DNA from: Clostridia bacterium
GTDB taxonomy: Bacteria; Bacillota; Clostridia; Peptostreptococcales; Anaerovoracaceae
Length of the DNA: 32,329 nt
Direction: 5' to 3'
Assembly: GCA_024684465.1 (NCBI GenBank)
Contig: JAIKWW010000165.1
Span: 1 to 32,329, forward strand
In this document: positions 1 through 32,329 of the stretch, piece by piece
How the letters are laid out: each line of letters opens with the position of its first letter
Position numbering within the stretch: position 1 is the first letter of the stretch
The notes under the pieces: generated by a model
Seen by the model: the letters and a program-made list of their open reading frames with translations, nothing else
Told to the model about the DNA's origin: nothing
The model's database searches: none
Position numbers and translations under genes: made by a program

Positions 1-690
1 CTGGAATACAACGGCATGTGGGAAATGCAGCTGATCCAGAAGCAGTTCCCGAGAAACTGGGAGATCTACCAGATCGTAACCACCATCAATGCCGAGACCT
101 ATCAGGTTTACCTGAACAACATGGGACCTAAGATCATCGCCCACGTTGGCGCTTCCGAGCTGGTGGTATTCAACAGATGCACTCCGGAGCTGAACGAGAT
201 GATCCGCAAGACCAACGTAAAGGCCATGAATCCGAGAGCGTACATCTATCTCGAGGACAACGAGGGCAACGCCGAGGACTACAATGAAGGTCTGCCGCTG
301 CCTTACGACCTTGAGGCTCCGGTTGTCAACATCAAGCCTGACGACTTCGGCACCTGGTACATCGACGCCCTGAACGAGCCGAAGAAGTACGACGGGCTGA
401 CAGTGAAGTTCAAGGCTGAGGCCCACAAGCGCAAGGAAGACCCGGACGACAGATTCCTCGCCGGCCGTTTCGCCATGGTCTGCTGCGCCGACGACGTGAG
501 CTTCATCGGGTTCTTCGCAGTGTGGCCTGAAGCCGCCGAGAAGATCCGGGGCGAAAACGTCTTCGCCGAGATGACTGCGAAGATCAAAGTCGAGTACGAT
601 CCCGAATTCCACGGCGACGCTCCGGTCCTGTACATCCAGGACTTCCAGGAGATGGTCCCACCGGAAGACAAGCTGCTCTACTTCAGGTAG
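1..690 (+). CDS. CobW-type GTPase with C-terminal YcgQ-like domain, 5'-truncated by window
   Basis: The frame is open from base 1, so 229 C-terminal residues are present and the N-terminus with the Walker A loop lies outside. The first half carries SELVVFNRC followed by KAMNPRA, the pattern of the end of a G3E (CobW/HypB/UreG) GTPase domain; NRCT stands where the family's NKxD base-recognition motif is expected. The second half (LAGRFAMVCCADD, then GFFAVWP and a strand-rich tail) resembles the C-terminal domain of YcgQ/TIGR03943 proteins. Fusions of this layout occur in Clostridia, usually near ycgQ/ycgR-type permease genes and thought to be linked to metal or cofactor handling; the substrate is unknown. 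Codon use is G+C-rich, like the core genes at the other end of the window and unlike the island that follows. An R1 hairpin follows the stop by about 50 bp. Confidence 0.75.
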   Translation: MEYNGMWEMQLIQKQFPRNWEIYQIVTTINAETYQVYLNNMGPKIIAHVGASELVVFNRCTPELNEMIRKTNVKAMNPRAYIYLEDNEGNAEDYNEGLPLPYDLEAPVVNIKPDDFGTWYIDALNEPKKYDGLTVKFKAEAHKRKEDPDDRFLAGRFAMVCCADDVSFIGFFAVWPEAAEKIRGENVFAEMTAKIKVEYDPEFHGDAPVLYIQDFQEMVPPEDKLLYFR

Positions 691-740
691 TGCTGTTGCC
701 GGGACCGGCCCAGCGACTATTCATATTATTAATAAAAACA

Positions 741-785
741 GAACCGGTACCAAGCGTCCCGCTGCGGGATGCCTGATACCGGTTC
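741..785 (-). terminator. R1a hairpin: terminator of the AAA ATPase gene, repeat family R1
   Basis: Outer arms GAACCGGTA (741-749) and TACCGGTTC (777-785) pair perfectly, with an inner stem TCCCG/CGGGA (757-761/765-769). On the minus strand the stem runs into TGTTTTTATTAATA, so it should terminate the ATPase transcript, whose stop is at 822. The same element recurs at 2328, 8360, 10199 and 10573. Confidence 0.75.
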
Positions 786-821
786 TTAGCTGTGAAGTAC
801 AGGAACTCTTCCGGAAAGACG

Positions 822-2219
822 TTATTCCGGATTATTCACTATATCTGAATAACTGACCAGAGAGACATTGGCCATCTCTCCGGCTCTTTTGACGCATCTT
901 TCTGTGAAACCGGTCTTCGAAAACAGATAATAATGGACTTTTGAGTACCGGAATAACGTGCCCCGGGCAATAAGCTGCTCCAACACATCAAGATCCACAT
1001 CTTCGTTTCTCCATTTGCATTCAGCTATAATGGCCGTTTCTCCATCCTGCTCTCCCATGATATCTATTTCAGCCTGGCACTTGTTTACAGGATCATTTCC
1101 CCACCAGCGACCAAGGGATACAAATTCCACCGGAGATTTTCCGGAAAGAAGCAGCCTCCACAGGTACTGTGTACAGATTTCCTCAAAGACTTTTCCCATG
1201 TGGTCGCTGAGCTGTTCCCTGATTCTTTTATATACCAGATCCACGGCGCCCATTGCTATTGCTGAACTGTTGTCAAATACAAAGCGGTACCAAAATGCAA
1301 ACATGTTGTCTGCAACAGAGTAGACAGCTTTTTTTGAATTCTTTTCGCCATAAGGCGTTTCTTTTTTTATTATCCCGAGACTCAGCAGATTCTTTATGTA
1401 CCTGGAGCAAACATTAGTTGCTTCTCCAACCTTATTTGATATTTCAGACAGACGGGAGCATCCCTTTGAAATCGCTGTTACGATTGCAGTGTAGATTGCC
1501 GGTTCCCGAACTTCCTGTTTTAACAGATTGATCGGCTCTTCGTACAGAAAAGACATCGGATTTAAAAAAATGTTCTTTATGTTGTCTTCGATACTCAGCT
1601 CATCGTTTATCTGCAGTAAATATTGAGGCGTCCCGCCTACGATCCCATATGCCAGAGCTTTATCCTCGTCGGATAGCCCCGGAAAATACTTGCAGCTCTC
1701 TAAAAAATCGAACGGAAGGATCTTCATCTGTGCAGTTCTTCTTCCGTAAAGTGGGGCTTTATACGCCAGAACCTCATCTTCCATATATGACATGGATGAT
1801 CCACACAATATCAGCATCAGCTTTGATGAATCTTTGTATCGGTCAATGAGCAATTGCAAAGTGGAAGCCAGACTCTTCGAAGCCCTTGCCACGTATGGAT
1901 ATTCATCTATCGCAAGCACTATGCGGTCATCTTCTGATAGTTTAAATACATATTCGAGTGCCGTCTGATACGACGAAAACAACGTATCTGCCTGGATGCC
2001 ATTGCTGTATTCGAAAATGCTCCTGCTTAAATTTTCGAGATTCAGCCTTTCATTGCTCTCGACCCCGGTAAAGTATATTGTCTTTTTACCTTTCACAAAG
2101 TTATTAATGAGCGCGGTTTTTCCTACACGACGGCGGCCATATATAACAACAAACTCAAATCTATCTGAATCGTATAGCCGGTTCAGTTCCGCCAATTCTT
2201 TCTCTCTGCCAACAAACAT
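822..2219 (-). CDS. Archaeal-type AAA ATPase with C-terminal nuclease-like domain (ATPase/DUF234 family)
   Basis: 465 residues. The chosen start is the ATG at 2219 because AAAAAAGGAG lies just upstream; a longer reading to 2258 lacks a ribosome site. Walker A is GRRRVGKT (28-35) and Walker B is VLAIDEYPYV (101-110). A winged-helix-like middle (about 250-310) is followed by a C-terminal stretch with E384, D386 and E400-x-K402, the spacing of a PD-(D/E)xK nuclease-like fold. This is the layout of the ATP_bind_2/DUF234 family, common in archaea and anaerobic bacteria, with no established general role; defence or toxin-like roles are speculation. It is monocistronic, ends at hairpin R1a and starts at a promoter overlapped by a 14-bp palindrome, which suggests autoregulation through its own winged helix. 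Confidence 0.88.
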   Translation of the reverse strand: MFVGREKELAELNRLYDSDRFEFVVIYGRRRVGKTALINNFVKGKKTIYFTGVESNERLNLENLSRSIFEYSNGIQADTLFSSYQTALEYVFKLSEDDRIVLAIDEYPYVARASKSLASTLQLLIDRYKDSSKLMLILCGSSMSYMEDEVLAYKAPLYGRRTAQMKILPFDFLESCKYFPGLSDEDKALAYGIVGGTPQYLLQINDELSIEDNIKNIFLNPMSFLYEEPINLLKQEVREPAIYTAIVTAISKGCSRLSEISNKVGEATNVCSRYIKNLLSLGIIKKETPYGEKNSKKAVYSVADNMFAFWYRFVFDNSSAIAMGAVDLVYKRIREQLSDHMGKVFEEICTQYLWRLLLSGKSPVEFVSLGRWWGNDPVNKCQAEIDIMGEQDGETAIIAECKWRNEDVDLDVLEQLIARGTLFRYSKVHYYLFSKTGFTERCVKRAGEMANVSLVSYSDIVNNPE

Positions 2220-2259
2220 ATCATTGTCTCCTTTTTTAGAGAATATCACCGCAAACAAA

Positions 2260-2298
2260 TTTAGTCAACCATACTTGACTAAACTATGGTTGACTAAA
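2260..2298. promoter_or_regulatory. Palindromic operator of the AAA ATPase gene
   Basis: TTTAGTCAACCATA (2260-2273) and its exact reverse complement TATGGTTGACTAAA (2285-2298) are separated by 11 bp, and the spacer carries a further TTGACTAAA half-site. The palindrome covers the predicted -10 box and part of the promoter spacer, the usual place for a repressor site. Confidence 0.75.
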
Positions 2299-2311
2299 TC
2301 GTGATTGTCAA
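2283..2311 (-). promoter_or_regulatory. Promoter of the AAA ATPase gene
   Basis: On the minus strand TTGACA (2306-2311), 17 bp, then CATAGT (2283-2288). The -35 box is consensus and the -10 box matches 4 of 6. Confidence 0.55.
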
Positions 2312-2327
2312 AGTATTAATAAAAACA

Positions 2328-2373
2328 GAACCGGTATCGAGCGTCCAGCTGCGGGATGCCTGATACAGATTCT
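2328..2373. repeat. R1b: degenerate copy of the R1 hairpin
   Basis: AACAGAACCGGTATCGAGCG followed by TGCGGGATGCCTGATAC matches R1a closely, but the right outer arm has decayed (ACAGATTC instead of ACCGGTTC). It lies between the ATPase promoter and the lipoprotein gene to the right. Confidence 0.7.
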
Positions 2374-2383
2374 TACTTTAAAT

Positions 2384-2419
2384 CAGCGGTGAAATGCGTT
2401 TTTTGCCTGTTCACCGCTG
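2384..2419. repeat. R2a hairpin
   Basis: Perfect arms CAGCGGTGAA (2384-2393) and TTCACCGCTG (2410-2419) around a T-rich loop. The same hairpin occurs at 10301-10335, also directly after an R1 copy. Confidence 0.7.
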
Positions 2420-2467
2420 AATAAAACGCGTTCCAATTATTGCTATCTGAAAAAAACAAATAAAACT

Positions 2468-2493
2468 GCCGAAAAAAGTATAAACAGAATTGC
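2468..2493. repeat. R3a: short shared block after R2
   Basis: The string CCGAAAAAAGTATAAACAGA followed by ATTGC is identical to one at 10373-10397, again placed after R1 and R2. The rest of 2427-2647 shows nothing recognisable. Confidence 0.6.
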
Positions 2494-2647
2494 AGCAGTT
2501 TCTCCCACCTGCCTGGTTTGAGGAAATTCATCATTTCTACTGGAAAATCGACCTCATATAATTGAATTATGCACCATTGCTGTAGAATCTTTTAAAGGAT
2601 CTAAATGATGACCAAGTTTAACATGATTCAATCTTTCTAAAGAGCTT

Positions 2648-3406
2648 TTAATAATTGCACAAAGCTTCATACGCTGTAATGTCAGGCATTCTATCCACAC
2701 GATGACAAACATTTGCAAAATAAAGAATAACTGGCTTTCCATCAATGATATTAAAGAACCATTTTCTATTAGCACCCTGTTCTCTCTCAGTTTCAATTGT
2801 TCCTAATCCAAGAGTATACGTGACAGGTTCCTTCACACTATAAAAGTACTCATCCGAGGAGTAAATGGAGTTAGAGCCATCTTGATATGACATTGTCCCA
2901 TCAGCAAAGACTATGTCATACTGCGTCACCGCTTTTTCCCCAAGTACGTAATCCACCCTTACTCCTGTGGACCATGCCCCTTGTATTCCAGCATCAACTT
3001 CATCCAATGATAAGTATTTCCCAGAATCAATAGTTATTCCTTCTCCCGTTAAAGCGTATGGAATCTTCATCTCACTTTTATCTTTTTTTTCCAGAGTTAT
3101 ACTCCCATCATCTATTGAATAATCACATTCATAGCCTCCACCATTATGAACTCCGTTGCCATCAATATAAACACTCGATACAGTTGCTTTGTCATTGTCA
3201 AAAGCCATGGAATTCAAAGTTGTATCATCTCCACCATTATAAAAAAAAGTATTTCCTATCAAATTCGACTTAACCTCATCTGTATATCGAGATTCTGCAG
3301 CTAGAGCAGATGACTTTAAAACTTCTACCATATTGCCTGAACCTCCACAGCCGCTAAAAGAGCCAACTAATGCTATAACTGTCAACCAAACTAGAATCCT
3401 TTTCAC
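2648..3406 (-). CDS. Predicted lipoprotein, function unknown (252 aa)
   Basis: The start is GTG at 3406, preceded by AAAGGA at 8-nt spacing. The N-terminus MKRILVWLTVIALVGSFSGC is a lipoprotein signal with the modified cysteine at 20, so the protein should be anchored to the outer face of the membrane. The rest is a secreted, strand-rich domain (about 45-130: a start like LIGNTFFYN, then short repeated strand/turn units such as YSIDDGSITL) followed by a second part with SYQDGSNSIY; the pattern is lipocalin-like but I recognise no family. It has its own promoter and no operon partner. Downstream lie R3a, R2a and R1b. Its base composition is A+T-rich, like the rest of the island. Confidence 0.75.
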   Translation of the reverse strand: MKRILVWLTVIALVGSFSGCGGSGNMVEVLKSSALAAESRYTDEVKSNLIGNTFFYNGGDDTTLNSMAFDNDKATVSSVYIDGNGVHNGGGYECDYSIDDGSITLEKKDKSEMKIPYALTGEGITIDSGKYLSLDEVDAGIQGAWSTGVRVDYVLGEKAVTQYDIVFADGTMSYQDGSNSIYSSDEYFYSVKEPVTYTLGLGTIETEREQGANRKWFFNIIDGKPVILYFANVCHRVDRMPDITAYEALCNY

Positions 3407-3441
3407 TTGTCTATTCCTTTCTTACCACATGCTTAAAATAC

Positions 3442-3470
3442 AATATATCTGTGTTCATCAACTATCTCAA
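3442..3470 (-). promoter_or_regulatory. Promoter of the 252-aa lipoprotein gene
   Basis: Minus-strand TTGAGA (3465-3470), 17-bp spacer, TATATT (3442-3447), about 36 bp before the GTG start. Confidence 0.6.
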
Positions 3471-3539
3471 AAGAGTGCGCAAATTTTGGCAAAAACGCAT
3501 GATTAGAATTACCTAGTCAGTTTTCACCGTTTCAAATAA

Positions 3540-3662
3540 TCAGATAGCCGTGACCCCTTCCTTCTTTTTATGAACCCATCCTGGATTTAAAGGAGCAATC
3601 TCATATCCCTTATTCCTGCCCATATCTCTAATCGCCGATGCTCTTTCTAAGCGCGTTCGCCC
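3540..3662 (-). pseudogene. Possible 3' remnant of a lost gene (40 codons)
   Basis: Between the lipoprotein and the zinc-ribbon operon (3407-3788) there is no intact gene. One minus-strand frame reads 40 codons to a natural-looking stop (…RASAIRDMGRNKGYEIAPLN then PGWVHKKKEGVTAI) but is closed upstream by TAA and further stops. It looks like the tail of a decayed gene; I cannot name the family. Chance coding is possible. Confidence 0.3.
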
Positions 3663-3785
3663 TTACACACTACACTCAAACCGAGTGGCACATGCAGTCG
3701 ACAACAATCTTTCTTTGTAATAATACTATGCATGTTATCGTTCAAGTATTATGTTACCAAAATACCAGCACTATCATACTCTGCT

Positions 3786-3810
3786 TCGTCAACTCTCAGC
3801 TGACGAAGAT
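3786..3810. terminator. Hairpin at the end of the zinc-ribbon operon
   Basis: Arms CTTCGTCA and TGACGAAG around a 9-nt loop, overlapping the stop codon of the last operon gene. There is no T-run on either side, so it is a stabilising or weak terminator hairpin at best. Confidence 0.4.
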
Positions 3811-4139
3811 TGCCTTATTTGGTCTGAACCTGAGTGGAGGTTGGCGTCCGGTTCCAACGCAGGTTTACCTTTTCTCAAACTCAAGATATTGGACAATTCG
3901 CTTGCAATAGATCCTAAGATGGTCACATAAAAACCGATTCCCTTAATTTGCGATACCGTAAGATATTCTGTCAATTCGCTCCAATATTTCTCTAGGAGAT
4001 ATTGTTCCGTATCATAGTATGATTCCAGGCCATTCTTTTCAAACAGAATCATTAGAAGGAGTACAAATATTGGAATTAATACAGGTACCACTGACGGAAT
4101 TCTTACACTCTTTATATTGTTCAAAACAATAATTGCCAT
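3789..4139 (-). CDS. Small membrane protein, apparently with a stop at original codon 2 (116 aa from internal ATG)
   Basis: Two hydrophobic segments are visible (about 15-34 and 63-85), then a polar Ser-rich tail. The internal ATG at 4139 has no good ribosome site. At 4178, 39 bp upstream and in frame, an ATG is preceded by AGGGGGAA at normal spacing, but its second codon is TAG; the intervening codons (FIKICNYGIIG) would complete a first membrane helix. So the gene probably once started at 4178 and now either depends on weak internal initiation or is dead. It is last in the operon, 18 bp (from 4178) after the 574-aa gene. Family not recognised. Confidence 0.5.
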   Translation of the reverse strand: MAIIVLNNIKSVRIPSVVPVLIPIFVLLLMILFEKNGLESYYDTEQYLLEKYWSELTEYLTVSQIKGIGFYVTILGSIASELSNILSLRKGKPALEPDANLHSGSDQIRQSSSAES

Positions 4140-4196
4140 TCCGATTATCCCATAATTACATATTTTAATAAACTACATTTCCCCCTACGACTTCCT

Positions 4197-5921
4197 TTAT
4201 TGTGATTCTCCCGGCTCATCCTCTTCGTGACGAGTATATGTAATCCGGCACATTTCCTGATAATCTTTCTTATCAGTCACACTCCCACCAACGGAGATAG
4301 TCGTTTCATAGTTACCCAATGTGTAGACTAATGTTCCGTTATCAAATTGCACTTTCGCCTGAATACAATCATCCGAACCTTCACAATCAGTTACACTCTT
4401 CTCCGCAGTGTCAACATAGCTGTTCTTTTCAAAGAAGTAGTAGTACTGATCATTGACACACGCATTGAATGGATACGATGGTGCTTCCTGGAATGCATTA
4501 TGATTAATATCGGTAAAGATCCACTGGAATCTTCCATTCTCATACTTAAAGTCAGAAATAAAGCTATCTTTCCCTTCAGATTCAAAGACCCCGCAATAAT
4601 CTTTATAATACTCCACAATATTTTTTACTTTTTCTCTTTCTTTTTTATTTGTAATTTTATCCAGATCTTTTTCAGTAACATTCTGTATTGATGACGAAAG
4701 CTTCTTTAAAACCGAATTGTTTTCGTCTTTTTTCTTTTTTACGTTTGAACATATCTCATTGAGTTCTTCTTCCGATATGCGTTCATATTCATAATTATTA
4801 TCCTTTATAGACTTAATTGAATCGTTTGATTCAATCTCCGCCGTAAAATGCCTTGTGCCAATCTCTAATTCTATTTTATCTTTGCTTACATTTGTAATTT
4901 TCCACGATCGTTCAAACGGCAAATAGCTCCATTCGCCAGTTACTTGGTTAAATTGAGAATAATAATAGACTGAATCCGAATCAACAAAAGACCATCTGGA
5001 TTCGGGAATATTATCCGAGTCAAATACGCACCATTCATTTTCCATTAATTGATTTCGTACCCATTGTTCCTTTTGTTCCTTGTGATATTGAATAAGTGAG
5101 TATGCAGAAAAAATAATCAAACACAAGACAATGATAATTCCTGCTGTTATAGCCATGCTTTTTATCGTTTTTCTTAATTCTGCTTTTCTCTCAACGGCTT
5201 CTTGTTCTTTCTTTCGCTCTGCCTCTTTTCTTAATTCTTCTTCTACTTGCTCTTCCCTTTCCCTTATTTCTTTTTCAACCCGTTCATGTTCAAGACGAAT
5301 TCGAAGTGCTTTCGATAGGTAATCATCACTTGATAACGACTTGATTTCTTCAAGTGTCTTTCCACAATTCCGGCAAGGCGACGATTCTAAATTAATACTT
5401 CCGCAGGAGCACAAGAACAGTCCTTCATAGGTCTCTGGCGCATATTGTGCATCATAACCTACTTCAAGAAAAAACTGCGAACGTAAATCCACATCCGAAA
5501 TCAAATCTGAAATGGGTCTTCGTTTATGTTGATCAACAGAATTCCACTTTCCTCCTGGTGAATCCCATGTCAATTCGTGCTCAAACACAACCTGATCTAC
5601 ACACGGAATAATACTCCGGGTATAATCATCAGGCATATATATCGGGGTCTGAGAACCAAAATTATCCTCCTTGTCTATATCTAAATCAAGGTATGAATAA
5701 TCGTTTATTCCTTCCAGTTCCTTTCCTGTGATATCAAATGCACGTATAGAAACCTTGCATGCAATTATCTTCTTATCACTCAGATTACGGATTTTTAACT
5801 GAGAAATAATTCTACCGGTCACAGTATCCTTCAATAACGCTCCTGCTTCAATAATCACAGGACAATCCTTAAGATAGAAATTTGAAGGAACTCTATATAA
5901 TTGCTGATAACGCCCTGACAT
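4197..5921 (-). CDS. Zinc-ribbon / coiled-coil / single-TM protein (574 aa), function unknown
   Basis: The start at ATG 5921 is chosen for GAGGTGA at 5-nt spacing; the upstream GTG at 5930 overlaps that site. Order of parts: a strand-rich N-terminal domain (about 20-165, with QLKIRNLSDKKIIACKVSI), a zinc ribbon (C171, C173, C183, C186), a highly charged coiled coil (about 205-255, rich in E/K/R), one membrane helix (256-276), and an outer domain of about 300 residues with a second strand-rich unit. Cytoplasmic N-terminus and outer C-terminus are inferred from the charge pattern. It follows the 94-aa membrane gene by 59 bp and is followed by another membrane gene, so it is likely the large subunit of a membrane assembly. 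Role unknown. Confidence 0.8.
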   Translation of the reverse strand: MSGRYQQLYRVPSNFYLKDCPVIIEAGALLKDTVTGRIISQLKIRNLSDKKIIACKVSIRAFDITGKELEGINDYSYLDLDIDKEDNFGSQTPIYMPDDYTRSIIPCVDQVVFEHELTWDSPGGKWNSVDQHKRRPISDLISDVDLRSQFFLEVGYDAQYAPETYEGLFLCSCGSINLESSPCRNCGKTLEEIKSLSSDDYLSKALRIRLEHERVEKEIREREEQVEEELRKEAERKKEQEAVERKAELRKTIKSMAITAGIIIVLCLIIFSAYSLIQYHKEQKEQWVRNQLMENEWCVFDSDNIPESRWSFVDSDSVYYYSQFNQVTGEWSYLPFERSWKITNVSKDKIELEIGTRHFTAEIESNDSIKSIKDNNYEYERISEEELNEICSNVKKKKDENNSVLKKLSSSIQNVTEKDLDKITNKKEREKVKNIVEYYKDYCGVFESEGKDSFISDFKYENGRFQWIFTDINHNAFQEAPSYPFNACVNDQYYYFFEKNSYVDTAEKSVTDCEGSDDCIQAKVQFDNGTLVYTLGNYETTISVGGSVTDKKDYQEMCRITYTRHEEDEPGESQ

Positions 5922-5980
5922 AACACTCACCTCATGTCGAAACTAACCCAAGCAATACTCACATATTTAAAAACGCAAAC

Positions 5981-6265
5981 TTATAATTCTGGCAGTTTTT
6001 CCGGCTCAGCTTCATTATCCGACTTTGATTCAGTCAGTAAATACAGACGTTTTCTGCTATCATCGAGGATAAAGATTATTTCAGCAATCCCCAAAATCAA
6101 TGCCCCTGAAGCAAAGCCGGAGTATAGAAGTACTATAAAGAAAGCTCCTATGATGGAAATCATCCCAACTGCACCTATAGTGCCTGCAACAATCACAAAC
6201 CACCCAAGGTAATAAAGCGCCGTTGCAATCGAATTGTCTCTTGATGCTTTGTAATCTGTTCTCAT
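5981..6265 (-). CDS. Small two-helix membrane protein (94 aa)
   Basis: AAAGGAGA precedes the ATG. Two or three hydrophobic stretches fill residues 14-68 (YYLGWFVIVAGTIGAVGM, IGAFFIVLLYSGFASGALIL, IAEIIFIL), followed by an acidic cytoplasmic-looking tail ending EAEPEKLPEL. It is second in the operon, after the 47-aa zinc-ribbon gene and before the 574-aa zinc-ribbon/TM gene. No family recognised. The clean ribosome site and matching A+T-rich composition argue that it is real. Confidence 0.75.
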   Translation of the reverse strand: MRTDYKASRDNSIATALYYLGWFVIVAGTIGAVGMISIIGAFFIVLLYSGFASGALILGIAEIIFILDDSRKRLYLLTESKSDNEAEPEKLPEL

Positions 6266-6357
6266 ACTGTTTACTCTCCTTTTGTCAATTCACTGAACCT
6301 GTCGAATCCTCGCGTTCTTCTCTAGCCAATCCTTCTGCTACTTCATTTTTTTATAGG

Positions 6358-6501
6358 TTACTTCCAAACCCCTATCGGGATGATATGCCCGCATTTAGGA
6401 CAAAAGATTTGCCCTTTTTCAAGCAGATTTCCACAGTTAGAACATATGAGCTTCGTTCCAGATTCATTCTCTGATGTTGTTGGCACGTCAAAGTTGTCCA
6501 T
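6358..6501 (-). CDS. Zinc-ribbon microprotein (47 aa)
   Basis: A short gene with a clear AAGGAG 6 nt before the ATG at 6501. The protein begins MDNFDVPTTSENESG and carries CSNCG (C20, C23) and CPKCG (C34, C37), a classic zinc-ribbon pair separated by 10 residues, ending IIPIGVWK. It is the first gene of the operon read leftward from the divergent control region at 6.6 kb. The 574-aa protein two genes downstream also has a zinc ribbon, which suggests the two act together. Function unknown; a soluble adaptor is a guess. Confidence 0.75.
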   Translation of the reverse strand: MDNFDVPTTSENESGTKLICSNCGNLLEKGQIFCPKCGHIIPIGVWK

Positions 6502-6597
6502 TAAAATCTCCTTGTTATAATCAGCTTTAAAACATAATTAAAGCTTTCCACTTAGCAATAAATATGATAATGATTCAATAATTAGCGGCACAAGTAG

Positions 6598-6671
6598 ATT
6601 ATATTCTTTTTAGACTGCATAGTAAAGCCTATTTCAGTTCTATTTTCGTGCTTCCATTCAATGTAGAATGG
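6598..6671. promoter_or_regulatory. Divergent control region, copy A (zinc-ribbon operon / Xre A)
   Basis: On the minus strand TTTACT (6621-6626), 17 bp and TATAAT (6598-6603) give a promoter for the zinc-ribbon operon. The plus side leads into xre A and holds an inverted repeat CCATTC/GAATGG (6654-6659/6666-6671), a possible operator. The block is conserved at 8209 (copy C) and 12266 (copy B), with identical box spacing. Confidence 0.7.
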
Positions 6672-6687
6672 GCAGAGAGGTCTGAAT

Positions 6688-7086
6688 ATGAATGTAAACA
6701 AACGAATCGAAATGTTGATGGAAGAACGCAAATGGACAATATACCGACTTGCAAAAGAGACTGGTCTCTCGCAGTCCACTCTTGCGCATATATTTCGCAA
6801 CGATTCTGTGCCAACCATTGCTACTCTTGAGATCATCTGCAAATCTTTTGGCATATCCCTCAGTCAATTTTTTGCCGAAGACTATCCGACACGTACTGAA
6901 GAGAAGAATGTTTCATATAACGCAGTCACCGGATCTGTCTCATTTCCTGAGGCTGCCACGGATTCCCGGTACCTCTCGAAAGAGCAAGTCAAGCTCATTT
7001 CCGGATGGTCACTTTTGTCAAATCAGCAAAAGGAACTCGTTGGAGTAATGATCGAAACGATGCTCAGCCAGAACGGATATCGCTGA
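6688..7086 (+). CDS. Xre-family transcriptional regulator A (132 aa)
   Basis: An N-terminal helix-turn-helix fills about residues 4-65 (RLAKETGLSQSTLAHIFRND, then SVPTIATLEIICKSFGISLS). The C-terminal half has a linker and a helical tail (YLSKEQVKLISGWSLLSNQQ) that ends SQNGYR. AGAGAGG precedes the ATG. It is divergent from the zinc-ribbon operon across control region copy A and most likely binds there, regulating both itself and that operon. A paralogue with about three quarters identical residues lies at 12357. The gene is followed by the R4a hairpin and faces the secreted stalk-domain gene convergently. Confidence 0.9.
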   Translation: MNVNKRIEMLMEERKWTIYRLAKETGLSQSTLAHIFRNDSVPTIATLEIICKSFGISLSQFFAEDYPTRTEEKNVSYNAVTGSVSFPEAATDSRYLSKEQVKLISGWSLLSNQQKELVGVMIETMLSQNGYR

Positions 7087-7104
7087 TTTATTAAGAAAAA
7101 CAAC

Positions 7105-7144
7105 ACCCCTGCCACCGGGACTGTTTTGACCCGGTGGCAGGGGT
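7105..7144. terminator. R4a bidirectional hairpin terminator
   Basis: Perfect 15-bp arms ACCCCTGCCACCGGG (7105-7119) and CCCGGTGGCAGGGGT (7130-7144). On the minus strand it runs into GTTGTTTTTCTT, so it serves the convergent gene ending at 7216 best; on the plus strand it is the end of xre A with a weaker T-rich tail. Member of family R4. Confidence 0.8.
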
Positions 7145-7215
7145 TGTCTGCTGTTATACAGATCATCTACTTAGTGATAATCACCGATTTTTTGAGTAAT
7201 CACATTTCTTAATAT

Positions 7216-8148
7216 CTACTTATGAAACCCAAAATCTGAGGAGCTAACGCCTATGCTGTACTGAAGGCTTAATTTGTCCAGTGCTTTCATGGCAGCTTCC
7301 GTCTGGGTTATTGTAAAATCCAGATAATTGGAACGGTCTCCACTCTTGTAGGTTAATACTGGTATGTTTGTATCTATCATTTCATAAGCGTCAAGTTCGC
7401 TGTAACGTGACTTATCAATCTGGCCTGACCACTGCCACACATCATTATCCGGGAATCTAATGCCGCTATCGAAGTTTACTTGCTTATAATAAGGCTCGTC
7501 GATAGGTATAAATATAAAATTACTCGATTCGTTATCAAAACGCTGTTCTACATATAACGTTACGTCATCTGTTACAGGATCATAATACAATATTCCTATC
7601 GTTAAGGGTAAATCATCAACGATATCACCATATTTGTAACCCAGTTTGGAGTCAAATTCGGCATTACTCTTCATATTGTTCTTGAGCTTCGTTAGCGGAC
7701 TAACATATGTAGGGCTTTCTATTATAACTACATGATTATCACTGTCCCAATCCACCTTTGCTCCCATTGCCTCCATTACAAAACGTATTGGCAGGTACGT
7801 TCTCCCATCGATAATACGGGCGCAGGTGTCCATCACTTTCGCCCCTGAAACAGTATAAACGTACGGCTGACCAATAATTATACTGGCCGTGAGCCCCTGA
7901 TAGAGTATCTTCACCTCTTGTTTTGACTGATCCCAATATACGTCGCACCCGTATGCTTCCGCTGTTCCACGAAGCGGAACAAAAGTACGATTTTCGTCAG
8001 AAATGAATGGTTGTCCGTATCCTCCCGAAAAATCAACGTAATTGCCATTTACCACGACACTTACGTCATTTGATGCTGCGTATGATGTGCACATCCATCC
8101 AAGAGCCAAAACTGACATAATTACTAAAAAATAAACTCTCTTCCTCAT
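7216..8148 (-). CDS. Secreted protein with copper-amine-oxidase-N-like stalk domain (310 aa)
   Basis: The start at ATG 8148 has GGAGAG at 7 nt; an upstream TTG is too close to it. Residues 1-25 form a signal peptide ending SYAA. Residues about 28-150 are the two-part stalk domain (PF07833 type): NRTFVPLRGTAEAYGCDVYW and its second half ARIIDGRTYLPIRFVMEAMG. Despite the family name such domains are structural surface modules, not oxidases. The C-terminal half (150-310) is unrecognised and ends SSSDFGFHK. It is transcribed from control region copy C; the Xre gene expected on the other side is absent. A wrecked paralogue lies at 12022-12205. It could also be a substrate-binding surface protein; there is no enzymatic motif. 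Confidence 0.85.
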   Translation of the reverse strand: MRKRVYFLVIMSVLALGWMCTSYAASNDVSVVVNGNYVDFSGGYGQPFISDENRTFVPLRGTAEAYGCDVYWDQSKQEVKILYQGLTASIIIGQPYVYTVSGAKVMDTCARIIDGRTYLPIRFVMEAMGAKVDWDSDNHVVIIESPTYVSPLTKLKNNMKSNAEFDSKLGYKYGDIVDDLPLTIGILYYDPVTDDVTLYVEQRFDNESSNFIFIPIDEPYYKQVNFDSGIRFPDNDVWQWSGQIDKSRYSELDAYEMIDTNIPVLTYKSGDRSNYLDFTITQTEAAMKALDKLSLQYSIGVSSSDFGFHK

Positions 8149-8208
8149 AATCAAACTCTCCTCACGATATTAATAGTATTACAATGCAACAATTAGCACC
8201 ACAAGAAA

Positions 8209-8262
8209 ATTATATTCTTTTTAGGCGGTATAGTAAAGTCTATTATTCACTCTACCTCTTTT
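8209..8262. promoter_or_regulatory. Divergent control region, copy C (Xre gene deleted)
   Basis: On the minus strand TTTACT (8232-8237), 17 bp, TATAAT (8209-8214), leading to the stalk-domain gene. The plus side resembles the xre A/B leaders (TATAGTAAAGTCTATT) but passes straight into the R4b terminator without any regulator gene, so a whole xre reading frame appears to be missing. What is left could produce a short plus-strand RNA. Confidence 0.65.
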
Positions 8263-8275
8263 TTAAAATTACAAA

Positions 8276-8318
8276 ACCCCTGTCACCGGCAGGCTTTGAG
8301 CCGGTCGGCAACAGGGGT
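8276..8318 (+). terminator. R4b hairpin terminator
   Basis: Outer arms ACCCCTGT (8276-8283) and ACAGGGGT (8311-8318), inner arms ACCGGC/GCCGGT (8285-8290/8300-8305), followed by CTACTTTCTTTTTTTC on the plus strand. It matches the terminators behind xre A and xre B but here follows an empty promoter. Confidence 0.75.
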
Positions 8319-8359
8319 CGTCTACTTTCTTTTTTTCTCGCGTCCGGAGGACACGGGGC

Positions 8360-8396
8360 GGTACCGAGCGTCCAGCTACGGGATGCTCTATGCCAG
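8360..8396. repeat. R1c: R1 copy fused to R4b tail
   Basis: GGTACCGAGCGTCCAGCTAC then GGGATGCTC, an imperfect R1 hairpin 23 bp beyond the stop of the nucleotidyltransferase gene, so probably its transcription end. It directly follows the block TCCGGAGGACACGGGGC, which also follows R4d at 13428. Confidence 0.6.
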
Positions 8397-8419
8397 TTTT
8401 TCATCAATTGCTATTAATC

Positions 8420-9163
8420 TCATAAGTACTTTAAACGAAGGATTTTCAACGCATCTTCTTTCGAGATCTGCAATCCAAGCTGTTCTGTTTCTACAGGTTC
8501 AGATTCAACTTCAGTCAAAAAAGTCTCTATGCTTTCGCGGACAAATCCGTCCGTCTCTATGATTTTCTCCGGATCAACTATCTGAAGAAGCCTGAACACA
8601 TCGTTCTTGTGCTTCTTATAGTCGCGGTCATTAACGTGCTCCCCGTTTATCTTCCTTCTCTTAAGATCAACCCAGGCATACATCTTGAAAGGTATAATAT
8701 GATCAGCGTCCAAAACGCTTATATCACCGACGACTATTCGACCCTTTATCATAAATTCATAAAAATCGTCATTTAAAAGAATTGCGGATAAACTTGAGAT
8801 ATCGTCATCTATATGGATCGGTATAATTCCTTCTTCAACCTCAAGACTGTATCCCGGCTTTCTCGAAAACAGCTCTATCATCACTGGATATCCGGCAATC
8901 GGCTCTGTGAATCTGTAAAAATGCATTTTATCACTGTTTCTCCAGCCGCACTTGTATTGTCCTTCCCTTATAAATTCCCAAAAGGCTCTTGCAAACGCTT
9001 CCTTTTTATCCTCCAGAATCAGAATCATATCAATATCTTTAGTCCGCCTGAAATCAATGTCCGCTTCAGCCATAATAATGTCGCAGGCCGTTCCGCCTAT
9101 TACTGTGTAACAGTCTTCAAACCCTCTGAACTTTTCTTTAAAAGAATCAATTCCGTCTACCAA
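8420..9163 (-). CDS. AbiEii-like nucleotidyltransferase (247 aa), toxin candidate
   Basis: TTG start at 9163 overlaps the stop of the upstream gene by 7 nt, so translation is coupled. Residues about 18-48 (YTVIGGTACDIIMAEADID then FRRTKDIDMIL) show the GG-[ST]-x and DxD core of the nucleotidyltransferase fold used by AbiEii/AbiGii-type toxins and related enzymes. The rest is helical with a charged centre (KRRKINGEHVNDRDYKKHKN). Together with the winged-helix gene upstream it has the layout of a type IV (AbiE-like) toxin-antitoxin pair, which in known members inhibits growth on phage infection. The family match is by motif only; a metabolic nucleotidyltransferase is the alternative. It ends just before R1c. 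Confidence 0.75.
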   Translation of the reverse strand: MVDGIDSFKEKFRGFEDCYTVIGGTACDIIMAEADIDFRRTKDIDMILILEDKKEAFARAFWEFIREGQYKCGWRNSDKMHFYRFTEPIAGYPVMIELFSRKPGYSLEVEEGIIPIHIDDDISSLSAILLNDDFYEFMIKGRIVVGDISVLDADHIIPFKMYAWVDLKRRKINGEHVNDRDYKKHKNDVFRLLQIVDPEKIIETDGFVRESIETFLTEVESEPVETEQLGLQISKEDALKILRLKYL

Positions 9164-10116
9164 TTATACCCCTCCAAAAAACTCTGTAATTCACCTTCAA
9201 CACGCTCATCTGTATTGTCCGACAGACTCATGACAAGTGATACCGGATCCACTTCTCCATCCTTTGCAAACAGCCCCGGATCATACTTCCAAAGCTCTAT
9301 ACTGCTCGTTTTTTTATCATCCTGCCATCTTGAATCTATCTCTTCGATCATGTTCGCATTTTCACTGCCCTTAAATACAGCATATACATCCTCGTTAGGG
9401 GCTGCGAGCATGCTATGTCTGCTCAGCATGGTCTCTCCGGCAACGAAGAATCCTTTATCTGTTGCGACCTCTGCATGCACGGTCTTCTGTACAGGACTTA
9501 TAAGATAGGCTTTAGCTGCCTCAAACATTTCGAGACCTTTATAGAGAGGAATCATCCTTATCTCTTTCCCCGAATGTTCTTCTCTGATAAGATTCATCTG
9601 CTTAAGCTGTTCAGAAGCTCTTGTAATAGAAGTCCTCGTCAATCCCAGATCCTCTGCCGCCTGCTTTTTTATAAAAAAACCGTTTTCACTGTTATACAAC
9701 AGATAAAGAAACAGACACTGAGTAGCAGGCATCATTTTGTCGGTAGCTACAGACAGCTTCTTCTTATAATTATTGCTCAACATCACTCCAAGGAAAGGCA
9801 AGTATAACTGATCAGGCAAAGACACAAAAGCGACCCCTTTGGATATCAGCGAATCTCTTTGTATTCTTGTAAGACCATCAAAACAGAATGCTACGTCAAG
9901 ACCGGTCTTCTCCATATACAGAGTAAGCTGTTTCTTGAGCGCCACCGCACCGAATTTCTCTTTATCAGATGTTGTGACCAGCATAAAAGAAGCGTTCCCC
10001 ATAACAGCATTATAGAAAGTCCTTCCCGAAGTCATGTACAAAGGCATACCTTTAAGTTTGATTCGTTCTAAATGACAGCTTATCCCAAAAGCCTTCTTTA
10101 AGGTATCTTCCAGCAT
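9157..10116 (-). CDS. Winged-helix partner of the AbiEii-like gene (319 aa), antitoxin/autorepressor candidate
   Basis: The ATG at 10116 has GAGGTGAT at good spacing. Residues about 1-125 form an alpha/beta domain (DVAFCFDGLTRIQRDSLISK). Residues 130-195 are a MarR-like winged helix (AAEDLGLTRTSITRASEQLK). The C-terminal part (AGETMLSRHSMLAAPNEDVY, and VDPVSLVMSLSD) resembles the AbiEi antitoxin C-domain. Gene order, antitoxin-like gene first with a 7-nt overlap onto the nucleotidyltransferase, is typical for such pairs. The promoter region carries four copies of an ATGTTAT-type half-site, fitting autorepression. A regulator for a non-toxic nucleotidyltransferase remains possible. Confidence 0.75.
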   Translation of the reverse strand: MLEDTLKKAFGISCHLERIKLKGMPLYMTSGRTFYNAVMGNASFMLVTTSDKEKFGAVALKKQLTLYMEKTGLDVAFCFDGLTRIQRDSLISKGVAFVSLPDQLYLPFLGVMLSNNYKKKLSVATDKMMPATQCLFLYLLYNSENGFFIKKQAAEDLGLTRTSITRASEQLKQMNLIREEHSGKEIRMIPLYKGLEMFEAAKAYLISPVQKTVHAEVATDKGFFVAGETMLSRHSMLAAPNEDVYAVFKGSENANMIEEIDSRWQDDKKTSSIELWKYDPGLFAKDGEVDPVSLVMSLSDNTDERVEGELQSFLEGYNW

Positions 10117-10127
10117 AGTATCACCTC

Positions 10128-10186
10128 GATAACATTTTTTCTATATAATAACATTAATCATGTTATTATGCAATATTTATGTTATC
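10128..10186. promoter_or_regulatory. Nested operator upstream of the AbiE-like pair
   Basis: Inner palindrome ATAATAACAT (10145-10154) / ATGTTATTAT (10160-10169) with 5-bp spacer, flanked by an outer inverted pair GATAACAT (10128-10135) / ATGTTATC (10179-10186). Four related half-sites within 59 bp directly before the start codon suggest cooperative repressor binding. Confidence 0.75.
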
Positions 10187-10198
10187 ATCAATAACAAC

Positions 10199-10246
10199 AG
10201 AACCGGTATCGAGCGTCCCGCAGCGGGCTGCTCGATACCGGCTTTT
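10199..10246 (+). repeat. R1d: strong R1 hairpin with plus-strand T-run
   Basis: Perfect 12-bp arms CCGGTATCGAGC (10203-10214) and GCTCGATACCGG (10230-10241), then CTTTTTAC. It reads as a plus-strand terminator, but no plus-strand gene lies upstream. It opens a composite R1-R2-R3-R4 block reaching 10481. Confidence 0.75.
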
Positions 10247-10300
10247 TACATTGTTGGATCAACTCAAATTTTCCAAATATTAGAATATTTCTGATTTATT

Positions 10301-10335
10301 CAGCGGTGAAACGTGTTTTTTCTTGTTCACCGCTG
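10301..10335. repeat. R2b hairpin
   Basis: Arms CAGCGGTGAA (10301-10310) and TTCACCGCTG (10326-10335), the same as R2a, with a T-rich loop. Confidence 0.7.
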
Positions 10336-10372
10336 GATAAGACTGATCGTATACAAAATCGATACGTGTCAT

Positions 10373-10397
10373 CCGAAAAAAGTATAAACAGAATTGC
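10373..10397. repeat. R3b shared block
   Basis: Identical to R3a over 25 bp (CCGAAAAAAGTATAAACAGA then ATTGC), in the same order after R1 and R2. Confidence 0.6.
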
Positions 10398-10413
10398 CGA
10401 AAAGCAACAAATG

Positions 10414-10481
10414 AAACCCCTGTCGACAGGTTTAACCTGCTGACAGGGGATGTTTACTTTCTCATGTAGATCGCGTCCGGA
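10414..10481. repeat. R4c hairpin plus conserved tail
   Basis: Arms CCCCTGTC (10417-10424) and GACAGGGG (10442-10449) with inner CAGG/CCTG, then a tail ATGTTTACTTTCTCATGTAG-ATCGCG. Nearly identical over about 67 bp to R4d at 13364-13431 (two differences seen). The rest of the gene-free stretch 10482-10572 holds nothing recognisable. Confidence 0.75.
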
Positions 10482-10572
10482 GTCAAGGTGATTCCAACCA
10501 GGTATCTACGTGACTAAAGCTATCGCATATCCCGAAACAAACACAAAACGCTATCACTATTAATAATAATAA

Positions 10573-10614
10573 ATCCGGTATCAAGTCGCCCGCTTAGGGC
10601 AGTCCGGATACCTG
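10573..10614 (-). terminator. R1e: degenerate R1 hairpin, terminator of the lipoprotein pair
   Basis: Arms GGTATC (10577-10582) / GATACC (10607-10612), with inner GCCC/GGGC. On the minus strand it is followed by ATTTATTATTATTAAT, about 35 bp after the lipoprotein stop. Confidence 0.6.
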
Positions 10615-10647
10615 ATTATGTTTTACATGCTAAAATATGTATGCCAA

Positions 10648-11304
10648 TCATTTCATCGCATATTCATATAAAACATCGCCGACTTTAATTTGAACAGTCA
10701 AATGGTTTTCGGATGTTTTTACTTCTTCCGGGCATTCTATAATGCCATGCACTGTACCGGTTGACAGTGGCTCAGCCACTACCCAGCTAGATGAATCCAA
10801 GAGATTCGTCCCGGTATCCAATGCGGTAAACCCTTTATAGCTATACCCATCATCATACAATGCACCTACTGAAAACAAATCTCTCAACATAATATCTCGT
10901 TTCATCAGATTCTTTACATCAAACCTGATGTCTACAAAAACCTTTCCATTATCAGCCGGATAAGAATAGTACAAACCACTCGTATCGGATGGAGTTACTT
11001 CATATGAAAAAACAACATCAGAAACTGTCGCCTCATAGTCAACCGTCTTTATAACATCTCCAACAGAAAAACTCTTTACCTGTTCCTCTGAGTTATCACC
11101 GGAATCATTAGATTTGACATCATTATCTATATCCTTTACCACCATACTCTTTAACCCACTGTTTGAAGATGATTCAGAATTCGAAATTCTTTCAGTATCT
11201 GCCGAGACATCCTTAATTATCATTGAAGAATTCGAACTGGTTCCACATGCTGATAAAACGAATAATAGCAATGAACATACTATTAATAACTTAAATCTCT
11301 TCAT
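10648..11304 (-). CDS. Predicted lipoprotein with DUF4352-like domain (218 aa)
   Basis: The N-terminus MKRFKLLIVCSLLLFVLSAC is a clear lipoprotein signal, cysteine 20 modified. A Ser/Asn/Asp-rich linker (21-75) leads to a strand-rich domain (about 78-218) starting SFSVGDVIKTVDYEATVSDV, with the FVDIRFDVKNLMKRDI and DGYSYKG elements typical of the immunoglobulin-like DUF4352 fold found in many Gram-positive surface lipoproteins. GAGAGAAAG serves as a moderate ribosome site. It lies 35 bp behind a second lipoprotein of the same design, so the two form an operon. Ligand unknown. Confidence 0.8.
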   Translation of the reverse strand: MKRFKLLIVCSLLLFVLSACGTSSNSSMIIKDVSADTERISNSESSSNSGLKSMVVKDIDNDVKSNDSGDNSEEQVKSFSVGDVIKTVDYEATVSDVVFSYEVTPSDTSGLYYSYPADNGKVFVDIRFDVKNLMKRDIMLRDLFSVGALYDDGYSYKGFTALDTGTNLLDSSSWVVAEPLSTGTVHGIIECPEEVKTSENHLTVQIKVGDVLYEYAMK

Positions 11305-11339
11305 TATCTTTCTCTCATTTGATTTCCATCGTTTTAGTT

Positions 11340-11966
11340 TTACTTAACAATTTCAAACCAATTGGTTGCATCATTAGAATTTGTTCCATCGCTTTTATAC
11401 GTTTTAGTAATATAAGACAAATCGTCCTTAAACCCAAGCTTAAACGTCGCTGTTTCAAACTGTTCCGCAAGCTTCTCAGGAATATTTATAAACAAATCGT
11501 ATCTTTGTTCAGTATAAGGATCCAATTCAAAAGAATTACTTCTCTCAAAATATAAATCTACATCATTATCGTCAACAACATAATTACCATTAACTATAAC
11601 CTCTTTTGCAAAGGACTGATCAGAAATCACTGTCATCCCTGTATTTTCAATAGTCCCCTGTACCATAAGTAGCTTATATCCTTTCTCCACAGGTAATGAC
11701 CTAGTAGTATACTCATTTGTATTAAATTCATAATCGTCGTAAAGCTCCATGGATTCAACGACCATTTTAAACGAATCAGTTTCAATACTCTGACCAATAC
11801 TTACTTTTGTGATTGATTCATCTGACAGATCCTTTTTTTCGTCCTGTACAGAAGCTTTTGTCCCTTTTCCTTCATCATTCGCAGATGAAGGAGAATCTGC
11901 ACTTCCACAGGCACAGAAAGAAATAGTCAATAACATCACCATAAACAACACAAGAGTCTTTTTCAT
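11340..11966 (-). CDS. Predicted lipoprotein with DUF4352-like domain (208 aa)
   Basis: ATG at 11966 is chosen for GGAGGTG at 6 nt; a longer reading to 11993 has none. The signal MKKTLVLFMVMLLTISFCAC puts the lipid on cysteine 20. A charged low-complexity linker (22-50) is followed by a DUF4352-like domain (KVSIGQSIETDSFKMVVESM; GYKLLMVQGTIENTGMTVIS). It is first of the two-gene lipoprotein operon; the partner has the same architecture but low sequence similarity, suggesting old duplication. No promoter was found with confidence. Role unknown; surface adhesion, cell-wall sensing or phage-related protection are all possible. Confidence 0.8.
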   Translation of the reverse strand: MKKTLVLFMVMLLTISFCACGSADSPSSANDEGKGTKASVQDEKKDLSDESITKVSIGQSIETDSFKMVVESMELYDDYEFNTNEYTTRSLPVEKGYKLLMVQGTIENTGMTVISDQSFAKEVIVNGNYVVDDNDVDLYFERSNSFELDPYTEQRYDLFINIPEKLAEQFETATFKLGFKDDLSYITKTYKSDGTNSNDATNWFEIVK

Positions 11967-12021
11967 TATTACACCTCCAATACTTTTGTTCATCTCAAAC
12001 TTACCATCTAACTCAAACTAC

Positions 12022-12205
12022 TTGTAAAACCCAAAATCTGCTGAACTGATGCCGAGTTTGTTCTGACGGCAGAATTTGTCCAATGCTTAGATGGTGATTT
12101 CCATATTGTCACCCGTGAGCTATATGCGATCATCACGACTTAAACCGTTAGGATTGCTTCCGTCATCACAATAAAAATAAGAAAAATCGAAACTCACTTC
12201 TTCAT
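12022..12205 (-). pseudogene. Remnant of a second stalk-domain secreted protein gene
   Basis: The minus strand keeps the leader GAGGAGAGTTTTATTATGAA, nearly identical to that of the intact gene at 8148, fused directly to a late part of the reading frame. It reads YYEEVSFDFSYFYCDDGSN, two internal stops, then ALDKFCRQNKLGISSADFGF, which matches the C-terminus ALDKLSLQYSIGVSSSDFGF of the intact 310-aa protein. Signal peptide and stalk domain are gone. It sits divergently from xre B exactly where the intact gene sits relative to control region copy C. Confidence 0.8.
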
Positions 12206-12265
12206 AATAAAACTCTCCTCATGGTATCAGATTGGTTACAGTTCAACAAAATACCCCACAAATGA

Positions 12266-12330
12266 ATTATAACCTTTTTAGACCATATCGTAAAGTCTGT
12301 TTTCGTCCTATTTTCAATCTTCCATTCAAT
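12266..12330. promoter_or_regulatory. Divergent control region, copy B (stalk remnant / Xre B)
   Basis: On the minus strand TTTACG (12289-12294), 17 bp, TATAAT (12266-12271), pointing into the decayed stalk gene. On the plus side it leads into xre B with a leader like that of xre A (CTATTTTCAATCTTCCATTC). Confidence 0.7.
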
Positions 12331-12356
12331 GTGAAATGTGGCAAAGAGGTTAGAAT

Positions 12357-12755
12357 ATGAATGTAACAGAACGAATCGAAATGCTTATGAAGGAACGAGG
12401 ATGGTCGATATACCGACTCGCAAAAGAAACTGGTTTGTCGCAGTCTACTCTTGCGCACATATTCCGGAAGGATTCCGTACCAACCGTTGCTACACTTGAG
12501 GTCATCTGCAGATCTTTCGGTCTGTCACTCAGTCAGTTCTTTGCTGAAGATGGTCCCTTGCGAACTGCAGATAAGAGTACTCTGCAGGATTCAGTCACCA
12601 GTTCTGTCTCATCCTCGGAAAAGGCCATCGATTCGCGATATCTCTCAAAAGAGCAGGCAAGGCTCATTTCCGGATGGTCGCTTTTGTCAAGTGATCAGAG
12701 GGAGCTCGTTCAGGTGATGATCGACACTATGCTCAGCCAGAACGGACATCGCTGA
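12357..12755 (+). CDS. Xre-family transcriptional regulator B (132 aa)
   Basis: Same length and layout as regulator A: helix-turn-helix at about 4-65 (RLAKETGLSQSTLAHIFRKD, SVPTVATLEVICRSFGLSLS), then YLSKEQARLISGWSLLSSDQ and the end SQNGHR. AAAGAGG precedes the ATG. About three quarters of residues match regulator A, with differences concentrated in the linker (66-92), so operator recognition is probably shared and effector response may differ. Its divergent partner is a pseudogene, so it may now act only on itself or in trans on the other two control regions. Terminator R4e follows. Confidence 0.9.
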   Translation: MNVTERIEMLMKERGWSIYRLAKETGLSQSTLAHIFRKDSVPTVATLEVICRSFGLSLSQFFAEDGPLRTADKSTLQDSVTSSVSSSEKAIDSRYLSKEQARLISGWSLLSSDQRELVQVMIDTMLSQNGHR

Positions 12756-12783
12756 TTAATTATTGATTAATTCAGAACACAAA

Positions 12784-12827
12784 ACCCCTGCCGACAGGCT
12801 CACGTTTGATGACCTGGTCACAGGGGT
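12784..12827 (+). terminator. R4e hairpin terminator of xre B
   Basis: Outer arms ACCCCTG (12784-12790) and CAGGGGT (12821-12827), inner CAGG/CCTG, followed by TGTTTTTGTTTA. Confidence 0.8.
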
Positions 12828-12856
12828 TGTTTTTGTTTATGGATCAGAAATCATTG

Positions 12857-12876
12857 TGCAACTATTTTCAGTTGCA
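12857..12876. promoter_or_regulatory. Inverted repeat overlapping the hicB -35 box
   Basis: TGCAACT (12857-12863) and AGTTGCA (12870-12876), 6-bp spacer. The position over the -35 box fits an autorepressor site for the ribbon-helix-helix of HicB. Confidence 0.6.
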
Positions 12877-12900
12877 ACCGCTTTCAATTCTTGTTATACT
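12872..12900 (+). promoter_or_regulatory. hicB promoter
   Basis: TTGCAA (12872-12877), 17-bp spacer, TATACT (12895-12900). Confidence 0.75.
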
Positions 12901-12924
12901 GATATTGATAGGAGGTGCATTGCT

Positions 12925-13272
12925 TTGAATAATATCATGCAATACAAAGGATATGTAGGCAGCGTAGAATTCTCCGAGAACGATGGTGTTCTCTATGGTA
13001 AAGTACAGGGCATCCGGTCTCTTATTTCCTACGAAGGAACTACCGTTCAGGAACTGCTCGATGACTTCCACGGTGCTATAGATGACTACCTTGCCATGTG
13101 CGAAGCAGAAGGAACAGAACCTGAAACTGCCTATAAAGGAAGCCTCAATCTCCGTTTCAAACAGCCTGAGACCCACAGGCGTGCCGCCATTTATGCTCTG
13201 ACACATGAGCAGTCGCTAAACAGCTTCATCGATGAATGTGTAGTTAAACAACTGGATATATTGGAAGCATAA
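12925..13272 (+). CDS. hicB: HicB-family antitoxin-like protein (115 aa), no HicA seen
   Basis: TTG at 12925 is chosen because AGGAGG lies 9 nt upstream; the in-frame ATG at 12937 is too far from it, and upstream frame runs through terminator R4e. The start NNIMQYKGYVGSVEFSENDG followed by LYGKVQGIRSLISYEGTTV is the HicB-type degenerate RNase H-like domain (1-75). SLNLRFKQPETHRRAAIYAL (about 80-115) is the ribbon-helix-helix DNA-binding end. HicB normally neutralises the RNase toxin HicA, but no HicA-like frame lies on either side, so this is an orphan or stand-alone regulator. It is flanked by R4e and R4d. Confidence 0.85.
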   Translation: MNNIMQYKGYVGSVEFSENDGVLYGKVQGIRSLISYEGTTVQELLDDFHGAIDDYLAMCEAEGTEPETAYKGSLNLRFKQPETHRRAAIYALTHEQSLNSFIDECVVKQLDILEA

Positions 13273-13363
13273 CGTAACAGGTGACTCACTACAGCCGACA
13301 AACGCCGATTCAGAGAGAAAGAGGAGTCACGGTCACAACATCCATTGCATTTTCAGAACGACA

Positions 13364-13443
13364 AAACCCCTGTCGACAGGTTGAACCTGCTGACAGGGGA
13401 TGTTTACTTTCTCATGTAGATCGCGCCCGGAGGGCACGGGGCA
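13364..13443. repeat. R4d hairpin plus conserved tail
   Basis: Arms CCCCTGTC (13367-13374) and GACAGGGG (13392-13399), then the tail ATGTTTACTTTCTCATGTAG, ATCGCGCCCGG and AGGGCACGGGGC. Almost identical to R4c; the final block recurs after R4b at 8342-8359. It marks the right edge of the A+T-rich island, 33 bp from the SEC-C gene. Confidence 0.75.
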
Positions 13444-13475
13444 TTATTGGTATTATTACTACCGGCGATCCGTAG

Positions 13476-14684
13476 TTAGTCTCTGCCGCAGCAAGCCTTG
13501 TACTTCTTGCCGCTTCCGCACGGGCACTTGTCGTTTCTTCCTACCTTGACGTGCTTCATCGGGTTGACGTTTGCAGGAAGCTTGATATTTCTCGTCTGCA
13601 TCTTGTCGATGATGAGCATCTCAGGCTTGTAACCCTTGCAGAACCAGGTGTGGAGGCCATAGTACCAGTTTGTGTACAGGGAAATGAGACTGTTGAAGTC
13701 GTCGCTGTCGTCAAACTTGATGCCGTGATCCACGGAGATCTCCAGGAGCACTGCAGGAGCGCTGTCTCTCATGGCTGCCATGAAGAATGCCATCATCACT
13801 TCGTCAGCCTTTTCCTCGCTGCCGGTCTTGCGGATGAGATAATTTCTGAAGAACTTGTATGTAATGCCGTCGTCAAGGATAACGCCCTCGTCGTACTCGT
13901 CGATCTCTTCCTTGTTGACAACGTAATATGTGTCGCCCTGCTGGAGGGAGCCGAGGATCACGTTGTATGCTTCCGGATCAGGGAGCAGATCGGAAACCAC
14001 GTACTTGTTGTCGATGTAGATGTGGTCTTCTGCGCCGACCTTTTCCAGTGCGTCCATAATTTCATTAGGAGAAAGCGCCTTTCCGTAGTTCATATCCAGA
14101 ACCTGCTTGAGCTGGGTTACCGGATATACGCCGTAAATGTTGGAAAGTGAGCGCGCATAGCGAATGATCTCAGTCTCCTGGACGGTTCTGTCTGTGTCAG
14201 CTTCCTTTTTCTGAACCTCGGAGCGATGTGTGTTGCGTTCCTCCGGAGTAATCTCAAGTGCCTCGGAAATAGCTTCCTTTGAAGAGGTATGGGAATGAGC
14301 TGCGCCGCTGGCGATGTCCCTGATGTCAGCCGGAACGATGACCTTTGCTGCATCTCCGTCCTCTGCGAAGAAAACCAGACCTCTGCGATAGAGAGTCATG
14401 ATCTTTTCATCGGAATCGTCCTGAATTCTCGCTCCACCTACGGCAATCTCTCCGAAGGAATCGGCATAGGCTCTGCCTTCTCCTGCCAGGAATGCCTTTG
14501 CGCCTTCCATTACTGCGGCTTCTGCCTTCTCTGCCAGATCTGCCTTCTTTGCTGATGCTGCGGCTTTTACTCCGTACTCGTCACAGATTTCCTTGCTGCG
14601 TCCCTTGAGGCTCTTGTCCAGACAAGCTGCAAGGCCGTCCGTCTCAACTATCTTTACGCATAATTTCTTAAGCGAATCATTCAT
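13476..14684 (-). CDS. SEC-C motif protein (402 aa)
   Basis: AGGAGG lies 11 nt before the ATG. The last 25 residues (VGRNDKCPCGSGKKYKACCG) are a complete SEC-C zinc-binding motif, as at the end of SecA and many unrelated proteins, where it mediates zinc-dependent binding to protein partners. The N-terminal about 80 residues are helical and Ala/Lys-rich (EYGVKAAASAKKADLAEKAE); the middle has an acidic domain (PDPEAYNVILGSLQQGDTYY). No catalytic motif was seen. It lies 78 bp downstream of the FtsZ-like gene in the same direction, so may share its transcript. A chaperone or targeting role is only suggested by the motif. Composition is G+C-rich, core-like. Confidence 0.85.
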   Translation of the reverse strand: MNDSLKKLCVKIVETDGLAACLDKSLKGRSKEICDEYGVKAAASAKKADLAEKAEAAVMEGAKAFLAGEGRAYADSFGEIAVGGARIQDDSDEKIMTLYRRGLVFFAEDGDAAKVIVPADIRDIASGAAHSHTSSKEAISEALEITPEERNTHRSEVQKKEADTDRTVQETEIIRYARSLSNIYGVYPVTQLKQVLDMNYGKALSPNEIMDALEKVGAEDHIYIDNKYVVSDLLPDPEAYNVILGSLQQGDTYYVVNKEEIDEYDEGVILDDGITYKFFRNYLIRKTGSEEKADEVMMAFFMAAMRDSAPAVLLEISVDHGIKFDDSDDFNSLISLYTNWYYGLHTWFCKGYKPEMLIIDKMQTRNIKLPANVNPMKHVKVGRNDKCPCGSGKKYKACCGRD

Positions 14685-14762
14685 TCGTATATAATCCTCC
14701 TGATAGAAATAATTTATTGTTGGGATAAAAACCCTTTGATTGACATTTTAACAGATTCCGGA

Positions 14763-17720
14763 CTACAAATCATTCGGATCCTGTTTGGAAATAATTTCAA
14801 CTTCCTTCAGCGCTTCCTCGGCCTTTGCCTTTGCGATAGCCGCTTTTTCTTCAGCCTTCTGGAGTTTCTTTCTCAATTTTTCACGCTGACGCTCTTCACG
14901 CCTCTGTGCCCAGGTACTTTTGGTGCGTTCAGCCGGTTCGGCGGCCTCTTCAACGATCGTTTCGGGAACAGGATCGTTTACCTCATCCTTCCGGGCAGCT
15001 CTGAGATCGTCTGCATTCATCGGTTTCTGACGGACGTCTTTAGTATCCAGAACATCCAGTTTGCCGTTGGCGACGCGCCCTCCGTAAACCTGTTGTGAGG
15101 ACTTCGCTTCCGGGGTTCCCTTTGCTGCTCCCAGCATGGCCATGGCTACTGCCGCTCTCCTGCTGCGATTGTCCGTGGTTCCGCTGCCGGTTTCCTGTTT
15201 GCCGGTATCCGGAGCTGCGCCGCTGGATGCCGGTCTGTCGGCTTCCTGTGGTCTGATGGTCGGGGCCTTCGGTCTGGATGGCGGATCCAGTGGAGGCGCA
15301 TCCACCGCCCTTACTTTTGACATGTCCGGCGCTGCAACTTTTCCTAACCCCGGTGGTTTATTCGTTTCAAGTCCGACTTTCGGTGCCTTCACGCCACCGA
15401 CCTGCGGGGCTTTCACTCCGCCGACTTGCGGGGCTTTCACGCCACCAACCTGTGGGGCTTTCACTCCGCCAACCTGCGGGGCCTTGGTTCCGCCGGCCTG
15501 CGCCGCCCCGGTGCTCCCGGTCTGCGGCGCCTTTACGCCGCTGGACTTCTGCCCCGGCGCCTTTACACCGCTGGTCTGCTGCCCGGATGCCTGCTGTCCC
15601 GGCTGGGCTTTCGCACCCGAAGCCTTGCCCGGCTCTATAGGCTTCTCCTTCAGCTGTACTGCAGCAGCCGCCCGGGTCTGATCCTGCGCCGCCCCGGCGT
15701 TCCCGGTCTGCGGCGCCCTTACGCCGCTGGTCTGCTGCCCCGGCGCCTTTACACCGCCAGTCTGCTGCCCGGACACCTGCTGTCCCGTCTGGGCTTTCGT
15801 ACCCGGGTCTTTACCGGGCTGTATCGGTGTTCCCTGTCCCGCAGCCTGGGTTGCGGCATTGACCTGTACCTGCTGTATAGGTGCTGCCTTGCCACTCGCA
15901 CCTGACGCCGTCCGGCCTGCATCACCGGAAGCCGCTTTAACTTCCGCCCCGGCCGGCACCGTCCCGGCGCCAGTCGTTCCCTGCGCTGTCCCGGCCGCCA
16001 TGACGGGAGCACTTCCTGCAGCAGCTCCGGTTCCGGGAGCATCTGCTGTGACACCTGCTTCCTGAGCTCTTTCCGCTTTAATCTGCGCCCAGGACTTTGG
16101 CTGATCCTGGTTGGCAGACGCCGCCAGAGCGGCACGCTGGAAAGGTGTGCTCCCTGTATTTCTCGTATCCGGGAGCTGGGCGAACTCCTCAGCGAACTCC
16201 ACAGCCTCTTCCAGATCCTCCAGTGCCAGTTCCTCATCCGATAAATATATGCTGGCCAGAGCTTCATCCATGGTCCTCATGGTAGTCGGAACGTCCGATC
16301 CGTATTTTACCACGGCCTTGCTCTGGCGCACCTGAAACTTGTTTATTTCCTTCGCCAGTCTTGCCTGCATCTTGCGCATCTTGGCAGGATCGACAACCTC
16401 TCCACGTTCAGCGCCGATAAGCACCTTTATGCCGTCAACAAGTCTGTCCAGTGACGAAGAATTCGTCTGCTGCTGATATGCTCCCATCGGGATACTCTGG
16501 CTGGAAACCACGTTGTAAGCGCTCGGCTTTGATGCAGTATTTGCAGAGCCGGTGGCAAACATTCCCACCAGAGGCAGTTTGAAGTTGAGTTTCGATCTGT
16601 CCCGGGAGCCTCTGAGGGGAGCACGAGCACCGGCGTCAGTCGATCCGGGGCCGGCGTCGGTTGACCCACCCGGCGTCAGTCCGCCAAGTCCGGCGAGGCC
16701 GACGTCAGTCGATCCACCCGGCGTCAGTCCGCCAAGTCCGGCGAGGCCTGCGGCAGTCGATTCCGACCCGGCGCCAGTCAACCCAAGTCCATCAAGTCCC
16801 GGCTCAGTTGACCCTGTGCCGGTCGACCCGCCCGGCGCGAGTCCATCAAGTCCCCCCACGTCAGTCGTTCCGGGTACTCCCAGTCCGTCTGCACCGGTCG
16901 ACCCGCTGCCGGAGGCTCCTCCCATTCCTGCTGCTTCCCTGAGAATGGCCAGACCCACATCCTCTGAATATTCCAGAGCATCCTTGAAGTTTTCATCATC
17001 ATCCGCAACGGAACGCCACATCTTTTCCAGCAGCTTTTCCGGTTCCACTGCCAGCGAAAACTCCCTTAACTTGAAATCATACGTGTACTGCATGTATCTG
17101 TCAAGTTTTGGAATCTGCCTGGACAGTTCCACGGTGAGAATGGCTGCCTCTTCCTCCAGAGCCTCCAGTGCTTCGCTGAGAGAAGGCGCGGAGCCTGACA
17201 GCACAGGACTCTCCGGCTCATCCGTATTTTTCCTGCGGATAACTCTCAGCAGTTCATCCGGATAGTAGAGAGAGACCGACTTGTAGTCTGCGGTCATGCT
17301 CTTCATCATCTCGGACAGAGCCTTTGCTCTGCGCTGTCCCTCAAAAAGAAAAGGCGCTATGAAGAGAACGTGGAACCTTACGCCCAATTCTCTGCAGACA
17401 TCCTGGACCACAGGCAGCGCTGCCGCTTCCTGAGCTTCGCATCCACAGACCATGAGCAGGTCCCCCGCTCCCTCAAAATTCTTCATAAACACTTCCCGCA
17501 GCTTTTCCATCCGGCTTCTTTCCTGCTCCAGCGGAGTGGAAGTCCCCGGATCCGGACTTATGCGGGAATAGTTTATCATCGGTATTTTATTTTTAAACTT
17601 GCTGAGAGTGTATTGATCTCTGGCTGCCAACAGAACTCTCTTAAGCAGCCGCTTCTTACACTTGAGCCTCAGCACATGAGCTATGTCGATATATCCCGTA
17701 CTGACGAGAAAGATCTTCAA
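14763..17720 (-). CDS. FtsZ-like protein lacking GTP-binding loops, with long repetitive linker (985 aa)
   Basis: The TTG start at 17720 is preferred (AGGTGA at 5 nt); GTG at 17729 is the alternative. Residues 1-205 follow the FtsZ fold in order: a first strand MKIFLVSTGY, LLAARDQYTLSK (FtsZ 'AVNTDAQAL' region), an EGAGDLLMVCG strand, then PVVQDVCRELGVRFHVLF with APFLFEGQRR, the near-universal FtsZ 'PF.FEG..R' motif, and a YYPDELLRVI strand. The GGGTGTG loop is replaced by CEAQEAAAL (94-102) and the glycine-rich first loop is absent, so GTP hydrolysis is unlikely. Residues about 265-880 are Ala/Gly/Pro/Thr-rich with tandem repeats (LAGLGGLTPGGSTD; five VGGVKAPQ-like units). A charged coiled C-terminus follows (ERQREKLRKKLQKAEEKAA). 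The gene starts 18 nt after the dpaL stop, so the two are co-transcribed. Role unknown. Confidence 0.75.
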   Translation of the reverse strand: MKIFLVSTGYIDIAHVLRLKCKKRLLKRVLLAARDQYTLSKFKNKIPMINYSRISPDPGTSTPLEQERSRMEKLREVFMKNFEGAGDLLMVCGCEAQEAAALPVVQDVCRELGVRFHVLFIAPFLFEGQRRAKALSEMMKSMTADYKSVSLYYPDELLRVIRRKNTDEPESPVLSGSAPSLSEALEALEEEAAILTVELSRQIPKLDRYMQYTYDFKLREFSLAVEPEKLLEKMWRSVADDDENFKDALEYSEDVGLAILREAAGMGGASGSGSTGADGLGVPGTTDVGGLDGLAPGGSTGTGSTEPGLDGLGLTGAGSESTAAGLAGLGGLTPGGSTDVGLAGLGGLTPGGSTDAGPGSTDAGARAPLRGSRDRSKLNFKLPLVGMFATGSANTASKPSAYNVVSSQSIPMGAYQQQTNSSSLDRLVDGIKVLIGAERGEVVDPAKMRKMQARLAKEINKFQVRQSKAVVKYGSDVPTTMRTMDEALASIYLSDEELALEDLEEAVEFAEEFAQLPDTRNTGSTPFQRAALAASANQDQPKSWAQIKAERAQEAGVTADAPGTGAAAGSAPVMAAGTAQGTTGAGTVPAGAEVKAASGDAGRTASGASGKAAPIQQVQVNAATQAAGQGTPIQPGKDPGTKAQTGQQVSGQQTGGVKAPGQQTSGVRAPQTGNAGAAQDQTRAAAAVQLKEKPIEPGKASGAKAQPGQQASGQQTSGVKAPGQKSSGVKAPQTGSTGAAQAGGTKAPQVGGVKAPQVGGVKAPQVGGVKAPQVGGVKAPKVGLETNKPPGLGKVAAPDMSKVRAVDAPPLDPPSRPKAPTIRPQEADRPASSGAAPDTGKQETGSGTTDNRSRRAAVAMAMLGAAKGTPEAKSSQQVYGGRVANGKLDVLDTKDVRQKPMNADDLRAARKDEVNDPVPETIVEEAAEPAERTKSTWAQRREERQREKLRKKLQKAEEKAAIAKAKAEEALKEVEIISKQDPNDL
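15378..15510 (-). repeat. Tandem 24-bp coding repeats (VGGVKAPQ units)
   Basis: About five 24-bp units inside the FtsZ-like gene, differing mainly at third codon positions. Third-position variation says that the peptide, not the DNA, is kept. Confidence 0.8.
16655..16770 (-). repeat. Tandem 48-bp coding repeats (LAGLGGLTPGGSTD units)
   Basis: At least two nearly identical 48-bp units (CCACCCGGCGTCAGTCCGCC followed by AAGTCCGGCGAGGCC) in the same linker. The near-identity at the DNA level suggests recent expansion. Confidence 0.75.
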
Positions 17721-17738
17721 AGAGATCACCTGCCTTGC

Positions 17739-18935
17739 TTAATCCTTTAACCCCGTAATCACTTTCATATAATTTACTTTATCCGTAGCCCCCTCAGTGG
17801 AGAAGAGCATGATCTTCGAGTCCTTATTGAGCCCGATGGAATCCCTCATCTCCGCCAGCTTCGGATCGGTCATCAGCTTCACCAGAAGTCCCGTGGTGGA
17901 CGCACCGCTCTCTCCGGAGATCACCTTTGGATCGTCTCCGTACGGATTTGCCAGGACTCTCATCCCCTCAACCGCGCACTCATCCGGTACTGTGACGAAA
18001 TGATCCGCATAGTCTGCCAGGATGTCCCATGCCAGGAGACTCGGTTCTCCGCAGCAGAGTCCCGCCATCATAGTCTGCATAGTGCCCTCTGTTCTGTGAA
18101 GCTTTCCGTCGCCGACGCTTGCCGTCCGGAACAGACAATCCGCTTCGTTCGGTTCAAGGATCACACAGATCGGCCTGAGATCATCACCGTAGAGATCCGC
18201 GAAAAATCCGGCTATGCTGGCTGCGAAAGAACCGACTCCCGCCTGAAGGAAAACGTGCGTGATGTCTTCCCCGTTCATCTGCTGAATAGCTTCGTAGATC
18301 ATGGAAGTGTAGCCCTGCATGATCCACCTCGGAATGTCCTCATAGCCGTACCATGCCGTATCCTGAACCAGGATCCAGCCATTTTCCTCAGCCTGATTTC
18401 TGCAATAGCGCACGCAGTCGTCATAATCCATATCAAGAATCCGGGCATCCGCCCCCAGCTGCTTTATATTCTTAAGCCTTTCCTCAGCCGTGCCCCGCGG
18501 CATGTAAACCACACACTTCTGATTCATCTTATTTGCCATCCAGGCAACACCCCTGCCGTGATTTCCATCAGTGGCAGTGGCGAATGTCACATCTCCCAGA
18601 TCGTGTTTCAGGTCGTCACTTACGAGCAGGTCGTAGGTCAAGTAGTCCATGCCCAGACCGATCCTCTGAGAAATCACCTTTGCGATGGCATAGCTGCTCC
18701 CAAGTATTTTGAATGCGTTGAGCCCGAAACATGTACTTTCATCCTTCAGATAGATCTTGTTCACATGAAGGACCTTCGCCAGCATATCCAGCTGACGCAG
18801 CGGCGTCGGCTTGTACTCCGGAAATCCCTTGTGGAAACGGTTCGCATGCTCCGCCACGTTCAAGCCGAACTCATGCACAGGAAAAAGTGTCCCGTCTATC
18901 TGTCTCTTCCTCTTGATATGTTTATATTCACCCAT
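17739..18935 (-). CDS. dpaL: Diaminopropionate ammonia-lyase (398 aa)
   Basis: The ATG at 18935 follows AGGAGG at 7 nt. This PLP enzyme of fold type II turns 2,3-diaminopropionate into pyruvate and two ammonia, also using D-serine poorly. The PLP lysine is K76 in FGLNAFKILGSS, matching the lysine near 77 in the enterobacterial enzyme. ATATDGNHGRGVAWMA is the phosphate/cofactor region, and SGESGASTTGLL and STEGATD line the site. Length matches the family (about 400). It is upstream of the FtsZ-like gene, an unexpected operon partner. In amino-acid fermenters it would supply pyruvate and ammonia. A related threonine-dehydratase-like enzyme is unlikely given overall ygeX-type similarity. Confidence 0.93.
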   Translation of the reverse strand: MGEYKHIKRKRQIDGTLFPVHEFGLNVAEHANRFHKGFPEYKPTPLRQLDMLAKVLHVNKIYLKDESTCFGLNAFKILGSSYAIAKVISQRIGLGMDYLTYDLLVSDDLKHDLGDVTFATATDGNHGRGVAWMANKMNQKCVVYMPRGTAEERLKNIKQLGADARILDMDYDDCVRYCRNQAEENGWILVQDTAWYGYEDIPRWIMQGYTSMIYEAIQQMNGEDITHVFLQAGVGSFAASIAGFFADLYGDDLRPICVILEPNEADCLFRTASVGDGKLHRTEGTMQTMMAGLCCGEPSLLAWDILADYADHFVTVPDECAVEGMRVLANPYGDDPKVISGESGASTTGLLVKLMTDPKLAEMRDSIGLNKDSKIMLFSTEGATDKVNYMKVITGLKD

Positions 18936-19008
18936 GTCAGTTCCTCCTGGAGCTGTAAATACTTCATACACTTATTATCTTATCACTATTTTCTTTTCAA
19001 TAATATAT

Positions 19009-19046
19009 AAAAAAATGCCGCAATCTGTAAAACCGCGACATTTTTT
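19009..19046. terminator. Bidirectional terminator after the DUF2325 gene
   Basis: Stem ATGTCGC/GCGGCAT (minus-strand reading, one G-T pair) between a run of A and a run of T on both strands. It lies 44 bp after the DUF2325 stop, in front of the dpaL promoter area. Confidence 0.75.
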
Positions 19047-19089
19047 ATGATTAGGCAGATATAAGTATTTTAGTGTCTTTCAGCATAAA

Positions 19090-19371
19090 TTACACAGCTG
19101 TATTTTCCTGAAGTATATGCTTTAAGGATGAAGCCGAACTGGTGTGGGATCTGACGATCTTTGTCTTTTCTCCGGCCTCATTGAGTGCAAACTGCACCAT
19201 TTTGTGCGAAACAGTGTGAGTAAACAGGATCATCATATCCGGACTGCCGATCCGCTCCTTCATTCCGCTCTTGAATTTGCAGAATACCTTCGCATCGCAG
19301 CCGTGCTGCTTGCAGAGATCCTTGTACTTCCGTTCCATACATTCGTTGCCTCCGATAATCACAACGCTCAT
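19090..19371 (-). CDS. DUF2325 family protein (93 aa)
   Basis: The ATG at 19371 is chosen for GGGGG at 8 nt; an upstream in-frame TTG overlaps that site. The sequence MSVVIIGGNECMERKYKDLC, the central SPDMMILFTHTVSHKMVQFA and the end VRSHTSSASSLKHIL match the small Rossmann-like DUF2325 family, often found near iron- or stress-related genes in Firmicutes; function is not established. The conserved THTVSHKM and HTSS histidines and C14/C24 could bind a metal. It is monocistronic, with a leader of about 210 nt carrying two related inverted repeats and an attenuator-like hairpin, so expression is probably tightly regulated. Confidence 0.85.
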   Translation of the reverse strand: MSVVIIGGNECMERKYKDLCKQHGCDAKVFCKFKSGMKERIGSPDMMILFTHTVSHKMVQFALNEAGEKTKIVRSHTSSASSLKHILQENTAV

Positions 19372-19429
19372 AACATATTCCCCCAATTCCGTTTCTGCCC
19401 CGGTTAAAATACCTCGGGCTGTATCTGTT

Positions 19430-19449
19430 TAGTTAGACTTCTCTAACTA
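19430..19449. promoter_or_regulatory. Inverted repeat in the DUF2325 leader
   Basis: TAGTTAG (19430-19436) and CTAACTA (19443-19449), 6-bp spacer; same half-site as the promoter operator at 19580. Confidence 0.6.
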
Positions 19450-19458
19450 CTTTACTTT

Positions 19459-19482
19459 TAAAAACTGCCCCCTCCGGCAGTT
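19459..19482 (-). terminator. Attenuator-like hairpin in the DUF2325 leader
   Basis: On the minus strand AACTGCC, a 6-nt loop and GGCAGTT, followed by TTT then AAAAG. It sits between the promoter and the gene, so it would end a leader RNA of about 120 nt unless read through. A second hairpin (ACAGCCG/CGGCTGT, 19522-19551) lies earlier in the same leader. Confidence 0.6.
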
Positions 19483-19579
19483 GTGAGTCAGCGATCAAAA
19501 GAATAAACCATTAATCATTTCACAGCCGGCAATTTACAATTCTTCGGCTGTCTCAGATCAGCGGTTCAGTTTTAATCAT

Positions 19580-19593
19580 CTAACTAAAGTTAG
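19580..19593. promoter_or_regulatory. Operator at the DUF2325 promoter
   Basis: CTAAC (19580-19584), TAAA, GTTAG (19589-19593); overlaps the -10 box and start point. In style it recalls metal-dependent DtxR/Fur-type sites, but the regulator is not assigned. Confidence 0.55.
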
Positions 19594-19620
19594 TATAATA
19601 TTCACAGCGGCTCGTGTCAA
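19592..19620 (-). promoter_or_regulatory. Promoter of the DUF2325 transcript
   Basis: TTGACA (19615-19620), 17-bp spacer, TATACT (19592-19597) on the minus strand; near-consensus. Confidence 0.8.
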
Positions 19621-19630
19621 TAATTTCACT

Positions 19631-19661
19631 AAAAAAAATGACCCCCGCACCTCTTCGGGTC
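19631..19661 (-). terminator. Terminator of the YitT transcript
   Basis: Minus-strand GACCC … GGGTC hairpin followed by ATTTTTTTT. It lies about 260 nt after the YitT stop codon and just before the next promoter. Confidence 0.7.
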
Positions 19662-19918
19662 GGAAATTCACAGTCCGTCCCCGGTTTTCTCCTGCAAGAG
19701 TCACTTTGATCATTCATTATATTAATACAGCCATCCGGCAAAGATTGGGGGGGCTTCCGCAAACCTGCATGCCCATCCCGGATTTACGAAGCCAAAACCG
19801 CCGGTCTTTCAAAACTCCCGGCCTTCTGAAACTCCGAGCCGGCTGTCTTCCGGGTTTATCAGTGTCTCAGGTGCCTTCACCCCCGGTTACCGGAGTCTCC
19901 GAACTCGTCCATCCGGTT
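19662..19918 (-). other. G+C-rich gene-free stretch, apparent long 3' tail of the YitT transcript
   Basis: No convincing gene on either strand. The minus strand shows several short G+C-rich hairpins, two near-copies of a 19-nt unit (CGGAGTTTCAGAAGGCCGG and GGGAGTTTTGAAAGACCGG) and a run of seven C. It could be a structured 3' RNA or decayed sequence; no known RNA family was recognised. Confidence 0.45.
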
Positions 19919-20767
19919 TTATGCCGACTTGATGTGATTTCCCACAATCTCCGATACGTCTGAAATCGCCGTGAAGGAACTCCCCGGCACTGACTTGACG
20001 ATGCGCTTCAACTCAAAAATCTCAGCTCTGGTTACCACACAATAGACGATATTCATATCTTCCTTGCTTATGTATCCTTCTCCGCGAATAAAGGTTACGG
20101 TCCTTCCCAGTTCCTTGAAGATCCTTTCCGCCAGCTCATGGCCGTTACCGGATATGATCATCACAGACTTGGTGTCGTCCATACCCACTTCCACGATATC
20201 TATTACCTTGGAAGTTATGAAATACATGACCAGTGAGTACATGCCCTTGTCCAGACCGAAGATGAAGCCCGCAACCGAGTAGATTACCATGTTGAACGCC
20301 AGTATTATCTGACCCACTGACATAATAAATCTTTTACTCAGGAACAGCGCGACAATCTCAGTTCCGTCCAGACATCCGCCGGCTCTTAGCACCAGTCCCA
20401 CGCCGCATCCCAGGAACACGCCGCCGAAGCAGACTGCCAGAAACACGTCGTCCGTCAAAGTGTAATGATACGATTCGAACACCGTGGTCATGGCGGAGAA
20501 CAGAACCATTGAATAAGCTGCTTTTACAAGGAATCTCAATCCCATTATCCTGATTCCGAAAATGAGAAACGGAATGTTTATAACAACTACCAGTATACCC
20601 AGGTTAATCCCGGACAATCTGGAAATGATCATACTGACACCCACTATGCCGCCATCGAATATATTGTTTGGGGATAATACATTCGCCAGAGCAAATGCCG
20701 CGACCACAGCTCCCATGGTCAACATTAAAAACGAGATCAGATTATCCTTGTTAAAGACCTTATCCAT
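19919..20767 (-). CDS. YitT family membrane protein (282 aa)
   Basis: GAGGTGAAAT precedes the ATG. Five or more hydrophobic helices occupy about residues 10-180 (LISFLMLTMGAVVAAFALAN; FGGVFLGCGVGLVLRAGG), and residues about 200-282 form a cytoplasmic DUF2179 domain (SVMIISGNGHELAERIFKEL, then VTFIRGEGYISKEDMNIVYC). This is the standard two-part YitT architecture and length; the transported substrate is unknown in general. CLDGTEIVAL is the family's conserved loop. It has its own transcript, ending at the terminator 260 nt downstream. I see no link to the acyl-CoA dehydrogenase gene to the right, which ends at a strong terminator. Confidence 0.93.
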   Translation of the reverse strand: MDKVFNKDNLISFLMLTMGAVVAAFALANVLSPNNIFDGGIVGVSMIISRLSGINLGILVVVINIPFLIFGIRIMGLRFLVKAAYSMVLFSAMTTVFESYHYTLTDDVFLAVCFGGVFLGCGVGLVLRAGGCLDGTEIVALFLSKRFIMSVGQIILAFNMVIYSVAGFIFGLDKGMYSLVMYFITSKVIDIVEVGMDDTKSVMIISGNGHELAERIFKELGRTVTFIRGEGYISKEDMNIVYCVVTRAEIFELKRIVKSVPGSSFTAISDVSEIVGNHIKSA

Positions 20768-20902
20768 ATTTCACCTCAAGAGATTTATATCTGCAATATT
20801 CAACATCCTCACATTATATTGTAACACAATTTTTCTTCCTCCCGGAGACATTTGCCCGGATTCCCGCCGATTCCTGTCCGCCAGAGCCCGCCCATGGCGT
20901 GC

Positions 20903-20945
20903 AAAAAGAAAACGGCACTGCCGCTTTCACGACTGTGCCGTTTTC
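20903..20945 (-). terminator. Terminator of the acyl-CoA dehydrogenase gene
   Basis: Perfect 11-bp arms GAAAACGGCAC (20908-20918) / GTGCCGTTTTC (20935-20945), followed on the minus strand by TTTTTGC. An additional inverted repeat around CCTGATCAGG lies between it and the stop. Confidence 0.85.
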
Positions 20946-21009
20946 TCTATTATCTCTCTCCCTGATCAGGAGAGATGAGGTCGCTGATTGTTTTCCTTAG
21001 AAAAGCTAA

Positions 21010-22560
21010 TTAGAAAGTTCTTCTAGGATCCTTAGTTACATAGTCAGGATACCATTCGTACCACTCTCTGTCGTGAGCCTTGTCGAGACCCGGATAAGTA
21101 GCGGCAACCAGAGTAGCCAGGTTAGTCTTTCTGTTTCTAACTGTATGAGCGTCACCAGCCTGCTCGAGTTCAGTGATGAGAGCCTCAACCTTTTCAGCAT
21201 CAGCATCCAGATAGAGCATGATGTCTCCCGGAGTCATGTGGAGACCAGGGTTGATGAGGTAGTTCTCAGCAAGCAGTTCGAGTAAGTTCTCTGCAGTTGC
21301 AGGCTTCTTGGACTCAACTGGCTTGTAAGTAGGAATAGGAACTCTGAGTTCTGGATCCAGATATCTTCTTGGCATAGTAGTGTCTTCCTTCATCTTCTTC
21401 TGTGCCATTCTGAATACAGTCAGCTTGCAGGCTTCAACTGTACCACCTGCGATGTGGTCAGCCTTACCGAGTTCGAACCAGTTCTGAACTGGGTAGAATC
21501 TGTTGATACCGTCGCCGCCGAGTACCTGAGTAGCGTCGTCGCCGGACTGGAGTGCCAGCTGAGCTGCGATACCCTTAACTGCAGATGCGTCGATAGTGAT
21601 ATCCATATCGAGATCCCACTTGTAAGCTGTTACGAATACGGAGTCTCTCAGGAGCTTAGCTCTCATTACGATATCAGCGATCTTATCCTGGTTAGCTGGA
21701 ACGTCGATTGTCGGCTTTCCGAACTGAACTCTTCTGGAAGGATAGTCGATCATGTACTGCATGATACCTCTGTGGAGACCGCACATAGTAGCGGAAATGT
21801 TAGTTCTTTCGAAGTTCATACCACCCATGAGGATAGCCCAGCCTTCGCCTTCAGCGCCGAGTCTGTCTTCTACAGGAACCTTAACGTCCTTCAGATAGAG
21901 GGAACCGTTCTGTACGTTTTCGAATCCGAGGATCTCGTTAACCTTCTCAGAGTGGAAGCCTTCGAGGTCACTGTGGATGATGAATGCGGACAGATGCTTA
22001 TGCTTCTTGATGTCAGCAGGATCGAAAGAAGTCTGAGCATAGATGAAGTATCTCTTTGCAACACCTGCACCTACGATGAATCTCTTTCTTCCGTTCAGGA
22101 TGTAGTACTTACCATCGTCAGATAATCTAGCCTGGAGGGAGATACCTGCAGCATCAGTACCTGCAGTAACCTCAGTGATAGCTACAGCGCCGATTTCGCC
22201 GCCTGCGATAGGTGGGAGCATTCTCTTCTTCTGCTCTTCAGTACCGTGCTCATAAACCTGTCTGAGACCGCCGTTGAAGTTACCAACTACGATACGGCCG
22301 ATACCAGGGAATCTCTTCCAGCACTCTTCTGCTACGATGCAAGAACCAGTTGCGCCGAGGCCGAGTCCGCCGTATTCCTTAGGAATAGCAGCACCTGTCA
22401 TGCCAGTAGCACCGATCTTCTCATAGAGTTCAAACGGGAACTCACGAGTCCATCTGCTCTTTGCTTCTTCTTCAACGAGAGTGTCGAGGAACTCAGCTGT
22501 CTTTTTCTGGAATTCTACCTGCTCTGGTGTCCACCAAGGATATGCGCCAAAAAATGCCAT
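21010..22560 (-). CDS. Acyl-CoA dehydrogenase with C-terminal extension (516 aa)
   Basis: AAAGGAG lies 9 nt before the ATG. Residues 1-390 follow the acyl-CoA dehydrogenase fold: AITEVTAGTDAAG (FAD/substrate loop), LNGRKRFIVGAGVAKRYFIY, RVQFGKPTIDVPANQDKIAD, and QVLGGDGINRFYPVQNWFEL. Where medium-chain enzymes have the catalytic glutamate in I-Y-E-G-T, this one has I-A-G-G-T (glycine 372). E251 in NFERTN sits where isovaleryl-CoA dehydrogenase is known to place its base, so it may take over. About 120 extra residues (396-516) form an acidic helical domain absent from ordinary members. Codon choice is strongly biased and unlike the neighbours, which, with the strong promoter, suggests very high expression. 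Substrate unknown. Confidence 0.9.
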   Translation of the reverse strand: MAFFGAYPWWTPEQVEFQKKTAEFLDTLVEEEAKSRWTREFPFELYEKIGATGMTGAAIPKEYGGLGLGATGSCIVAEECWKRFPGIGRIVVGNFNGGLRQVYEHGTEEQKKRMLPPIAGGEIGAVAITEVTAGTDAAGISLQARLSDDGKYYILNGRKRFIVGAGVAKRYFIYAQTSFDPADIKKHKHLSAFIIHSDLEGFHSEKVNEILGFENVQNGSLYLKDVKVPVEDRLGAEGEGWAILMGGMNFERTNISATMCGLHRGIMQYMIDYPSRRVQFGKPTIDVPANQDKIADIVMRAKLLRDSVFVTAYKWDLDMDITIDASAVKGIAAQLALQSGDDATQVLGGDGINRFYPVQNWFELGKADHIAGGTVEACKLTVFRMAQKKMKEDTTMPRRYLDPELRVPIPTYKPVESKKPATAENLLELLAENYLINPGLHMTPGDIMLYLDADAEKVEALITELEQAGDAHTVRNRKTNLATLVAATYPGLDKAHDREWYEWYPDYVTKDPRRTF

Positions 22561-22690
22561 AATGAATTACTCCTTTCGTCAACTTCACTGTTGAACAAAC
22601 ATACTATAACCAGCTGTCCGGGAAAAACCCCGAACATTGATATCAGTGGTCATAACAAATAATAACTGAACTGATATTTGCTACGTACTA

Positions 22691-22719
22691 AATATATCAC
22701 CAAATAATTAGCAAGTCAA
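22691..22719 (-). promoter_or_regulatory. Promoter of the acyl-CoA dehydrogenase gene
   Basis: TTGACT (22714-22719), 17-bp spacer, TATATT (22691-22696) on the minus strand, leaving a leader of about 125 nt. The rest of 22720-22823 shows nothing recognisable. Confidence 0.75.
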
Positions 22720-22823
22720 TAAAGTTTGAGGCGGATAGGTCATACCTCTGCTCGTTTCACACACTCCGGAATCTCGAGAATTTCAACGTTGAAGCCTGAC
22801 GATTCGTTATTTTGTTGTCAAAC

Positions 22824-22851
22824 TAATAAAAAGTTTATACAAAGGTATAAC
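22824..22851 (-). terminator. Terminator of the gcv operon
   Basis: Imperfect hairpin GTTATAC…GTATAAAC on the minus strand followed by TTTTTATT, directly after the lpdA stop codon. Confidence 0.65.
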
Positions 22852-24249
22852 TTACATTTTTAACAACTCTGTCATACCTTCATTATATGACGGATGCGGA
22901 TGAATAACCTTCCGCAGATCCCGGCGGGTGAGCCCGTTATCCACAGCCTCCACAAACTGGGCGATCATGTCCACCGCATTGGCGCACATTAGCTGAGCAC
23001 CCAGTATACGTCCCGTTTCCTTTTCAAATACGTACTTCATAAAGCCGCGGTCCTGCCCGGATAGAAAACTCTTTCCGTTGGCCAGCATGGTATACTTGCC
23101 GGTTCCCGCATCGATTCCGGCCGCCTTTGCCTCATCCGGTGTCATACCACAGAAGGCTATCTCTGGTTCAGAGTACACGCAGACCGGCACGGTACTCAGA
23201 TCAACCGGAGGCTCGTCCCCCGCAAGGAACGCCGCCAGGTTTTCAGCCTGAGCGGATGCCACATGGGCAAGCTGAATGCCTCCCGTGATATCGCCGATGG
23301 CATAGATGTGATCCTGCCCGGTGAGGAAGTGTTCATCCACCTTTATAAAGCCCTTCTCGTCAGTCTCGATCCCGGCTTCGAATCCCGGATCCACTATATC
23401 AGAAAGGGGTCTCGGCTTTCTGCCAACAGCCACCAGAACGGCGTCCGCTGCGATTTCTCCATCTCTGCTCCCATCCTTTAAAGACTCAGTGTAAAGGCAT
23501 CTCACTCTGTCTCCGTCCTTCTGAAATTCGCTAACCCTGGAGGATGAGAGTATGTCGACACCGCGTTTTTTGAAGATCATTTTCAGGCTCTGGGAGAATT
23601 CTTTATCCAATGCTCCCAGGATCCGGTCAGCACCCTCGATGATCGTAACATGGGAACCCAGTCCGTTGAACACCGTTGCAAATTCAACCCCGATCACGCC
23701 GCCTCCCAGGATCACAAGTTCCTCCGGGATCTTATCAAAACGGATGAACTCATCGCTGGTCATCACCTGCGGCAGCTCAGTGCCGGGAATCGGCGGCATC
23801 ACAGGCACAAGGCCTGTGGCTATAAGTATATTCTCCGCGTTTATTTCAATATCACCATCCGCCCCGGTCACCACCGCTGAGCCCGGACCGGTGATCTTTG
23901 CGCTGCCCCGGAACACAGTTACTCTGCTTTTCTTCATGAGGCCTGCCACGTCTCCCGCCAGCTTCGCGGATACTTCCGCCCTGCGGGCCTGCAGCGCCTG
24001 CATGTCACATTTCAGCGACGATGCTCCGATGATCCCGGGCACACCGGACCTCATCTTCCTCAGATGCTCCGATGTGTGCATCAGAGTCTTTGTGGGTATG
24101 CACCCCCGGTTAAGGCAGGTGCCGCCCAGTTCCGTATCCTCGGCAAGGCCGACGGAGAGTCCCCGTTTTGCCGCCTCTGCAGCTGCGGTGTACCCTCCGG
24201 GTCCCCCTCCTATAACAAACAGATCAAAGGAATTCTTAGCTTCTGACAT
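22852..24249 (-). CDS. lpdA: Dihydrolipoyl dehydrogenase, L-protein (465 aa)
   Basis: The ATG at 24249 has GAAAGGA upstream and begins one base past the lplA stop (TGATATG), so translation is coupled. FAD-binding GGGPGG lies at 14-19, the redox disulfide is C45-C50 in GGTCLNRGCIPTKTL, a second Rossmann site is VILGGGVIGVEFATVFNGLG, the FAD-closing motif is HIYAIGDITGGIQLAHVA, and the C-terminal base region is HPHPSYNEGM. It reoxidises the dihydrolipoyl arm of GcvH with NAD+. Being last in the gcv operon, it is dedicated to glycine cleavage rather than to a 2-oxoacid dehydrogenase, none of which is in the window. Confidence 0.95.
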   Translation of the reverse strand: MSEAKNSFDLFVIGGGPGGYTAAAEAAKRGLSVGLAEDTELGGTCLNRGCIPTKTLMHTSEHLRKMRSGVPGIIGASSLKCDMQALQARRAEVSAKLAGDVAGLMKKSRVTVFRGSAKITGPGSAVVTGADGDIEINAENILIATGLVPVMPPIPGTELPQVMTSDEFIRFDKIPEELVILGGGVIGVEFATVFNGLGSHVTIIEGADRILGALDKEFSQSLKMIFKKRGVDILSSSRVSEFQKDGDRVRCLYTESLKDGSRDGEIAADAVLVAVGRKPRPLSDIVDPGFEAGIETDEKGFIKVDEHFLTGQDHIYAIGDITGGIQLAHVASAQAENLAAFLAGDEPPVDLSTVPVCVYSEPEIAFCGMTPDEAKAAGIDAGTGKYTMLANGKSFLSGQDRGFMKYVFEKETGRILGAQLMCANAVDMIAQFVEAVDNGLTRRDLRKVIHPHPSYNEGMTELLKM

Positions 24250-24250
24250 A

Positions 24251-25303
24251 TCATTTTTCCTTTCGTTCCGGAAGCACCCTTTCAAGCAGTTCAAAAAAGC
24301 CTGCGGCTTCGCGGCTGTCCCCCGGGACGCCGGTTTGCAATGCCGCCTCCGCTGCTGCCAGGGAGCATTTTACTCCGGTTATCGCCTCCTGCGCCTTCAC
24401 TGTCACCTCCGGATCCATGCCGTCTGAATAAATGCGGCAGTCCTTTATTATCCCTTCTTCAACTTCCAGAACTACCCGCAGGCTTCCCCAGTCATATCTG
24501 GCTTCCGCCGTCAGGTCCGAGCGGATCTTTGTTCCGAAATTCCATCTGTCGGAAGAGAAAAAGTCCGCTCCCCTTTCAAGAGCGGACTCCAGTTCTGTCT
24601 TACTGAAGCGGGGATCCGACGGTCTAGCGGCAGGCAGGCTTCTGTTATCCAGGCTGAGGAGCTCAGCTTTTCTGCCGTAAACGTTCTCCAGAGAGAGGTA
24701 AAGTTCACGGATCAGCTTTTCCGTGGTGAGTCCCGGCACAAATTCTGTCAGGTTCACCACCCTGCCGGATACTGAGCGCACCCCCCTGCTCCTGAGTTTT
24801 TCGGGATCCACAGTGAGATACTCACTCATGCGTCCCGTATCGGAATCGATCAGCAGGGTTCCGTGATGATAATGAAAGTCTCCGGATCTGTAAAAGGCAT
24901 TTCCCGAAAACTTACGGTTTTCCGCCACCAGATCATTCCTTCCGGAGAAATCCGCCCGGACTCCCAGTTTACGTACCGCGCCCAGTATCACCTCCAGCTG
25001 GCGTCTCACGTCATAGTCAGCGTGACGCACAGCAAAGGTGAAGTTCAGATTTCCCTCATCGTGATACACGGCGCCTCCTCCCGAGAGTCTTCGCACCACC
25101 CGGCCTCCGGACCGCTGAAAATCCGCAGCCCTGCACTCAGCCAGGATATCCTGATTTCGCCCGAAGACGATGGTATCCCTGTTCTTCCAGAGATAGAGCG
25201 CCATCTCCCCCGGTTCCGTGTGCAGTGTGAGATACTCCTCAAATGCCAGATTCCTGAAAGGATCCCTGCATTCCGAAGTAATGAACAATAATTTTCCGAT
25301 CAT
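24251..25303 (-). CDS. lplA: Lipoate-protein ligase (350 aa)
   Basis: The ATG at 25303 (MIGKLLFITSECRDPFRNLA) is chosen as the family start; it lies 14 bp after the gcvPB stop with a weak GGGAAC site. RRLSGGGAVYHDEGNLNFTF is the lipoyl-AMP binding signature, FSGNAFYRSGDFHYHHGTLL the catalytic lysine region variant, and residues about 260-345 are the LplA accessory domain. It activates free lipoate with ATP and attaches it to GcvH (K64). Its presence in the operon makes the system able to use scavenged lipoate; no lipA/lipB is seen nearby. Confidence 0.93.
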   Translation of the reverse strand: MIGKLLFITSECRDPFRNLAFEEYLTLHTEPGEMALYLWKNRDTIVFGRNQDILAECRAADFQRSGGRVVRRLSGGGAVYHDEGNLNFTFAVRHADYDVRRQLEVILGAVRKLGVRADFSGRNDLVAENRKFSGNAFYRSGDFHYHHGTLLIDSDTGRMSEYLTVDPEKLRSRGVRSVSGRVVNLTEFVPGLTTEKLIRELYLSLENVYGRKAELLSLDNRSLPAARPSDPRFSKTELESALERGADFFSSDRWNFGTKIRSDLTAEARYDWGSLRVVLEVEEGIIKDCRIYSDGMDPEVTVKAQEAITGVKCSLAAAEAALQTGVPGDSREAAGFFELLERVLPERKEK

Positions 25304-25319
25304 CCCGATGTTCCCGCAA

Positions 25320-26696
25320 TCATTTTTCCCCGAAGCTGTACCTGAGAACTGGTTTCCTGGCAGCAGCCACTTCGTCCGGTCTTCCGATCGGCCTGTCATG
25401 TGGTGCTCCGTGGAGATATTCCGGATCCGTTTCAGCCTTTTTCGCCAGCTCCAGCAGTACCTCACAGGCATGATCCAGAACTTCTCTCGGTTCCGTCTCC
25501 GTAGGTTCTATCATCAGAGCCTCGTCCACGATGAGCGGGAAGTACATCGTAGGCGGATGAATGCCGTGATCGATCATTCCCTTTGCCACATCCAGGGCGC
25601 TCACCCCTGTCTCTTTCTTAAGCTTTGACAGGGTCATGACAAACTCGTGCATGCAGGTGTGGTCGTAGGCCATGTCATATGCTGCGCTGAGTTTCTTCTT
25701 CATGTAATTTGCGTTCAGTACCGCGTTCTTTCCTATCTCAGGCACGCCTTCCCTGCCCAGCATCAGCAGATATGTGAGGGATTTGACTGCGACCAGGAAA
25801 TTGCCGTAGAACGCCTTCATATGTTTTGGCAGATATTCCTTCAGAAATTCCTTGCATCCCACAGGACCGGCACCCGGGCCGCCACCGCCGTGGGGAGCCG
25901 CAAAGCTCTTGTGAAGGTTCAGGTGGACCACATCAAAGCCCATGTCGCCCGGACGGGCAACGCCTGCTATGGCATTGAGATTTGCTCCGTCGTAGTAGCA
26001 GAGTCCTCCGGCCTGATGCACGATTCCTGTTATCTCTGCGATGTTCGGATCAAAGAGTCCGACTGTGTTTGGATTTGTCAGCATGAGGCCCGCAGTATCC
26101 TCTCCCACTGCGGCCCGGAGCGCATCAAGATCCACGCAGCCATTTTCATCGGAGTCGATACTGACAACCTGGAATCCGGCCATTGCTGCACTTGCCGGAT
26201 TCGTTCCGTGGGCGGAGTCCGGCACTATTATCTTTGTCCTTCCCGGGTCGTTCTTTGCATGATGGTAAGCCTTTATGGTCAGCAGCCCGGTGAACTCTCC
26301 GTGGGCTCCTGCCGCAGGCTGAAGTGTGATGGCATCCATGCCGGTTATTTCACAGAGATATCTCTCCAGTGTATCTGTCACTTCTCTGCATCCCTGAACC
26401 GTATCCTCCGGCTGGAGTGGATGAATTCCCGTAAAGCCCTTCAGGGCAGCCGCATCCTCGTCCACCTTCGGATTATATTTCATAGTGCAGGAGCCCAGTG
26501 GATAGAATCCGTCATTTACTCCGAAGCACTGCTTTTCCAGTTCCGTATAATGTCTGCTGAGTTCCGTTTCGGAAACCTGTGGAAGTCTCGGCGCCGCTGC
26601 CCTCTTCGGGCTCTGAATCTCATATGCAGGCACGTCATTTTCCGGAAGCAGAGACAACCCTCTGCCCTCCGCACCTCTCTCAAAGATCAGCTTCAT
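25320..26696 (-). CDS. gcvPB: Glycine dehydrogenase (decarboxylating) subunit 2 (458 aa)
   Basis: GGAGG precedes the ATG, which overlaps the gcvPA stop by four bases (ATGA). It is the PLP-bearing half of the split P-protein: K263 in NLHKSFAAPHGGGGPG is the cofactor lysine, and NDGFYPLGSCTMKYNPK and PAAGAHGEFTGLL are family signatures. With GcvPA it decarboxylates glycine and passes the aminomethyl group to lipoyl-GcvH. Length is usual for the split form found in Firmicutes, archaea and Thermotogae. Confidence 0.96.
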   Translation of the reverse strand: MKLIFERGAEGRGLSLLPENDVPAYEIQSPKRAAAPRLPQVSETELSRHYTELEKQCFGVNDGFYPLGSCTMKYNPKVDEDAAALKGFTGIHPLQPEDTVQGCREVTDTLERYLCEITGMDAITLQPAAGAHGEFTGLLTIKAYHHAKNDPGRTKIIVPDSAHGTNPASAAMAGFQVVSIDSDENGCVDLDALRAAVGEDTAGLMLTNPNTVGLFDPNIAEITGIVHQAGGLCYYDGANLNAIAGVARPGDMGFDVVHLNLHKSFAAPHGGGGPGAGPVGCKEFLKEYLPKHMKAFYGNFLVAVKSLTYLLMLGREGVPEIGKNAVLNANYMKKKLSAAYDMAYDHTCMHEFVMTLSKLKKETGVSALDVAKGMIDHGIHPPTMYFPLIVDEALMIEPTETEPREVLDHACEVLLELAKKAETDPEYLHGAPHDRPIGRPDEVAAARKPVLRYSFGEK

Positions 26697-28033
26697 CTGG
26701 ACGCACCTCCTTCCAGTACTTCTTTAACAATGCCTATGGCTTTATCCAGCTCTGCTCTGGTGTTCTTTTCCGTTGCGCACCACAGTATACGGCCGCTTCC
26801 CAGTGGCAGACCACCCAGGATATCCTGTTCCTCCAGCGCCTTCAGCACTGTATCCACCTGCTTTTGTCCCCCCGGGCATGTCATGACAAACTCGTGGAAA
26901 AACTCCCCGCCGAAGGTAGGCATCATGCCTGCTTCGTCAAGACCGTCTCTCAGATAGTGGGCTTTTGAAACGCACTGCTCTGCCACTTTTCTGAAGCCGT
27001 CCGCCCCGACCGCAGACAGATAAGCCGCTGCAGTCATGGCACAGAGAGCCTGGTTCGAACAGATGTTGGAGCTGGCCTTTTCCCTGCGGATGTGCTGTTC
27101 TCTTGCCTGAAGCGTCAGTACATAGGCCTTTCTGCCATCGTGATCTGTCGTCTCACCGATGATCCGTCCCGGCAGCTGGCGCATCATCTTCTGCGTCGCA
27201 GTCATAAATCCCAGGTACGGACCGCCATACGCCAGCGGCATGCCCAGGGACTGGCCTTCGCCCACTGCCACGTCTGCACCGCACTCCCCCGGAGTCTTCA
27301 GAATGGCCAGGGAAACCGGATTACAGCTCATGATATATTTAGCCTTCGCCTCATGCACCATTTCACCCAGGCTCTCCGCATCCTCGATGAGTCCGTAGTA
27401 ATTTGGCTGTTGCACCAGGAATGAAGCCACATCATCCGTGAGCATCTCCCTGAGCTTATCCTTGTCCGTCTGGCCGAATTTTTCCGGCACCACACGGATC
27501 TCGCATCCGCTTCCAAAGCAGTATTCCTTCATTACTTCTATGATCTTCGGATCGGTTGTTGCCGACACCAGCGCCACCGTGCGCTTTCTGTCCCTGCACA
27601 TAGTCAGAGCCTCTGCCGCCGCAGTTGCTCCGTCATAGACCGACGCATCCGAAACATCCATCCCGGTCAGCTCGCACATCATAGTCTGGTACTCGAAGAT
27701 GGACTGGAGAATACCCTGGCTGATCTCCGCCTGATACGGAGTGTACGCTGTGACGAAGGTCTCCTTCCCCGTGATACTCTTTACGATCGACGGTATGTAA
27801 TGATCATATGCACCGGCACCTCTCAATATGGTGCGGAACACCTTGTTTTTTCCCGCCATTTCTTCCATCTTCCCGGCAGCTTCCATTTCCGACATTCCTC
27901 CCGGGATGTCCAGCGGAGTCTTCAATCTCATGTCCTCCGGAATATCGGCAAACAGTTCATCAAAGCTTTCGAAGCCGGCAGCTTTGAGCATTTCCTCCTG
28001 CTCAGCTTTCGTATTTGGTATAAATGATCCCAT
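26693..28033 (-). CDS. gcvPA: Glycine dehydrogenase (decarboxylating) subunit 1 (446 aa)
   Basis: AGGAGC lies before the ATG at 28033. The family start SFIPNTKAEQEEMLKAAGFE, the FLGAGAYDHY-like RGAGAYDHYIPSIVKSI, TPYQAEISQGILQSIFEYQT and the VAVGEGQSLGMPLAYGGPYL loop are all present. It is the N-terminal, catalytically incomplete half of P-protein that pairs with GcvPB. It lies 30 bp after gcvH and overlaps gcvPB by four bases, so synthesis of the two halves is coupled. Confidence 0.96.
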   Translation of the reverse strand: MGSFIPNTKAEQEEMLKAAGFESFDELFADIPEDMRLKTPLDIPGGMSEMEAAGKMEEMAGKNKVFRTILRGAGAYDHYIPSIVKSITGKETFVTAYTPYQAEISQGILQSIFEYQTMMCELTGMDVSDASVYDGATAAAEALTMCRDRKRTVALVSATTDPKIIEVMKEYCFGSGCEIRVVPEKFGQTDKDKLREMLTDDVASFLVQQPNYYGLIEDAESLGEMVHEAKAKYIMSCNPVSLAILKTPGECGADVAVGEGQSLGMPLAYGGPYLGFMTATQKMMRQLPGRIIGETTDHDGRKAYVLTLQAREQHIRREKASSNICSNQALCAMTAAAYLSAVGADGFRKVAEQCVSKAHYLRDGLDEAGMMPTFGGEFFHEFVMTCPGGQKQVDTVLKALEEQDILGGLPLGSGRILWCATEKNTRAELDKAIGIVKEVLEGGASR

Positions 28034-28063
28034 ATCCTGCTCCTGTTCCGCCTGCGGCGCGGC

Positions 28064-28444
28064 TTATTCCTCTTCCTTCGCTATTTCCTGATACTGAGCG
28101 GCGGTCAGGAATTCCTCCGTGTCCGTTATGTCCGTCACCCTGATCATCCAGGAACCGTACGGGTCTTCGTTGATCTTCTCGGGAGCATCCTGAAGTTCCG
28201 TGTTAACTTCAACGACCTTCGCAGTTACAGGTGAGAAAACATCGGAAACCGCCTTTACCGACTCCACGTCTGCAAAAGCTTCCCCTGCAGTAACCTCGTC
28301 ACCTTCCTCAGGCAGATTGATGAAGACGATATCTCCCAGTGCATCCTGCGCAAAATCCGTGATGCCGATCAGAGCCTCTCCGTCTCCGGTCATCTTTACC
28401 CACTCGTGTGATGCTGTATACTTTAATTCTTCAGGAAATGTCAT
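28064..28444 (-). CDS. gcvH: Glycine cleavage system H protein (126 aa)
   Basis: The ATG at 28444 has AAAGGAG at 8 nt; a longer reading to 28492 has none. The lipoyl lysine is K64 in ADVESVKAVSDVFSP, and YTASHEWVK and EDPYGSWMIRV are the expected flanks. It shuttles the aminomethyl group from P to T protein and electrons to L protein. Length is typical. It is the second gene of the operon, after a 160-bp gap behind gcvT that holds no clear signal apart from a G+C-rich imperfect hairpin. Confidence 0.97.
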   Translation of the reverse strand: MTFPEELKYTASHEWVKMTGDGEALIGITDFAQDALGDIVFINLPEEGDEVTAGEAFADVESVKAVSDVFSPVTAKVVEVNTELQDAPEKINEDPYGSWMIRVTDITDTEEFLTAAQYQEIAKEEE

Positions 28445-28604
28445 AGCTGTTTCTCCTTTCGCTTTTGAATAAACACTTTTAAATCGATTCACTGTTTGAT
28501 AAAAGATCAGGTCACTCGTACTTACCTGTCTTTTTTCATCTGTCTGTAAATAATATTAATATGGGTTGCCCGGTTTGCATTCGGGGTCCGCAGCCCCGCA
28601 GACG

Positions 28605-29699
28605 TCAAGCTTTGGAAGGTTTCCTGTAAAACGGAGTCTTCACGATCTCCGCCTCCACCAGCCTGCCTCTGATATCCACCTGAATCCTGCTTCCGATTTC
28701 CCCGTGCTCCCGGTCCACCAGGCCCATTGCCAGGGATTCGCCGAAGAACGGGCAGAATGTACCGGAGCTGGTGGTGCCTATCTTCACATCTCCGTCGTAG
28801 ATATCGCAGTGCTCCCGGATGATCCCGCGGCCCAGAGCCCTGATCCCGATCCTTTTGATCTTCGGTTCGCCCTTTGCTTCAAGCGCTTCCTTGCCGACGA
28901 ACTCAGGTTTGTCCATCTTGATGAACATTCCCAGGCCTGTCTCTCTCGGAGAGATGTCGTCATTCATCTCGTGACCGTAAAGCGGCATGGACGCCTCAAG
29001 CCTCAGAGTGTCTCTGGCTCCCAGACCGCATGGCAGAATGCCGAACTCCTCTCCGGCTTCCATCAGCAGATTCCAGAGTTTCTCCGCATTTTCCGGAGCC
29101 GAATAGATCTCATAACCGTCCTCGCCGGTGTATCCTGTCTGGGAAATGATGCATTTCATGCCCCTGATATCCCCGTCGAAAATACAGGTGTAATACTTCT
29201 CCGGAATATCCGATTCATCCGCGACCTTCAGCAGGATATCCCGCGCCTTAGGTCCCTGGAGCGCCAGCTGGATATAATCATCCGAGACATCAGTGAATTC
29301 CACATCTCCGATCTGATGATCCAGGAACCACTGATAGTCCTTGCTGCGATTTGCGGCATTTACAACGATGAAATACTCCTCGTCGCTGACTTTGTAGACG
29401 ATCACGTCATCCACCACGCCGCCGTTTTCGTTGCAGACCGGTGAATAGCGGGCCTGTCCGTTCACCATTCCGTTGTAGTCATTGGTGAGAATGTGATTCA
29501 GATTCTTCAGTGCGTCCGGGCCCTTGCACAGAACTTCTCCCATGTGTGACACATCGAAGAGCCCGCATGCAGTGCGGACTGCCATGTGTTCCTTTTTTAT
29601 GCCGGCCCCGTACTGTACCGGCATGAGAAATCCCCCAAACTCAACGATCTTGCCCCCTGTGCTTACATGGATGTCATAGAGCGGTGTTTTTAGTTCCAT
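28605..29699 (-). CDS. gcvT: Aminomethyltransferase, T-protein (364 aa)
   Basis: The ATG at 29699 follows GAGGTGGAG; a longer in-frame reading to 29960 would run through the riboswitch and is rejected. The start LKTPLYDIHVSTGGKIVEFG is followed by LFDVSHMGEV, QGPKARDIL, SQTGYTGEDGYEI and GLGARDTLRLEASMPLYGHE with the catalytic aspartate in the last block. It releases ammonia from the H-bound intermediate and makes 5,10-methylene-tetrahydrofolate. First gene of the operon, under direct glycine control. Confidence 0.97.
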   Translation of the reverse strand: MELKTPLYDIHVSTGGKIVEFGGFLMPVQYGAGIKKEHMAVRTACGLFDVSHMGEVLCKGPDALKNLNHILTNDYNGMVNGQARYSPVCNENGGVVDDVIVYKVSDEEYFIVVNAANRSKDYQWFLDHQIGDVEFTDVSDDYIQLALQGPKARDILLKVADESDIPEKYYTCIFDGDIRGMKCIISQTGYTGEDGYEIYSAPENAEKLWNLLMEAGEEFGILPCGLGARDTLRLEASMPLYGHEMNDDISPRETGLGMFIKMDKPEFVGKEALEAKGEPKIKRIGIRALGRGIIREHCDIYDGDVKIGTTSSGTFCPFFGESLAMGLVDREHGEIGSRIQVDIRGRLVEAEIVKTPFYRKPSKA

Positions 29700-29715
29700 A
29701 GTCTCCACCTCACAA

Positions 29716-29756
29716 AAATCAAAAAGCGCACAGGAAAACTGCTTTCCTGCGCGCTC
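29716..29756 (-). terminator. Expression-platform terminator of the glycine riboswitch
   Basis: Hairpin AGCGCGCAGGAAA … TTTCCTGTGCGCT (minus strand, one mismatch or wobble), followed by TTTTTGATTTTTG, between the aptamers and the gcvT ribosome site. Confidence 0.85.
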
Positions 29757-29895
29757 TGTCATCAACCTGAAAGATTTGCCTCGTCGGTGCCCCATGACAG
29801 GGGTCTCTCCAGAGTATCGTCCGAAACCGGTCCTTCTGCCTGAGAGTTTGTTGCTGTTACCCCTTCGGCGCCGCAGTGCGGTCTCTCCCGTTTTC
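29757..29895 (-). ncRNA. Tandem glycine riboswitch
   Basis: Two aptamers in a row on the minus strand. The first has CGGGAGAGACC, GGCGCCGAAGGGG and CTCTCAGGCAGAAGGACCGG. The second has CTGGAGAGACCC, GGCACCGACGAGGCAAA and TTTCAGGTTGATGACAGAG. These are the conserved glycine-aptamer elements. Followed by an attenuator terminator, it should switch the gcv operon on when glycine is plentiful. Confidence 0.95.
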
Positions 29896-29931
29896 ATCAT
29901 CCGAACAATATAAATTAACTTGCTGCATCCA

Positions 29932-29960
29932 ATTATACGTTTTATATATTTTGCCGTCAA
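29932..29960 (-). promoter_or_regulatory. Promoter of the gcv operon
   Basis: TTGACG (29955-29960), 17-bp spacer, TATAAT (29932-29937) on the minus strand, about 35 bp before the first aptamer. Confidence 0.85.
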
Positions 29961-29995
29961 TAGTAATCTGACGATATTTTTTCTTACACTGCCAG

Positions 29996-30028
29996 AAAAA
30001 CGCCGCAGTATTCAAAATAATCTACGGC
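29996..30028 (-). terminator. Terminator of the sbcC transcript
   Basis: Imperfect stem GCCGTAGATT…AATACTGCGGC on the minus strand followed by GTTTTTCTGG, about 55 bp after the sbcC stop. Confidence 0.7.
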
Positions 30029-30082
30029 AATTTCTTGTTTAGCAGAAAAAATTTCACCAAACATGGCGATTCAGATTCCAAC

Positions 30083-32329
30083 TCAGCTCTGTATCGATAC
30101 CCGACTGCCTCCGCTCCTGTCTTTAGTGACCTGAATCTGGATGTCTATGCGGTTCTTCAGTTCCTCCACATGGGAAATAATGCCGATAAGCTTATTACCG
30201 GAAGCGAGTCCGTTCAGGGCAGCCAGCGCCTGCTTCAGGGACTCCTCATCCAGTGAGCCGAAGCCCTCATCCACGTACATGGTATCCAGCCGGATGCCTC
30301 CCGCTGCAGACTGGACTTCATCTGCAAGACCCAGTGCCAGGGACAGGGATGCCTTGAAGGATTCCCCTCCCGACAGAGTTTTCACGCTGCGGACAGTCCC
30401 GTTGTAATGATCTATGACATCCAGCTCCAGTCCGCTCTGACTTCTGATATTGTCAGCGGACTTCCGTCTGGTCAGTTCGTACTGGCCGCCCGACATTATC
30501 ATCAATCGCGTATTGGCCCTTGCTATGATCTTGTCAAAGTATGACATCTGAATGAAGGTCTCCAGAGTGATCTTCTCCTTCCCGGAAACAGTTCCGGAAG
30601 CGGTATCCGACAGTGTAGCGAGTATTTCCTCCCGGTGTCTCAGCCTGTCAGCCTCGTCGGACCCCTCCTCTGTGATCTTCATTATGTCCCGGTTCCTGCT
30701 GCGGAAGGAAGAGATCGCAGTAATCTCATTCCGGAGTTCATCCTTCTCGCCGCCGAGTTTCATCAGCTCTTCTCTGAGTTCCCGGACCCGGGTTTCTATC
30801 TTTGATGCCAGTCCGGACGGATCCTGCCCCTCAGCCCCGGTTTCCCTGAGATTGCTGAGCAGCGTACTGACGCGGGCCTCCTGCGCGCCTGCAGCCCTGC
30901 CGGCCTCCTCATAGGCCCGCCGGCCCTGCTCCAGCGCGCCCTGTATCGATTCAACCTGCGCGCCTGTCTTCCTGATCACACCGTCAGCCTCGTCCCTGCT
31001 GCCAAATTCCAGCCCGCTGCCGGTCTCTTCAACGTTCTGCGCAAGTCTGCCGGCCTCGCCCTGCTTCCCGGCTATGGCCTCCTTGCCCCTGGCCGCCCGT
31101 TCCCGGAACGTGGCCTCGGCTTTCTCCAGCTCCGGAATCTTGTCCTTGAGCTCCCGGGCCCGGGCCGCCCTGGACTCCTCCAGTTCAACCTCTTTTTCAA
31201 GCCTTTCTGCGCCGGCCTCTGCGTCCGCCAGCTCACTTTCCGCCAACCGGCGGACATCACCTGCACTGCACGGTCCAACCAGCTTCGCGGCGCCATCCAG
31301 CAGACTGTTCTCAATTTCTCCGGCAGTTGCCCGGGCGCCTTTGAGCTCGGCATTCCTGTTGTCTACATCCCGGCGCAGTTTTTCTGCCCGGGTGTGTGCT
31401 TCCTTCAGCTGTTCCTCGGTGGGAGCATCCCGGGAGATATCTGCCGGAGCAGGATGCTCCGTGGCGCCGCAGACCGGACACGGAATTCCGTCCCGGAGAT
31501 TCCTTGCCAGTATCCCCGCCTGCTCCCTGAGAAATGCCTCGTTCATTGCCACATATTCTTTTGCCGCTGCCGTGTACGCATTTATAGCTTTTTCGCTGCG
31601 TTCCTTTGCCTGTTCCACCGCGGAGTTCTGTTCCCAGAGCCTTTCCTCCTGTTTCAGCAGATCCTTCAGAGCAGTCTGCCTTTCTCCGGTCTTTTCCAGT
31701 TCCGCTTTCAGCTCAGCCAGCTTCTCTCCCGCAGCGGCCAGTTCGGCCTGCTCTTTCTTCATATCTGACAGCTGTCCGGCGGCTGTTTCCGCATTATTTT
31801 GCAGCTGAGCCTGAACTCTTTCGAACTTGCCAAGTTCCTCCCGACACGCCTTCAGTTCCTTTTTCTTCGTTTCAAGCTCATCGTACTTTGGAAGCAGCGC
31901 CCGAAGCTCAGCAGCCCGGTCCGTCAGGCGCTTTATTTCAGATTCGCCGCGCTTCAGTTCTTCATAGGCATTTCCTGTCTTTTTCAGTTCCTCACGGGCA
32001 GTCTCCAGCCGTTTCATTTCCTCCAGAGCGCTGCGGGCCAGCTTCAGTGAATTCTCAGATGCGCCCAGTTCTCCGTTCAGATCCGCCTCGCGCTTTTCAA
32101 TATCTCTGAGCCTTTCATTCATTTTATTCTCTGCCAGTGTCTGTTCCCGGTCCAGCTCAGCGAGCAGCTGCAGCACTTCAGCTCCCCGCAGCCTGCCGGA
32201 GGCAGCTTCTCCGCACATCTCCCGCAGAGGACTGTCTGCGCCGACTCCGATTCCCCTCCAGGCATTTTCCAGATCCGACATCACCTTTTCCCTTTGGTTT
32301 TTCACAGATCTGGACTCCTCCTTCAGCCT
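30083..32329 (-). CDS. sbcC: SbcC-type exonuclease ATPase subunit, N-terminus beyond window
   Basis: The frame stays open to the window edge, so 748 C-terminal residues are seen and the Walker A half lies outside. A long, charged, Glu/Lys/Arg-rich coiled coil is broken by the zinc hook CPVCGATEHP (around 31466-31480). The C-terminal ATPase half has RRKSADNIRSQSGLELDVID, the ABC signature TLSGGESFKASLSLALG, Walker B DTMYVDEGFGSLDEESL and the H-loop ISHVEEL. With SbcD it forms the Mre11/Rad50-like nuclease that opens hairpins and trims DNA ends; sbcD would be expected just upstream, outside the window. Coiled-coil arms with one hook agree with SbcC rather than SMC. Confidence 0.93.
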   Translation of the reverse strand, partial: RLKEESRSVKNQREKVMSDLENAWRGIGVGADSPLREMCGEAASGRLRGAEVLQLLAELDREQTLAENKMNERLRDIEKREADLNGELGASENSLKLARSALEEMKRLETAREELKKTGNAYEELKRGESEIKRLTDRAAELRALLPKYDELETKKKELKACREELGKFERVQAQLQNNAETAAGQLSDMKKEQAELAAAGEKLAELKAELEKTGERQTALKDLLKQEERLWEQNSAVEQAKERSEKAINAYTAAAKEYVAMNEAFLREQAGILARNLRDGIPCPVCGATEHPAPADISRDAPTEEQLKEAHTRAEKLRRDVDNRNAELKGARATAGEIENSLLDGAAKLVGPCSAGDVRRLAESELADAEAGAERLEKEVELEESRAARARELKDKIPELEKAEATFRERAARGKEAIAGKQGEAGRLAQNVEETGSGLEFGSRDEADGVIRKTGAQVESIQGALEQGRRAYEEAGRAAGAQEARVSTLLSNLRETGAEGQDPSGLASKIETRVRELREELMKLGGEKDELRNEITAISSFRSRNRDIMKITEEGSDEADRLRHREEILATLSDTASGTVSGKEKITLETFIQMSYFDKIIARANTRLMIMSGGQYELTRRKSADNIRSQSGLELDVIDHYNGTVRSVKTLSGGESFKASLSLALGLADEVQSAAGGIRLDTMYVDEGFGSLDEESLKQALAALNGLASGNKLIGIISHVEELKNRIDIQIQVTKDRSGGSRVSIQS

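Follow-up and report, generated by a model that had tools for sequence, protein, structure and literature searches.

The product of a 985-codon gene in a Clostridia bacterium of the family Anaerovoracaceae (assembly GCA_024684465.1) is a genuine, highly diverged relative of bacterial FtsZ and represents a lineage-restricted form of the FtsZ superfamily. The residues it has lost strongly imply a pseudo-GTPase; the protein very probably neither binds nor hydrolyzes GTP and forms no normal FtsZ filament on its own. The reading rated highest, with a probability of about 0.4, is that of a GTP-independent accessory factor that would contact the cell's own FtsZ and block or tether its filaments while a long arm binds another partner. 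Table 1 presents the features of the gene and its surroundings within the window, the 32,329-nucleotide stretch of DNA that was analysed, which is an entire contig (JAIKWW010000165.1) of a 2.06 Mb assembly in 174 contigs (83.9% complete, 1.7% contaminated). The gene sits at the coordinates given in the original prediction, as its open reading frame and translation confirm.

Table 1. Coordinates of the FtsZ-like gene, its parts and its neighbours in the window.
Feature	Position	Strand	Description	Basis
FtsZ-like gene	14763..17720	minus	985 aa plus stop; TTG start at 17720	ORF and translation
Shine-Dalgarno-like AAGGCAGGTG	17727..17736	minus	6 nt ahead of the TTG of the FtsZ-like gene	sequence
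Diaminopropionate ammonia-lyase	17739..18971	minus	upstream gene	TIGR03528 above cut-off
SEC-C motif protein	13476..14684	minus	downstream gene; 402 aa	PF02810
FtsZ N-terminal (nucleotide-binding) domain fold	17226..17720	minus	residues 1-165	alignments, model, fold searches
Former T1 glycine loop	17679..17708	minus	residues 5-14; LVSTGYID; conserved glycines and N25 lost	alignments
Former T4 tubulin signature GMGGGTGTG	17418..17444	minus	residues 93-101; now GCEAQEAAA	alignments
T5 motif PFxFEGxxR	17328..17354	minus	residues 123-131; complete, PFLFEGQRR	alignments
Helical region in place of H7, T7 and C-domain	16935..17225	minus	residues 166-262	no FtsZ profile match; low-confidence predicted helices
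First low-complexity Gly/Ser/Thr linker	16596..16934	minus	residues 263-375; with repeats (LAGLGGLTPGGSTD)	composition
Non-repetitive segment of normal complexity	16131..16595	minus	residues 376-530; ~155 aa	composition
Second low-complexity Ala/Gly/Pro/Gln/Lys linker	15141..16130	minus	residues 531 to about 860; with repeats	composition, tandem repeats
Five tandem copies of G-G-V/T-K-A-P-Q/K-V	15375..15494	minus	residues 743-782	pS 0.62, pN 0.07
C-terminal region	14766..15140	minus	residues 861-985; highly charged helix-like stretch at about 936-980	sequence; coiled coil by eye

The relationship to FtsZ is established by several sequence comparisons. Over residues 67-165 the protein receives 24.2 bits from a profile of 63 FtsZ proteins, which were drawn exclusively from the genome, family and order of the window; the best of 2000 shuffled sequences receives 4.4 bits. 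A phmmer search of all PDB sequences returned 47 matches, every one an FtsZ (best E 1.1e-5, residues 69-159), and hhalign pairs the protein with FtsZ at 92% probability over residues 71-164. In related genomes, the FtsZ genes themselves match the protein with E-values down to 9e-9 per genome. Among family libraries, only the NCBIfam ftsZ model TIGR00065 responds, in a collinear but sub-threshold manner (16 bits against a cut-off of 295.2, with residues 75-167 corresponding to model positions 92-185), and no match above chance was obtained from Pfam, PHROGs or PADLOC, which agrees with the earlier view that the protein does not belong to a described family. The N-terminal domain had originally been assigned to residues 1-205. 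Of that span, residues 61-165 are supported statistically by sequence and residues 1-60 are collinear with FtsZ in the alignment and the model, while residues 166-205, corresponding to H7, receive no support from sequence.

Structure prediction points the same way. An AlphaFold2 model made without an alignment is poor overall (pLDDT 45), but the order of its helices and strands at residues 63-202 follows that of FtsZ, and its best 50 PDB matches in Foldseek, which also uses amino acids, are all FtsZ (best E 4.9e-4). A second model was informed by an alignment containing 33 FtsZ sequences from public genomes, and this input accounts for part of its high scores. Its N-domain has a pLDDT of about 70-93; FtsZ is matched at E 8e-9 in the fold search, and VIA gives Z up to 17.7 with an rmsd of 3.1 over 167 residues aligned within residues 1-194. 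The predicted N-domain is thus tubulin/FtsZ-like and not an unrelated fold. Both structure predictions and the fold searches agree with the profiles and the alignment, and the idea of an FtsZ fold that has lost its GTP loops has held up. In the FtsZ-informed model the N-domain also resembles those of CetZ, TubZ and archaeal FtsZ (VIA Z 15-18); these, however, are full two-domain GTPases, and the similarity of the protein at the level of sequence is to FtsZ only.

What has been lost from the N-domain is as distinctive as what has been kept. Only 16 of the 71 N-domain columns that are conserved in at least 85% of a diverse FtsZ set are identical in the alignment, and almost none of the conserved positions of T1, T3, T4 and T6 remain. 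The T1 motif GGGGxN has become STGYID, TKGLGAG of T3 reads SPDPGTS, and N166 of T6 is replaced by proline, with F183 and D187 lost as well. The replacement of GGGTGTG, originally reported as CEAQEAAAL, appears as CEAQEA-A in the alignments. The T7 catalytic or synergy loop NxDFAD is absent from the sequence; its aligned letters are T-V-E and the rest is displaced by a long insertion. The exception to this erosion is T5, whose retention had been noticed from the start: the alignments preserve all six of its conserved positions (P135, F136, F138, E139, G140 and R143 in B. subtilis numbering).

In FtsZ, E139 and R143 touch the ribose, T1, T3 and T4 hold the phosphates, and N166, F183 and D187 are the base-binding residues. 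The two ribose-contacting residues of T5 could therefore be taken to mean that the protein is still a nucleotide-binding, polymerizing member of the tubulin superfamily with an altered pocket. That reading is highly improbable, since the phosphate loops, the base-binding residues and T7 are gone and a C-domain is undetectable; moreover, GTP is unlikely to bind where two glutamates now occupy what was a phosphate loop.

Beyond the N-domain, the resemblance to FtsZ ends. No FtsZ profile match was found in residues 166-262, 261-560 or 781-985, which leaves the FtsZ C-terminal domain undetectable, and for residues 181-261 the FtsZ-informed model predicts only helices, at low confidence, with no beta-rich C-domain. 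The remainder had been described as a 600-residue repetitive linker. Its low complexity and repeats are evident, and DNA tandem repeats are detected at 16649-16779 within the first linker; however, the repetitive sequence forms two stretches (about residues 263-375 and 531-860) that are split by the non-repetitive segment. Positioned between two linkers, this segment is a possible domain, and searches of family libraries and genome collections for its relatives gave only chance-level matches. Taken together, the protein shares with bacterial FtsZ (TIGR00065, PF00091) the fold of the N-domain, the order of its elements, the T5 motif and significant similarity at residues 61-165. It differs from FtsZ in having no T1, T3, T4, T6 or T7 motifs and no detectable C-domain, in its identity of 16-23%, and in its arm of about 720 residues. 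FtsZ proper was therefore rejected as an assignment because GGGTGTG, T1, T7 and the C-domain are missing and the TIGR00065 cut-off is not reached.

A protein so eroded could be the product of a decaying duplicate or of a young orphan gene of little function, with a low-complexity part grown by slippage. The repeats, the very long branch and the occurrence of the gene in a single genome would all suit such an origin, as would one pair of duplicated 30-amino-acid units in which nonsynonymous differences exceed synonymous ones. The gene nevertheless shows signs of an intact, working coding gene in its codon usage and in the substitution pattern of its repeats. All 985 codons are open, and the in-frame codon preference is positive in all six segments, as in the neighbouring genes. 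The tandem eight-residue units differ mainly synonymously (Table 1), although choosing the units by their peptide pattern biases pN down somewhat. Since the N-domain fold is preserved too, decay is considered unlikely. An artefact of assembly or binning, through chimerism of the contig or a contaminating gene, might be suspected from the fragmentation, completeness and contamination of the assembly, yet it is scarcely credible for a gene that lies in the middle of a 32 kb contig and has the codon usage and GC3 of its neighbours.

Only 18 nucleotides separate the stop codon of the upstream lyase gene from the start of the FtsZ-like gene, and co-transcription of the two is therefore likely; the SEC-C gene follows 78 nucleotides downstream. 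By their Pfam and NCBIfam matches, neither of these two neighbours is a division gene. When 197 other family genomes were sampled, only 4 proved to have a full-length orthologue of the SEC-C protein, in differing neighbourhoods; the lyase occurs in 22 of 99 family genomes, its own included. No long repetitive or FtsZ-like open reading frame was found beside the orthologues of either gene in the family genomes. In genomes L107, L109 and L110, the SEC-C orthologue adjoins a relative of the DUF1980_C protein encoded at 16-690 of the window.

Searches for orthologues of the FtsZ-like protein found none in 61 relatives or in 350 genomes of the family, 394 of the order and 391 of the class (overlapping samples), where nothing closer than FtsZ was encountered; the genus is represented by the window's genome alone among the genomes searched. 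Across these genomes and, within the limits of the searches, collections of phages, plasmids, viral contigs and genome contigs, all matches were FtsZ-type genes at FtsZ-like E-values except for a single chance hit to the repeats. The branch leading to the protein measures about 10 changes per site and is saturated, and the tree is therefore uninformative as to whether the gene arose from the host's own FtsZ.

The operon-like placement away from division genes, the loss of the filament interface loops and the length of the branch would all fit a retooled scaffold, in which an FtsZ-derived fold serves outside cell division as a binding or folding module of an unrelated complex and makes no contact with FtsZ. 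Such a scaffold is a serious though tentative candidate. Against it, the retention of a full T5 amid general loss suggests some FtsZ-specific constraint, although T5 could be kept for folding alone.

An accessory factor acting on FtsZ would require a target, and the same genome encodes one normal FtsZ, which scores 184 bits to Pfam Tubulin and has its motifs GGGGG, GGGTGTG and NLDFADV intact. The position of this FtsZ in the tree and the gene content both suggest a Clostridia-like Bacillota host. None of 81 family genomes, nearly all of them more than 90% complete, contains a MinC_C (PF03775) match above cut-off, and the window's own genome is likewise without one. A recognizable MinC has, by this profile, evidently been lost family-wide, which leaves room for another FtsZ regulator. 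Since MinC_C is absent from all 81 genomes, its loss does not track the FtsZ-like gene, and a gene present in one genome of a family that lacks MinC throughout is no general MinC substitute.

In the canonical filament, the nucleotide face of the N-domain of one subunit meets the T7 face of the C-domain of the next. An N-domain-only protein could therefore bind one end of a filament without continuing it. As an accessory factor, the protein may use its FtsZ-like N-terminal fold to contact the cell's own FtsZ independently of GTP, and this contact may block or tether FtsZ filaments, as plant ARC3 would, while the long arm reaches or binds another partner. Kinases offer familiar examples of pseudoenzymes that control the active enzymes from which they derive. 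The probability is held at the value given above because the contact loops are eroded, most of the canonical longitudinal-interface loops being lost. Also against this reading, no division genes adjoin, and a single sequence allows no conserved surface to be mapped. The originally suggested role in capping, tethering or measuring FtsZ filaments is conjectural: besides the lost loops and the lack of division genes alongside, no orthologues were detected.

A functional parallel may be found in chloroplasts. ARC3 is reported to have an FtsZ-like domain, to inhibit FtsZ assembly in chloroplasts and to act as an inhibitor of chloroplast FtsZ when the latter is expressed in E. coli, and it is seen as functionally homologous to MinC (PMC4593956, PMC5471200). 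Like the protein described here, ARC3 carries its FtsZ-like domain within a longer protein and shares a compartment with true FtsZ, and it reportedly acts where bacteria use MinC (PMC5471200, PMC13335998). It differs in being plant-specific and in having a C-terminal MORN motif, for which a Pfam scan of the FtsZ-like protein gave no match; the likeness is one of description. That the protein is a bacterial counterpart of ARC3, namely an N-domain-only pseudo-GTPase that uses a long repetitive arm to control host FtsZ independently of GTP in a lineage that has lost MinC, is a doubtful proposition.

Among prokaryotic proteins, FtsZl1 (Tubulin_2) and FtsZl2 also combine an FtsZ-like N-domain with long unrelated C-terminal parts and co-exist with a normal FtsZ, and FtsZl1 similarly has no recognizable T6-H7 or FtsZ C-domain (PMC2875224). 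Both were identified through a GGGTG(S/T)G loop that binds GTP, and the genomic neighbours of FtsZl1 encode vWA, kinase and GTPase proteins (Makarova and Koonin 2010, PMC2875224). Membership in either group was rejected as this loop is lost; for FtsZl1, a Pfam scan accepting matches up to E 10 also failed to find Tubulin_2, and there was no vWA, kinase or GTPase neighbour. FtsZ paralogues lacking key motifs have been noted, especially in archaea, and motif loss as such is known (Makarova and Koonin, PMC2875224). In the literature and families searched, no description was found of an N-domain-only, GTP-less bacterial relative of FtsZ with a long repeat-rich arm. Should the protein bind FtsZ, it could serve as a natural, one-sided probe of FtsZ filaments, and the ARC3 strategy would have been invented independently. 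Should it not, the FtsZ fold would prove reusable outside GTP-driven filaments.

The window holds several other features. An ATPase_2/DUF234 protein (822-2258, minus strand) corresponds to the PADLOC candidate defence model PDC-S27 (E 4e-63). Two XRE-type HTH regulators on the plus strand (6688-7086 and 12357-12755), 75% identical over 132 amino acids, flank a cluster with lipoprotein-like genes among its members. An overlapping minus-strand pair at 8420-10116, one MarR-like HTH and one nucleotidyltransferase-like, resembles an AbiE-type toxin-antitoxin system by eye; PADLOC gave no match for it, and Pfam none above cut-off. On the minus strand at 29754-29900, a tandem glycine riboswitch consisting of two RF00504 aptamers precedes a glycine cleavage operon, which occupies the 28605-22852 region together with lipoate ligase and dihydrolipoamide dehydrogenase.
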